Assembly (NCBI GenBank): GCA_903889245.1
Contig: CAISWQ010000071.1
Location: forward strand, 1-53,201
Direction of reading: 5' to 3'
DNA length: 53,201 nucleotides
Source of the DNA: an uncultured Lentisphaerota bacterium
GTDB lineage: Bacteria; Verrucomicrobiota; Kiritimatiellia; CAIQIC01
This document shows, piece by piece, positions 1 through 53,201 of this stretch. A program made the translations under genes and the position numbers. The stretch's first letter is position 1. Each line of letters starts with the position of its first letter. A model generated the notes under the pieces. The model ran no database searches. It was not told the origin of the DNA and saw only the letters and a program-made list of their open reading frames with translations.

Positions 1-2
1 AG

Positions 3-158
3 GGCATCATGCAAGCGTTGAACAACCGCCCGCGCAAGCAACTCGGCTGGCAGACCCCGGCCGAAAAATTGGCCGAAGTTTTGGCCGCGCGCGCCGCCCC
101 CCTTGGGGGGCGGGAAGGTTCCGGTCCCGCCACCAATCCCCCCACACCCACCCGGTGA
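3..158 (+). CDS. IS30-family transposase, C-terminal end (cut by window edge)
   Basis: The reading frame open from base 3 encodes LNNRPRKQLGWQTPAEKLAE, which closely resembles the C-terminal signature of IS30-family DDE transposases (NNRPRK-LG-TPAE). About 51 residues are visible, ending at TGA 156-158. The last 20 or so residues (rich in G, P and T) do not look like the family and may be read-through into flanking DNA. The catalytic core lies outside the window, so activity cannot be judged. A lipoprotein gene converges on it. Confidence 0.72.
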   Translation, partial: GIMQALNNRPRKQLGWQTPAEKLAEVLAARAAPLGGREGSGPATNPPTPTR

Positions 159-216
159 CATGACCACCCTCTTCCAACCATCCACCCGACCCCCCAAGTG
201 GTGCACTTGGTCCTTG

Positions 217-329
217 CGCCCGCGGGTTTGGAAAAGGCCAGGCCGCTTTTTCCAAGGCTTGGAGAAGTGTCCGGCGCTGGATTCCCAGCCTTGGGAAAAA
301 CCACGCCCGCTTGTCCAAGCCTCGGAAAC
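217..329. repeat. Palindrome array A (about 4 units, 31-32 bp period)
   Basis: Degenerate copies of TTTTCCAAGSCTTGGAAAA start at about 217 (right half only), 248, 280 and 311. The steps are 31, 32 and 31 bp. The array lies between the convergent transposase tail and the lipoprotein stop codon. Spacers are GC-rich and unlike each other. Confidence 0.8.
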
Positions 330-338
330 ACCGGGCGG

Positions 339-713
339 TCAGTCGAAGAAGATGACCACGTCGTAGGCGTAGGAGTTCTGCAAATCCACCTGCACATCCA
401 TGAAGGTGAGGCGTTTCTCCAGCACGTCCACAAAACCGGACCAACTGCGCCAGCCACGGCGCTCCGTCAGGGAGACGCGGTAGCTGCCGGGCGCGAGATC
501 ATAGGGGGTGGTGTTGGCATAGTCGGCGCGGTTGCTGGCGAGTGCGCCGTTGAAGTAGACATGGATGTCGTCGCCGGAGTTGTTGCGCAGCATGATGCTG
601 CCCATGCCGGCGGGCGGCGTGTGGTCCTCGTCGCGTCCGCAGCCCGCGGCGGTCGCGAGCAGCAGCCCCAGCGCCGCCAGCGGCAGCAGTACCGGCCTGA
701 AGATCCGTTGCAT
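339..713 (-). CDS. Small lipoprotein, function unknown
   Basis: A 124-residue protein. The N-terminus [20 protein letters not shown] followed by TAAGC is a signal peptide with a lipobox, so the mature protein should begin at the lipidated Cys near residue 25. The remainder (segments such as [19 protein letters not shown] and [16 protein letters not shown]) reads as a compact beta-strand-rich domain that could carry or bind a ligand in the envelope; no family is recognised. A promoter TTGGCG-N17-TAGGCT can be read on the minus strand with only 9 nt between the -10 box and the ATG. Confidence 0.82.
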
Positions 714-722
714 GGCGGCAGG

Positions 723-751
723 AGCCTAGCCGATACCCTCCGGCACGCCAA
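723..751 (-). promoter_or_regulatory. Sigma70-type promoter of the lipoprotein gene
   Basis: On the minus strand TTGGCG (746-751) and TAGGCT (723-728) are 17 bp apart. The -10 box ends 9 nt before the ATG at 713, so the transcript would have almost no 5' leader. Confidence 0.5.
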
Positions 752-778
752 GCCCGATTCCCGTCGCCGTGCAAAGTC

Positions 779-807
779 TTGTCAGCGCGCCTGCCGCCGT
801 CTACTCT
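779..807 (+). promoter_or_regulatory. Sigma70-type promoter of the LysE-family gene
   Basis: TTGTCA (779-784), 17 bp, TACTCT (802-807), then 9 nt to the ATG at 817. No Shine-Dalgarno sequence is visible. Confidence 0.5.
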
Positions 808-816
808 TGCCGCGCG

Positions 817-1464
817 ATGACCTTGGAGTTTCTGGCGAAAGGGTTTCTGATCGGACTGCTGGTGGCGGCGCCACTGGGCCCGGTCGCCATTCTGGTCATG
901 CACCGGGTGCTGGCGGAGCGGCGGCGGCGCGCGGGTTTCGTCTCCGGGCTCGGCGCGGCCACGGCCGATCTGCTCTATGCCTGCGTCGCGGCGGGCCTGT
1001 TCTCGTTTGTGGCCAGTCTGCTCGACCGTTACCAGATCGAACTGCGCATCGGCGGCGCGCTGTTGCTCGTGGTGCTGGGCGCCAAGTTGATGCGCGTCGA
1101 GCCGCACGACGCCGCCGATCCCGACCAGCGCGGCACGCTCTGGAGCCACTTCCTCTCCACCGTGTTGCTGACGCTCTCGAACCCCGCCACGTTTCTCGCC
1201 TTCTCCGGCTGCTTTGCCGTGTGGGGCCCGGCCGGCACGCAGCATACCTTCCTCAATGTCGCCGAACTGGTGGTGGGTGTTTTCCTCGGTTCGCTGCTGT
1301 GGTTCGGCGGTTTGAGCTTTGTGGTGGGCATGGTGCGGCTGCACCTGACACCCGAACGGCTGCGCTGGGTGAACATTGGCTGCGGTATCGCCATGATCAT
1401 TTTCGGCGTGGTGGTCCTGGTCAATACCATCGGCATGTGTTGTGGGAAGGCGGGTCAAGCATGA
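817..1464 (+). CDS. LysE/RhtB-family amino-acid exporter
   Basis: A 215-residue hydrophobic protein with about six membrane segments. The N-terminal part, with [16 protein letters not shown], resembles the G-P conserved loop after helix 1 of LysE translocators, and [16 protein letters not shown] matches the family's conserved N-P helix. Such proteins export amino acids or related metabolites across the inner membrane; the substrate cannot be told. An in-frame ATG exists at 769, but 817 is preferred because the protein then begins directly at the first helix and sits 9 nt after a good -10 box. Its stop overlaps the next ATG (ATGA), so the two genes are probably translationally coupled. Confidence 0.83.
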
Positions 1465-2399
1465 GTCGTTGTCTGGTCACCGGCGCGGCCGGTTTTGTGG
1501 GCTCGCACCTCTGCGAGGCGCTGCTGGCGCGCGGCCATGAGGTGGTCGGCCTGGATGCGTTCATCCCCTACTACCCACGCCCCGTGAAGGAGGGCAACCT
1601 GGCCGGCCTGCGCGCGCGGCCGCGCTTTACCTTTCACGAGGCCGACCTGCGTACGGCCGAGCTCGCGCCGCTGGTCGCCGGTTGCGAGGTGTTTTTTCAC
1701 CTGGCAGCGATGCCGGGCCTGATGAAGAGCTGGACGGATTTCCCGCTCTACGAAACGTGTAATATCGCGGGGACGCAGCGGCTGCTGGAGTCTGCGCGCA
1801 CCGCCCGCCTGCGGCAGTTCATCCACATCTCGACCTCGAGCGTCTATGGCAGGGAGGCCACACAGGGCGAGGAGGCGCCGTTACAGCCGTTCTCACCCTA
1901 TGGCATCACCAAGCTCGCCGCCGAGCAGCTCTGCCGCGCCTACGCCGCCAACTTCGGGCTGCCGTTCACCATCCTGCGCTACTTCAGCGTCTATGGCCCG
2001 CGCCAGCGCCCCGACATGGGTTACCACAAACTCATCAACGACCTCTTCCGCGGCCAGACGTTCACCGTCTTTGGCGATGGCGAGCAGACGCGCAGCAACA
2101 CCTACGTTGCCGATGCCGTCGCAGCCACGCTCCTAGCGATGGAGCAACGGGACGCCGCGTTGGGCGAGACCTTCAACATTGGCGGCGGCGAGATTGTCTC
2201 GCTCAACCGCGTGATCGCCATGCTGGAGGAACTCACCGGGCAGCAGGCCCGGCTGGAACGCCAGCCGCCGCGGCCCGGCGACCAGCGCCACACCGCCGCC
2301 AATACCGAGAAAGCCCGCCGCCTGCTGGGTTATCAACCCGTCACGAGCCTGGCCACCGGGTTGCGCGCACAGGTCGCATGGCAGCGCACGCTCGCCTGA
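1461..2399 (+). CDS. NAD-dependent epimerase/dehydratase (extended SDR)
   Basis: A 312-residue extended short-chain dehydrogenase. The NAD site is GAAGFVGSH near residue 8, the S-T-S-S-V-Y-G strand carries the catalytic Ser, and the active-site pair is Y147/K151 in SPYGITK. The C-terminal part has [15 protein letters not shown], typical of UDP-glucuronate or UDP-glucose 4-epimerases acting on nucleotide sugars for envelope polysaccharide. It is close to UDP-glucuronate epimerases in style, but the exact sugar is not determinable. The start codon overlaps the LysE-family stop (ATGA). A short C/G-rich inverted repeat follows around 2424-2445. Confidence 0.88.
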
Positions 2400-2532
2400 C
2401 CCGCAGAGGTTCTTGAGCTTTCCCAGGGACCCTGTTGAGCAGGGGTTCGCAAACTACTTTTCGCCCGCAAAGCCACACCCTCTCTCCCTCGACTAAGCGG
2501 GGAGCATTTTCACCATCAACTTCATCACCCTG

Positions 2533-5500
2533 CTAAAACCCTGTAGGACCCCCCAGCAAGACGCGACGGGTGGCGACATCAGGATAATCGGCGGCGAGCT
2601 TGCGGGCCGCGGCGTCGCTGGCCGCGTCGCCCAAACGGGTGAGCGCGATGGCGGCGCAGTGGCGCGTGTCGGGCGCGTTGCGCAAATCGCCGACCACCTT
2701 GAGCAGAGCGGGCGCGGCGCGGCGGTCGCCGAGACGGCCGAGCGCCCAGGCGACACCGGCGCGCCAGCACGGCGTCAGGTCGTTATGCAGGAACAGCACG
2801 CCCGGTCCGAGCGGATCGGGGACGCCACTCGCGGCCTCCGGCGGCGACTGCTCCAGCGCGGCGATCAGGAAGTCCGCGGAGCCCCCATCACCCAGATGGC
2901 CGAGTGTGCGCGCGACGAAGAAGCACACCCAATGTTTGAGCGGCAGTTCCTGCACCACCGGGATGCCGCGGTCGAAGACCCGCGCGATGGTGTTCGTCAG
3001 CGCCTGATAACGCGTGAACACCTCGCGCAACCGCGGCGCCACGGCGCGATCGCGGCAGACGAGCGAGAGGATTTGCGCGGCGCGGATTTCCGGCCCCGGC
3101 TTGCCACCCCACGCGCCGTGGGTCCGCGCAAGCGCGGCGGCGATTTCCTTGTCCGGCGTCGCGCGCGTATCGCCGAGCGTCGCGAGGCACGTCTCCACCA
3201 CCGCCGCGCCGCGCTCGCTGCGGCGGATGATGCGGCCGATGACCGTCTCATAATCATCGCACGCGGGGAACAGCGCGCGGTCGAAGTCGGTCGGCACCGA
3301 CTCGATCAGCCGCGGCGCCAGTGCCGCGACGCTCGTCGCGCCACGCGCGTCGAGCGCCTCGGCGAGGAAGTAGTGGATAGGCGAGGCGTGACACGCCATC
3401 AGCGCGCCATGATCACCATACCAATGCGTGTAGGCGGGATAATCGCCAAGCGCAGCGAACGCGGCGATGAGCGCGGCTTCCGCCTCCGGCGTGGGGATCC
3501 GGCCGAGCGCCTCGGCGGCGGCCTCGGCAAAGAACAGGTTGCCGGTCGCCGGCTGGCCGTGCTGCTTCAGGATGCCGGCGAGCAGCGGCACAGCCGCGGC
3601 GTCGTGCAGGTAGCCGAGCGCGCGCAGCGCGGCTTGCGCCGTGCGTGGATTCACATCGGCCAGCGAGTTGAAGCGGGCACCATCGCCCTGATGCGTCTTG
3701 CGCCACTCCGGCAGCGGATTAACCTGGCAGGCGCGCCCCACGTAGGCACGCAACGCCGCGCGCGCCGCCTCGCCTCCGGTGTGACCGAGCGCCACCGCCG
3801 CCCGCCGTACCACGTCGCGGTTGTCGCTGCCCAATCGCGCCACCAACTCCCGCTCGATGTTGTCCCACGAATTCGTTTTGAACCACTCGTGCCCTTCCGC
3901 CCTTCGATGTTCGCTGTTGGATGTTCGGTGTTCGCTGCTCGTTCCTGCTTCATACCCCGTCAGGTTTTCCAACGCGATGTGCGTGGCGCCGGCGACGTCC
4001 GGATCGGCCGCGTCGAGCGTGGCGAGCAGCGGCGGCACGGAGTCGCGCGTGCCACAGGCGGCCAGCGCGAAGGCGGCGGCCACGCGCACCTCGCGCACCG
4101 GCTGCTGCAAACACTCGGCCAACGCCGGGGCGGCGGCAGGGTCGCGGAAGATGGCGAGACGTTGTGCGGCCGTTATTTTTTCCGCGGCGCTGCCGCTGCG
4201 CAGTTGCGCGATGAGTGCGGCGACCTCCTGCGCGCCGGTCGCCAACGGATCGGCCAGCACATCGTGGCGGTTCAGGCTGGCGACCTCGCGGTAGCGGTCA
4301 AACTGCATCTCCATCAGGCCGGTGACGGCGGCGTTGTTGCCGCGGAAGCGATGCGCGGTCGCGCCCCCGGTCAGCTTGAGCGGCGGCGTCCGCAGCGCCT
4401 GCATCACCGCCGGCGCCGTCGGCGGCGTGGACTGGCGCGACTGATGGCAGCCCACACAGCCGCGCTTCTCGCCGGGCCGCACGTAGATCCACGACATCTC
4501 GTTGAGCTCCGCGCGCCCCTCGCCGTCCACGGCCTGGAACGCGAGCGCCGTATCGGCCGGCACCTCGATGGCGAAGGAGCCGTCGGGCGCGAGTGGGACG
4601 GTGCCAAGCTCGGCGACATCGCTGCCGGCGTGGACGATGTAGGAGTGCGACGACCGCACCATCAGGCCGCGCCCCGCGAGCACGCGGATGGCGCGCACAT
4701 GCGGCCAGCCGGCGGTGGTGTTCTTGGTGAAGCGCGCGTTCTGGCAGAAGAGCACGCCGGTCGCGCGCGGCGCGTCGGCCTTCGCCGCGTCCACCTTCGG
4801 CGGCAGCAGCGGCGGACGCGGGCGCGGGCCGAGGAAAACCGGCGAATGCAGCGGCGCGTCCGGCGCATCGAAGAGCACCGTCACGCGGTCGTGGCCGGCG
4901 CGCGGATCCACGAGGCCGATCTTCTCGTAGCTGTAGGACTGCACCGTGCGCTGCTGCTTTTTCACCGTCTTCAGGTAGGAGCTGGTGCGCGCCGTGGTGC
5001 AGAGCAGGCGGCCATCGGGCAGCGCGGCCACGTCGCCGGCGGCAACGCGGATATGCTGGAGATGCTGCGGCGCCGCGCCGGGCCGGCCGAGCGTGATGTC
5101 GCTGCCCGTGAGGAACGCGACGCGGCCATCGGGCAGCGGCGCGGGGCTGCCGCAGTTGAACGCGCGCAGCCGCCCGCCGTATTCGGGGCCGTTGTCGAGC
5201 CCGAACTCGGTGTAGCCCTCGGTGCCGTCGGGATGGATCGCGTGCAACAGTGTCTCCACCTTGCCACGGTCGAAGAAATTGTCGGAGCGGATGAACAAGA
5301 GCCGGCCGTCGGCGAGCACTTCCGGCTCGTTGTCGAAGATGAAGGTGTGCGTCAGCGGCTTGATGTCGCGGCCCTCGGCGGTCATCGTGAACAGGGCGCG
5401 CGACGGCGGGTTGTGGTATTCCTCGAACGTCCCGATCCGCGTCGAGGTGAAGGCCAGCCGGCCATCGGGCAGCTCGACCGGATCAATATCGTGGAACGGC

Positions 5501-6477
5501 CCGTCGGTCAGCCGTTGCAACCGCGAGCCATCGCTGCGCAGGCGATAGATGTGGAAGAACCCCTCACCCTCGCGCGCCATCGTGACATATATCCACTGAC
5601 CGTCGAACGAGACGCTCGGCGCGCCGAGCGCGCCCTGCCCCGCATCGAGCAACATCTGCGGTTGCACTCCAGGCCGCGCCGGCCGCAGCGCGAACAGCTT
5701 ACGGCCGACCTTCATCGGAGCGGGCAGGTCGTGCTCCGGGAACGCGCGCGAGTCGCGCGGATTGAAGATCGTCACGTTCAGGCTGTCGGCGCTCGTGCCG
5801 CGACCGCCGCGCGGGCGGTAGAGGCTGCAATCCTCGCCGACGAACGCGATGGCCTCCGGCCAGACGAAATCCTTGGCGGCGGCGGCTTCTGTGGCACCGG
5901 GTTGCTCCGGCGGGGGCGGACGCGCCGCGGCGGCGAGCCGGCTCCACGGCGCCATACCGAGCGGACCGAGTACGCGCGCGTGGCCCCACGTTGCGTCGTC
6001 AAACTGCGGCTGCTGCCAGTTCAAGTCGGCCGTGTCGTTCGCGCGCCATGTGCCGTGGCTGACGAACTCAATCTTGCGGCCATCGGCGAGTTGTGCGGTG
6101 AGTTTTGCGATCAGACCAGCCGCGCCGGGCGCGGTGTTGACCGCTTCGAGGGCGAGCACGTTGCGGCCGGGGACAAGCAGCTTCGCCACATCGAAATGCA
6201 GCGGTGTACCCCACGCGTTCGGCTCGATGCTCTCGCCAACCTCCTTGCCGTTGATCGCAAGGGTGAAGAGATTGTCGGCTGTCAGGATGATTTCCGCCGC
6301 CTTGACGACCGCCTTGTCCGGCAGCGCGAAGGCGGCGCGGAAATAAACCGAGCCTTCGGGGAAGTGGTTCAGCTTGAGTTGCGGATCGGCGGTGAACCAG
6401 ACCCACTGCGCGCCCTCGAGGTCCGCGGCCGGACCTCGCAGCGCCAGCGCCAGCAGCAGCAGCAATATTCGTTTCAT
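2533..6477 (-). CDS. Hydrazine-synthase-alpha-like c-type cytochrome with beta-propeller and HEAT repeats
   Basis: A 1314-residue secreted protein. A signal peptide (MKRILLLLLALALRGPAA) is followed by a sugar-binding-like beta-sandwich (about 20-165), a TolB-like propeller (about 280-610; repeated PDGR and FDNEPEVL-type blades), a hydrazine-synthase-alpha-middle-like region, a single haem motif CVGCH at about 674-678, and C-terminal HEAT-like repeats (about 740-1300). Similar architectures occur in PVC periplasmic proteins of unknown role; hydrazine chemistry is not implied. I chose the ATG at 6477 because the open frame further upstream only translates palindrome array B. Residues of about 840-861 come from a word-like DNA repeat, not from the HEAT fold. 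Confidence 0.8.
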   Translation of the reverse strand: MKRILLLLLALALRGPAADLEGAQWVWFTADPQLKLNHFPEGSVYFRAAFALPDKAVVKAAEIILTADNLFTLAINGKEVGESIEPNAWGTPLHFDVAKLLVPGRNVLALEAVNTAPGAAGLIAKLTAQLADGRKIEFVSHGTWRANDTADLNWQQPQFDDATWGHARVLGPLGMAPWSRLAAAARPPPPEQPGATEAAAAKDFVWPEAIAFVGEDCSLYRPRGGRGTSADSLNVTIFNPRDSRAFPEHDLPAPMKVGRKLFALRPARPGVQPQMLLDAGQGALGAPSVSFDGQWIYVTMAREGEGFFHIYRLRSDGSRLQRLTDGPFHDIDPVELPDGRLAFTSTRIGTFEEYHNPPSRALFTMTAEGRDIKPLTHTFIFDNEPEVLADGRLLFIRSDNFFDRGKVETLLHAIHPDGTEGYTEFGLDNGPEYGGRLRAFNCGSPAPLPDGRVAFLTGSDITLGRPGAAPQHLQHIRVAAGDVAALPDGRLLCTTARTSSYLKTVKKQQRTVQSYSYEKIGLVDPRAGHDRVTVLFDAPDAPLHSPVFLGPRPRPPLLPPKVDAAKADAPRATGVLFCQNARFTKNTTAGWPHVRAIRVLAGRGLMVRSSHSYIVHAGSDVAELGTVPLAPDGSFAIEVPADTALAFQAVDGEGRAELNEMSWIYVRPGEKRGCVGCHQSRQSTPPTAPAVMQALRTPPLKLTGGATAHRFRGNNAAVTGLMEMQFDRYREVASLNRHDVLADPLATGAQEVAALIAQLRSGSAAEKITAAQRLAIFRDPAAAPALAECLQQPVREVRVAAAFALAACGTRDSVPPLLATLDAADPDVAGATHIALENLTGYEAGTSSEHRTSNSEHRRAEGHEWFKTNSWDNIERELVARLGSDNRDVVRRAAVALGHTGGEAARAALRAYVGRACQVNPLPEWRKTHQGDGARFNSLADVNPRTAQAALRALGYLHDAAAVPLLAGILKQHGQPATGNLFFAEAAAEALGRIPTPEAEAALIAAFAALGDYPAYTHWYGDHGALMACHASPIHYFLAEALDARGATSVAALAPRLIESVPTDFDRALFPACDDYETVIGRIIRRSERGAAVVETCLATLGDTRATPDKEIAAALARTHGAWGGKPGPEIRAAQILSLVCRDRAVAPRLREVFTRYQALTNTIARVFDRGIPVVQELPLKHWVCFFVARTLGHLGDGGSADFLIAALEQSPPEAASGVPDPLGPGVLFLHNDLTPCWRAGVAWALGRLGDRRAAPALLKVVGDLRNAPDTRHCAAIALTRLGDAASDAAARKLAADYPDVATRRVLLGGPTGF
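3897..3960. repeat. Word-like repeat inside the HEAT-domain coding region
   Basis: TTCGATGTTCGCTGTTGGAT followed by GTTCGGTGTTCGCTGCTCG is an imperfect repeat of a GTTCGNTGTT word. It stays in frame within the large cytochrome/HEAT gene and encodes a hydrophilic S/N/E/H/R-rich loop (SSEHRTSNSEHRR) unlike its surroundings. Confidence 0.7.
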
Positions 6478-6496
6478 CGTCAAAGTGCCGCACAGT

Positions 6497-6641
6497 TTTT
6501 CCAAGGCTTGGAAAACTGCAAGCTGTTTTTTCCAAGGCCTGGAAATTAGGGCGGCTCTTTTTCCAGGGCTTGGAAACACGGACGTCGAAATTTTCCAAGC
6601 CTTGGGAAAATGAGCCCGCCGGGTTTCCAAGCCCTGGAAAC
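6497..6641. repeat. Palindrome array B (5 units, 31-32 bp period)
   Basis: Units start at 6497, 6528, 6559, 6591 and 6623 (steps 31, 31, 32, 32). The first is a perfect TTTTCCAAGGCTTGGAAAA. Spacers are 12-13 bp and unrelated. The array lies between two minus-strand genes, upstream of the cytochrome/HEAT start and downstream of the ABM lipoprotein. Confidence 0.93.
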
Positions 6642-6757
6642 CGGCCCGGCGGCTTTAGCTGATTTTGACCTTCGGGCGCGCGGTGTACTTGGTGTGTAAC
6701 AGCGCAGGTCGCGTGGCAGCGGACACCGGCCTGACCTGCGGCGGTTAGGGCCGTGGT

Positions 6758-7150
6758 TTATTCCACCTTCTTTTCGCCGGGGCAGGCGTAGATGGTGATC
6801 GCGGGTTTGCCGGCGAGGAAGTCCTTGAGCTGCGCGCCGAAGTCCTTGAAGTGCTGCGTGGCGAAGTGTTCATCAATCGCCCCCTGGCTCTTCCACTCCT
6901 CGAAGAAGAAGAACACGCTCTTGTCGTAGGGATCCTGCAACAGGGTGTAACTGATGCAGCCGGGTTCGGCACGCGAGGCGGCGATAATCGGTTTGGCGGC
7001 GGCGAGGAACGCCTCCACTTTGTCGGCCTGTACCTGCAGGCGGGCGCCGATGAGCTGCTTGCCCTCGGGGGCCGCGGGCAGGGGCTTGCAGGTGGGGCAG
7101 CAGGAGGCCGCGAGCAGGGGCAGCAGCGCGAGGATCAGGAATCTTTTCAT
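6758..7150 (-). CDS. Antibiotic-biosynthesis-monooxygenase (ABM) domain lipoprotein
   Basis: A 130-residue protein. The signal peptide MKRFLILALLPLLAASC ends in a lipobox Cys. The mature part is a single ABM/quinol-monooxygenase-like ferredoxin-fold domain: VQADKVEAFLAAAKPIIAAS, then EPGCISYTLLQDPYDKSVFFFFEEW and HFATQHFKDF. Family members are small heme-free monooxygenases or stress proteins; here lipidation would place it in the envelope. The ATG at 7150 follows a good Shine-Dalgarno GGAG on the minus strand. It is the only gene between array B and the divergent acyl-CoA synthetase. Confidence 0.85.
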   Translation of the reverse strand: MKRFLILALLPLLAASCCPTCKPLPAAPEGKQLIGARLQVQADKVEAFLAAAKPIIAASRAEPGCISYTLLQDPYDKSVFFFFEEWKSQGAIDEHFATQHFKDFGAQLKDFLAGKPAITIYACPGEKKVE

Positions 7151-7264
7151 ATTTTCTCCACGTGATTTTCTGCCGCGGCCGCCGCCCGGCACACGCCGCG
7201 CCGCGCAACCGCTTTAGGCAGGCGGCAGCGAAACATCCGCCGCCCGCCGAGTCAAGCTTGGAGC

Positions 7265-7294
7265 TTGGCTTTCACGGCAACCCCCGACTAGTAT
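7265..7294 (+). promoter_or_regulatory. Promoter of the acyl-CoA synthetase gene (leaderless type)
   Basis: TTGGCT (7265-7270), 18 bp, TAGTAT (7289-7294), then CGCCGCC and ATG at 7302. With transcription starting about 7 nt after the -10 box, the mRNA would begin at the start codon. Confidence 0.55.
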
Positions 7295-7301
7295 CGCCGC
7301 C

Positions 7302-8900
7302 ATGAACGACGCCATCCCGCAGCACTACAACTTTGCGCACGATGTTCTCGAACGCCTCGGTCACGAGCGGCCCGCTGATCTCGCGCTGTGGTGGGTGGCG
7401 GAAAATGGCGGTGACGAGCGCAGGATTTCCTTTGGCGAGATGGCGGGTGAGCTGCGACGTGCGGCGGCATTCTTCGCGTCGCTCGGCGTCAAGCGGGGTG
7501 ACTGTGTGATGGTGGTGCTGCAGCGCGTCCCGGAGTGGTGGGTCGCGGTACTCGGCCTGATCCGGCTGGGCGCGATACCGATTCCCGGCACGCCGTTACT
7601 GACCGTGAAGGATATCGCCTACCGCGTCAAGGCGGCCTCGGTGCGCGGTATCGTCACCGACGCCGCAGGCGCGGCGAAAGTCGGCGACTTTGCGGGGTTG
7701 CGCGTACTCGTCGGCGGGACGCAGGCGGGTTGGCACGACTTCGCCGCGGGCGTGCGTGGGGCCGATCCGAACCCGCCCTATGAGCCCTCGCACAGCAGCG
7801 ACCCCGGCATCATCTACTTCACCAGCGGCACCACGGGCGAGGCGAAGATGGTGCTGCACACGCAGGTCAGCTACGGCATCGGCCATCGCGCGACCGGCGA
7901 GTGGCTCGACCTCGGGCCACGCGACAGGGTGTGGGCACTCGCCGATACCGGCTGGGCCAAGACGGCGTGGTCGAATTTCTTCGGGCCGTGGCTGCTGGGC
8001 GCGGCGGTCTTCACGCTCGACATGCGTGGCAAGTTCGATCCACACCTCGTGCTCGAGACGCTCACCCGGTTCCCGATCACCGTCTTCTGCTGCCCTGCGA
8101 CCGCGCTGCGCCTGATCGTGCGCAAGGATCTCGCCGCCTACACATTCCCGCATCTGCGCCACTGCGTGAGCGCGGGCGAGGCGCTGAACCCGCCGGTCTA
8201 CAAGACATGGAAGGACGCGACCGGCCTGCCGATCTACGAGGGCTATGGCCAGACGGAATCGGTCGTGATGGTCGCCAACCGCCGGCGCGATGGTCGTGAA
8301 ATCCGGCCCGGCTCGATGGGCCATCCGACGCCGGGCTTTGACCTGGCCATCCTCGACGAGGATGGCCACGAGCTGCCGGCCGGTACAGTCGGCCAGCTCG
8401 CCGTGCGCATCCAGCCCCAACGGCCGCTCGGCCTGTTCCAGGAGTACTGGCGCAACCCGGAGGAGAACGCGCAACGCTTCGTTGGTCCGTGGTATCTGAC
8501 CGGCGACACGGTGCAGATGGATGCCGAGGGTTATTACTGGTTTGTTGGCCGCGCCGACGATGTGATCAATTCCGCCAGTTACCGCATCGGCCCCGGCGAG
8601 GTCGAGAGCGCGTTGCTCGAGCATCCTGCGGTGCTCGAATGCGCCGCGGTCGGTGTGCCGGAGGAAATGCGCGGCGAGATCGTCAAGGCGTTCGTCGTGT
8701 TGCGCGAGGGCTACCTCGCCAGCGAGGCGCTCAAGCACGAATTACAGACACATTGCAAGGCCGTTACCGCGCCCTATAAATATCCACGGCTGATGGAGTT
8801 CGTGCCGTCGTTGCCGAAGACCGTCAGCGGCAAGATTCGACGGACTGAACTGCGCGCCCGCGAACGCGCACACCCTTCGTCCCTGCATCCGCGCCCGTGA
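7302..8900 (+). CDS. AMP-dependent acyl-CoA synthetase (medium-chain/benzoate-CoA ligase type)
   Basis: A 532-residue ANL-superfamily enzyme that should activate a carboxylic acid to acyl-AMP and then acyl-CoA in the cytoplasm. The P-loop-like motif YFTSGTTGEAKM is near residue 171-182, the A5 motif is YEGYGQTES, the A7 motif is YLTGDTV, the hinge is FVGRADDVINSASYRIGPGEVE, and the C-terminal catalytic lysine lies in PKTVSGKIRRTELR. The order and DTGWAKTAW segment are typical of ACSM-like medium-chain or aromatic acid ligases; the acid used is not known. It appears monocistronic, followed by about 190 bp of non-coding DNA. Confidence 0.9.
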   Translation: MNDAIPQHYNFAHDVLERLGHERPADLALWWVAENGGDERRISFGEMAGELRRAAAFFASLGVKRGDCVMVVLQRVPEWWVAVLGLIRLGAIPIPGTPLLTVKDIAYRVKAASVRGIVTDAAGAAKVGDFAGLRVLVGGTQAGWHDFAAGVRGADPNPPYEPSHSSDPGIIYFTSGTTGEAKMVLHTQVSYGIGHRATGEWLDLGPRDRVWALADTGWAKTAWSNFFGPWLLGAAVFTLDMRGKFDPHLVLETLTRFPITVFCCPATALRLIVRKDLAAYTFPHLRHCVSAGEALNPPVYKTWKDATGLPIYEGYGQTESVVMVANRRRDGREIRPGSMGHPTPGFDLAILDEDGHELPAGTVGQLAVRIQPQRPLGLFQEYWRNPEENAQRFVGPWYLTGDTVQMDAEGYYWFVGRADDVINSASYRIGPGEVESALLEHPAVLECAAVGVPEEMRGEIVKAFVVLREGYLASEALKHELQTHCKAVTAPYKYPRLMEFVPSLPKTVSGKIRRTELRARERAHPSSLHPRP

Positions 8901-8929
8901 CCAGCGCGGGTGCAGCCCAACGGGATTCG

Positions 8930-8987
8930 TTGTCGTCGAGGCCTGTACCTGGCGCCCCGTGGAGGCCCCTGGCCACGGGCGTTGGCC
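8930..8987. repeat. Imperfect inverted repeat after the acyl-CoA synthetase
   Basis: A GC-rich inverted repeat with arms CTGGCGCCCCGTGG and CCACGGGCGTTGGCCAG lies between the acyl-CoA synthetase and the next gene. It has no T tract, so it is at best a Rho-independent terminator of low quality. TTGACA occurs at 9034-9039, but I see no matching -10 box at normal spacing. Confidence 0.35.
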
Positions 8988-9089
8988 AGCCTCAAGCAAC
9001 ATGGCCGGCAAAACCGCCGGCGCAAAAAGAAATTTGACAGCGCGCCCTGCGGTCTGCAACCTGACGGCGTTTTATAGAAAGGTGACCGG

Positions 9090-9935
9090 ATGAAAACCAT
9101 GATGAGTCTGGCCTTGGTGGGAATACTGGGGGCCGCGACGGCGGCGGAGGATAACGCCAGCGCGCTGCGCAATCTGGCGTGGGCGGCGGCGACGCTGGAG
9201 AAGATCGAAAGGGACGTGGGCGAAATCATCAGCGATCCGAAGGGCCCGGATGCGGTCGCACTGGCGACGGCGGTCGCCGATACGCATGCAAGGCTCGCGG
9301 CGCTGAAGCAGGTCGTGGCCATGGCGGACGCGGAGTCCGAAAGCATCGGCAAGGCGGCCGACGCGGCAAAGAATCTATCCGGCCTCGCCCACTGGACCAT
9401 TGACCGCGCCAGCGATCTGGCCGGCAAGCAGACGACGCGGCGCAAGATGTTCGAGGAGCGCGCCGTGCTGGCCAAGACCGACTTTGGCCGGCAACTCGAT
9501 GAGCTCCTGCTCGTCCTCGGCAAATGTTCGATCCGGCAGGCAGCGGCGCAGCTGGCCGATAAGCAGGCGGCCGTCACGGAGGCGGAGGCGGTGTGGAATC
9601 TCCAGACGCAACGCTTTGACCAACTGCTGGACGAGGCCGATAACGAGGCCGGCTGGCTGGAGCAGCGGGAGGAATTGCAGAACGCCATCCGCGACGCCGG
9701 CAAACAGCTCAAGCTCGATGAACTGGAGGCCGCGCGCGCGAAAGTCCGCGTCGCCCGCCACGCCCAGCAGAAGCTGGCGCTCGACAAGCAGCAGCTCGCC
9801 AACCAGATCGCGAAGCTCAACCTCCAGTCGCAACTGCTGGATGAAAAGGGTGGCCAGCTCAACGAGGCGGCCGACCGGGCGCGCGAGGCGTTCGAAGCAG
9901 CGCGCGGCAAGGTGCAGGAGGCGCTGGATGAGTGA
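9090..9935 (+). CDS. Exported coiled-coil protein, unknown function
   Basis: A 281-residue protein with an N-terminal signal peptide (MKTMMSLALVGILGAATAAE). The mature protein is nearly all helical, rich in A, E, K, L and Q, with heptad-like stretches from about residue 140 to the end (for example QQKLALDKQQLANQIAKLN), so an extended periplasmic coiled coil is likely. An AAAGGTG Shine-Dalgarno precedes the ATG. Its 3' end overlaps the GH10 gene by 8 bp (ATGAGTGA), so it is first in a probable operon with GH10 and an SGNH hydrolase. I do not recognise a family. Confidence 0.8.
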   Translation: MKTMMSLALVGILGAATAAEDNASALRNLAWAAATLEKIERDVGEIISDPKGPDAVALATAVADTHARLAALKQVVAMADAESESIGKAADAAKNLSGLAHWTIDRASDLAGKQTTRRKMFEERAVLAKTDFGRQLDELLLVLGKCSIRQAAAQLADKQAAVTEAEAVWNLQTQRFDQLLDEADNEAGWLEQREELQNAIRDAGKQLKLDELEAARAKVRVARHAQQKLALDKQQLANQIAKLNLQSQLLDEKGGQLNEAADRAREAFEAARGKVQEALDE

Positions 9936-11727
9936 CGCCAGGCGCGTTGTCGTGCTGGCAGTGGCCTGTCTTGTTTGCGTATGCGTGACGGCCGGCGAGG
10001 ATTGGCGGGAACTGGTCAAGCAGGCGGAGCCGTTACTGCCGCCGGGCGCGGGGCAGGTGCTCGCGATGCCGCCGGACCTCGGCCTGGCGAAGCCCTGCGA
10101 GGCAACGGACACGCCCGCGCAGTCGTTGATGCATATCACGATCAAGCAGGGTATTTCTCAATCGTGGAAGGCGCTGATCGGAAAAAACTTTTCCGCGCCG
10201 CTGGACAAGGGTGCCGTCTGCCTGCTGACGCTGCGCGCGCGGACGCTCGCCTCCACGGAGGCATCCGGCCGCGGCTACGCGGTGGCGAACGTGCAAATCA
10301 ACGCCGCCCCCTACGAGAAAACGCTCGCCGAGGGTTTCAAGCCGGGTAAGGACTGGCAGGTCTTCACGTTCCCCTTCGTCGCCAAGTTCGATGTTCCGCC
10401 GGGCAAGGGCGGCTGCAATATCGCCCTGGGGTTCCAGGCGCAGACGCTGGAGATTGCCGACCTCCAGCTCTGGAAATTTCCGGCGGGTTTCGCGTTCAGC
10501 CGCCTGCCGCTGCCGCCGAAAACCTACGTGGGCCGCGAGGCCACCGCGCTGTGGCGTCAGGCCGCGCTGGAGCGCATCGGACAACTGCGGCGGCGCACCG
10601 TCGCCATCAACGTGGTGGACGCGGCGGGCCGGCCGGTCAGCGGCGCCAGCGTACACGTGGAGATGCTGCGGCACGCCTTCGGCTTCGGCAGCGCGATCAC
10701 CGCCAGGCGGATGAACGCGACCGACGCGGATTCGCAGCAATACCAGCGCATCGTGGACGAGCATTTCAGCCGCGTGGTGATGGAGAACGACCTGAAGCAC
10801 GAGCCGTGGAAACTGGCGCAGACGGAAAAGAACGGCGCCTTCCGCCGCTCCTGGAGCGCTGCGCTGCTGAACTGGTGCCAGGCGCGCGGCATCAGCGTGC
10901 GCGGCCACTATCTGTGCTGGGGCAACATGGAGCCGTGGACCGAGCGCCTCGAAAAGTCCGGCCAGCCGCAGGAAATCCGCACACAGATCCTTGCGCACGC
11001 GCGCTCGTTGACCGTCTTCGCCGATGGGCACGTCTGCGAGTATGACGCGATCAATCATCCCGTGCCGTTCAACCGCGTTTTGACCGACGTGCTCGGGCCG
11101 GACATCTTTGTGACCTTGATGCAGGACTTCCGCGCCCTGACCAGGACACCACTGTGGATCAACGAGGACCTGATCGAGCTCAACCGCGCCACGCGCTACT
11201 TCAAGGTGCTGGAGATGCTCAAGGCGCGTGGCGTGCAGCCGGATGGCGCGGGACTGATGTCGCACTTCCGCGACGGGAACCTGCCGTCCATCGCCGAGTT
11301 GCAGGGCTACCTCGACCGGCTCGCGCAGCTCGTGCCGCACGTCGAGGTGACCGAGTATGACTTGGAGACCAAGGACGACCAGTTGCATGCCGATCATCTG
11401 CGCGACATGTTGATCCTGCACTACGCGCATCCGGCCTGTACCGGCTTCGTCATGTGGGGCTTCTGGGAAGCGCAACACTGGCGGCCCGATGGCGCGCTAT
11501 GGCGGAAGGACTGGACCGAGCGCCCCGGCGTCGCCGTCTGGCGCGAGTGGGTCAAGGGCAAGTGGTGGACACGCGCCGACCTCACCACCGCCGGCGACGG
11601 CAGCGCGACGTGCAGCGCCTACCACGGTTTGCACACGATCACTGTGACCCAGGATGGACGCACCACCACACAGCAGGCCACCATCACGCCGCAGTCGGCG
11701 GCGGTCATCAGCATCAAGTTACCGTGA
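9928..11727 (+). CDS. GH10-like secreted protein with N-terminal beta-sandwich; acid/base Glu replaced
   Basis: A 599-residue protein. A signal peptide (about 1-30) leads to a jelly-roll-like domain (about 60-190), a short Ig-like strand pattern (VNVVDAAGRPVSGASVHVEM), a GH10 xylanase-type TIM barrel (about 235-555) and a small C-terminal strand region. Barrel landmarks are HAFGFGSAI, MENDLKHEPWK, GHYLCWGN, WINED and MWGFWEAQHW. The nucleophile position E476 is intact in VTEYDL. The place of the acid/base Glu, normally WDVVNE, reads EYDAINHP, so N376-H377 replaces N-E. It may be catalytically altered or a binding protein. It overlaps the preceding gene and is 14 bp from the SGNH gene. Confidence 0.85.
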   Translation: MSDARRVVVLAVACLVCVCVTAGEDWRELVKQAEPLLPPGAGQVLAMPPDLGLAKPCEATDTPAQSLMHITIKQGISQSWKALIGKNFSAPLDKGAVCLLTLRARTLASTEASGRGYAVANVQINAAPYEKTLAEGFKPGKDWQVFTFPFVAKFDVPPGKGGCNIALGFQAQTLEIADLQLWKFPAGFAFSRLPLPPKTYVGREATALWRQAALERIGQLRRRTVAINVVDAAGRPVSGASVHVEMLRHAFGFGSAITARRMNATDADSQQYQRIVDEHFSRVVMENDLKHEPWKLAQTEKNGAFRRSWSAALLNWCQARGISVRGHYLCWGNMEPWTERLEKSGQPQEIRTQILAHARSLTVFADGHVCEYDAINHPVPFNRVLTDVLGPDIFVTLMQDFRALTRTPLWINEDLIELNRATRYFKVLEMLKARGVQPDGAGLMSHFRDGNLPSIAELQGYLDRLAQLVPHVEVTEYDLETKDDQLHADHLRDMLILHYAHPACTGFVMWGFWEAQHWRPDGALWRKDWTERPGVAVWREWVKGKWWTRADLTTAGDGSATCSAYHGLHTITVTQDGRTTTQQATITPQSAAVISIKLP

Positions 11728-11741
11728 AGGGAGCAACACAC

Positions 11742-12620
11742 ATGCACCACCATCCCTGCGCCAGCATCTGCGCCAGCCTTGCGCTCTGCGTGCCTATGCT
11801 GCGCGCCGACATGCTGAAGGACTCGCCGGTGAAGTTCCCCGACAAGGGCGCGCTGCCCTCGAAATATCCGCCGGACGTGAAGACGCCGCGCGAGTCGCCG
11901 GAAAAGGATTACTCGATCTTCGGCACACCGGAGCGGTCGCTGGCGCAGCTCGCAAAGATTCGCGCGGAGATGGTCAAGGGCACGTTCACGCCGCCGCCGA
12001 CGGACTGGCAGTGGCTGCCGCGTACGCGCCAGACGCTGACCGAGGGCGGCGACCTGCATATCCTCGCGTTTGGCGATAGCATCGTCGCCGACACCATGCG
12101 CTCGGCGTGGCTCGCGAAGCTCGGCGAGGCCTATCCGAAGGCGAAGATCATCGGCACGGTCTACGTGCGCGGGGGCGGCGGCTGCCAGCACTACAAGGAC
12201 GAGCAACGCATCCAGAAGAACATCCTGCCGCGCAAGCCCGACCTCGTGTTCATCGGCGGCATCAGCCAGCGCGATGTCGGCGCGATCCGCGAGTGCATCC
12301 ACCAGTTGCGCGCCGGTTTGCCGAAGCTGGAAATCCTGCTCGCCAGCGGCGCGTTCGGCAGCAACGCCGACCCGCGCCTCCCGGCGGAGCTGGCCAAGGC
12401 GCCGCACTCCGGCAGCGCACCCTACGGCGCGGAGCTGAAGCAGCTCGCCGCCGGGGAGCACTGCGCCTACCTCGACATGACCACGCCGTGGGCCGAATAC
12501 CTGAACTCCGCCAAGGTGCACCCGCACATCTTCTACCGCGACCGCGTCCACGCCAACGAATGCGGCGAACAGATCCTGTCGCAGATTCTGCTGGAATTTT
12601 TCCGGCCGTCCGCGCCCTGA
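11742..12620 (+). CDS. Exported SGNH/GDSL-type hydrolase
   Basis: A 292-residue protein with a short signal-like N-terminus. Block I is AFGDSIVADTM (nucleophile Ser), the G-rich block is RGGGGCQHY, block III reads IGGISQRD where Asn is more usual, and the C-terminal D/H pair is in YRDRVHANECG. Such enzymes remove acyl groups from polysaccharides or glycans; being last in the operon with the GH10-like protein, a carbohydrate-ester role is a fair inference. The ATG at 11742 follows GGGAG at a suitable distance. Confidence 0.8.
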   Translation: MHHHPCASICASLALCVPMLRADMLKDSPVKFPDKGALPSKYPPDVKTPRESPEKDYSIFGTPERSLAQLAKIRAEMVKGTFTPPPTDWQWLPRTRQTLTEGGDLHILAFGDSIVADTMRSAWLAKLGEAYPKAKIIGTVYVRGGGGCQHYKDEQRIQKNILPRKPDLVFIGGISQRDVGAIRECIHQLRAGLPKLEILLASGAFGSNADPRLPAELAKAPHSGSAPYGAELKQLAAGEHCAYLDMTTPWAEYLNSAKVHPHIFYRDRVHANECGEQILSQILLEFFRPSAP

Positions 12621-12701
12621 ACCTCCTGCCGCGGTCTCGACTATCCCCCTGGGCGCCCCGCCTGCCGGTCCACTTCAGCCATGTCCGCCAGCCCAAGCCG
12701 C

Positions 12702-12722
12702 AGACCTCGGTATCCGAGGTAT
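12702..12722. promoter_or_regulatory. ATACCT-N9-AGGTAT palindrome, site 1 (upstream of padR)
   Basis: AGACCT-CGGTATCCG-AGGTAT, 180 bp before the padR start. The left half deviates by one base. The 12621-12881 gap otherwise holds only the padR promoter and GC-rich inverted repeats. Confidence 0.6.
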
Positions 12723-12832
12723 GCAACTGTGCAGGCGCCAACACGCCCGCCTGTAGCGGCATAATGCCCGCTGGCGGAGCGCGCAGGCATCCGGGACACG
12801 CTGGTGGCTGCGACGGAGCAGTTCCCGGGCGC

Positions 12833-12861
12833 TTGCCAGCCCGGGGCCATACAGGCATGAT
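12833..12861 (+). promoter_or_regulatory. Probable padR promoter
   Basis: TTGCCA (12833-12838), 17 bp, CATGAT (12856-12861). The ATG at 12882 has a strong GGAGG Shine-Dalgarno, so this transcript is leadered. Confidence 0.4.
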
Positions 12862-12881
12862 GTTCTGGCAGCGGAGGCGTT

Positions 12882-13223
12882 ATGAATTGGACCACCTTGC
12901 AGTTGCGGAAGGGATTGACGACGTTGATTGTGCTCGATGCGCTGGAGGAGGACGCATGGTATGCCTACAGCCTGCGCCGGGCGGTGCATGAGCGCACGCA
13001 CGGGCTGTTCCGGTTCAGCGCAGGCGCCCTCTACCCGTTACTCCACACCTTGCGGATGCGTGGGCTGGTGCGCGTGCAGCGGCGCCGGGCCCACGGCCGC
13101 CTGCGCCTCTACTACACGTTGACCACCCAGGGTCGGCTGGCCCTGAATGAATTCCGCCGCGAATGGCACGTGCTGCAAAGCGCCATGGCGCAGGTGCTGC
13201 GCCCGGCTACACCCCGCCCGTAG
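12882..13223 (+). CDS. PadR-family transcriptional regulator
   Basis: A 113-residue winged-helix protein. The start LQLRKGLTTLIVLDALEEDAWYAYSLRRAVHERT, with SAGALYPLLHTLRMRGLV and RRRAHGRLRLYYTLTTQGRLAL, matches the PadR DNA-binding domain (Y-G-Y-x-L, G-x-LYPxLxxLxxxGL, Y-x-LT-G). Only a short C-terminal dimerisation helix follows (subfamily-2 size). PadR proteins usually repress efflux or stress genes on binding small molecules. No partner gene is adjacent; three copies of an ATACCT-N9-AGGTAT palindrome surround it and are candidate operators. Confidence 0.88.
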   Translation: MNWTTLQLRKGLTTLIVLDALEEDAWYAYSLRRAVHERTHGLFRFSAGALYPLLHTLRMRGLVRVQRRRAHGRLRLYYTLTTQGRLALNEFRREWHVLQSAMAQVLRPATPRP

Positions 13224-13341
13224 TTCACGCCCTTCGCCGGGGGCCTCCAGTTCTCGACAGGCAAGATGGATCGCAGACGCCCATGAGGTCGCCGCCCCCG
13301 CAAAACCCCACTTCGTCCGGCCACGCCTCCCGTTGTGGCGC

Positions 13342-13362
13342 ATACCTCGGTATCGGAGGTAT
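13342..13362. promoter_or_regulatory. ATACCT-N9-AGGTAT palindrome, site 2 (downstream of padR)
   Basis: ATACCT-CGGTATCGG-AGGTAT, 119 bp after the padR stop. Both half-sites are perfect; one mismatch lies in the centre. Confidence 0.65.
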
Positions 13363-13479
13363 ACGGCAAGACCCGCCGCCTGGGCGGCACCGCCCGGCCC
13401 GGGTGCGCTTCCAGTGGCGCGGCCACCCCGCGGAACGAACAACGTCCAGCGGAAGTGGCTGTAAAGTGCGCGGTCATGG

Positions 13480-13500
13480 ATACCTCGGTATCCGAGGTAT
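13480..13500. promoter_or_regulatory. ATACCT-N9-AGGTAT palindrome, site 3
   Basis: ATACCT-CGGTATCCG-AGGTAT with fully complementary 9-bp arms (ATACCTCGG / CCGAGGTAT). It is 138 bp after site 2 and about 150 bp before the aminopeptidase promoter. Confidence 0.65.
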
Positions 13501-13629
13501 GTATTCCGGCTGCCTACATGGTTGTCCCCGCCGGTGGCTTGTCAGCACGACTGTGTCCGGTGCAGGCCGAAGCAGGAGTGATGGCGGCGGTGGTGACGGA
13601 TAAAACCCGGACGAGGGTTTGGCGTGACT

Positions 13630-13651
13630 TGCCGGCCGGTTCCTCTATATT
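13630..13651 (+). promoter_or_regulatory. -10 region of the aminopeptidase gene (leaderless type)
   Basis: TATATT (13646-13651), then GCCGCC and ATG at 13658, only 6 nt. A poor -35 match, GTGACT, lies 16 bp upstream. No Shine-Dalgarno sequence is present. Confidence 0.5.
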
Positions 13652-13657
13652 GCCGCC

Positions 13658-14944
13658 ATGAGACACGCATCCATTCCATCCAAGCTGTTTGTCGAGAACC
13701 GCGCGCGGCTGGCGAAGCTGCTGCCTCCGAAAACGCTCGCGGTCATCAACGCCAACGACATCCTGCCGACCAACGCCGATGGCTCGCTGCGGATGCAGCC
13801 GAACACCGATCTCTTCTACCTGACCGGCATCGAGCAGGAGGAGAGCATCCTGCTGCTGGCGCCGGACGCGTTCACCGAGAAGCTGCGCGAGGTCCTGTTC
13901 CTGCGCGAGCCGAGCGAGCACCTCAAGGTCTGGGAAGGCCACAAGCTCACCAAGGAGCAGGCGCAGAAGATCAGCGGCCTCACGCAGATCAAATGGCTCA
14001 CGGAATTCCGTGGCGTGTTCCACCAGCTCATGTGCGAGCTGGAGGGCATCGCCCTCAACCGCAACGAGCACAACCGCGCGGCCGCCGAGGTCGAGACGCG
14101 CGACGACCGCTTCGTGCTGGACTGCCAGGCGCGCTATCCGCTGCACCGCTACCACCGGCTCGCGCCGCTGCTGAACCAGTTGCGCGTCGTGAAGTCCGCC
14201 GCGGAGCTGGAGCTGATCAAGCAGGCGTGCGCGATCACGCGCGCCGGTTTCCTGCGCGTGCTGCGCAAGGTGCGGCCCGGCTACAACGAGGCCGAGGTCG
14301 AGGCCGAGTTCGCGCACGAGTTCATCCGCCGCCGCGGCGCGTTCGCCTACACGCCGATCATCGCCGGCGGCGCGAACTCCTGCTGCCTGCACTACCAGCA
14401 GAACGACCAGCCCTGCCGCAAGGGCGAGGTGCTCCTGCTCGACGTCGCCGCCAGCTACGCCAACTACAACGCCGACCTCACGCGCACCATCCCCGTCAGC
14501 GGCAGATTCACGCGCCGCCAGCGGCAGGTCTATGACGCCGTGCTCCGCGTCGTGCGCGCGCAGACCAAGGCCGCCGTCCCCGGCAAACTGCACCGCGACT
14601 GGCAGAAGGAGGCCGAGGCGCTGATGACCGAGGAACTGCTCACGCTCGGCGTGCTCAAGCCGCGCGACGTGAAAAAGCAGGACCCCGACAAGCCCGCCTG
14701 CCGGAAATATTTCAACCACGGCCTCGGCCACTCGCTCGGCCTCGACGTCCACGACGTCTGGCCCGCGACCCAACCGTTCGCGCCCGGCTGGGTGCTGACG
14801 GTCGAGCCCGGCCTCTACCTGCCCGACGAAGGCTTCGGCATCCGCCTCGAAAACGACATCCTCATCACCGCCGACGGCACGGTTGACCTCATGGCCGACA
14901 TCCCCATCGAAGCCGACGAGATCGAAGATCTGATGAACCGTTGA
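13658..14944 (+). CDS. pepP: Xaa-Pro aminopeptidase (M24B metallopeptidase)
   Basis: A 428-residue cytoplasmic peptidase that removes N-terminal residues next to proline. An N-terminal aminopeptidase-P domain (about 1-150; TDLFYLTGIEQEESILLL) precedes the pita-bread domain (about 175-420). The five metal ligands can be placed: the two Asp in LLLDVAASYANYNADLTRTIP, His in NHGLGHSLGLDVHD, Glu in TVEPGLYLP, and Glu in GIRLENDILIT. Length is usual for the family. A convergent uxaC follows after about 120 bp. Confidence 0.92.
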   Translation: MRHASIPSKLFVENRARLAKLLPPKTLAVINANDILPTNADGSLRMQPNTDLFYLTGIEQEESILLLAPDAFTEKLREVLFLREPSEHLKVWEGHKLTKEQAQKISGLTQIKWLTEFRGVFHQLMCELEGIALNRNEHNRAAAEVETRDDRFVLDCQARYPLHRYHRLAPLLNQLRVVKSAAELELIKQACAITRAGFLRVLRKVRPGYNEAEVEAEFAHEFIRRRGAFAYTPIIAGGANSCCLHYQQNDQPCRKGEVLLLDVAASYANYNADLTRTIPVSGRFTRRQRQVYDAVLRVVRAQTKAAVPGKLHRDWQKEAEALMTEELLTLGVLKPRDVKKQDPDKPACRKYFNHGLGHSLGLDVHDVWPATQPFAPGWVLTVEPGLYLPDEGFGIRLENDILITADGTVDLMADIPIEADEIEDLMNR

Positions 14945-15067
14945 TCAGCCGGACGGGCTCCCGCCTTATAGGAATAGTACCTGTCGGAAATTCCGCCCGG
15001 GGAATGATGGCCCTGCCCACTAGACCCAAGGGCACCCAGGTGGTTTGGATCAGGCCCTACCCCAAGG

Positions 15068-16507
15068 TCAAACGTGTTCCGGCAGACCTGCGAAGCCGAA
15101 GTAGCGGCGGGCGTTGTGATAGCAGATGTCGGCGACCATGTTCCCGACGAGCTTGAAGTCGTGCGGCAGCAGGCCGGCCTTCATCTCCGCACCGAGCTTC
15201 GCGCACAGGATGCGGCGGAAGTATTCGTGGCGCGTGTAGGAGAGGAACGAGCGCGAGTCCGTCAGCATCCCGACGAACCGACTCAAAAGCCCGAGGTTGC
15301 CGAGCGCGGTCAACTGCTGCTCCATCCCGTCTTTCTGGTCGAGGAACCACCAGCCGCTGCCGAACTGGATCTTGCCGGGCGTGACGCCGTCCTGGAAGTT
15401 GCCGATCATGGTCGCCATGATCGCGTTGTCGGCCGGGTTGATGTTGTAGAGGATCGTGCGCGGCAGCTTGCCGAGGCGGTCGAGGCCATCGAGGAAATCT
15501 GAGAGCGCGCGGCCGTGGTGGAAATCGCCGATGGAGTCGCAGCCCTTGTCGGCGCCGAGTGCCTTGAAGATGCGGCTGTTGTTGTTGCGCAGCACGCCCA
15601 CGTGCAACTGCATCGTCCAGTTCTTCTCCGCGTTCAGCAACCCGAAGAAGTGCAGCAGCGCGGACTTGAACGCGAGCGTCTCCTCCGCGTTCAGCGCCCC
15701 GCCGCCGCGCAGCTTGCGGAACGACGCGGTGACGCCGGCCTCCGTGTAGGCGCCGGCATAGATGGTCTCCAGCCCGTGATCGGAAAGGCGGCAGCCCGCC
15801 TGGTGGAAAAAGTCGTGCCGCCGCTTGAGCGCGCCGAGGAAATCGTCGTAGGTGGCGATCTTCGTGCCCGCGGCCGCCGCGAGCTTATCGGTCCACGCGT
15901 TCCAGTTTTCCGGCACTTCCACCGCCATCGCCTTGTCCGGCCGGAAAGTCGGCAGCATCTGGACCTTGAACTTCTTGTCCTTCGCCACCGCCAGGTGATG
16001 CTCCAACGAATCGATCGGATCATCGGTCGTGCAGACGAGCACCACGTTCATCTGCCGCATGATACCGCGCGCGGAAAACTCCGGCTTCGCGAGCAGCTTG
16101 TTGCAGTCGTCCCAGATGCCCTGCGCCGTATCCGGCCCGAGCAATCGGTCGCTGATGCCGAACGGCCGCTTCAGCTCCAGATGCGTCCAGTGATAGAGCG
16201 GATTGCAGAGCGTCTGCGGCACCGTCTCCGCCCACTTCTGGAATTTTTCCCGGTCAGACGCCTCGCCCGTACAGAACCGCTCCGCCACGCCATTGGACCG
16301 CAGCGCGCGCCACTTATAATGATCGCCCGCCAGCCAGATCTGCGTCAGGTTCTTCCAGCGGTGATCGGTGGCCACCTCCGCCGACGGCAGATGGCAGTGG
16401 TAGTCGATGATCGGCAGCTCCGCCGCGTAATCGTGATACAGCCGCCGCGCCGCTTTCGTCGACAGCAGAAAATCCTCGGTGATGAAAACGTCTTTGTTCT
16501 TGGCCAT
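15068..16507 (-). CDS. uxaC: Glucuronate (uronate) isomerase
   Basis: A 479-residue protein matching the uronate isomerase family throughout: DYHCHLPSAEVATDHRW near the N-terminus has the metal-binding H-x-H of amidohydrolase-type barrels, followed by CTTDDPIDSLEHH, MQLHVGVLRNNN, and SRFVGMLTDSRSFLSYTRHEYFRR near the C-terminus. It converts D-glucuronate to fructuronate (or galacturonate to tagaturonate) in uronic-acid catabolism. No other uronate pathway gene is adjacent. The ATG at 16507 follows GGAG on the minus strand. Confidence 0.94.
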   Translation of the reverse strand: MAKNKDVFITEDFLLSTKAARRLYHDYAAELPIIDYHCHLPSAEVATDHRWKNLTQIWLAGDHYKWRALRSNGVAERFCTGEASDREKFQKWAETVPQTLCNPLYHWTHLELKRPFGISDRLLGPDTAQGIWDDCNKLLAKPEFSARGIMRQMNVVLVCTTDDPIDSLEHHLAVAKDKKFKVQMLPTFRPDKAMAVEVPENWNAWTDKLAAAAGTKIATYDDFLGALKRRHDFFHQAGCRLSDHGLETIYAGAYTEAGVTASFRKLRGGGALNAEETLAFKSALLHFFGLLNAEKNWTMQLHVGVLRNNNSRIFKALGADKGCDSIGDFHHGRALSDFLDGLDRLGKLPRTILYNINPADNAIMATMIGNFQDGVTPGKIQFGSGWWFLDQKDGMEQQLTALGNLGLLSRFVGMLTDSRSFLSYTRHEYFRRILCAKLGAEMKAGLLPHDFKLVGNMVADICYHNARRYFGFAGLPEHV

Positions 16508-16588
16508 GATCGTTTCTCCGTTGGTTCGCGCGGGATGCTAGCGGCCAGTCGAAGAGGATTCGAGAGGAAAATACTCGTCTGACTAATT

Positions 16589-19500
16589 CTAGGAAAGGCG
16601 CAATCCGTGACGGTTCATTTTATCAAGCAACTTATTGACAAGGCGGGAGCTGCAATTCCGCAGTGAGAAAAACTGTTTAGGGCGCAATGAAACGAGGACT
16701 CTGGGTTTACACCAATCCTGGAAGCTCAAATTGTCGCGGCGAGCGAAGCGATCAAAATACCGCTTTAGAAGATCCACCTCACGATCGTCAAACCACGACT
16801 CGCAATTTAGATCCCACTCAGCAGGTGTTTTCCGAAGTGTTTTCGAGGTTGTACTCGTCGTTGCTCGCACAAGCGATGGCTCCGGCGATTTGACTGGCTG
16901 CGGCTTGCGTTGATAACTGTGGATGATTGGCTCTTGACGCTGAATAACAGTTGAACCCATCACGTTGACAAATTCAGAAGGCTCCCGCTCATAGAGCAAA
17001 AATAATTGGTCACGAGCGCGGGTCATGGCCACATATAACCTCAGTGCATCACGCCAAACTTCTTCGGGAGCGACACCAGTTGCAGGGAATAAACGGCGTT
17101 CACACCCGATGATGACAACCAATCGAAACTCAAAGCCTTTTAAGTCATGAATACTTCCAACAACCATATGCTGAGTGTGTCGAATGCAATCGCCCGATAG
17201 TACGTCAGCTTCCATATTTTCTGGTTGCTGCGCCAGTATGCTATCGATGGTCAAATTTTCTGGTGCCGCAGTCGCGATACAAACTGTCCATGGTTCCGTA
17301 TTGTCGCCCTTAATACACTCAAGGGCGAGTTCCCAAGCCTTGCAGATTTGATTGTCAGTCTGTAGCACTATTGGCGGGTTCGTTTCACGTTGAGCCAATT
17401 CAGGGTCAAGAACTTCGATTTCCTCTCCCTGTAAACCAGCTAGCTTACCATAGTGATTCGCGAGAGTGCTCGCCGCCCTAAGAATCTGCCGACTGTTTCT
17501 GTAATTCTTCTTAATTTCCCTCTGGGTAAAACTTCCTTTTGCCAGCCCTGCATCTGCAAGCTTGAGTCGCTTGACCAGTATGCGTTGCACTGTGTCGCCC
17601 GACAGAAACAAACCGTTTTCCTGTTCAGTGACAACATGACCAAGAAGCCGGATATCAAGTGTTGAAAGATCCTGAAATTCATCGACCAAAAGGCACCGAA
17701 ACTTTTTGCTTTCGGGGAGTTGACGAATTTCACGCCAGGCCGGTGTCAAGGCCTGAGTCAATTCGACCATATCAACAACTGCGCCATGAATCATCCACTC
17801 CTCAAAAAGCAATAATATCTTGAGCACCTGCTGTCGTTGTCTTGCCAGGAATTGAGGCGTATTGCCTCGTCCTACCCGCGGATATTCAGTAGCGTCTAAA
17901 TATCTGCCCCGCTCAACGAGGGCAAGCCCACTCCGGACAAGTGTGCATTCCTCTTGAAGATAACGTGAGGCGTCTATTCTCGCCTCTCTCAAAAGCCCCT
18001 CTAACTCCATCAAGGCGCCCTTGACTTCGGGGTCTCTCGCGTTGAAAAAATCTTCCCAAGTGTCAGCGGCAGTTTCACCACTGCGCAAGTCAATTTCATT
18101 TGCGAAATTTGCTTTATTTACCAATGCCACAGTTTCCTGTAATCGCTGACTGCCAGGGGCCAATTGTAAAAGTTGCTGAAGGTAGCGATCAGGGCCAAGG
18201 TGGTGAATCAGTTCGCGGAAATAGTCATAAAAAGCCATGACAAAAATATTCCGGCGCTCCTCTTCAGTGCAAAGCTGGCAAACCAAATTCTTCAATAATT
18301 TTGCCAGCGACCGATTCAACGTCATAACACCGATGCGCTCGTTGGGATATTTTCGCGCTAGGTGACGAGCACGGTGAACCAGAATACACGTCTTTCCGCT
18401 TCCCGATACGCCGGTTAATACGACGGGACGATCAAAGTCGGCTTCAGCGACACGCTTCTGATCAGGGTGCAGGAATAACATCCAGTCTTGGAAATGAACA
18501 GGATCCAACAAACGATCCAGTTCTTCCTTCGAGAGGTCGTTTACAACTACAACTTGATCTGAATTAACAATTGACGAGGCGGCCTCATCACCGATGAGTC
18601 CGGCATCTTTCAATGGACTTGCCTCGCCACTTCGCAAACTAATCCTTGTCTCGGCTCCTGCAATATCTCCCACACGGATGAGGGAAATTATGTCACGCAA
18701 AAAAGCGCGGAGATCAGCATTGGGTAAGGCCTCCAAAATCTCTACCGCTTCCTCATCGGTGGATTCTTCATCCAACTCTTCGAGGTGACGGCATATGAGG
18801 CGTTGAGGCACAAGACTCGATAGATCTAATCCTTTGACCCGCGAGAAGTAAGGAAGATTATCCGCTGTTGGAGATGGCGCTGGGAGATTTGCTTGATCCA
18901 TTTCGGTTGTGATAACTGTTGTTGTGATGCGGCTTGTTAATCCATCAACAGCCAGCGTCATCCCGGCGTGCGCTGAGAGCCAGTGCTGAACTTCGCCGGG
19001 ATCTCCAAGAAAAAACGGGTAATAATTTCGCCCAGCTTGAATCATTACCAGCAAACAAACATCATTGATTTGAAAAATACGCGCGCCATGCACCCGGTCG
19101 TCCTCAGTTGACTCGCGCTCAGAAAAAGGATTTCGTCCATGGCGGACCGTATCAAACAAATGACGCACAATCATGGCACCTGCGCTCCGTGCACCGCCAG
19201 CGTTTCGCATCCTAAGCTCATGATCCCGAAAATTTGACTCTTTATGATAGACAATTTGGATTTGGAGCGGCCTCGCTCCAGTGACTGCAATTGTTTCAAG
19301 CGGTTTGCCAGCAGGAAGCGAGTTTGTGTATAAATGCCGATTCTGAAACCCACGTAACTGTAAAAACTTCTCTAGCTCCAAATCTGAAAGACAAATTTCT
19401 GAACTATGTAAACCGGCAAGCTTGTTCGCGACGCGATCTAAATCGGTTACGTGAAACCATGGGCCAACACGTTCATCGAAAACTATCGGTTTCCCAAACA

Positions 19501-19903
19501 AAACAACGCCGTTGACCTGCCCCCATCTCGTGTCTTGCGGGGACGAGATAAACTGCCCTTGAAACTGCTTTAACCAACCCATAAGCGTAAATCTATAGGC
19601 GCGGACTTGAAGGAAAGGATTTGGATACCGCCCTCCTTTGACTTCCAGTTCATCGGCGTACCATTCCGTATTTTCTGAAAAATGAATCTTTCCGCCGTAA
19701 TTCTTCATCTCAACGACAGATATGGCGTTGCGCTTGATAAAAATGGCGTCCAGTTCCACGCCATTGAACATGACGTTTCCTATGAGAATGTACAGGCCAG
19801 GCTCATCCTTAAATCGTTGAGTGAGCACTCGGACGAGTGAATCGAACATCGCATTCTCATGCGCATGTTCGAATCCTGTGGGCAAATAGGCCTTGAATGG
19901 CAT
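16589..19903 (-). CDS. NERD nuclease - UvrD/Rep-like helicase fusion
   Basis: A 1104-residue protein. An N-terminal NERD nuclease domain (about 1-150) contains GVELDAIFIKRNAISVVEMK, with the Asp and E-x-K expected for a PD-(D/E)XK-like active site. A middle region (about 150-480) is unassigned. The UvrD-type superfamily-1 helicase has Walker A GVSGSGKTC near 494, Walker B LVDEFQD near 738, and motifs DLKGFEFRLVVIIG and YVAMTRARDQLFLLYE near 957. The C-terminal 100 residues are novel to me. The gene has a strong AGGGAGGT Shine-Dalgarno. It is clearly more AT-rich than its neighbours, so horizontal acquisition is likely. A DNA-repair or anti-phage role is plausible but unproven. Confidence 0.88.
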   Translation of the reverse strand: MPFKAYLPTGFEHAHENAMFDSLVRVLTQRFKDEPGLYILIGNVMFNGVELDAIFIKRNAISVVEMKNYGGKIHFSENTEWYADELEVKGGRYPNPFLQVRAYRFTLMGWLKQFQGQFISSPQDTRWGQVNGVVLFGKPIVFDERVGPWFHVTDLDRVANKLAGLHSSEICLSDLELEKFLQLRGFQNRHLYTNSLPAGKPLETIAVTGARPLQIQIVYHKESNFRDHELRMRNAGGARSAGAMIVRHLFDTVRHGRNPFSERESTEDDRVHGARIFQINDVCLLVMIQAGRNYYPFFLGDPGEVQHWLSAHAGMTLAVDGLTSRITTTVITTEMDQANLPAPSPTADNLPYFSRVKGLDLSSLVPQRLICRHLEELDEESTDEEAVEILEALPNADLRAFLRDIISLIRVGDIAGAETRISLRSGEASPLKDAGLIGDEAASSIVNSDQVVVVNDLSKEELDRLLDPVHFQDWMLFLHPDQKRVAEADFDRPVVLTGVSGSGKTCILVHRARHLARKYPNERIGVMTLNRSLAKLLKNLVCQLCTEEERRNIFVMAFYDYFRELIHHLGPDRYLQQLLQLAPGSQRLQETVALVNKANFANEIDLRSGETAADTWEDFFNARDPEVKGALMELEGLLREARIDASRYLQEECTLVRSGLALVERGRYLDATEYPRVGRGNTPQFLARQRQQVLKILLLFEEWMIHGAVVDMVELTQALTPAWREIRQLPESKKFRCLLVDEFQDLSTLDIRLLGHVVTEQENGLFLSGDTVQRILVKRLKLADAGLAKGSFTQREIKKNYRNSRQILRAASTLANHYGKLAGLQGEEIEVLDPELAQRETNPPIVLQTDNQICKAWELALECIKGDNTEPWTVCIATAAPENLTIDSILAQQPENMEADVLSGDCIRHTQHMVVGSIHDLKGFEFRLVVIIGCERRLFPATGVAPEEVWRDALRLYVAMTRARDQLFLLYEREPSEFVNVMGSTVIQRQEPIIHSYQRKPQPVKSPEPSLVRATTSTTSKTLRKTPAEWDLNCESWFDDREVDLLKRYFDRFARRDNLSFQDWCKPRVLVSLRPKQFFSLRNCSSRLVNKLLDKMNRHGLRLS

Positions 19904-20025
19904 CTTGCTACCTCCCTTTACACGGCCCTATGAATGCGATGAATAACATTTGCAACAAAATCATAAGAGCGCAGTCCCCGTAGCATTTTTGATCTAGCGA
20001 GTACAGATATTTTGGGTCGTAAATG

Positions 20026-20043
20026 CGCAACTCGCGAGTTGCG
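20026..20043. repeat. Perfect 18-bp palindrome between the helicase gene and the flavin reductases
   Basis: CGCAACTCGCGAGTTGCG is fully self-complementary. It lies in the 260-bp gap upstream of the divergent NERD-helicase gene, near the edge where AT-rich DNA gives way to GC-rich DNA. It may be an operator or an insertion boundary. Confidence 0.5.
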
Positions 20044-20072
20044 GTGTTCGATTAAGATGACGCACCGGACCA

Positions 20073-20101
20073 CTGACAACCAACGCTGTGGCTGCTATGG
20101 T
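20073..20101 (+). promoter_or_regulatory. Promoter before the maf remnant (copy of the maf promoter)
   Basis: CTGACA (20073-20078), 17 bp, TATGGT (20096-20101), CGCGGGG, ATG at 20109. It has the same boxes, spacing and 7-nt leader as the promoter of the intact maf gene at 21402-21430. Confidence 0.6.
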
Positions 20102-20108
20102 CGCGGGG

Positions 20109-20168
20109 ATGCAAAGCGAGCTTGAGATTATTTTGGCCAGCCGGTCGCAGCGGCGGCGGGTACCATGA
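20109..20168 (+). pseudogene. Truncated maf 5' end, now a 19-codon leader ORF
   Basis: The frame MQSELEIILASRSQRRRVP ends at TGA 20166-20168. Residues 6-17 match the Maf N-terminal signature (compare MPTPDIILASRSPRRRDLL of the intact maf at 21438). The promoter and start context are also duplicated. Its stop overlaps the ATG of the next gene (ATGA), so the remnant may now act as a translated leader coupling expression of the flavin reductase pair. Confidence 0.65.
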
Positions 20169-20725
20169 AGATACTTATACTCGATGGTTGTGCGGTGGAG
20201 CAGTTGGCGGTGGCGTGGCTGGTGGAGAGCTGTCGCGCGCGCGGGTGGGAGGCGGAGGTGCTGGCGTTGCGGGGGCGGCAGATCGCGCCGTGTACCGGCT
20301 GCTTCGGCTGCTGGCTGCGGACGCCGGGCATCTGCACGACCGATGACGATGGCCGCGAGGTGCTCCGGCAGATCGTGCAGAGCGATGGCACCCTCCTGCT
20401 GACGCCCGTGACGTTCGGCGGCTACTCGGCCCTGCTCAAGCGCGCGCTCGACCGCATCATCCCGATGATCTCGCCGTTCTTCGCCACGGTGAACGGCGAG
20501 ACGCATCACCGCCTGCGCTATACCCGCCAGCCGCGCTTCGGCGCGGTTGGCCTGGCGGGCGATGATGACGCGGAGGAAGCCACGACTTTCCGGACGCTCG
20601 CCGCGCGCAACGCGCTGAACTGGCACGAGCCACAGCCGGTCATCGCGCTCCTGCGCGCGGATACCGACGCCGCCGCGGCGCGCGCGCTGCTGGCGACCAC
20701 CTTCGACGCGGCGGGGTGGAAATGA
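20165..20725 (+). CDS. Iron-sulfur-flavoprotein-like NAD(P)H:FMN reductase
   Basis: A 186-residue flavodoxin-fold protein of the NADPH-dependent FMN-reductase group. The phosphate-binding N-terminus MKILILDGCAVEQLAVAWLVE is followed by APCTGCFGCWLRTPGICTTDDD, a Cys cluster seen in multimeric flavodoxin/iron-sulfur flavoproteins, and by LLTPVTFGGYSALLKRALDRI, the flavin-binding loop. It should transfer electrons from NAD(P)H to FMN or an unknown acceptor in the cytoplasm. The ATG overlaps the stop of the maf remnant, and its own stop overlaps the next ATG. Confidence 0.83.
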   Translation: MKILILDGCAVEQLAVAWLVESCRARGWEAEVLALRGRQIAPCTGCFGCWLRTPGICTTDDDGREVLRQIVQSDGTLLLTPVTFGGYSALLKRALDRIIPMISPFFATVNGETHHRLRYTRQPRFGAVGLAGDDDAEEATTFRTLAARNALNWHEPQPVIALLRADTDAAAARALLATTFDAAGWK

Positions 20726-21405
20726 GCACGACGAACCAGGCCGTCCTGTTGATCGGCAGCCCGCGCGGCACGCACAGTACGTCGGGCCAGCTTGGCGCAT
20801 TTCTGCTTGAGCGCCTGCGCGCGCAGGGCTGGAGCGCGAGTACGTTCGTCGCGCGCAAGGTCATGGCCAACGCGGCAGCGTGGACGGAACTGGAGCGCGC
20901 GCTGGCCGCGGCCGATTTGTTGATCGTGGCGACGCCGCTCTATGTGGACTCCCTGCCCGCGCCATTGATCGAGACGTTCGAGCGTCTGCACGAACTGCGG
21001 CGCGCCACGGCGCCGGTCAAGGCACAGCGCATGGTCGCCGTGATGAATTGCGGGTTCCCCGAGGCGAGCCAGAACGCGACGGCGCTGGCGATCTGCCGCC
21101 ATTTTGCGCGGCGCGCGGATTTTCGCTGGGACGGCGGGCTGGCGCTCGGCATGGGCGGGATGCTCTCCGGCCAGCCCATCGCGGAGCGCAGCCGGACGCA
21201 CAAGGTGGCGGTGGCGCTACAGCGCGCGGCGGCGGACCTCCTCGCGGGCGGCCCGGTTTCCGGCGAAGCCATCGCCGCACTGGCGCAGCCGCTGATGCCG
21301 CGCTGGCTCTATCGCTTGATGGGCGAAGTTTCGTTCCGCCTGTTCGCGTGGCGGAAGGGCGTCTACCGGCTCGGCGCGCAGCCCTACGCGCGCGAAGGCG
21401 GCTGA
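20722..21405 (+). CDS. NAD(P)H-dependent oxidoreductase, flavodoxin-like
   Basis: A 227-residue flavodoxin-fold protein. LLIGSPRGTHSTSGQLGAFLLERL is the FMN phosphate loop, and ADLLIVATPLYVDSLPAPLIETFERL the second flavin-contact loop. It lacks the Cys cluster of its upstream neighbour, with which it overlaps by 4 bp (ATGA), so the pair may form a functional unit or heterodimer. Its physiological substrate is unknown. Confidence 0.82.
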   Translation: MSTTNQAVLLIGSPRGTHSTSGQLGAFLLERLRAQGWSASTFVARKVMANAAAWTELERALAAADLLIVATPLYVDSLPAPLIETFERLHELRRATAPVKAQRMVAVMNCGFPEASQNATALAICRHFARRADFRWDGGLALGMGGMLSGQPIAERSRTHKVAVALQRAAADLLAGGPVSGEAIAALAQPLMPRWLYRLMGEVSFRLFAWRKGVYRLGAQPYAREGG

Positions 21406-21430
21406 CAATTTCGCCGGTTCCCGTTATGGT
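21402..21430 (+). promoter_or_regulatory. maf promoter (leaderless type)
   Basis: CTGACA (21402-21407), 17 bp, TATGGT (21425-21430), CGCGGCG, ATG at 21438. It overlaps the 3' end of the upstream oxidoreductase gene. Confidence 0.6.
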
Positions 21431-21437
21431 CGCGGCG

Positions 21438-22085
21438 ATGCCAACGCCCGACATCATCCTTGCCAGCCGCTCGCCGCGGCGGCGCGACCTGCTCGCGCTG
21501 CTCGGCCGGCCGTTCCGCATTCTCGAGCCGGAGCACGAGGAGCAGCGGCAGCCGGGCGAGCACGCGGCCGACTATGCGGTTCGCAACGCGCGCGAGAAGG
21601 CGCGCTCGGTCCGCCACCACGCGGCGGAAAATTTCCTCATCATCGGCGCCGATACGATCGTGGTGGTGGATGATGCCATCCTGGAAAAGCCGCGCGACGC
21701 CGCCGACGCGCGCGCGATGCTGCGGCTACTTTCCGGCCGCCAGCACGAGGTCGTCACCGGCCTCGCGCTGCTGACGCCCGCGGGCGAGCGTTGCTGGCCG
21801 GTGCGCACGCAGGTGGTCTTCCGCGCGCTGAGCGCCGCCGAGATCGAAGCCTACCTCGCCACCGGCGAGCCGTTCGACAAGGCGGGCGCCTACGGCATCC
21901 AGGGCCACGCCGCGCACATGGTCAGCGAGATCAACGGCTCCTACACCAACGTCGTCGGCCTGCCGCTCGCGGAAGTCGCCGAGGCGCTGCAGAAGATCGG
22001 CCACGGATCACACGGATCACACAGAAAAGAAAACCATCCACAGATTGCACCGATTACACAGATGGGGAATGTGGATAGGCACTGA
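21438..22085 (+). CDS. maf: Maf-family nucleotide pyrophosphatase
   Basis: A 215-residue protein. Maf enzymes hydrolyse non-canonical or UTP/dTTP-type nucleoside triphosphates and affect septum formation. Signatures visible are ILASRSPRRRDLL, the R-N-A-R-E-K-A segment, GADTIVVVDD, LEKPRDAADARAMLRLLSGRQHEVVTG, and the catalytic region FDKAGAYGIQG. The fold ends around residue 188 (LPLAEVAEALQKIG); the last 27 residues (GHGSHGSHRKENHPQIAP and on) are encoded by a word-like intergenic repeat. ATG 21438 is chosen over 21426 because of the -10 box position and homologous start. Confidence 0.9.
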   Translation: MPTPDIILASRSPRRRDLLALLGRPFRILEPEHEEQRQPGEHAADYAVRNAREKARSVRHHAAENFLIIGADTIVVVDDAILEKPRDAADARAMLRLLSGRQHEVVTGLALLTPAGERCWPVRTQVVFRALSAAEIEAYLATGEPFDKAGAYGIQGHAAHMVSEINGSYTNVVGLPLAEVAEALQKIGHGSHGSHRKENHPQIAPITQMGNVDRH

Positions 22086-22388
22086 TGAGAACCTCACGCG
22101 GCGCGTGAGCTCCTGCAGGTGAGCTACGGGTCCGCGGCCTGGACCGCGCTGGCAGCGGAACAGAGTTTCACAAAATCATGGTTACAAAATCAGAGGGGAA
22201 CGTGTGTGCGGAGGCATGATTTTGTTGCCATGATTTTGTGAACTGCTTGGAAGGAAAATATTCCATCCGCAGATTGCACCGATTACACAGCTTCGGAATG
22301 CGGATGGGCAACGACGGGAGCCGCACGCGGAGCGTGAGGCTCTGTTGTTGCTTTTCCCGTCTGTGTAATCGGTGACATCTGTGGATAA
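22010..22388. repeat. Repeat island after maf (direct repeats, inverted copy, hairpins)
   Basis: Two 76-bp direct copies, 22034-22109 and 22263-22338, begin CCATCC(A/G)CAGATTGCACCG and end in a CACGC/GCGTG hairpin. They are equal in length and about 80% identical. A shorter inverted copy lies at about 22357-22387. A TCACACGGATCACAC-type tandem word precedes copy 1 (22003-22025). The first copy supplies the 3' end of maf. With the adjoining hairpin this explains most of the 449-bp gap 22086-22534. Confidence 0.75.
22167..22242. repeat. CATGATTTTG hairpin, MITE-like
   Basis: Perfect 15-bp inverted ends TTCACAAAATCATGG (22167-22181) and CCATGATTTTGTGAA (22228-22242) enclose a second pair, TTACAAAATCA and TGATTTTGTTG. 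The arms are about 26 bp with a few mismatches. It sits between the two 76-bp direct repeats. A lone CATGATTTTG recurs at 35853-35862. Confidence 0.7.
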
Positions 22389-22470
22389 ACTTCTTTGGTT
22401 GCGGGTAGTCACGTTAGGTTCTTTCGTGGCTATGCAAAAGTCATCGCGTACGTAGTGGCTGCGGCCCGTC

Positions 22471-22499
22471 TTGCGCGGAGCGGGGGGCGCGGCTATAGT
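22471..22499 (+). promoter_or_regulatory. Promoter of the zinc dehydrogenase gene
   Basis: TTGCGC (22471-22476), 17 bp, TATAGT (22494-22499). The ATG at 22535 is 35 nt away with an AGAAAGGGA Shine-Dalgarno, so this mRNA has a leader. Confidence 0.55.
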
Positions 22500-22534
22500 C
22501 CGCGCACCGAAAACGGAAGTAGAAAGGGAACGCA

Positions 22535-24196
22535 ATGCAAACTCCATCCACGCAGCGGGCGGTGCAATTGGTCGGGCCGGACCAACTCCAGCTTAACGGC
22601 GCGAAGGCCGTCCACCAGCCGGGGCCGCACCAGATCCTGTGTCGCGTTGAGGTTTGCGGGCTGTGCTTTTCCGACCTCAAGCTGCTCAAGCAATTTTCCG
22701 CGCACGTCCGCAAGTCGCCGGTCCTGACCGGCATCACCGAGGGCGCGCTCAAGGAAATCGCCGCCTACGTGCCGAACGAGGCGCCGACGGTGCCGGGCCA
22801 CGAGGCGGTGGTCACCGTGGTCGCCGCCGGTCCCGGCGTGGAGAAGTGCAAGGTCGGCGGGCGCTACCTCGTGCAGACCGACTACCGCTGGCTGCGCACC
22901 GCCAGTTCCAACGCGGCGTTCGGCTACAACTTCGAGGGCGGCCTGCAGGAATTTGTGCTGCTCGATGAACGCGTCTATGTGGCGCCCGACGGGCAGTCGA
23001 TGATGATCGAGATCACCAGCGACAAGTCGTCCTCCGCGCTCGCACTGTGCGAGCCGTGGGCGTGTGTCGAGGACGCCTACGTGGTGGCGGAGCGGCAGAC
23101 GCTCAAGGCCAGCGGCCGGCTGCTGATCGTTGCCGATGCCAAGCCCGACGCGTGCGTGATCGACAAGCTGCTCAAGCAGTACACGCCGGCCAAGTTCGCG
23201 TGCGTCAGCGCCTTCCCGCCGCCGCCGGCGCTCGCGATGCAACCGGAAAAATGCGCCGACCTCGCCGCCGTGCCGGAGAACGCGTTCGACGACATCCTCT
23301 ATTTCGGCGCCAACGCCGACAGCGTGGAAAAACTTTTTGCCAAGCTCGCGCCGGCGGGCCTGCTCGTCATCTGCCAGTGCGGTCAGAAATTCGGGCGGCC
23401 GGTGACAACCGCGGTCGGCCGCGTCCACTACGGCGGCATCCGCATCGTCGGTACGCCGGGCAGCGAGCCGGGCGACGCGCTGCGGAGCATCCCGGCGACC
23501 GGCGAAGTCCGCAAGGGCGACAAGCTCAACGTCATCGGCGCGGGTGGCCCGATGGGCGTGATGCACGTCGTCCGCAACCTCTGCCAGGGCGTGCCCGGCA
23601 TCAGCGTTTACGCGGGCGACTTGAGCGATGAGCGCCTCGCCGCGCTCACGTCCATCGCCGGCCCGATTGCGCAGAAGAACAACCTCGGCTATCTCCCGTA
23701 CAACGCGAAGACCAATCCGCCGGCGGGCGTCGCGTTCGACTACGCCGCCGTCATGGCGCCGGTGCCCGCGCTCGTCGCCGCCGCGGTGACGCAAGCCGCG
23801 CCGCGCGGCCGCATCAACATCTTCGCCGGCATCCCCGCGACGGTCAGCGGCCCGATGGATCTCGACGCCTATTGCGCGAAGGGCTGTTACTTCATCGGCA
23901 CCAGCGGCTCGACGCTCGACGATATGCTCGCGCTCAAGCGCAAGGTCGAGAACGGCCAGCTCGACACCAACGTCTCCGTCGCCGCCGTCTGCGGGCTGGA
24001 GGGCGCGATCGAGGGCATCCGCGCGGTGGAGAAGCAGCAGATCCCCGGTAAGATCCTCGTCTATCCCGCGTGCCAGGGCCTCGGCGTCACGCCGCTTCCA
24101 AGCCTCGGGAAAAACCTGCCCGCGGTTTTCCAAGCCTTGGAAAACGGCCTGTGGACGAAGCGCGCCGAGGCGGCGCTGCTGGCCGCCTATCCTTGA
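22535..24196 (+). CDS. Zinc-type alcohol dehydrogenase, L-sorbose-1-phosphate-reductase-like
   Basis: A 553-residue medium-chain dehydrogenase. The GroES-like domain has EVCGLCFSDLKLLKQF and VPGHEAVVTVVAAGPGVEKCKVGGR; the nucleotide domain includes LNVIGAGGPMGVMHVVRNL near residue 330. The overall order and the long insert between domains resemble sorbitol/sorbose-phosphate type zinc reductases, so an NAD(P)-dependent polyol or sugar-phosphate oxidation is plausible. Two palindrome units (24094-24144) lie inside the coding sequence and encode PLPSLGKNLPAVFQALENG just before the final GLWTKRAEAALLAAYP. Confidence 0.78.
   Translation: MQTPSTQRAVQLVGPDQLQLNGAKAVHQPGPHQILCRVEVCGLCFSDLKLLKQFSAHVRKSPVLTGITEGALKEIAAYVPNEAPTVPGHEAVVTVVAAGPGVEKCKVGGRYLVQTDYRWLRTASSNAAFGYNFEGGLQEFVLLDERVYVAPDGQSMMIEITSDKSSSALALCEPWACVEDAYVVAERQTLKASGRLLIVADAKPDACVIDKLLKQYTPAKFACVSAFPPPPALAMQPEKCADLAAVPENAFDDILYFGANADSVEKLFAKLAPAGLLVICQCGQKFGRPVTTAVGRVHYGGIRIVGTPGSEPGDALRSIPATGEVRKGDKLNVIGAGGPMGVMHVVRNLCQGVPGISVYAGDLSDERLAALTSIAGPIAQKNNLGYLPYNAKTNPPAGVAFDYAAVMAPVPALVAAAVTQAAPRGRINIFAGIPATVSGPMDLDAYCAKGCYFIGTSGSTLDDMLALKRKVENGQLDTNVSVAAVCGLEGAIEGIRAVEKQQIPGKILVYPACQGLGVTPLPSLGKNLPAVFQALENGLWTKRAEAALLAAYP
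24094..24144. repeat. Palindrome array C1 (2 units inside the dehydrogenase gene)
   Basis: Units at 24094 (degenerate) and 24126 (perfect TTTTCCAAGCCTTGGAAAA), 32 bp apart and in frame in the C-terminal coding region. Confidence 0.9.
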
Positions 24197-24229
24197 CGCC
24201 GGCCCCGGCCCGCGCCGCCGCCGGAAAAA

Positions 24230-24311
24230 ATTTCCAAGGTCTGGAAAAGCGGGAACGGTGTTTTTCCAAGGCTTGGAAAATTGCGCGGAAATTTTTCCAG
24301 GCCCCGGAAAA
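24230..24311. repeat. Palindrome array C2 (3 units)
   Basis: Units start at 24230, 24262 and 24293 (steps 32 and 31), directly after the dehydrogenase stop and 140 bp before the histidine kinase gene. Confidence 0.9.
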
Positions 24312-24452
24312 AACCGGAGCGGTTGCTGTAGCGGCGGCTGGATTTCCATCTACATGATTGACTCTACCTGCGAAATCTATATCGTGACATCAGTGATTTG
24401 AAGAATGAAGGACGCACCGAGGATCGCTTAATTCACTGGATCAGGAGTTGCG

Positions 24453-27400
24453 ATGGGCTTGCGAGGGCGCTTGATGATCTTGGTACTGCTGGCGATTCTG
24501 CCGGCGCTGGCGATCATCCTCTATTCCACGGCCAATGAACGGCACATTCACACCGAATTGATTCAGCAGGATGCGCTGACCTGCGCCAAGGTGGCGGCTA
24601 CACATCTCGGTCAGGATGTCGAGGGCATCCGGCAGGTGTTGCTGGCGGTGGCCACCTTGCCGGAAGCACATGGCGACAACCTGGCCGCCTGTAATCTGAT
24701 GCTGACCAATCTGCTCGCCCAATACCCCTATTACGGCAATATCGGTCTGGTCAATGCCGAGGGACTCCATCTGGCCAGCGCGCTGCCTTTTTCCCCCGGC
24801 TTGAGCGCGGCCGATCGAAGCTGGTTCCAGCAACTACAGGGCACCCGGGCTTTCGCCGCGGGCGATTTCCAAATCGGCCGCATCACCAGGAAAGCGACGC
24901 TCAACTTCGGTTATCCACTCAAGGATCCGTCGGGCGCGGTGATCCGCGCGCTCTACATCGCGCTCGACTTGCGCTGGCTCAACCGGCAACTGGCAACGGA
25001 GAGCCTGCCGCCGGGGGCGGTCCTCACCGTTTTTGACCGCCACGGCACCGTGCTGGCTCGGAGCGCCGACGCGGACCAGTGGATCGGTAAAAATTTTCCT
25101 GATGCTCCGTTGATCCAGCGCGCGAAGAGCCAGCCGAGCGGCACGGAGGAACTGGAAGGCCTGGATGGCGTCGCGCGCATCTATGCCTTTGCCGCGGTGG
25201 GCGGCACAACCAAGGCCTTCTACGTGGCGGTGGGCATTCCGCGCGCGATCGCCATGGCGCACGTGCAGAACCGGCTCCGGGTGGATGTGAGCGTGTTGCT
25301 CTGCGCCACCTTGCTGGCCATGGCGGCGGCGTGGCTGGGCGGGCGGGTTTTTGTGATCCAACCCGTGACTAGGTTGATTCAGGCCACCGACCAGTTGACC
25401 CAAGGTGCTCGAAACACCCGTGTGGCTACAGCGGGTTTGAGTACGGAACTGGCGCAACTGGGGCAGGCGTTCAATTTCATGGCCGAGTCGCTTCAGAAAC
25501 AAACCGCGGCACAGGAGCGGGCGGCGGAAAAACTGCGGGCCAGCGAGGCCATGCTCAACGAAACCGGCCGGATGGCCAAGATCGGCGGCTGGGCTATTGA
25601 TCTGGAAAAGGGCACGCTGACGTGGACGCGGGAGGTCTATGCCATCCACGAGGTGGCGGATGATTTCCGACCGACGGTTGAGGCCGCCATCAACTTCTAT
25701 GCGCCAGAGTCGCGTCCCATCATCCAGCAAGCGGTGGAACGGGCCCTCCAGTCTGGTGAACCGTTTGATGTCGAGTTGGAGGTGATCACGGCGCAAAACC
25801 ACCGCATCTGGGTGCAGGCGATCGGCCATGCGCTGCTCGTCGGCGGCCAGGCCAAGACCATCACGGGGACCATCCAGAACATCACCGAGCGCAAGCGGGC
25901 CGAAGCCGAGCACGACGCGTTGGCCCAGCAACGGCAACTCGCGCTGGATGCGGCGCGCCTGGGTTGGTGGCACTACGACCCCATCACCAAAATCGCGACA
26001 TGGGATGACCGCTACAAGGAAATCTTCGGCGTCACCGGCCACCAGCAGCCCAACGAGGAAATCCTCGCCCGGATGCATCCCGATGATCTGCCGGGCGTGT
26101 GGGCGAAAGTCGAGGCCGCGCTGAACCCCGTGGATCCCAAAACCTATGCGGCGGAATATCGGATGAGGCTACCCGGCGATATCATCCGTTGGGTTCAAGC
26201 CTATGGCTTGGCCCTCTTTGCAGGGGAAGGCGCGCAGCGCAGCGCCGTCAGTTTTGTCGGCACCGTCGAGGACATCACCGAGCGCAAACGCCAGCAGGCC
26301 ATCAACGCCGCGCGTTTGCACCTGTTGCAGTTTGCCGCGCAGCATTCCCTGGATGAGTTACTTGAGGCCACCTTGAATGAGGCCGAGCGCCTGACCGGCA
26401 GCCTGATCGGTTTCTATCATTTTGTGGACGACGATCAGATCGCGCTCACGCTCCAGAACTGGTCCACGCGCACCAAGGCCACCTTCTGCAAGGCGGGAGG
26501 CAAGGGCGCGCACTATGCCATAGACCAGGCTGGCGTCTGGGTGGATTGCGTCCACCAGCGCAAGCCGGTCATCCATAACGACTATGCGACCCTGCCGCAC
26601 CGGAAGGGCCTGCCGGAAGGCCATGCCCCCGTGCTCCGTGAACTGGTGGTGCCGGTCATGCGTGGCGAAAAAATCATGGCTATTTTGGGCGTCGGGAACA
26701 AACCCGGTGACTATGACGAGAAAGACGTGGAGACCGTGGCGCTCCTGGCCGACCTGGCGTGGGAGATTGCCGAGCGCAAACGGGCCGAGGAGGAACTCCA
26801 CCGCCTCAATATCGAACTGGAGCAACGGGTTCAGGAACGCACCGCGCAACTGGAGGCGGCCAACAAGGAGTTGGAGGCCTTCAGCTATTCCGTCTCGCAC
26901 GACCTGCGTGCCCCCCTGCGTGCCGTGGATGGGTTCAGCCATGCGCTGGCCCAGGACTATGGCGACAAACTGGAGGCCGAGGGGCAGGACTTCCTGAAAC
27001 GCATCCGGACGGCCGCCAAACGGATGGGCATGTTGATTGACGACATGCTGATGCTCTCCCGGGTCAACCGGGCCACCCTGCGGAAGCAGACCGTGGATAT
27101 CAGCGCCCTGGCGCAAACTGTCCTGACCGAACTCCAGGACGTTGATCCGCAACGACGGATGGACCTACAGGTGGCCGCAAACCTGCGGGCACAGGCTGAT
27201 CCCAACCTTGTGCGCATCGTGTTCGAGAACCTGCTGGGCAACGCCTGGAAATTCACCTCCAAGACGCCGCAGGCTCGGATCGAGGTCGGGCAGGCGGCGA
27301 GTGGCGAAGGAGGCCCCCTCGCCCCTCGACACTCGTCTTTCGTCACCTTCTTCGTCCGCGATAATGGCGCGGGCTTCGACATGGCCTATGTGGACAAACT

Positions 27401-27581
27401 GTTTGGCGCCTTTCAGCGCCTCCATAGGTCGGAGGACTTCCCCGGCACCGGCATCGGCTTGGCGACCGTGGCGCGTATCATCCACCGTCACGGCGGCGAA
27501 GTCCGGGCCGAGGGCGCGGTGGACCAAGGGGCCACCTTTTATTTCTCCCTGGAACAGACCGACAAGGGAGGAAAGGAGTGA
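24453..27581 (+). CDS. Membrane sensor histidine kinase (Cache-HAMP-PAS-PAS-GAF-HisKA-HATPase)
   Basis: A 1042-residue kinase. TM helix 1 (about 7-25) and TM2 (about 278-300) flank a periplasmic double-Cache-like sensor. HAMP follows, then two PAS domains (about 365-485, 490-615), each ending in ITERK-type coiled coils, a GAF domain (about 625-770), HisKA with the phospho-acceptor His near 816 (SVSHDLRAPLRAVDG), and HATPase with N box ENLLGNAWKF and G boxes DNGAGFD and GTGIGLA. A 15-residue loop near 955 (SGEGGPLAPRHSSF) is encoded by a word-like DNA repeat. AGGAG precedes the ATG. A response regulator starts 1 bp after its stop. Confidence 0.92.
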   Translation: MGLRGRLMILVLLAILPALAIILYSTANERHIHTELIQQDALTCAKVAATHLGQDVEGIRQVLLAVATLPEAHGDNLAACNLMLTNLLAQYPYYGNIGLVNAEGLHLASALPFSPGLSAADRSWFQQLQGTRAFAAGDFQIGRITRKATLNFGYPLKDPSGAVIRALYIALDLRWLNRQLATESLPPGAVLTVFDRHGTVLARSADADQWIGKNFPDAPLIQRAKSQPSGTEELEGLDGVARIYAFAAVGGTTKAFYVAVGIPRAIAMAHVQNRLRVDVSVLLCATLLAMAAAWLGGRVFVIQPVTRLIQATDQLTQGARNTRVATAGLSTELAQLGQAFNFMAESLQKQTAAQERAAEKLRASEAMLNETGRMAKIGGWAIDLEKGTLTWTREVYAIHEVADDFRPTVEAAINFYAPESRPIIQQAVERALQSGEPFDVELEVITAQNHRIWVQAIGHALLVGGQAKTITGTIQNITERKRAEAEHDALAQQRQLALDAARLGWWHYDPITKIATWDDRYKEIFGVTGHQQPNEEILARMHPDDLPGVWAKVEAALNPVDPKTYAAEYRMRLPGDIIRWVQAYGLALFAGEGAQRSAVSFVGTVEDITERKRQQAINAARLHLLQFAAQHSLDELLEATLNEAERLTGSLIGFYHFVDDDQIALTLQNWSTRTKATFCKAGGKGAHYAIDQAGVWVDCVHQRKPVIHNDYATLPHRKGLPEGHAPVLRELVVPVMRGEKIMAILGVGNKPGDYDEKDVETVALLADLAWEIAERKRAEEELHRLNIELEQRVQERTAQLEAANKELEAFSYSVSHDLRAPLRAVDGFSHALAQDYGDKLEAEGQDFLKRIRTAAKRMGMLIDDMLMLSRVNRATLRKQTVDISALAQTVLTELQDVDPQRRMDLQVAANLRAQADPNLVRIVFENLLGNAWKFTSKTPQARIEVGQAASGEGGPLAPRHSSFVTFFVRDNGAGFDMAYVDKLFGAFQRLHRSEDFPGTGIGLATVARIIHRHGGEVRAEGAVDQGATFYFSLEQTDKGGKE
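27318..27346. repeat. Word-like repeat within the kinase ATPase domain
   Basis: CGCCCCTCGACACTCGTCTTTCGTC is built of TCG-spaced words, similar in style to the repeat inside rsmB. It lies in frame between the N box and G1 box. Confidence 0.55.
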
Positions 27582-27582
27582 C

Positions 27583-28017
27583 ATGAAAAGCAGCTCAAAA
27601 AACATCCTGCTGGTGGAGGATAACCAGGACGACGAACTCTTGACCCTGCGCGGACTGCGGCAGGGAAACATCATCAACAAGATCATTGTGGCCCACGACG
27701 GCCAGGAGGCGCTGGATCATCTGTTTGGCACTGGCGGGCGCGAAAAGGTAGAGCCCACCGTGGTCCTGTTGGATTTGAAACTGCCCAAGGTGGATGGTCT
27801 CGAGGTGCTGCGGCGCATCCGCGCCAACGAGAGCACGCGAAAACTGCCGGTGGTCGTCCTGACCTCTTCCACCCACGAACAGGATATGGTCGAAAGTTAC
27901 AAACTGGGTTGCAACAGCTACGTCCGCAAGCCGGTGGACTTCGACCAGTTCATCGAGGCCGCGCGGCAGTTGAAACTTTACTGGCTGGTGTTGAACGAAA
28001 ATCCTCCCACACCCTAG
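27583..28017 (+). CDS. Rcp1-type single-domain response regulator
   Basis: A 144-residue stand-alone receiver. LLVEDNQDDELLTLRGL carries the acidic pocket, VVLLDLKLPKVDGLEVLRRI the phospho-acceptor Asp, VVVLTSS the Thr/Ser switch, and YVRKPVDF the conserved Lys. The DDELLTLRGLRQGNIINKI style is that of phytochrome-partner receivers. AAAGGAG precedes the ATG. It lies between two kinases with nearly no gaps, so phosphorelay between them is a likely role. Confidence 0.92.
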   Translation: MKSSSKNILLVEDNQDDELLTLRGLRQGNIINKIIVAHDGQEALDHLFGTGGREKVEPTVVLLDLKLPKVDGLEVLRRIRANESTRKLPVVVLTSSTHEQDMVESYKLGCNSYVRKPVDFDQFIEAARQLKLYWLVLNENPPTP

Positions 28018-28028
28018 GCGGGCATACC

Positions 28029-30299
28029 ATGACACCCCATCCCCTGCGCGTCTTGCTGGTGGAAGACAACGTTGACGATGCCGCGTTGTTACTCCGGTTG
28101 TTGAAGGAGGGGCACTATGATCCGGTCTGGGAACGCGTGGACTCGCCGGCCAGCCTGCAGGCCGCCCTGACACGCCAGACGTGGGACATCGTCATCAGCG
28201 ATTTTGCCATGCCCCAGTTCGATGGGCTCACGGCCCTGCAAATCGTGAGAGCCCATGACGCACTCCTGCCCTTTTTGCTGGTCTCCGGCACCGTGGGCGA
28301 AGACATCGCCGTGGGCGCGATGCGGGCCGGCGCCAACGACTATGTGATGAAGGACAAACCCACGCGCCTGCTGCCCGCCATCGCGCGCGAGTTGCATGAG
28401 GCCGCCGCACATCGCAAGCAGCAGGCCGCCCAGCAGGCGCTGGCGGAAAGCGAGGAGCGCTTCCGCAGTTTCATGCGGCACTTTCCCGGCCTGGCCTATG
28501 TGAAGGACGCGGCCGGCCGCGCGCTCTTTGTCAACAAGGGGTTCGCCACCTACCTCGGCATGGACCCGGCCACGCTGCTCGGCAAGACGAACCATGACCT
28601 GTTCCCCGCGGATTTTGCCGACAAGCTGACGCGGGATGACCAGCAGGTTCTGACCTCCGGCCAGAGCATGGACATCGAGGAACATTTTGCCGGACGCACG
28701 TGGAGCACCTACAAGTTTCCCATCGGGCCGGATGGGGGCACCAAGTTGCTGGCTGGCTTCACCCTGGACATCAGCGCCCACAAGCAGGCCGAGGGGGCCA
28801 TCCGCGAAGGCGCGCGCCGCTGGCAGAATACGTTCGACGCTGTCCACGACGCCATCCTGATCCTGGACACGGAGCAACACATTTTGCAAGGCAACCGCGC
28901 CGCGGAAGTCCTGCTCGGCAAAACCGCCACTGACATGCTCAACCGCCCGTGCTGGGAAGTCATTCATGACCGCCTCGAACCACCCGGCGAATGTCCCGTC
29001 CAAAAAATGCGCACGAGCATGCGCCACGAGTCCGTGGAAATGGAGTTCGCCTCCAAATACTGGGTGGTGGAAGCCGACCCCATCCTGGATGAACACGGAA
29101 AACTGGCGGGGGTGGTGCATACGATCCGCGACATGACCGAGTACAAGCAACTACAGACCCAACTGGCGCAGGCCCAGAAAATGGAAAGCATCGGGCAGCT
29201 CGCCGGCGGCGTGGCCCACGACTTCAACAACCTGCTGCAAGCCCTTATGGGTTATGCCGAACTCCTTCTGGGCCAGACCCCGGCCAGCGATGAGCGGCAT
29301 GCCGACTTGCTGGAGATCCACAAGACCGGCCAGCGCGCCGCCGACCTGACGCGTCAACTGCTGGCCTTTGCGCGCAAGCAAACCGTCGCGCCCAAGGTGC
29401 TCGACTTGAATGAGTCCATCGAGGGCCTGCTGAAGATGCTGCGCCGCCTGATCGGCGAACATATCGAACTGGTATGGACGCCGGGCTCCAAGCTCTGGCC
29501 CATCTGGATGGACCCCGCCCAACTCGATCAAATTCTCGCCAACCTGCTGGTCAACGCCCGCGATGCCATCACTGGCCAGGGCCGCATCACCCTGGCCACG
29601 GATATTCAGACCATGGATGCCGACGCCTGCAGCCGCTTTGTGGAAGCCACCCCCGGCGATTATGTCTTGTTGAGCGTGTTCGATACCGGCTGCGGCATGA
29701 CCCCGGAAATCCAGGCGCGCATTTTCGAACCGTTCTTCACCACCAAGGGAGTGGGCCAGGGAACCGGCCTGGGCCTCGCCACTGTCTATGGCATCATCAA
29801 GCAAAACCACGGCTTCATCACCGTCCAGAGCGCGCCGGGCAAGGGCACGGCCTTCCACCTCTTCCTGCCGCGGCACACGGGCGCCGCCGAGCCGATCGGG
29901 CAGCGTATAACCGCGCTGCCGCAGGGCCGGGGAGAAACCATCTTGCTGGTCGAGGACGAGGTGGCGATTCTGAAATTGAGCCGGCGCCTGTTGGAACGTT
30001 TGGGCTATACGGTCCTGATGGCCCCGACCCCGCGCGCAGCCCTGGCGCTGGCCGAACGCCCCTCCAGTGCCCTCCACCTGCTGGTGACCGATGTGGTCAT
30101 GCCGGAGATCTCCGGCCGCGAACTTTCCCAACGCCTGCACACCCGTCATCCCGCGCTCAAGACGCTGTTCATGTCCGGTTACACCGCCGACATCATCGCC
30201 CGGCAGGGTGTGCTGGAAGCCGGCGTGAACTTTATCCAGAAACCGTTCACCACCGAAGACCTCGCCCGCAAGGTGCGCCAGGTCCTGGACGCCCCCTGA
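28029..30299 (+). CDS. Hybrid histidine kinase: receiver-PAS-PAS-HisKA-HATPase-receiver
   Basis: A 756-residue soluble kinase with no membrane segment. An N-terminal receiver ([32 protein letters not shown]) is followed by two PAS domains (about 145-260 and 265-380), HisKA with its His near 397 ([17 protein letters not shown]), HATPase ([18 protein letters not shown]), and a C-terminal receiver ([42 protein letters not shown]). Two receivers bracketing a kinase suggest signal entry through the first and output control through the last. ATG 28029 starts exactly at the first receiver, 11 bp after the preceding gene. Confidence 0.92.
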
Positions 30300-30380
30300 C
30301 GTTCCAAAGCCTGGAAAAAACGTGGAGAACTTTTCCAATCCCTGGAAAAACCGCGCTGGCCGTTTCCCATCCCTGGAAAA
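30300..30380. repeat. Palindrome array D (3 units)
   Basis: Units start at 30300, 30331 and 30362, exactly 31 bp apart. The array starts at the stop codon of the hybrid kinase. A TCTGCCTTCTGC word run (about 30395-30410) follows. Confidence 0.9.
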
Positions 30381-30485
30381 TCGCCGGCCACCCCTCTTTC
30401 TGCCTTCTGCGTGCAGCAACCATGGGAAACATGCTAAGCTGTCCGCGGTTCGGAGCGTGGTCCTCCGACCGGGAAAGGAACAAAC

Positions 30486-30839
30486 ATGAAAATGATCCTT
30501 GGCTTGTTGGTGCTCATGCTGGCGGTCGTCGGCTGCGGCGGCGGCGACTCCGGCCCGGGTGTGGATGTGACGGGCACCTGGCGCGCGACCGCCAGCGATG
30601 GCAGCGTTTCCGTGATGGTGCTGCGGCAGGACGCCAACGGCGTCGTTACGGGCACGGTGGATGGCATCCCGGTGACCGGCAGCGTGGATGGCAGCAGCCT
30701 CTCGCTGGGCGCCACACCCGCGCCCTCCACGACCCTGACTATTGCAGGCGGCGTGGACGGCAACTCCATGAGCGGCACCTACGAGGTGCGTAGCCTGGTC
30801 GCCAATCAAAGCGGCACCTTCACCGCCACCCGGCAATAA
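30486..30839 (+). CDS. Small lipoprotein, beta-rich
   Basis: A 117-residue protein with signal peptide MKMILGLLVLMLAVVGC (lipobox AVVGC) and a Gly-rich linker. The mature domain has repeated short strands (VDVTGTWRATASDGSVSVMVL, VVTGTVDGIPVTGSVDG, SMSGTYEVRSLVANQSGTF), the pattern of small lipocalin-like or beta-barrel lipoproteins that report T-G-x-W and S-G-x-Y motifs. A -10-like TAAGCT lies at 30435-30440, with an AAAGGA Shine-Dalgarno before the ATG. Function unknown. Confidence 0.82.
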   Translation: MKMILGLLVLMLAVVGCGGGDSGPGVDVTGTWRATASDGSVSVMVLRQDANGVVTGTVDGIPVTGSVDGSSLSLGATPAPSTTLTIAGGVDGNSMSGTYEVRSLVANQSGTFTATRQ

Positions 30840-30945
30840 GATCGCTCTGACGTGGAAGACAACCACGCAGGCGCGTAGCGGTTGCTGCGCGCCCGCCCCT
30901 CTTCCCCGTTCAGCCCCTCTGCCAGCCTGCCTCCAATAAGACCCT

Positions 30946-31012
30946 TGGGAAAGCACTCTGCTTTCTGCTCTCTGCTTTTTGCCTTTCTGCTTTCTGTTTT
31001 CCTCGCGCTTCC
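30946..31012. repeat. TCTGCTTTCTGC pyrimidine word repeat before the MBL hydrolase
   Basis: About eight imperfect copies of a TTTCTGC word on the plus strand, immediately upstream of the leaderless promoter at 31032. A related tract occurs at 33536-33580. Confidence 0.7.
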
Positions 31013-31031
31013 CCTGCGCGCGGATTCCGGT

Positions 31032-31037
31032 TAAGTT
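31032..31037 (+). promoter_or_regulatory. -10 box of the MBL hydrolase gene (leaderless type)
   Basis: TAAGTT (31032-31037), CCCGCCC, ATG at 31045. The -35 region (TTCCCC at 31009) is weak. Confidence 0.4.
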
Positions 31038-31044
31038 CCCGCCC

Positions 31045-32430
31045 ATGCGCATTCAATTTCTCGGCGGCGTGGAGACGGTGACCGGCTCGCAGCATCTGCT
31101 GGAGGCGGGCGGCCATCGCGTCCTGCGCGACTACGGTCTGTTCCAAGGCCGCCGCGACGAGGCGCGCGCCATCAATACGCAGATGCGCTGCCCGCCCGCC
31201 ACGCTCGACGCAGTCGTGCTCTCCCACGCGCACATTGACCACTGCGGCAACCTGCCCTCGCTCGCGCGCGCCGGCTACACCGGCCCCATCCACACGACCA
31301 CCGCGACGGTCGAGCTGGCCGCCGTGATGCTGCGCGACGCCGCGCGCATCCAGGAACAGGACGCGGCCTACCTCAACCAGAAGACCAACCGCCGCGGCCT
31401 GCCCGCGGTCGAACCGCTCTACACCAGCGCCGACGCCGAGGCCGCCATCCAGCTTTTCCGCGGCCACCGTTACGGCGATGCGCTGGAGGCCGCGCCCGGT
31501 ATCCGTGTGCATTTTCAGGACGCGGGCCACATCCTCGGCGCGGCGGTCAACGTGTTCGAGTTGACCGAGGGTGGCCGGACGGCGCGCGTCGGCTTCGCGC
31601 TTGACCTCGGCCGCAAGGGGCTGCCGATCATCCGCGACCCGGAGATCATGCGCGACCTCGACCTGCTCGTCATGGAGAGCACCTATGGCGACCGGCTGCA
31701 CGACGACACCGCGCGCGCCGAGGACGCGCTCGGCGCGGCCATCAGCCGCACGCTCGCGCGCGGCGGCAAGGTGCTGATCCCCTCGTTCGCGCTGGAGCGC
31801 GCGCAGGAAATCCTTTATCACCTCGCGAACCTTTTCGCCGCCGGCCGCGTGAAGAAGGTGCCGGTCTATGTGGATAGCCCGATGACCGTGGAGCTGACGC
31901 GCATCTTCGCCCGGCACAGCGACTACTTTGATGCCGAGACCCAGGCGCTGCTGGAGCAGCTTGGCGGCGTCCTGAAGCCCGGCTGGGTCAAGTTCGCCGC
32001 CTCGGTCGAGGAGTCGAAGCAGATCACCGCCAGCGCCGAGCCCTGCATCGTCATTGCGCCGAACGGCATGTGCGAGCACGGCCGCATCCTCCACCACCTC
32101 AAGCACGGCGTTGCCAACCCGGCGAATACGATCCTGATCGTCGGCTTCCAGGCGGCGCACACGCTCGGCCGGCGGCTGGTCGAGGGCGCGCCGCGGGTGA
32201 AAATTTTCGGCGATGAGTTCGCGCGCCGCGCCGAGGTGCTGACGCTCAACGCCTTCAGCGCGCACGCCGACCGCGATGACCTGCTCGCCTACGTCCGGCA
32301 GGCCCGGCCGCGCCGCATCGCGCTGGTCCACGGCGAACCGAAAATGCGCGCCGCGCTGGCCACGACCCTGCGCGCCACGCAAGCCGCACCGGTGCTCGAG
32401 CCCCAAACCGGCGAGGCGGTGGAGCTGTGA
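31045..32430 (+). CDS. MBL-fold beta-CASP hydrolase (putative RNA-processing exonuclease)
   Basis: A 461-residue protein. The metallo-beta-lactamase part has the metal site HAHIDHCGNLP near residue 66, a further ligand His in FQDAGHILG, and VMESTYGDR. The beta-CASP part includes PSFALERAQEILYHL and YVDSPMTVELT; the C-terminus holds the RNA-specificity motif LNAFSAHADRDDL and HGEP. Such proteins (YSH1/CPSF-like) cut or trim RNA. One oddity is LRDYGLFQG where a DCGLFQG-like motif is usual. An in-frame start at 30979 would add residues from the pyrimidine repeat, so ATG 31045 is preferred. Confidence 0.88.
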   Translation: MRIQFLGGVETVTGSQHLLEAGGHRVLRDYGLFQGRRDEARAINTQMRCPPATLDAVVLSHAHIDHCGNLPSLARAGYTGPIHTTTATVELAAVMLRDAARIQEQDAAYLNQKTNRRGLPAVEPLYTSADAEAAIQLFRGHRYGDALEAAPGIRVHFQDAGHILGAAVNVFELTEGGRTARVGFALDLGRKGLPIIRDPEIMRDLDLLVMESTYGDRLHDDTARAEDALGAAISRTLARGGKVLIPSFALERAQEILYHLANLFAAGRVKKVPVYVDSPMTVELTRIFARHSDYFDAETQALLEQLGGVLKPGWVKFAASVEESKQITASAEPCIVIAPNGMCEHGRILHHLKHGVANPANTILIVGFQAAHTLGRRLVEGAPRVKIFGDEFARRAEVLTLNAFSAHADRDDLLAYVRQARPRRIALVHGEPKMRAALATTLRATQAAPVLEPQTGEAVEL

Positions 32431-32490
32431 AGCTGAAACCTGAAAAACGAAAGTCCCGACATTTGAAACATGCAACCTGAAACCAGCCCC
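32431..32490. repeat. CTGAAAC-type word repeat between MBL hydrolase and era
   Basis: The gap is filled by words such as GCTGAAACCTGAAAAACG, TTTGAAACATGCAACCTGAA and CAGCCCCATGCAACC. It contains an ATG (32470) in frame with era, which makes the start of era ambiguous. Confidence 0.65.
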
Positions 32491-33402
32491 ATGCAACCTC
32501 CCGTTCAGACCCGCGCCGGCATGATCGCCATCGTCGGGCGCGCGAACGTCGGCAAGTCCACGCTCATCAACCGCATCCTCGGCGAGAAGGTCAGCATCGT
32601 CAGCCCCGTCGCGCAGACCACGCGCCGGCTGATCCGCGGCATCCTCAACGAGCCGCGCGGCCAGCTCGTCTTCCTCGACACACCCGGCGTCCATGTGGCG
32701 AGCTATGACCTCGGCCACGTCATGAACCGCACCGCCCGCGCCGCCATCGAGGGGGTGGATGTGGTGTTGCTCGTACTTGATGGCTCCACCACCCCGCGCG
32801 CCGAGGACGAGGGCTGGATGCGCCGGCTGCTGTTCGAGGCCACACCCGTCGTGGCGCTCGTGAACAAGTGCGACCAGGGGCCGGACCAGACCGCCGCCTA
32901 CCAGCAGCGCTGGGCGCGCGTCGCGAAGGAAAAAGGCGCCGCGAAGCAGGCCGACTGGCTGCGCGCCTCGGCGGCGACCGGCGAGGGTATCGGCGCGCTG
33001 CTCACCCGGCTGTTCGCCCTCGCGCCCCTCGGCGAGCAGCTCTTCCCGGCGGATATCTTGAGCGATTACCCGCGCAAGCTGGCGGTGGGCGATGTCGTCC
33101 GTGAAAAATATTTTCACGAGCTGCGCGCCGAGCTGCCGCATACGCTCGCGGTGGAAATCGAGAACATCGAGGAAGGCCCGGAGGGCTGGCGGGCCAAGGG
33201 CTCGATCCTCGTGGAGAAACCGTCGCAGAAGCCGATCCTGCTCGGCGCGAAGGGCCGGCTGTTCAAGCGCGTGATCGGCGCAGCGGAAAAAGACTTGGCG
33301 GAGATGTACGGTGTGACGGTGAAGCTGGAACTCTGGATCCGCGTTGAGAAGAACTGGCAGAAGAATTTCTGGGTGCTCAAGCGGCTCGGCTATGTGCCCT
33401 AG
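32491..33402 (+). CDS. era: GTPase Era
   Basis: About 303 residues. Era binds 16S rRNA near its 3' end and supports 30S assembly. The GTPase boxes are GRANVGKST (G1), T-T-R-R as in Era switch I, LDTPGVH (G3), NKCD (G4) and a SAAT-like G5 (LRASAATG). The C-terminal KH domain shows DVVREKYFHELRAELPHTLAVEIE and LGAKGRLFKRVIGAAEKDLAEMYG. ATG 32491 is preferred to 32470 because the seven extra residues would come from the word-like repeat. Length fits the family. Confidence 0.93.
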   Translation: MQPPVQTRAGMIAIVGRANVGKSTLINRILGEKVSIVSPVAQTTRRLIRGILNEPRGQLVFLDTPGVHVASYDLGHVMNRTARAAIEGVDVVLLVLDGSTTPRAEDEGWMRRLLFEATPVVALVNKCDQGPDQTAAYQQRWARVAKEKGAAKQADWLRASAATGEGIGALLTRLFALAPLGEQLFPADILSDYPRKLAVGDVVREKYFHELRAELPHTLAVEIENIEEGPEGWRAKGSILVEKPSQKPILLGAKGRLFKRVIGAAEKDLAEMYGVTVKLELWIRVEKNWQKNFWVLKRLGYVP

Positions 33403-33690
33403 ACCAGCCGTGGCTGGCGCATAGGCGCGGGCGCCCGAAACACGCAGGCGGATAACGGAAAATTTATGATTTGCGATTTATGATTGATGATTTTCGGTAG
33501 GGTTATTTTTCTGGAGGGCGGCGCGTTGCGCCGCCGTTTCCTTTCTGCCCTCTGCTGTCTGCCTTCTGGCCTCTGCCGCACGCCCGGCAATTTTCAGCGC
33601 GGTGGGCCGTTGTTCCCCTGTCTGGAAAACGCGGCTTGCGGCGCAACGGGCGGCTGGTTAGAGTGCCGCCCGCGCTGTGCGTGGGAGAAC
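33403..33690. other. Non-coding region with word repeats and a lipoprotein promoter
   Basis: No gene is visible. It holds a TTTATGATTTGCGATTTATG word run (33464-33498), a TCTGCC-type pyrimidine word run (33536-33580), one poor palindrome unit (33611-33629), and the promoter at 33636-33664. Confidence 0.6.
33636..33664 (+). promoter_or_regulatory. Promoter of the second beta-rich lipoprotein
   Basis: TTGCGG (33636-33641), 17 bp, TAGAGT (33659-33664). The ATG at 33693 follows a GGGAG Shine-Dalgarno. Confidence 0.55.
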
Positions 33691-33692
33691 CT

Positions 33693-34181
33693 ATGAAGAT
33701 AATGCATCGGTGGATGGCGGCGGGACTGCTGGGACTGCTCGCGGTTGGCGTGTTCCCGGGCTGCGAGGTGGGTACACCGGACGACGCCACACCGGTCGGC
33801 AACGGCAACTTCTCCGGCTACTATGTGGGCTCCTCCAATGCCAATCTGGTGGCCAACAACAGCGGTAACCCGGTGACCTCCCTGACCCTCAGCCAGTTCG
33901 GCAATCAACTTCAAGGTGTGGACAACAATGGCATGCTCTTCAAAGGCACGATCGGCGACATCATCAGCGCCACGGCCACCTTCACGTTGACGGGTTCCTC
34001 CACTGCTGGCGCGGCAGTCACGATCAACGGCAACCTGCGCGCCAGCGGGACCACCGCCACCATGGCAGGCACCTGGGTGGAGCCTGGTCTCTACAGCGGT
34101 ATCTACGGCACAGCCAGCATCGCGCCAATTACCAACTCGGTTGTAACCGCTGCGGTGGCGCGTCTCGCCAGCTCCCTTTAG
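33693..34181 (+). CDS. Lipoprotein-like exported protein, beta-rich
   Basis: A 162-residue protein. The N-terminal signal (MKIMHRWMAAGLLGLLAVGV, then FPGC) has a plausible lipobox Cys. The mature chain is rich in G, S, T and N with repeated short strands (SGYYVGSSNANLV, SLTLSQFGNQLQGVDN, TATFTLTGSSTAGAAVTINGN, TATMAGTWVEPGLYSGIYG). It resembles the 30.5-kb lipoprotein in style but I cannot show homology. Function unknown; likely envelope located. Confidence 0.78.
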   Translation: MKIMHRWMAAGLLGLLAVGVFPGCEVGTPDDATPVGNGNFSGYYVGSSNANLVANNSGNPVTSLTLSQFGNQLQGVDNNGMLFKGTIGDIISATATFTLTGSSTAGAAVTINGNLRASGTTATMAGTWVEPGLYSGIYGTASIAPITNSVVTAAVARLASSL

Positions 34182-34213
34182 GCCGCCGGCCGCTTCTGCA
34201 CGGCAGCGTCAGT

Positions 34214-34417
34214 TCATGGCAGGAAATAGGGCCCGCCAGATTCCAGCCCGGAATGGTCCCCCAACAGCAGCGCCAGCGCGAACATGCCGATGACGAGGGC
34301 CGCCAGGATCACGGTCGCCCAGAAGACCCCGTCGTGCAGCAAGGTCCGCAGCCGGTGCTCTGTGTGTGGTCCCGTTTCGTGCTGGAACCCCTGACTTGGA
34401 TGTAACGTCAGATGCAT
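34214..34417 (-). CDS. Small single-pass membrane protein
   Basis: A 67-residue protein: a polar N-terminus (MHLTLHPSQGFQHETGPH), then one strongly hydrophobic helix (about 31-53; FWATVILAALVIGMFALALLL), then GDHSGLESGGPYFLP. The Shine-Dalgarno AGAAGGTG is well placed before the ATG at 34417, which is the main reason to call it a gene. It converges with the upstream lipoprotein and diverges from apbE. No family recognised. Confidence 0.7.
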   Translation of the reverse strand: MHLTLHPSQGFQHETGPHTEHRLRTLLHDGVFWATVILAALVIGMFALALLLGDHSGLESGGPYFLP

Positions 34418-34476
34418 AGGACACCTTCTAACTTCCGCCTACAGTCTACGAGCCTCCGCCGCCTTTTCAATCGAGC

Positions 34477-34505
34477 CTGAACGGCCGCCGGGAAACGGTT
34501 ATACT
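34477..34505 (+). promoter_or_regulatory. Promoter of apbE (near-leaderless)
   Basis: CTGAAC (34477-34482), 17 bp, TATACT (34500-34505), then 10 nt to the ATG at 34516. Confidence 0.5.
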
Positions 34506-34515
34506 GCCGCCCGTC

Positions 34516-35538
34516 ATGTTCCGCATGTTCCTGCTTTGCGCCGCCCTGCTGGCCGCGCCGCCTGTCCCGGCGTGGGAGGGCCGCACCATGGGCACCTTCT
34601 ATGCCGTCAGGCTGGCGGGCGCGCCCCAGAAGCCGGAGCAGACACAGGCGCTGCGCACTGCGGTGGAAAAACGCTTCGACGAGCTCAACCGCCAGATGTC
34701 ACACTACCTGCCGGACAGCGAGCTGGCCCGCTTCAACGCCAGCGCCTCAACCGCACCGTACAAGGTTTCGGCTGCATGCGCGGGCGTCATGCGGCAGGCG
34801 CTGGAACTGCACCGCGCCACGGAGGGCGCGTTCGAGCCCACGCTCGGCGCGCTGATCAACCTCTGGGGCTTCGGGCCGGCTGGCCCCCGCACAACCAAGC
34901 CCACCGACGACCAACTGGCCGCCGCGCGCGCGCAATGCGGCGCGAATCATCTGCGCGTCACCCCGCAGGCTGAATTACAGAAGGATGTCCCCGGCTTGCA
35001 GCTCAACCTCGGCGGCCTCGCCAAGGGCTATGCCGCCGACGAGGCCGCGCGCGTCCTCCGCAAGCACGGCTGCGCGAATTTTTTCGTCTCCGTCGGCGGC
35101 GAGGTGGTGGCCTGCGGCGTGAACGATGCGGGCCGGCCCTGGCAGGTCGGTATCGAGCGACCTCTTTACGGTGCGGCCCCCGGCGCGGCCGTGAGCGCCA
35201 TCGTACCGCTCTCCGGTCGCGCGCTCTCCACCTCCGGCAATAGCCGCCAGTTTTTCCGCGCCGAGGATGGGCGCGTATATGTGCACCTCCTCGATCCGGC
35301 CACCGGGCACCCGCCGCAGCACACGCTGGCCAGCGTCACGGTCATCGCCACCAACGGCCTGACCGCCGATGCGCTGGCGACCGCGCTCTTTGTGCTCGGC
35401 CCCGACCGTGGCCTGCGTTGGGTCGAGGCGCATCCCGACGTGGCCGCGCTGTTCATCCTGCGCGAAAGCGCGGACTGTTTCCGGCTCGTGCCCAGCCGCC
35501 GCTTCCCCGTTTTCCAGGCCCTGGAAAAGCACGACTGA
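34516..35538 (+). CDS. apbE: FAD:protein FMN transferase (ApbE)
   Basis: A 340-residue exported protein that attaches FMN covalently to Thr/Ser of partner flavoproteins such as Nqr/Rnf subunits. Signal peptide MFRMFLLCAALLAAPPVPA; then MGTFYAVRL, FDELNRQMSHYLPDSELARFN, EPTLGALINLWGFGP, QLNLGGLAKGYAADEAARVL, SVGGEVVACG, ALSTSGNSRQFF, HLLDPATGHPP and TADALATALFVLGP, all in ApbE order. The last residues, FPVFQALEKHD, are encoded by the first unit of palindrome array E. Confidence 0.92.
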   Translation: MFRMFLLCAALLAAPPVPAWEGRTMGTFYAVRLAGAPQKPEQTQALRTAVEKRFDELNRQMSHYLPDSELARFNASASTAPYKVSAACAGVMRQALELHRATEGAFEPTLGALINLWGFGPAGPRTTKPTDDQLAAARAQCGANHLRVTPQAELQKDVPGLQLNLGGLAKGYAADEAARVLRKHGCANFFVSVGGEVVACGVNDAGRPWQVGIERPLYGAAPGAAVSAIVPLSGRALSTSGNSRQFFRAEDGRVYVHLLDPATGHPPQHTLASVTVIATNGLTADALATALFVLGPDRGLRWVEAHPDVAALFILRESADCFRLVPSRRFPVFQALEKHD

Positions 35539-35590
35539 AATCCTCCCATGCTTGGGAAAACACGCGTCCTGCCGTCCACTCTTTGGAAAC
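35510..35590. repeat. Palindrome array E (3 units; first is coding)
   Basis: Units start at about 35510, 35542 and 35572. The first, TTTTCCAGGCCCTGGAAAA, is inside the end of apbE and has a compensated change in both arms (AGG/CCT instead of AAG/CTT). The other two are degraded. Confidence 0.8.
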
Positions 35591-35700
35591 GGCGCGGCCG
35601 GCGACGCGCTCTGGCCCCGAAAAAGTCAAGACAGCCGGGCCTCGGCCACGACGGAGCGTGGCCCTCCACGCAGCCTTTCCCCGCCGTGGATGGAACCGGC

Positions 35701-35979
35701 CGCAGCCGCACTCGCCAGAGTACGGCCCAGCCCGCTGATACCTAGAACTACTAGGTATCAGTCACTGGGCAGGTTTGCCGGGTACTCACGAACGCGGCCA
35801 CGAGCCGCGAGCCTTACACGATCATGCGCCCGAATATGTACCCGTATGTCCCCATGATTTTGCGATTCTCCGTAGCCGCACTCGCCAGAGTACGGCCCGC
35901 CCCACTGATACCTAGTACTTCTAGGTATCAGACCTGTGATAGGAACTGTTGCGCGCTGGTGAACGCGCCTACAGGCGCG
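35701..35979. repeat. Tandem structured repeat with ATACCT-N9-AGGTAT palindromes
   Basis: Two copies, 35701-35761 and 35871-35931, 170 bp apart and about 87% identical. Each has a hairpin ACTC-GCCA-GAGT, then a palindrome ATACCT-N9-AGGTAT (35738-35758; 35908-35928). About 35 bp later a third hairpin follows: CGCGGC/GCCGCG (35793-35809) in copy 1 and CGCGCC/GGCGCG (35964-35979) in copy 2. No gene is visible in the 483-bp gap 35539-36021. Confidence 0.75.
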
Positions 35980-36021
35980 GGGCCGGGTGAACGTACCAGC
36001 AAAGCTTCCATGCCGCGCGGA

Positions 36022-37167
36022 TCAGCGGCGGAGGAAGTCGCGGATGGCGGCGACGACGGCTTCGGCCTGCGCGTCGGTGAGCTCGGGATAGATCGGCAGC
36101 GCGAGCGTCTCGGCGGCGGCGCGCTCGCTCTCGGGGAAGTCGCCGGGCTGGTGGCCGAGGTAGCGGAAGCATTCCTGCAGGTGCAGCGGCAGGGGATAAT
36201 AAACCTCGGTGCCAATGCCGCGTTCGGTCAGGAACGCGCGCAAGGCGTCGCGCTGCGGTACGCGGATGATGTACTGGTTGAAGACGTGGCAGTGACAGGT
36301 CTCGGCGTCGGCGGCGCCGGCCTCGGCGCACGGCGTCGCGGGCAGCGTGACGCGGTCGGTGAGGCCAGCGGCGGCGAAGAGCTGCGCGTAACGCGCGGCG
36401 TTGCGGCGGCGGCCGGCCATCCAGCCATCGAGGTGCGGCAGCTTGACGTGCAGCACGGCGGCCTGCAAGGCGTCGAGCCGGAAGTTGCCACCGATGAGCT
36501 TGTGAAAATATTTCGGCTCCATGCCGTGATTGCGCAGCGCGACGAGCCTGGCGGCGCGCGCGGGATCGTGGGTGGTGATCAGGCCGCCATCGCCGGCGCC
36601 GCCGAGGTTCTTGGTGGGGAAGAAGGAGAAGCAGCCGTAATCACCGAGCGCGCCGACGCGCCGGCCGCGGAACTCCGTGCCGATGGCCTGGCAGGCGTCC
36701 TCGACGACAGCGAGCTGGTGCTCCCGCGCCAGCTTGTTGAGCGCGTCCATCTCCGCGGCGCGGCCGTAGAGGTGGACCGGCATGATGGCCTTGGTCTTCC
36801 GCGTGATTTTCTCCGCAATTTTTTGCGGCGCGATGTTGAACGAGCGCGGCTCGATGTCCGCGAAGACGGGCGTCGCGCCCAGGCGTGCGATGCAGCCGGC
36901 GGTGGCGAAGAAGGTGTAGGGCGAAGTGATGACCTCATCGCCGGGGCCAAGGCCCTCGGCCATCAGCGCCATCAGGAGCGCATCGGTGCCGGAGGAAATG
37001 CCGATGGCGTGCGCGGCGCCGCAGTAGGCGGCGCAGGCCTGCTCAAACGCCTGCACCTTGGGACCGAGGATGAACGCCTGCGCGGCGAACACCTCGGCGA
37101 CGGCGGCTTCGATCTGCGGCTGGAGAGTGCGGTATTGCGCCTTGAGGTCAAGAAGAGGGACATTCAT
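36022..37167 (-). CDS. DegT/DnrJ/EryC1-family PLP aminotransferase
   Basis: A 381-residue aminotransferase for nucleotide-linked keto sugars. MNVPLLDLKAQYRTLQPQI is the usual start; GISSGTDALLMAL binds PLP phosphate; VVEDACQAIG has the PLP-contacting Asp; the Schiff-base Lys is in CFSFFPTKNLGGAGDGG. NHGMEPKYFHKLIGGNFRLDALQAAVL is typical of sugar aminotransferases (WecE/FdtB/VioA-like). It acts in the cytoplasm for surface polysaccharide or cell-wall sugar synthesis. Its start lies 5 bp after the prepilin stop. Confidence 0.9.
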   Translation of the reverse strand: MNVPLLDLKAQYRTLQPQIEAAVAEVFAAQAFILGPKVQAFEQACAAYCGAAHAIGISSGTDALLMALMAEGLGPGDEVITSPYTFFATAGCIARLGATPVFADIEPRSFNIAPQKIAEKITRKTKAIMPVHLYGRAAEMDALNKLAREHQLAVVEDACQAIGTEFRGRRVGALGDYGCFSFFPTKNLGGAGDGGLITTHDPARAARLVALRNHGMEPKYFHKLIGGNFRLDALQAAVLHVKLPHLDGWMAGRRRNAARYAQLFAAAGLTDRVTLPATPCAEAGAADAETCHCHVFNQYIIRVPQRDALRAFLTERGIGTEVYYPLPLHLQECFRYLGHQPGDFPESERAAAETLALPIYPELTDAQAEAVVAAIRDFLRR

Positions 37168-37172
37168 GAGCG

Positions 37173-37784
37173 TTAATAGAAAAGGGCGTTATCGGTACCG
37201 GAGCCGACCGAGTTGGTGGACAGCATCAAATCGGCGTGCTGATCCACAAAGGCGCAGGCACCACTTCTCATCTTGTTGTGCCAAAAACGGGTGCCCGTCG
37301 TGAGGGTCGGCTCATAGAAGACCACCTTCTTGCTGGGAGAGTTAATGGTGGTTAACCGCACATTGGCGACCTTGGTGATTTTGAGAGGGCTCGAGCCCTG
37401 GGCATCCGCGCCCGCATAGTAATAGCTGGCCCTGGGATCGGTCTTGTTGCTGTCATCAAAACAGGGGGAGCCGGCCGAGATGCCTCTATCCGCAGGGCAT
37501 TCCAGAATCTTGGTTTCCCGGCTGACGTTGGTGAAGCCATCCAACTGAAAAAGCCGGTTCTGGATGTTTTTGTTGGGGAAGATCCTCGTATCAGAAACCG
37601 ACATGAACAGCAACGTGCCCACCTGTTTGATGTTGCTTAAGCAGGCGGTCTGCCGGGCCTTGGCCTGCGCACCCGTCACAGCCGGTAAGAGCAGACCGAC
37701 CAGGATGGAGATGATCGCCACCACCACCAGCAACTCGACCAGCGTAAAGGCCCGGTGTTCCCGGCTGTTCACATGTTTTTTCAT
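37173..37784 (-). CDS. Type II-secretion-like prepilin-type protein
   Basis: A 203-residue protein. The N-terminal prepilin motif [26 protein letters not shown] (cleavage before Phe, Glu at +5) defines it. The C-terminal part has a [10 protein letters not shown] segment reminiscent of the H-x9-DG tail of PVC-type pseudopilins (DUF1559 group). These proteins are abundant in PVC bacteria and of uncertain function. ATG 37784 gives a short basic leader before the motif; a TTGGCA-N17-TATAGT promoter lies upstream. Confidence 0.85.
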
Positions 37785-37818
37785 AATCTTTTTCCCGTCC
37801 GCCATGCTTGCCGCGCGC

Positions 37819-37847
37819 ACTATAGGCCCGTGACCCAGCCCTGCCAA
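37819..37847 (-). promoter_or_regulatory. Promoter of the prepilin/aminotransferase pair
   Basis: On the minus strand TTGGCA (37842-37847) and TATAGT (37819-37824) are 17 bp apart, about 35 nt before the ATG at 37784. Confidence 0.6.
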
Positions 37848-37865
37848 TAGCGAATTTCCAGACCG

Positions 37866-38633
37866 CTAGGACGTTCCCGCCGGGAAGGCTGGCTCTGTAT
37901 TCAACTTGTGCAACTCGTCACGCAGCAAGGCGGCCCGCTCATAATTTTCCGCGGCAATGGCGCGATCCAGTTCCTCGCGCAGCCGCTCGGCCGGGCTGCG
38001 TGGGCGCTGGCGGCGGATGTGCTCGGCCAGTTCGCGCAGCGTAGCCAGCGCGGGCATGGCCACGGGTTGCGCGGGCAGGTCATGTTCTGCGCAAAATTCC
38101 TCGATCTCGGCCCGGCTGCTTTCCAACACGTCCAGGGCGGCATCAAAATGCCGGGCCGCCGTGGCTTTGTCGGCGCGCGCGCGGGCGTTCATCATCCGCA
38201 CGTAGGGGTATAACGGCAGAAAGGTCCGCTGCAGTTCCTCCGGCGCATGCCGCAGCACATACTCGATGATCTTCAGGTTGTGGCCGGTATCACGGATGGC
38301 GCCATCGAACTCTCGCAGCGCGAAAAACGCGATATAGCGGTAATAGAACTGCATCGCCTCCTGTTGCAGCGCCGCGCACGCCTTCTCATCCAGATGCAGG
38401 GCCGGGTCGCCGGCTGGCAACGCCTTCTCCATGGTCAGATAGTGCTGCAACAACGTGGGCACCCCATGTACAAGCTGGCCATCCGGCCGGCCGGAGAGTT
38501 CCATTTGGAACAGGCCCAATTCCATACGCAACTGAAGGGCCGGCAGCCCCGAGTCGCGCTCAATCCAGCGCGCCAGCACCCTGTGCGGGTCATAGGCCCA
38601 GTCGCGGATCAGGTTGTTGAGGTCCAGGCTCAT
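37866..38633 (-). CDS. UVR-motif-containing protein, unknown function
   Basis: A 255-residue soluble protein. Near the C-terminus [31 protein letters not shown] is a UvrB/UvrC-type motif, a helical hairpin used for UvrB-UvrC and McsA contacts. The rest ([52 protein letters not shown]) matches conserved PVC proteins with this layout but no known activity that I recall. A TTGCAT-N17-TATATT promoter lies 15 nt upstream of the ATG. Confidence 0.82.
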
Positions 38634-38648
38634 GGCTTGCTCCGCGCG

Positions 38649-38677
38649 AATATATCTTTCGCGCCCGCCGAATGCAA
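38649..38677 (-). promoter_or_regulatory. Promoter of the UVR-motif protein gene
   Basis: On the minus strand TTGCAT (38672-38677), 17 bp, TATATT (38649-38654). The ATG at 38633 is 15 nt further. Confidence 0.55.
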
Positions 38678-38756
38678 ACCTGGGCGCGGTCCGCCGCAAG
38701 ACTTGCTTTCCACAGGTGGATGCGGGAAGATTTCCGCGGCAGCGGGAGAAGCAAAC

Positions 38757-39290
38757 ATGAACGTCAAGCGGGCTTTCACGTTGATCGAACTGCTGGTGGT
38801 GATCGCCATCATCGGCATTCTGGTGTCCCTGATCATACCGGTACTCGGTACCGTCAAGGAAAAGACCAACCGCGGCAAATGTCAGAGCAATCTCAAGCAG
38901 ATCCATCTGGCCAGCCTGGCCCTGTTCGCCGAGAACAAGAACCGCCTTCCTAATATCCCCACAGATGAAGACCGCGCCAACGCGTTGTTGCCACACCTGC
39001 GTTACTTGAGCGAAGTCTTCTCCTGTCCCTCCGCGCCGGGCACCGGCACATTGATTGGCGGCGGCAGCAGCAGCAATTCGTTGGATTACCGCTTTAACAA
39101 CAATCTCTGGCAGGGCTTGAGCCAGTCTATCGTTGCGGATGCCACCCAAGCCATGCTGGCCTATGATCGCGCCCTCCAATACACCCACGACGATGGCTAT
39201 AACGCGGCCTTCTTTGATGGCCACGTTGCCTATATGCGCACCAACTCGCTGCCCACGGGCGCCATGCTGCTGCTCGGCATTGAGAAATGA
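38757..39290 (+). CDS. Prepilin-type protein (H-x-DG tail)
   Basis: A 177-residue protein with an N-terminal prepilin helix, [27 protein letters not shown], and the C-terminal [11 protein letters not shown] typical of PVC pseudopilin-like proteins. Cys residues occur in KCQSNLKQ and SCPSAPG. A GGGAG Shine-Dalgarno lies before the ATG. It diverges from the UVR-motif gene and converges on rsmB. Confidence 0.87.
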
Positions 39291-39341
39291 ACACCGCCGC
39301 GTGCCGGTGGCAAAGTTGCCCACACACAGCTCACAAATCTT

Positions 39342-40757
39342 TTACGCCCGCCGCCGCCAGCGCGCGCCAAACATCCCGTCGCACGGCCCGTCCCACGGCC
39401 AGATCCAAAACGTCCCCGGCTGCCGTTCGCTGGTCAGGGGGTGGGCTGCTGATTCCAGCGTGAACCCAGGATGGGCGCGGCTGAAAGCCTCCACCACGTC
39501 TGTGGTTTCCGCCGTGGTCACTGTGCAGACGGCATAAACCAGCACGCCGCCCGGCCGTACACTCCGCGCCGCGCGCGCCAGCACCTCGTGCTGCACCCCG
39601 GCCTTCGCCGCCACATCGCCGGCCGCGATGCGCCAGCGCATATCGGGATTGCGGTTCCACGTCCCGAGGCCACTGCACGGCGCATCCACCAACACGCCCT
39701 CGAAGACGTCTCGTGTCTCTGGTCCCGCGTCGCGCGTCACCCTGGGCACCATGGCTCGGCAAGCGTCGCCCTCCAATTTTTTTTTCAGACCGGCCGTGCT
39801 CATGCGGCCTCCGGCCGCATCTTCTACGGTACCCTTCCTCCAATCATCCCTCGTAAATCGTAAATCAGAAATACCCATCCCCCGCCCCTCGTCCCTCGTC
39901 CCTCGTCCCGCATCGCGCGTCCGTACGATGGTCACGCCCGCCGCCGCGGCGCGTTTCTCCAGCTCACGCAACACGCCGGCTCGAACATCGGTCGCAAGAA
40001 TCAAGCCGCGATTCTGCATCAACGCGGCCAGATGCAGCGTCTTGCCGCCGGCGCCGGCGCAGACATCCCACCAGCGCTCGCCCGGTTGCGGCGCGCACAG
40101 CCAGCCGACCACCTGCGAGGCGAGGTCCTGCACGATGGCGGCGATGCCCGTCGCCGCGCGCAGCCCTTGCAGATCGGCGGGCGGCGCGACGGCGACCGCA
40201 CCCGCGATTCGCGGATGCGCCGTGGCGCGCGGATTTTTTTGATTGAAGAACGCCAGCGCTGCCGGCACCTGCTCCGGCGTCACGCGCAGCCACACCGGCG
40301 GCCGGCGCTGGAACGCATCGAGATATTGTTCGCTGGTTACGCCGGTCGCCAGCGCCGGCAGCGTCCAGCCCGGCACAAGCTGCTCCATCTGCTTCTCCGT
40401 GCCGAGCAAGGCCGTCAGCGCGCGCGCTTTATCCGCCAACGACGCCGGCGCGGCCGTGGAGAGTTTGAGGCCCGCCTGTTCCGCGAGTTGCTGGAGCGCG
40501 AGTTGCCCGAGGCCCTCGAGCCAGCCCGCCAGCGCGAGCTGCGACGCCGGCGGCAGCTCCCGCAGCCAGCCGCGCCAGCGGAAAAACGCGAAGAGCGTAT
40601 CGCCAAACAGCCGGCGGTCGCGCGCGCCCCACTCGCGATGGGCGCGGCAATGCTCCGCGAATACCTGATCGGCGGGCCGCTGCTCCGCCACCACCGCGTG
40701 TTCCAGCAGCGGCAGCAGTTCCAACAGGCGCGTGGCTTGGGTGTGAGGCGCGGGCAT
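39342..40757 (-). CDS. rsmB: 16S rRNA (cytosine-C5) methyltransferase RsmB-like, with repeat-derived insert
   Basis: A 471-residue enzyme that methylates cytosine in rRNA with SAM. N-terminal NusB-like helical domain (about 1-150), then the Rossmann domain with WDVCAGAGGKTLHLAALM (motif I), VLVDAPCSGLGTWNRNPDMRW (motif IV, Pro-Cys), and VYAVCTVTTAETTDVVEAF (motif VI catalytic Cys). Between motifs III and IV sits an insertion of about 75 residues that is entirely repeat-encoded and has no open-frame break. Whether the enzyme tolerates this is unknown. The start codon abuts palindrome array F. Confidence 0.88.
   Translation of the reverse strand: MPAPHTQATRLLELLPLLEHAVVAEQRPADQVFAEHCRAHREWGARDRRLFGDTLFAFFRWRGWLRELPPASQLALAGWLEGLGQLALQQLAEQAGLKLSTAAPASLADKARALTALLGTEKQMEQLVPGWTLPALATGVTSEQYLDAFQRRPPVWLRVTPEQVPAALAFFNQKNPRATAHPRIAGAVAVAPPADLQGLRAATGIAAIVQDLASQVVGWLCAPQPGERWWDVCAGAGGKTLHLAALMQNRGLILATDVRAGVLRELEKRAAAAGVTIVRTRDAGRGTRDEGRGMGISDLRFTRDDWRKGTVEDAAGGRMSTAGLKKKLEGDACRAMVPRVTRDAGPETRDVFEGVLVDAPCSGLGTWNRNPDMRWRIAAGDVAAKAGVQHEVLARAARSVRPGGVLVYAVCTVTTAETTDVVEAFSRAHPGFTLESAAHPLTSERQPGTFWIWPWDGPCDGMFGARWRRRA
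39706..39930. repeat. Composite repeat insertion inside rsmB
   Basis: Three kinds of repeat in 225 bp: a CGTCCCTCGTCCCTCGTCCC tandem word run with CGTAAATCGTAAATC (39850-39925), a GGCTCGGCAAGCGTCGCCCT element (39753-39775), and an ATGCGGCCTCCGGCCGCAT hairpin (39802-39820). All are in frame. Confidence 0.8.
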
Positions 40758-40837
40758 GTTCCAAGGCTTGGAAAAGTGGGGCGTGGTTTTTCCAAGCCTT
40801 GGAAAATTCCGGCCGGTTTTTTCCAGGGCTTGGAAAC
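40757..40837. repeat. Palindrome array F (3 units)
   Basis: Units start at 40757, 40788 and 40819, all 31 bp apart. The first begins at the ATG of rsmB (minus strand); the last ends 6 bp before the thioredoxin-like gene's stop. The central unit is perfect (TTTTCCAAGCCTTGGAAAA). Confidence 0.92.
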
Positions 40838-40842
40838 GCGGC

Positions 40843-41286
40843 TTACCTCGCCGGTTTTGCGGCGTCGCCGGTTTTCTTGCTGGCGGCCTGCGAGATGAAT
40901 TTCTTGTACTCGGCCGGCTGGCCGAAGCCGCTGCGCCCGGCGAGCTGCTTGCCGCTGGGGTCGGCGACGACGACGAACGGCAGCGTGCTGCCCTCGACCT
41001 TGAACTGCTTGCGGAACGCGCCGCTGGTGGCCGCGTCGTCGCAGTTCAAATCCACGTAGATGAATTTGTCCTTGTCCAGACGGACGGCGTTCTTGGCGAT
41101 GTAGCCGCGCAGCGCCTGGCAGTTGCCGCATTTCTCGCGGCCAAACTGGATGAACAGCATTTTCTTCTCGGTCTTGGCCTGCTCCAGCGCCTTGTCGAGG
41201 TCGGTGACGGCCTCCGGTCCCTTGGCGAAGCCGGGCGCCGCGCCGAGCAGCGCACCCGCGAGCAACAGCATCCGTACTATTTTCAT
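40843..41286 (-). CDS. Exported thioredoxin-like protein
   Basis: A 147-residue protein with a signal peptide (MKIVRMLLLAGALLGAAPGFA) and a thioredoxin fold: KKMLFIQFGREKCGNCQALRGYI has a C-x-x-C with G-N between the Cys, followed by IYVDLNCDD and the cis-Pro region STLPFVVVADPSGK. It should act in the periplasm as a disulfide reductase or isomerase. AGGAGT precedes the ATG. It lies downstream of the GDSL esterase gene. Confidence 0.88.
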   Translation of the reverse strand: MKIVRMLLLAGALLGAAPGFAKGPEAVTDLDKALEQAKTEKKMLFIQFGREKCGNCQALRGYIAKNAVRLDKDKFIYVDLNCDDAATSGAFRKQFKVEGSTLPFVVVADPSGKQLAGRSGFGQPAEYKKFISQAASKKTGDAAKPAR

Positions 41287-41349
41287 GGTGACTCCTGTTC
41301 TGACGCGGCGATTTGACACCGCGCCCCGCCGCCGCGCAAGCGGAATTCT

Positions 41350-42060
41350 TTACTTGGTCCAGAAGGCGTTGACGGTGCGCACCCACTCATCAGCCATGAG
41401 CTGATGGCCGGAGTACGTCGGGTGCACGCCATCCCAATTCCAGTGTTCGGCGGGCGCGCGCGCCGGGGCATCGTCGAAGACTTTCTGGAAGCGGACCAGC
41501 GCCGCGCCATATTTCTGCGCGAGCCGGGCGACCACCGCCTGCCGCTGTTGGAGCATGGCGAACCAGGCTGGGAAGTTTTCCTTCTTTTTGCCAATGGCCA
41601 TGCCGAACGGTTCGCACAACACGAGCTTCAGTTTCGGGTTGGCAGCGCGCGCGGCGGCGAGCAGCTTGTCATAGACCTGCTCGTATTGTTCGACCGGCAC
41701 GCCCTTGCTGTTGTCGTTGACGCCGATCAACACGGAGAGTACGTCGGGCTTGAGATCGAGCGTGTCCTTCTGCCAGCGCTTCTCGAGGTCGAGCACGGTG
41801 TTACCGCTGATGCCGCGGTTGAGGAAGATCAGGTTGCGCTCGGCGTGGCCCGCGCCGAATTTCGCGGCGATGAGGAAGGCGTAGCCGTGGCCGAGGATGT
41901 GGTTCGGGTCGGCGCTGCGCCCGCGGTTGCCGTCGGTGATCGAGTCGCCCTGGAACAGGATGCGCGCGTCCTTGGTAAACACCGCCACCGGTTCCAACAC
42001 GTCGGCACCACGCGCCGCCAATACCCAACCCAGCGTCACCATCATCAGCCATCGTTGCAT
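41350..42060 (-). CDS. Exported GDSL/SGNH esterase
   Basis: A 236-residue protein with a signal peptide (MQRWLMMVTLGWVLAARGA). All four SGNH blocks are visible: FQGDSITDGNRGR (Ser), NRGISGNTVLDL (Gly), IGVNDNSKGV (Asn), and WDGVHPTYSGH (Asp and His). Length and blocks resemble rhamnogalacturonan- or xylan-acetylesterase-type proteins, so deacetylation of plant-type glycans is a reasonable guess. AAAGGGG precedes the ATG, and a TATGCT -10-like box (42094-42099) lies on the minus strand. Confidence 0.9.
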   Translation of the reverse strand: MQRWLMMVTLGWVLAARGADVLEPVAVFTKDARILFQGDSITDGNRGRSADPNHILGHGYAFLIAAKFGAGHAERNLIFLNRGISGNTVLDLEKRWQKDTLDLKPDVLSVLIGVNDNSKGVPVEQYEQVYDKLLAAARAANPKLKLVLCEPFGMAIGKKKENFPAWFAMLQQRQAVVARLAQKYGAALVRFQKVFDDAPARAPAEHWNWDGVHPTYSGHQLMADEWVRTVNAFWTK

Positions 42061-42177
42061 GGTTTGCCCCTTTCGCGTCCGAGCGTGGCCGCGAGCATAG
42101 GTTGCCTCCGCCCGGAAGCAAGGCGGAAGAGGAGGGACGAGTCCCCGCCACTCAGCCCTCCTCTTGTCCGGTTCTGA

Positions 42178-42206
42178 TTGACTCGCGCCGCCCGCTCCGG
42201 CATTTT
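42178..42206 (+). promoter_or_regulatory. Promoter of the P-type ATPase gene (near-leaderless)
   Basis: TTGACT (42178-42183), 17 bp, CATTTT (42201-42206), then 9 nt to the ATG at 42216. Confidence 0.5.
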
Positions 42207-42215
42207 GCGCGCACC

Positions 42216-44879
<2,664 letters not shown>

Positions 44880-44895
44880 AGGCAGAAGCGATCGT

Positions 44896-44976
44896 ATTTC
44901 CAGGGCTTGGAAAATTTCGCGGCAACCTTTCCAACCCTTGGAAAAAGTGTCCGCTTTTTTCCCAAGCCCCGGAAAA
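44896..44976. repeat. Palindrome array G (3 units)
   Basis: Units start at 44896, 44927 and 44958, each 31 bp apart, between the ATPase stop and gcvT. Confidence 0.9.
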
Positions 44977-45002
44977 AAATCGGCGCGGGGCGGCGGATGC
45001 GG

Positions 45003-45008
45003 TACAGT
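45003..45008 (+). promoter_or_regulatory. -10-like box directly before gcvT
   Basis: TACAGT (45003-45008), CGGTGC, then GTG at 45015. The -35 region is poor (TCGGCG at 17 bp), so the call rests on the position and the shared pattern. Confidence 0.35.
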
Positions 45009-45014
45009 CGGTGC

Positions 45015-46097
45015 GTGCAAACACCTCTTTACGAAGCCCACGTCGCGCTCGGCGCACGCCTGGCGCCGTTCGCCGGCTGGGACATGCCGATTCAGTACAC
45101 CGGCATCCTCGCCGAGCACGAGCAGACGCGCCGCGCGACCTCGGTCTTCGACATCTGCCACATGGGCGAGTTCGAGCTGCGCGGTCCGACCGCGCTCGCC
45201 GACCTCGAACGCCTGCTGACGATGCCGGTTGCCTCGCTCGCCCCCGGCCAGTGCCGCTACGGCTACCTGTTGCGCGAGGATGGCGGCGTGCTCGACGACC
45301 TCACCTGCTACCGCCTCGGCCCGGACCACTTCTGGCTCGTCGTCAACGCCGGTACGCGGACGCAGGACGCGGCGTGGATCTGGCAACACCTTGCGCCGAC
45401 CACACAGTTCACCGACCTCTCCGATGACCTCGGCAAGCTCGACATCCAGGGGCCGACGGCGCGCGCGACCACGGAGCGCGCGCTCGGCGTGCAACTGCCC
45501 GACCTCGGCTACTTCCGCTTCACAGAGCTTACACTGGAGGGAGTGCCGTGCCTGCTCTCGCGCACGGGCTACACCGGCGAGTTCGGCTATGAACTCTACT
45601 GCCCCGTGAAAACCGTCGGCAGGTTCTGGGAGCAACTGCTCGCCGGCGGCGAGATCAGGCCGGCGGGCCTCGGCGCACGCGACACGTTGCGCCTCGAAAT
45701 GGGCTATGCGCTCTACGGCCATGAACTGGACCTGCACCGGACACCGGCGGGCGCCTCGCGCGGCCGGTACCTCCAGTTGACGAAGGACTTCATCGGCAAG
45801 GTGGCGGTGGAGGCCGAGCTGAAACAACCGCGGCAGGTGCTCGTGGGCCTGCGGCTGGAGTCGAAGCGCGCGGCGCGCAACGGCGATGGCATCACGGTGG
45901 CGGGCCGGACGGCCGGCGTGGTGACCAGCGGCTCGGTCGCGCCCTCGCTCGGCGTCGCGGTAGCGCTGGCCTACGTGGACGCGGCGCACGCCGCCACCGG
46001 GACGAGGCTGGATGTGCAGGCGCGCGGGTCAGCCCTGCCGGCGACGGTGGTGGCGCTGCCCTTTTATGCGGGCGGGACAGCCCGCGGCACCGCCTGA
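45015..46097 (+). CDS. gcvT: Aminomethyltransferase, glycine cleavage system T protein
   Basis: A 360-residue protein that transfers the methylene of glycine to tetrahydrofolate. VQTPLYEAHVALGARLAPFAGWDMPIQY is the family's start; FDICHMGEFELRG, LLREDGGVLDDLTCYRL, LSRTGYTGEFGYELYCP, GLGARDTLRLEMGYALYGHELD and VTSGSVAPSLGVAVALAYVD all match. I chose GTG 45015 because homologues begin just before TPLYEAH and because the -10-like box lies 6 nt upstream; the ATG at 44997 is the alternative. No gcvH or gcvP is adjacent here. Confidence 0.9.
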   Translation: MQTPLYEAHVALGARLAPFAGWDMPIQYTGILAEHEQTRRATSVFDICHMGEFELRGPTALADLERLLTMPVASLAPGQCRYGYLLREDGGVLDDLTCYRLGPDHFWLVVNAGTRTQDAAWIWQHLAPTTQFTDLSDDLGKLDIQGPTARATTERALGVQLPDLGYFRFTELTLEGVPCLLSRTGYTGEFGYELYCPVKTVGRFWEQLLAGGEIRPAGLGARDTLRLEMGYALYGHELDLHRTPAGASRGRYLQLTKDFIGKVAVEAELKQPRQVLVGLRLESKRAARNGDGITVAGRTAGVVTSGSVAPSLGVAVALAYVDAAHAATGTRLDVQARGSALPATVVALPFYAGGTARGTA

Positions 46098-46111
46098 AGG
46101 TGATTTCGGCC

Positions 46112-46140
46112 TTGAGCGTTGCGGGGCGAGGCGGTAGATT
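46112..46140 (+). promoter_or_regulatory. Promoter of the zinc-ribbon coiled-coil gene
   Basis: TTGAGC (46112-46117), 17 bp, TAGATT (46135-46140). The ATG at 46170 follows GAGGTG. Confidence 0.55.
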
Positions 46141-46169
46141 GCCGCGGAAATTCAAGCGCGAGGTGTGCC

Positions 46170-46664
46170 ATGAGCGATGAGAACAAGGATGCCCGGGATG
46201 AGGTGGTCGAGGCCGCAGCGACCGCGGTGGTCATTGAGGCCGAAGCGGAGGGGGAGGCCGGGGACGAGTTGAAACTCAACACCAGCATCCAACCCAACGA
46301 CATTGTTTTCGACTGTCCGCATTGTGGCAAAAGCCTGGCGATTGATGGCGACGGCGCGGGCATGGCGATCACCTGCCCCGACTGCCAGAACGTGATTCAA
46401 GTCCCCTACCCCGACGCGCTCGCGGCTGAAACCGCCGCCGATGCGACGCAGATGCAACTGCTGCACGAGCAAATTTCCGCGGCTCAAAACCGCGTCGCCG
46501 AGCTATCCGCCGAGCTGAACGTGGCCAGCCTCAAGATCGAGCACCTGGAAAAAACACAGTCGGACCTCAAGAGCCACCTCGAACAGATGAGCACCGAATG
46601 GGGTGTGATCCAGAACGCGCTTGACCGCGTCATGTCCCTGATGCAGGAAATCCGGTTGCGGTAA
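46170..46664 (+). CDS. Zinc-ribbon plus coiled-coil protein, unknown function
   Basis: A 164-residue soluble protein. An acidic N-terminus (about 1-45, rich in E, A and D) leads to a zinc ribbon with FDCPHCGKSL and ITCPDCQNVIQVP (about 60-92, MJ0042/FYDLN-like), then a helical coiled coil (about 105-160; LLHEQISAAQNRVAELSAELN, KIEHLEKTQSDLKSHLEQ). The ribbon may bind RNA or another protein. I do not recognise the full architecture. Confidence 0.8.
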   Translation: MSDENKDARDEVVEAAATAVVIEAEAEGEAGDELKLNTSIQPNDIVFDCPHCGKSLAIDGDGAGMAITCPDCQNVIQVPYPDALAAETAADATQMQLLHEQISAAQNRVAELSAELNVASLKIEHLEKTQSDLKSHLEQMSTEWGVIQNALDRVMSLMQEIRLR

Positions 46665-46689
46665 CGGACAAGACCAGAGGGTTTTCTGC

Positions 46690-46790
46690 GGCTCGGCAAG
46701 CCTCGCCCTCCAGCAGCTTTATTTCGGCTCACCAAGGTTCGCCCTCCATACGTTTGGGCTTTCCGAGTGGAGGGCGAGGCCTGCCGAGCC
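46690..46790. repeat. GGCTCGGCAAGCC inverted-repeat element
   Basis: A 23-bp arm starting GGCTCGGCAAGCCTCGCCCT (46690-46712) is repeated directly, imperfectly, at 46726-46748 and inverted at 46768-46790. The resulting unit can form a large hairpin. It fills the gap between the convergent zinc-ribbon and aminotransferase genes. Copies also occur inside rsmB and at 52618-52699. Confidence 0.75.
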
Positions 46791-46807
46791 AGGTACCCGT
46801 AAAACAG

Positions 46808-47992
46808 TCAGCCCAACCGCCCGATGAACCGCTGCAGCCGCTTCATCGCTTCCTTGATCTGCTCGAGGTTCGTCGCGTAGGCGCAGCGCACAAAACCCTC
46901 GCCGCAGGCGCCGAAGGCCGTGCCCGGTACCACCGCGACGCGCTCCTGCTCCAGCAGCTTGAGCGCAAACTCCTTCGCCGGGATGCCAAATTTTTCGATG
47001 CTGGGAAACGCGTAGAACGCGCCCGCGGGCCGCGAACACTCCAAGCCCATCTCGGCAAACGAGGCGACGAGAAAATTCCGCCGGCGACGGTATTCATCCA
47101 CCATGGTCGCGATGTCGGTCTCCGGCCGCGCGAGCGCCTCGATCGCGGCCTTCTGCGCCAGCGACGACGCGCACAGCATCGTGTACTGGTGGATCTTCAT
47201 CATCGCGTCAATCCACTCCGCCGGGCCGCAGGCGTAACCGAGGCGGTAGCCGGTCATCGCCCACGCCTTGGAGAAGCCGTGGAGGAACAGCGTGCGCTCG
47301 CGCATCCCCGGCAGGCTGGCGATGCTGGTGTGCGCGCCGTCGTAGGTCAGCTCGGCGTAGATTTCGTCGGTGATGACGAGCAGGTCGCGCTCGCGCGCGA
47401 AGGCGGCGATCTCCTCGAGGTCCTGCCGGCTCATCACGGCGCCGGTCGGGTTGTTCGGGAAGTTCAGCATCAGCACCTTGGTACGCGGCGTGACCTGCTG
47501 CTCGAGCATCGCGCGCGTCAGGCGGAAGTTGTCGGCGGCGCGCGTCTCGACGGCCAGCGGCACGCCGTGCGCGAAGAGGATCACGGCGCGGTAGCTGACG
47601 TAGCACGGCTCGTGATAGAGCACCTCGTCGCCGGGATTCAGGATGGCGCGCAGGGCCAGGTCCAGCGCCTCGCTGACGCCAACGGTCACGAGCACCTCGT
47701 GGTCCGCGTTGTAGGTCACGCCGTATTTCTTGCGGACATAGCCGGAGAGCGCCTGGCGCAGTTCGAGGTAGCCGAGGTTGCTGGTGTAGTGCGTCGCGCC
47801 GCGCTCGATGGCGAAGACCGTGGACTCGCGCACGTGCCACGGCGTGTCGAAATCCGGCTCGCCGATGCCGAGCGAGATCACGTCGCGCATCGTGCTGACG
47901 ATGTCGAAGAAGTCGCGGATGCCGGACCGCGGGATGTCGCGCACGGGCAGCGCGAGCCGGTCACGGAGAGATGGTGAGCCGTTCGTCTTCAT
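46808..47992 (-). CDS. Class I/II PLP aminotransferase
   Basis: A 394-residue fold-type I aminotransferase. DVISLGIGEPDFDTP, THYTSNLGYLELRQALSGYV, LVTVGVSEALDLAL, LNFPNNPTGAVMS (substrate-carboxylate site), VITDEIYAELTYDG and the Schiff-base Lys near 239 in FLHGFSKAWAMTGYRLGY are all present. Such enzymes act on aspartate, aromatic or branched amino acids; the substrate is not clear. The gene overlaps the 3' end of the Lrp/AsnC gene by 32 bp, a frequent arrangement in which the regulator controls the pair. Confidence 0.9.
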   Translation of the reverse strand: MKTNGSPSLRDRLALPVRDIPRSGIRDFFDIVSTMRDVISLGIGEPDFDTPWHVRESTVFAIERGATHYTSNLGYLELRQALSGYVRKKYGVTYNADHEVLVTVGVSEALDLALRAILNPGDEVLYHEPCYVSYRAVILFAHGVPLAVETRAADNFRLTRAMLEQQVTPRTKVLMLNFPNNPTGAVMSRQDLEEIAAFARERDLLVITDEIYAELTYDGAHTSIASLPGMRERTLFLHGFSKAWAMTGYRLGYACGPAEWIDAMMKIHQYTMLCASSLAQKAAIEALARPETDIATMVDEYRRRRNFLVASFAEMGLECSRPAGAFYAFPSIEKFGIPAKEFALKLLEQERVAVVPGTAFGACGEGFVRCAYATNLEQIKEAMKRLQRFIGRLG

Positions 47993-48440
47993 GGCTGGAA
48001 TCCATCAGCACGCCGAGGCGTTTATAGGTTTTGAGCATGAAATGCGTGGACATGGAGAGCACTCCCTCAATCGTCGCCAGCTTGGCGCTGACGAACGAGG
48101 CGACCTCGCGCAGGTTGCGCCCCTCGACGAACAGCAGCAGATCGTAGGTGCCGCTCATCAAGTACGCCGAGCGCACTTCCGGGAATTTGCTCAAGCGTTC
48201 GGCGATGCGATTGAAGCCGCCGCCGCGCTCCGGTGTCACTTTGACCTCGATGACCGCGGTGACGGTATCGAGGTTGAGCGCGTCTTCGTTGAGCACGGCT
48301 TGATAGCCGCGGATCACCCCGCGCTTTTCATGCTCGGCAATCTTCTGCTCGACCTCGTTCACGCTGACGCCGAGCTGCTTGGCGATGTCGGCGCGCGACG
48401 CACACGCGTTCGTCTGCAAAATTTTCAACAGTTCTTCCAT
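47961..48440 (-). CDS. Lrp/AsnC-family transcriptional regulator
   Basis: A 159-residue protein. The N-terminal winged helix (MEELLKILQTNACASRADIAKQLGVSVNEVEQKI) and the RAM/ligand domain (LDTVTAVIEVKVTPERGGGFNRIAERLSKFPEVRSAYLMSGTYDLLLFVEG) match Lrp/AsnC. It probably senses an amino acid and acts on the overlapping aminotransferase gene. AGAGGTG precedes the ATG. The C-terminus is coded in the region shared with the start of the aminotransferase. Confidence 0.92.
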   Translation of the reverse strand: MEELLKILQTNACASRADIAKQLGVSVNEVEQKIAEHEKRGVIRGYQAVLNEDALNLDTVTAVIEVKVTPERGGGFNRIAERLSKFPEVRSAYLMSGTYDLLLFVEGRNLREVASFVSAKLATIEGVLSMSTHFMLKTYKRLGVLMDSSHEDERLTISP

Positions 48441-48512
48441 GAGACACCTCTTACGTAAACAGCGGCGGGAGCTTACATGGATTCATCCTTGCGCCAAGCA
48501 GAAAAAAGCCGG

Positions 48513-49538
48513 TCACGCGAGCAGGTTCTGGTTCCCGCGCGCGGCGGCCACCGTGCGGCAGCCGAGCAGGAACAGCGCGGTCGTGAACTCGCGGCGGAAG
48601 CGCCGGATCACGGCGCGGACGGCCTCGGCCGACTCCTGCGCCGGCCGGAGGAAGGGCGCCGCCACGCCGCACAGGCTCGCGCCGAGCACGACGGCCTTCG
48701 CCATGTCGAGCCCGCTGCGGATACCGCCGGAGGCGATGAGCGTGATGCGCTTGCGCAGCGGCGCGAGCGCCGCCACCGCCTGCGGCGTCGGCAGGCCCCA
48801 GTCCTGAAAGACCAAGCCGAGGTCGTCGCCCGCGTCGGTGGCCACGCGGCGATGATGCTCGACGCGGCTCCACGAGGTACCGCCCGCGCCGGCGACGTCG
48901 AGAATCTTGACGCCGTTTTTCACGAGCAGACGCGCGTCGGCCGGCGAGAGGCCCGCGCCGACTTCCTTGACGATCACCGGCTTGCCCAGCTTGCGCGCGA
49001 TGCCGCCGATCTTGGCGGCCAGGCCGCGGAAGTTCGTGTCGCCCTCGCGCTGGATCGCCTCCTGCAAAGGATTCAGATGCAGGATGAGCGCATCAGCCTT
49101 GAGCACATCCAGCGCCGCGCGGCACTCGTTCAGGCCGAAGCCGCAGTTGAGCTGGACCGCACCGAGGTTGGCCAGCAGCGGTACGCTGGGCGCGAGGGTA
49201 CGCAAGGCAAAGCTGTGCACTGCCGCCGGTTCACTGAAGAGCACGCGCTGGCTGCCGACGCCAAGCGCCACGCCCTCGGCCTCGGCGGCCAGCGCGAGAT
49301 GGCGGTTGATCGTGCGGAAGATTTTCTCGCTGCCGCCGGTCATCGAGGAAAGCAGCAGCGGGAACGCGAGCCGCCGGCCGAGGAACTCCACCGCGGTATC
49401 CACGTCGGCGAGCGCGCTTTCCGGCAGGGCGCGGTGCGTCAGGCGGATGGCGTCGAAGTAATTTTGCCCGCGCTCGACCTGCGGGTCGCGGGCGAAGGTC
49501 CGCAGATGATCGTGCTTGCGCTGGTTGGTGGCGCTCAC
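48513..49538 (-). CDS. fni: Type 2 isopentenyl-diphosphate delta-isomerase
   Basis: A 341-residue FMN-dependent TIM-barrel enzyme that interconverts IPP and DMAPP. RKHDHLRTFARDPQ is the usual start; PLLLSSMTGGSEK binds FMN phosphate; LHLNPLQEAIQREGDTNF holds the conserved Gln and Glu (PLQE) for catalysis; KEVGAGLSPADARLL and DVAGAGGTSWSRVEHHR are substrate and FMN loops. The start is GTG (49536-49538), overlapping the stop of the HMG-CoA reductase gene (GTGA), so both are probably coupled. Together they cover two steps of a mevalonate-type isoprenoid route. Confidence 0.93.
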   Translation of the reverse strand: MSATNQRKHDHLRTFARDPQVERGQNYFDAIRLTHRALPESALADVDTAVEFLGRRLAFPLLLSSMTGGSEKIFRTINRHLALAAEAEGVALGVGSQRVLFSEPAAVHSFALRTLAPSVPLLANLGAVQLNCGFGLNECRAALDVLKADALILHLNPLQEAIQREGDTNFRGLAAKIGGIARKLGKPVIVKEVGAGLSPADARLLVKNGVKILDVAGAGGTSWSRVEHHRRVATDAGDDLGLVFQDWGLPTPQAVAALAPLRKRITLIASGGIRSGLDMAKAVVLGASLCGVAAPFLRPAQESAEAVRAVIRRFRREFTTALFLLGCRTVAAARGNQNLLA

Positions 49539-50578
49539 TTTTTACGCTCCAGCTTCAGGTGGGCGGCCATCAGCTCGTGCGGATTGGTCAACGCGGCCAG
49601 CAGCGAGAGCTCGCCGCAAAGCACGGCGGCGGCGCACAGCACCGCGAGCCGCCGCGCGTTCGCGCCCGGCGCACGCGGCTCCAGACAGCCGAGCAGTTTC
49701 AGGTTCTCCTGTACGAATGGCAGGTCCTTGCCCGCGCCCACCGTCCCGACGATCAGGTTCGGCAGCGTGACGGAGAAATAGAGTTCGCCGCCGCGCGCCT
49801 CGGCGTGCGTGAAGCCCTGCGAGCCCTCGACGATGTTCGCCGCGTCCTGCCCGGTGGCGAGGTAGAAGGCCAGCAGCATGTTGGCGAAGTGCGCGTTCGC
49901 CGAGCGCAGCCCGCCGGCGGCCAGCGTACCGAGCAGATTCTTTTTCACGTTCAGCTCGGCGATCTTCTCCGGCGTGGACTTCAGGTAGCGTTCGCAGGGC
50001 TTACGCGGCACGGTCAGCTCAGCGACGACGTTCTTGCCGCGCCCAAGAAGTCCGTTGACCGCGGTCGCTTTCTTGTCGGCACAGAAGTTGCCGGAGAGCG
50101 AGACATAGCGGAGCGCCGGAAACTCCGCGAGCAGCCAGTCCATCAGCCGCTCGCTGGCGGCGGTGACCATGTTGTGACCCGCGGCATCACCGGTGCTGAA
50201 CTCAAAACGCAGATAGAGCAGGTTGCCGATGATCTGCCTGTGGACGTCCAGCAATTTCGCGAACCGGCTGGCTTGGGCGACGACGGCCTGGGCGTCGCTC
50301 TGCCGCGCCGCAAGGGCGTCGGCGACGGCCAGCGCCGCGGCGGCGTCCGGCGCCTCGACGAGGAGCGAGCGCGTCATGCGGTCATCCACGACCACGGCGC
50401 GGATACCGCCGGACTGCACGCTTACGCGCGCGCCGCGGGCGACCGAGGGCCAGAGCGGCGTTTCGTAGGTGGCTAGGGGCAGGAGGAATTCACCCGCGAC
50501 CTCCGGCCCGGCGAGCAGGACCGGCCCCACGCGCCGCAGCGGCACCGCTGCTATCAGTTCCATCTCCGGCGTCTTCAT
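49535..50578 (-). CDS. Hydroxymethylglutaryl-CoA reductase
   Basis: A 347-residue enzyme that reduces HMG-CoA to mevalonate. Class-I-like landmarks are LATYETPLWPSVARGARV (E-G/T loop), STGDAAGHNMVTAASE (cofactor site), NFCADKKATAVNGLLGRGKNVVAE (catalytic Lys), ANAHFANMLLAFYLATGQDAANIVEG (catalytic Asp), GTVGAGKDLP and the C-terminal catalytic His within NPHELMAAHLKL. It is shorter than eukaryotic enzymes and lacks a membrane domain, as in archaea and many bacteria. I chose ATG 50578; an open frame upstream reads through palindrome array H. The stop overlaps the fni start. Confidence 0.88.
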   Translation of the reverse strand: MKTPEMELIAAVPLRRVGPVLLAGPEVAGEFLLPLATYETPLWPSVARGARVSVQSGGIRAVVVDDRMTRSLLVEAPDAAAALAVADALAARQSDAQAVVAQASRFAKLLDVHRQIIGNLLYLRFEFSTGDAAGHNMVTAASERLMDWLLAEFPALRYVSLSGNFCADKKATAVNGLLGRGKNVVAELTVPRKPCERYLKSTPEKIAELNVKKNLLGTLAAGGLRSANAHFANMLLAFYLATGQDAANIVEGSQGFTHAEARGGELYFSVTLPNLIVGTVGAGKDLPFVQENLKLLGCLEPRAPGANARRLAVLCAAAVLCGELSLLAALTNPHELMAAHLKLERKK

Positions 50579-50585
50579 GGCCGGA

Positions 50586-50615
50586 ACGATGCCCGATTCG
50601 CCGCCCGATTGCCAA
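50586..50615 (-). promoter_or_regulatory. Probable hmgR-fni promoter (leaderless type)
   Basis: On the minus strand TTGGCA (50610-50615), 18 bp, CATCGT (50586-50591), TCCGGCC, ATG at 50578. The -10 match is weak. Confidence 0.35.
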
Positions 50616-50636
50616 CGCTTTTCCATATCCCTCCGG

Positions 50637-50660
50637 CTATGTGCAGATGTGTACACATAG
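50637..50660. promoter_or_regulatory. Operator-like palindrome upstream of the HMG-CoA reductase gene
   Basis: Arms CTATGTG (50637-50643) and CACATAG (50654-50660) pair perfectly, and the inner ATGTGTACACAT (50647-50658) is a palindrome of its own. ATGT/ACAT half-sites resemble PadR-type operators, but the position upstream of the isoprenoid genes is the only link. Confidence 0.35.
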
Positions 50661-50714
50661 GCAATCATACCGGCGGGCAATATACGGCGGGGGCGGGCGT
50701 TATCCGCCCGGCAC

Positions 50715-50919
50715 GGTTCCAGGGCTTGGAAAGCCGGCGGACGGTTTTGCCAGGGATTGGAAAAAGAACGGTGAAATTTTCCAAGGCCGGGAAAAAGCAC
50801 GACGGAAATTCCCGAGGCTTGGAAAAGCGGCAGCCCGGCGTGCCAAGGTTTGGAAAGTTGGCGGCCGGTTTTCCGGGCCTTGGGGGAATGGCGGACGGAT
50901 GTTGCCATGGTTGGGAAGC
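50715..50919. repeat. Palindrome array H (7 units, 30-32 bp period)
   Basis: Units start at 50715, 50746, 50777, 50808, 50839, 50869 and 50901. A further half site CCTTGGAAA lies at 50946-50954. Units become less regular toward the kinase gene. The array fills most of the 418-bp gap between the divergent hmgR and kinase genes and is the longest of the window. Confidence 0.9.
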
Positions 50920-50947
50920 ATCGGGCGCGGAGGCCGCAGGTGCAGCC

Positions 50948-50976
50948 TTGGAAAGACGCCTCAGTTTTGCTTTAGT
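50948..50976 (+). promoter_or_regulatory. Kinase promoter with -35 in a palindrome half site
   Basis: TTGGAA (50948-50953), part of a CCTTGGAAA half palindrome, lies 17 bp from TTTAGT (50971-50976). The ATG at 50997 is 20 nt further. Confidence 0.45.
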
Positions 50977-50996
50977 TGGCGCGAGAGAACAAACGC

Positions 50997-52493
50997 ATGG
51001 GTGACACGGTCATCGAGGAAGCGGAGCCACTGCCAGAGATTCGCGGCTATCAGGTCGTCGAGGCACTGGGCGCGGGCGGCATGGGCATGGTCTACCGCGC
51101 CCTCCAAGTCAGCACCGGCCGCGAAGTCGCCCTGAAGATCCTCAAGACCAGCGTGGTCGGCTCGCCCAACGCGGTCGCGCGCTTCAAGCGCGAGGTCCAG
51201 CTCGCGGCGCGCCTGGAACACCCGAACATCGCGCGCGTCTATGACGCCGATGTGCAGCAGGGGCACTGTTTCTATTCGATGCAGCTCATCCGCGGCCTGC
51301 CGCTGCACGATTTCATCGCCGCGCACCGCTACTCCCGACGGCAGATACTGGAAGTGATGCTCGCCGTCTGCCACGGTGCCGCCTATGCGCACGAGCAGGG
51401 CGTGGTCCACCGCGATCTCAAGCCCTCGAACATCTTCGTGGACGAGCATGGGACGCCGTTCCTGCTCGACTTCGGGCTCGCGAAGGCGGTCACCGGTGAT
51501 ACACAAGACGTGCTGATCTCACTGGAAGGCACGGTGACCGGCACACCGGGCTTCATGGCGCCGGAGCAGGCGGCCGGCCAGGTCAGCCGGGTCTGCCCGG
51601 CGACCGATGTCTATAGCCTGGGCGCGATTCTCTACTACCTGCTTACCAGCCACTTTCCGCATGATGTCACCGGCACGCAATACGAGGTGCTGCGGCGCAT
51701 CGCCGAGGAGGATGTGACGCCGCCGGACGTCTTTGCCGCCGGCCTCGCCCCGGAGGTCACGGAGATTTTGCGCTGCGCCCTGCAGAATGCGCCGGAGGAG
51801 CGCTTTGCCAACGCCGCAGAACTGGCGGTGGCGCTCGAGCGGTGCCTGCGGCTGGGCGCCGAGGAACTGGAGTCCTCCGAGTATGCGCCGCGCCGCAGTT
51901 ATCTGGCCTGGTGGTTCGCCGCCGGCGTGGCCTTGCTGGTGGCCACCGTGACGGTCAGCCTGGCCGTCATGGCCCATCAAGCGCGGAAGCAGGCGGCCGC
52001 CGGCAAACAGGCCTCCCCCGCCAAGCTGGGTGGCGGCGATACGAATAGCGCGGAACAGGCCCTGCGCCGCAAGGCCTTCCTCGAGGGTGGCGCCAAATTA
52101 CAGGCGGCGCGCACCAAGCTCACCCTGATGCTCTTTGAACGCCTCTCCGCCTACTCTGCCGCCCAACCACTGCCTCTGGCCAAGCCGCCGGACGGCGCCG
52201 GTGTGCTGCTGCCGGAACTGGATGTGTGGCTCGAAAAACATCAGGTGGTCTTTCGCAGCAGCGACGGCAACCTCTACCGTCACGAGGTGGAGAAGCTGGA
52301 CACACGGACCGCCCTGCGCATCCTGATGCAACTGGCCAAGACACATCCGCAGGACGTGGAGTTGCATCAACTCATCGAGGCCCTGCGCAAGAACACGCCA
52401 CCCCGCGAAGGCCGTGATCCCAACAAGCCCCGGCCCAACCTGTCAGCCGGCGAACGCCCGGGCCCCATCGGACAGCCGCCCCGCCGGGAGTAG
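50997..52493 (+). CDS. Membrane-anchored Ser/Thr protein kinase
   Basis: A 498-residue Hanks-type kinase. The cytoplasmic kinase domain (about 18-280) has the P-loop LGAGGMGMVY, Lys in VALKIL, HRDLKPSNIF (catalytic loop), LDFGLAK (DFG), GTPGFMAPEQ (activation segment) and the region VCPATDVYSLGAILYYLLT. One TM helix follows (about 305-325, AAGVALLVATVTVSLAVMA). The extracytoplasmic tail (about 325-498) has no recognised fold. The ATG at 50997 starts close before the kinase domain; an in-frame TTG seven codons upstream is less likely. Confidence 0.92.
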   Translation: MGDTVIEEAEPLPEIRGYQVVEALGAGGMGMVYRALQVSTGREVALKILKTSVVGSPNAVARFKREVQLAARLEHPNIARVYDADVQQGHCFYSMQLIRGLPLHDFIAAHRYSRRQILEVMLAVCHGAAYAHEQGVVHRDLKPSNIFVDEHGTPFLLDFGLAKAVTGDTQDVLISLEGTVTGTPGFMAPEQAAGQVSRVCPATDVYSLGAILYYLLTSHFPHDVTGTQYEVLRRIAEEDVTPPDVFAAGLAPEVTEILRCALQNAPEERFANAAELAVALERCLRLGAEELESSEYAPRRSYLAWWFAAGVALLVATVTVSLAVMAHQARKQAAAGKQASPAKLGGGDTNSAEQALRRKAFLEGGAKLQAARTKLTLMLFERLSAYSAAQPLPLAKPPDGAGVLLPELDVWLEKHQVVFRSSDGNLYRHEVEKLDTRTALRILMQLAKTHPQDVELHQLIEALRKNTPPREGRDPNKPRPNLSAGERPGPIGQPPRRE

Positions 52494-52975
52494 GCGTTCC
52501 AGCGCGCCGGTGGCGTGCTATCACCGTTTTTTTCTGGCCGTGCCCCCCCCCACATGGGCCCCCTGACCAAACCGGCGACCGCTTTTTCACCACGCCTGCC
52601 CGGCAGAAGAACACGGCGGCTCGGCAAGCCTCGCCCTCCAACCCAAGGGCACTTCATCTGCCGATATAAGTCCTTGATGGAAGGAGAGGCTTCGCGCCGA
52701 TACCAGCCGCAGGAAACCGCAGAATATCGAACAAGGAACCGCAGAGGGCCGAAGTCCTGCGCTTCGAGATTGGACTTTCGATCTTCGATTTTCTGCGGTT
52801 CGCTTTAACAGGGGCGGCTCAAGGTGGAGCATAAGCACGTGCCTTCGCCCTGCCACACAATAACTGGCCTTGAGATCCTTCAGCTTGGAGCCGCAAATCC
52901 GACGCCGATTTTCAGGTGGCGGAAAAGCAACGGGCGTCCTTCCTTGGAAGGACGCCCGTCACACCGCAGAGCCGC
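52494..52975. other. 482-bp repeat-rich non-coding region
   Basis: No gene is supportable. It holds a GGCTCGGCAAGCC element (52618-52640, degraded inverted arm 52678-52699), a hairpin region with inverted AACCGCAGAATATCG / CGATTTTCTGCGGTT arms (about 52724-52802) built of GAACCGCAGA and CGATCTTCGAT words, and the terminator at 52930. Confidence 0.65.
52930..52959 (-). terminator. Probable intrinsic terminator of the PEP-CTERM gene
   Basis: A perfect 14-bp stem, ACGGGCGTCCTTCC / GGAAGGACGCCCGT, with a 2-nt centre lies 16 bp after the stop codon at 52976 and is followed on the minus strand by TGCTTTTCC. Confidence 0.7.
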
Positions 52976-53201
52976 TTAGCCCTGCTTCTGGAAGCGGCGG
53001 CGCAGATGCCGCACGAGGAACGCAAGGCCGACCAGACCGAGCAGCGAGGCCGTACCCGGTTCCGGCACCGAGGTCAACGTGATCGCATGGCCGTTGGCCA
53101 CGTCGTCGTAGTTGATGCGGAAGAAGTTGTTGGAACCCGTGCCGCCCACCACCGCCAAGGTCGCGCCCTGCGCCCAGAGGACGCCGTTGCTCGGGCCGGT
53201 C
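52976..53201 (-). CDS. PEP-CTERM-anchored exported protein, C-terminal part (cut by window edge)
   Basis: The open minus frame reaches the window edge. About 74 residues are visible. The end, SVPEPGTASLLGLVGLAFLVRHLRRR, is a PEP-CTERM sorting signal (VPEP, a hydrophobic helix, then basic residues), recognised by exosortase-type machinery for export to the surface or extracellular matrix. The part before it (GSNNFFRINYDDVANGHAITLTS) ends a beta-rich domain of unknown family. Confidence 0.85.
   Translation of the reverse strand, partial: TGPSNGVLWAQGATLAVVGGTGSNNFFRINYDDVANGHAITLTSVPEPGTASLLGLVGLAFLVRHLRRRFQKQG

Follow-up and report, generated by a model that had tools for sequence, protein, structure and literature searches.

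Heptameric simple sequence repeats of the type (GGGANTN)n have been described in Xanthomonas and Nostoc, and an over-representation of heptamers in many bacteria has been noted since 2007 (PMC4692102); its cause has only been guessed at, the suggestion being how long a stretch of DNA the polymerase touches (as given in PMC4692102 and PMC4679880). Direct repeats of the word TAACTGA are found in Beggiatoaceae and cyanobacteria, some of the Beggiatoaceae copies being located inside open reading frames (PMC4679880). Rickettsia palindromic elements and similar MITEs are inserted in frame, and tolerated, in conserved protein genes (PMC2229807). Each of the two, heptamer repeats and palindromic inserts read in frame, is known on its own; what is new here are many degenerate heptamer families turning over in protein loops. 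No description of such arrays was found for Verrucomicrobia, Planctomycetes or Kiritimatiellota in the literature searched, which does not prove that none exists.

The case described here combines features of the Xanthomonas and Nostoc heptamers, the TAACTGA repeats and the Rickettsia elements. The window, i.e. the whole stretch of 53,201 nucleotides that was analysed, belongs to the draft genome of a lake bacterium (125 contigs) and contains a methyltransferase gene with an insert composed of such repeats (Table 1).

Identity of the gene and composition of the insert

The product of the window gene matched PF01189, the Pfam domain of RsmB/F-type enzymes, with an E value of 1.4e-35 and 123 bits against a cut-off of 27. 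The match was split into two stretches, the stronger of which follows the insert, and both the DAPCSGLG and the VCTVT motif regions were found. The nearest PDB folds of the modelled protein were those of E. coli Fmu (RsmB), 1sqg and 1sqf (Foldseek, E about 1e-16, TM 0.52-0.58 for a model from a shallow alignment), which is consistent with an Fmu-like fold. On the curated NCBIfam rsmB model, the window gene reached 151 bits, below the cut-off of 269, as did the insert-free orthologue of G001 with 171 bits, while another gene of the same genome (G000:C29), whose N-terminal part matches NusB weakly, passed with 304 bits. Because the window gene misses this cut-off and G000:C29 passes it, the former is, judged by these profile scores, a second, RsmB-type enzyme, and the canonical RsmB is encoded elsewhere. 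The initial annotation had taken the window gene for a housekeeping gene, which these scores make doubtful.

Table 1. Positions in the window of the gene, its insert with the repeat blocks, and a further in-frame array
Feature	Position	Strand	Basis
RsmB-type m5C RNA methyltransferase paralogue, 471 aa, insert-bearing	39342-40757	(-)	PF01189, fold, motifs, core dN/dS
Insert, residues about 281-351	39705-39917	(-)	alignment with 13 relatives; predicted disorder; net +60 aa
Array A, CGAGGGA heptamers (sense), TCGTCCC as written	39874-39909	(-)	TRF period 7, 4.6 copies
Array B, ATTTACG heptamers (sense), CGTAAAT as written	about 39842-39873	(-)	dispersed family
GC-rich perfect hairpin ATGCGGCC-TCC-GGCCGCAT	39802-39820	.	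read directly; paired in predicted fold
REP-like unit GGAGGGCGACGCTTGCCGAGCC (sense; GGCTCGGCAAGCGTCGCCCTCCA in window reading)	39753-39775	(-)	dispersed copies
Array C, degenerate GACACGC/GACGCGG heptamers (sense)	39707-39738	(-)	repeat search; aligned with the arrays of G002 and G003
In-frame CGAACAT array (sense) in a 1373-residue ORF with HEAT repeats	3903-3941	(-)	lag scan, Pfam

The insert is located between the strands E275-279 and E354-358, the second of which precedes DAPCSG. It consists of about 213 bases, mostly repeat DNA, that are read through without a stop from one flanking strand to the other. These strands are about 71 residues apart here and about 11 in orthologues, and the distance from ATDVR to VDAPC is 97 residues here versus 37 in G001 and G005, which corresponds to a net insert of 60 residues. 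Of the 75-residue insert initially proposed, the existence was thereby confirmed and the size corrected; likewise, the loop is indeed short in orthologues, and the repeat-built region is indeed read in frame, the reading frame being open over its full length.

In sense direction, the blocks follow each other in the order CGAGGGA, ATTTACG, hairpin, REP-like unit and GACACGC/GACGCGG. All words of the insert are seven-base units; of the three arrays, two consist of variants of related words (ACGAGGG and GACGCGG/GACACGA). Array A contains about three perfect units and six G-runs with quadruplex potential (G4 motif), and the encoded peptide has a high content of Arg, Asp and Gly. The exact tandems CGAGGGACGAGGGA (array A) and CGATTTACGAGGGA had no other occurrence in the pattern search of this genome, the reversed control giving 0. 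Stretches similar to array B are present elsewhere, among others on C53, C19, C20 and C56 and at window 33456-33493. The latter, a second ATTTACG array, adjoins a GC hairpin and shares 95% identity with the array of the G003 gene over 38 bases. The words ACGAGGG and ATTTACG adjoin each other again at C28:101739 and may travel together. The REP-like unit has more than 10 further copies of 89-96% identity, some of which form inverted pairs (e.g. C103:47967/47999 and C8:32175/32207). Y1_Tnp, the REP-type transposase, is present, with weak matches in this genome. The repeat search revealed no inverted repeat flanking the insert, as a fixed unit with terminal inverted repeats would have. Separately, palindromic TTCCAAGGCTTGGAAAA-like units about 31 bases apart were observed at window 30302-30380, 40759-40836 and 50750-50826; this family also occurs in L003 and L008.

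A seven-base word regains its frame after three units, so that all three frames of a strand give the identical seven-residue cycle. In the sense strand, no frame of CGAGGGA, ATTTACG or GACACGC contains a stop. CGAACAT, CGAGGGA and GACACGC are free of stops on both strands, ATTTACG and CAGAGGT on just one, and the words of the window gene all stand in open orientation. The earlier suggestion that the repeats avoid stops in this particular frame is therefore misleading, and stop avoidance as an argument for the frame of the window gene was rejected since the words are open in every sense frame. Because the composition of the words leaves these three frames open, special selection for a stop-free frame is unnecessary.

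Relatives, selection and predicted structure

From a search of 38 genomes, 13 relatives with an orthologue were taken into the alignment. Besides the window gene, only those of the congeneric MAGs G002 and G003 carry inserts, of 56 and 65 net residues and at exactly the same point; the short loop without insert was found in the congener G001, in the family members G004 and G005, and in all more distant aligned relatives. The inserts of G002 and G003 show a similar block order with a sequence different from that of the window gene, the order common to both being words that are G-rich or resemble ACGAGGG, then ATTTACG words, a REP-like middle and finally GACACGC words. In the DNA alignment of the three inserts the blocks are related, the REP-like middle unit included. 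Relative to the window gene, the ATTTACG part has a 20-base gap in both G002 and G003, and array C shows a 27-base expansion in G003 only, the G002 array being as long as that of the window gene. In the codon alignment, the insert of the window gene is only 46-50% identical to those of G002 and G003, and its middle part is strongly different.

Because the block order is similar in the three species, the comparison points to one arrival in their common ancestor as the simplest, albeit unproved, history. The initial annotation had read the site as independent repeat families nested in one place; the single arrival accords better with the similar order, and turnover of words is better illustrated by LarC (see below). 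The perfect CGAGGGA units of the window gene probably reflect a recent expansion, since drift is otherwise seen throughout the insert's sites, and the core shows a dS of about 0.7 relative to the sister species.

According to the Nei-Gojobori method, dN/dS of the core was 0.21-0.26 among the three carriers and 0.26-0.27 versus G001. The core is under purifying selection, i.e. the enzyme is maintained. For the insert, dN/dS reached 0.92 between G002 and G003, the closest pair (dS 0.43 versus 0.51 in the core), and 0.5-0.7 between the window gene and either of them, where the alignment is poor; full neutrality of the insert is shown for the G002-G003 pair only. In the AlphaFold2 model from a seven-row alignment, mean pLDDT per ten-residue block was 30-44 for residues 281-350; in this shallow, seven-sequence model it was also low at residues 216-280 of the neighbouring Rossmann part. 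The insert is thus probably disordered, as had been expected from the initial annotation. Its peptide is most likely functionless by itself. Since the core is conserved while the insert drifts and is predicted to be disordered, the insert drifts as a near-neutral, in-frame, tolerated loop, in agreement with the earlier notion of a tolerated insertion.

Seven-base arrays in the genome and across the phylum

A lag scan (score of at least 14, periods 4 to 22) was applied to 848 kb of the window genome, a non-random sample since some contigs had been chosen for holding a match to the insert. It yielded 32 segments at period 7, 21 at period 14 and 13 at period 21, and 0-6 segments at every other period, while a Markov-5 simulation of equal size gave 0 period-7 segments; tandem seven-base units are therefore above expectation. 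Because of this excess of 32 over 0 and of the far lower numbers at other, non-multiple periods, the period-7 arrays are not due to chance. The degenerate pattern CGAKKKACGAKKKA was too strict for counting arrays, as the units are imperfect. With a looser threshold, 59 arrays from six genomes fell into 18 families among 1172 possible heptamer classes, the main ones being CAGAGGT, CGAACAT, AAAGCTG (with GAAACCT-like relatives), ACGAGGG, ACAAATG-like words and GATGGCT. The units often consist of a fixed core with variable bases at the other positions. At other loci, different words are combined in different orders, many arrays have no REP-like part, and some form inverted pairs about a short spacer (e.g. 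L079:12653-12744, an inverted CGAACAT pair located at the start of mutS or immediately ahead of it).

About seven of the 32 arrays, the window gene included, are located in frame and stop-free inside genes, as called by a codon-usage score on 180 bases at each side, which for the downstream flank of the window gene is near zero. According to Pfam, neighbouring GH95 genes hold two arrays, each separating the catalytic domain from the C-terminal one; a third array separates the lipoyl domain of a 2-oxoacid dehydrogenase E2 acyltransferase from its E3-binding domain, a fourth is located in the nickel-insertion protein LarC and a fifth in an FGE-sulfatase region; another belongs to the HEAT-repeat ORF of Table 1. 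The GH95 arrays (L087:11385-11424 and L087:13887-13967) are both of the TGAAACC family and occupy the identical interdomain site in adjacent genes. In all four members of the genus the E2 linker has period 7 as its single lag within the range 5 to 11, whereas that of G006 is without period-7 structure. In LarC, a single loop (L076:1054-1084) carries GACACGC-type and TCAGCC-type words in the window genome; in G002 and G003 the words there are of the GACGCGA type, in G001 they are TCAGC, and in G004 and G005 the segments code for repeats of AEG or TED. As different relatives have different words in this one loop, their sequences show a turnover of words at a tolerated site. Additionally, an inverted pair of AAACCTG arrays was observed in G001 within an ORF that has Topo VI B domains (L125:1432-1528).

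Among 289 genomes of the phylum, and with one mismatch allowed, CGAACATCGAACATCGAAC was found in 36 and TGAAACCTGAAACCTGAAA in 41, often in tens of copies per genome, while the reversed controls gave zero in most genomes with few exceptions. The distribution of CGAACATCGAACATCGAAC is patchy, with 0 copies in G001, 50 in the window genome and 210 in a member of another family. In G208, all 37 CGAACAT matches are on one strand, the listed ones within about 15 kb (C1:593712-609161); elsewhere such matches are dispersed. CGAACAT and TGAAACC recur in distant families of the phylum, a recurrence that slippage alone leaves unexplained because simple slippage predicts private words.

Origin of the insert and relation to known repeats

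In our main reading, to which a probability of about 0.7 is assigned, a patch of dispersed seven-base words with a REP-like unit was acquired a single time, by the common ancestor of the three species and in a loop that tolerates it, and has been drifting since. Such a patch would have landed in a loop of the RsmB-type methyltransferase that accommodates extra residues; selection on the enzyme would keep the frame, while the residues of the insert drift and the number of words shifts by slippage. More generally, short arrays may spread by being copied between sites and grow by replication slippage. They would land mostly between genes and be retained within genes where a loop tolerates them and the total is a multiple of three, and their survival there would be favoured by the many words that are stop-free in every frame of at least one strand. 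A wider reading is put forward tentatively: an active process in some members of the phylum might write or rewrite arrays of degenerate seven-base words between and inside genes, continually giving rise to new loops and linkers. The arrays of that reading have a fixed core with variable bases and draw on a limited set of words common to distant families.

According to the main rival reading, the whole insert might be one unit of a mobile composite, either REP- or MITE-like, whose arms are heptamers and whose centre is palindromic, inserted in the manner of Rickettsia elements and mobilized by a Y1 transposase in trans. The dispersal of the REP-like unit, sometimes as inverted pairs, the array pairs around a short spacer as at L079, the second junction of ACGAGGG and ATTTACG words on C28, and the Y1_Tnp genes in all five genomes searched would fit such an element. 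Against it, no fixed unit is apparent, words and their order vary between loci, many arrays are without the REP-like part, neither constant ends nor a target duplication were seen at the loci compared, and the two Y1 matches of the window genome are weak (27 bits); we regard it as unlikely. A selected function of the insert, e.g. as an RNA-binding loop, a basic linker or an mRNA quadruplex, might be suspected from the clear G-run pattern of array A and the Arg/Asp/Gly-rich peptide, but is quite improbable given that the insert evolves almost neutrally in the G002-G003 pair. The absence of the G-run pattern from G003 led to the rejection of a conserved quadruplex.

Heptanucleotide repeats can act as contingency loci in other bacteria. 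As seven is not divisible by three, one unit more or less would shift the frame before the catalytic cysteine and switch the enzyme off; array A has about three perfect units. Such phase variation is nevertheless highly improbable, given short and degenerate arrays whose orthologous counterparts have decayed, and a frame that is intact in all three species, with the core under purifying selection. An artefact of assembly or binning, which the draft state of the genome might suggest and which the initial annotation had considered, is so unlikely as to be negligible, since three separate MAGs carry the insert in frame at the identical site.

The arrays resemble the heptamers of Xanthomonas and Nostoc (PMC4692102) in having seven-base units that are degenerate at fixed positions, dispersed and mostly intergenic, and array A shares with (GGGANTN)n a G-run plus a four-base spacing. 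In Xanthomonas and Nostoc, however, a single type of word prevails and the repeats avoid coding regions (PMC4692102), whereas many families are present here and about one fifth of the sampled arrays are in frame. Like the TAACTGA repeats (PMC4679880), they are dispersed seven-base repeats with a patchy occurrence across distant taxa, their orientation in genes is limited by stop codons, and copies in genes are found at tolerant places. In contrast to the present arrays, TAACTGA is one word, mostly located just upstream of start codons, and its copies in genes are mainly in hypothetical proteins or outside functional regions (PMC4679880). As with Rickettsia palindromic elements, in-frame insertions stand in conserved genes where relatives have an empty site; those elements are units of 105-146 bp with terminal inverted repeats (PMC2229807), while here there is no fixed unit, only short words of period 7. 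The middle of the insert corresponds to REP/BIME in being a short dispersed unit that forms inverted pairs elsewhere, but REPs are extragenic by definition and the copy in the insert is read in frame.

Annotators should note that what reads as a low-complexity segment in such genomes, for instance RGTRDEG or QRSEVRG, can be repeat DNA. Within one genus, many word families, their turnover between sister species and their in-frame use in conserved enzymes are found together, and comparable sites make both the mechanism (slippage or copying) and the cost to the protein measurable. In working genes, the in-frame arrays seem to add a floppy loop that is apparently neither useful nor harmful.
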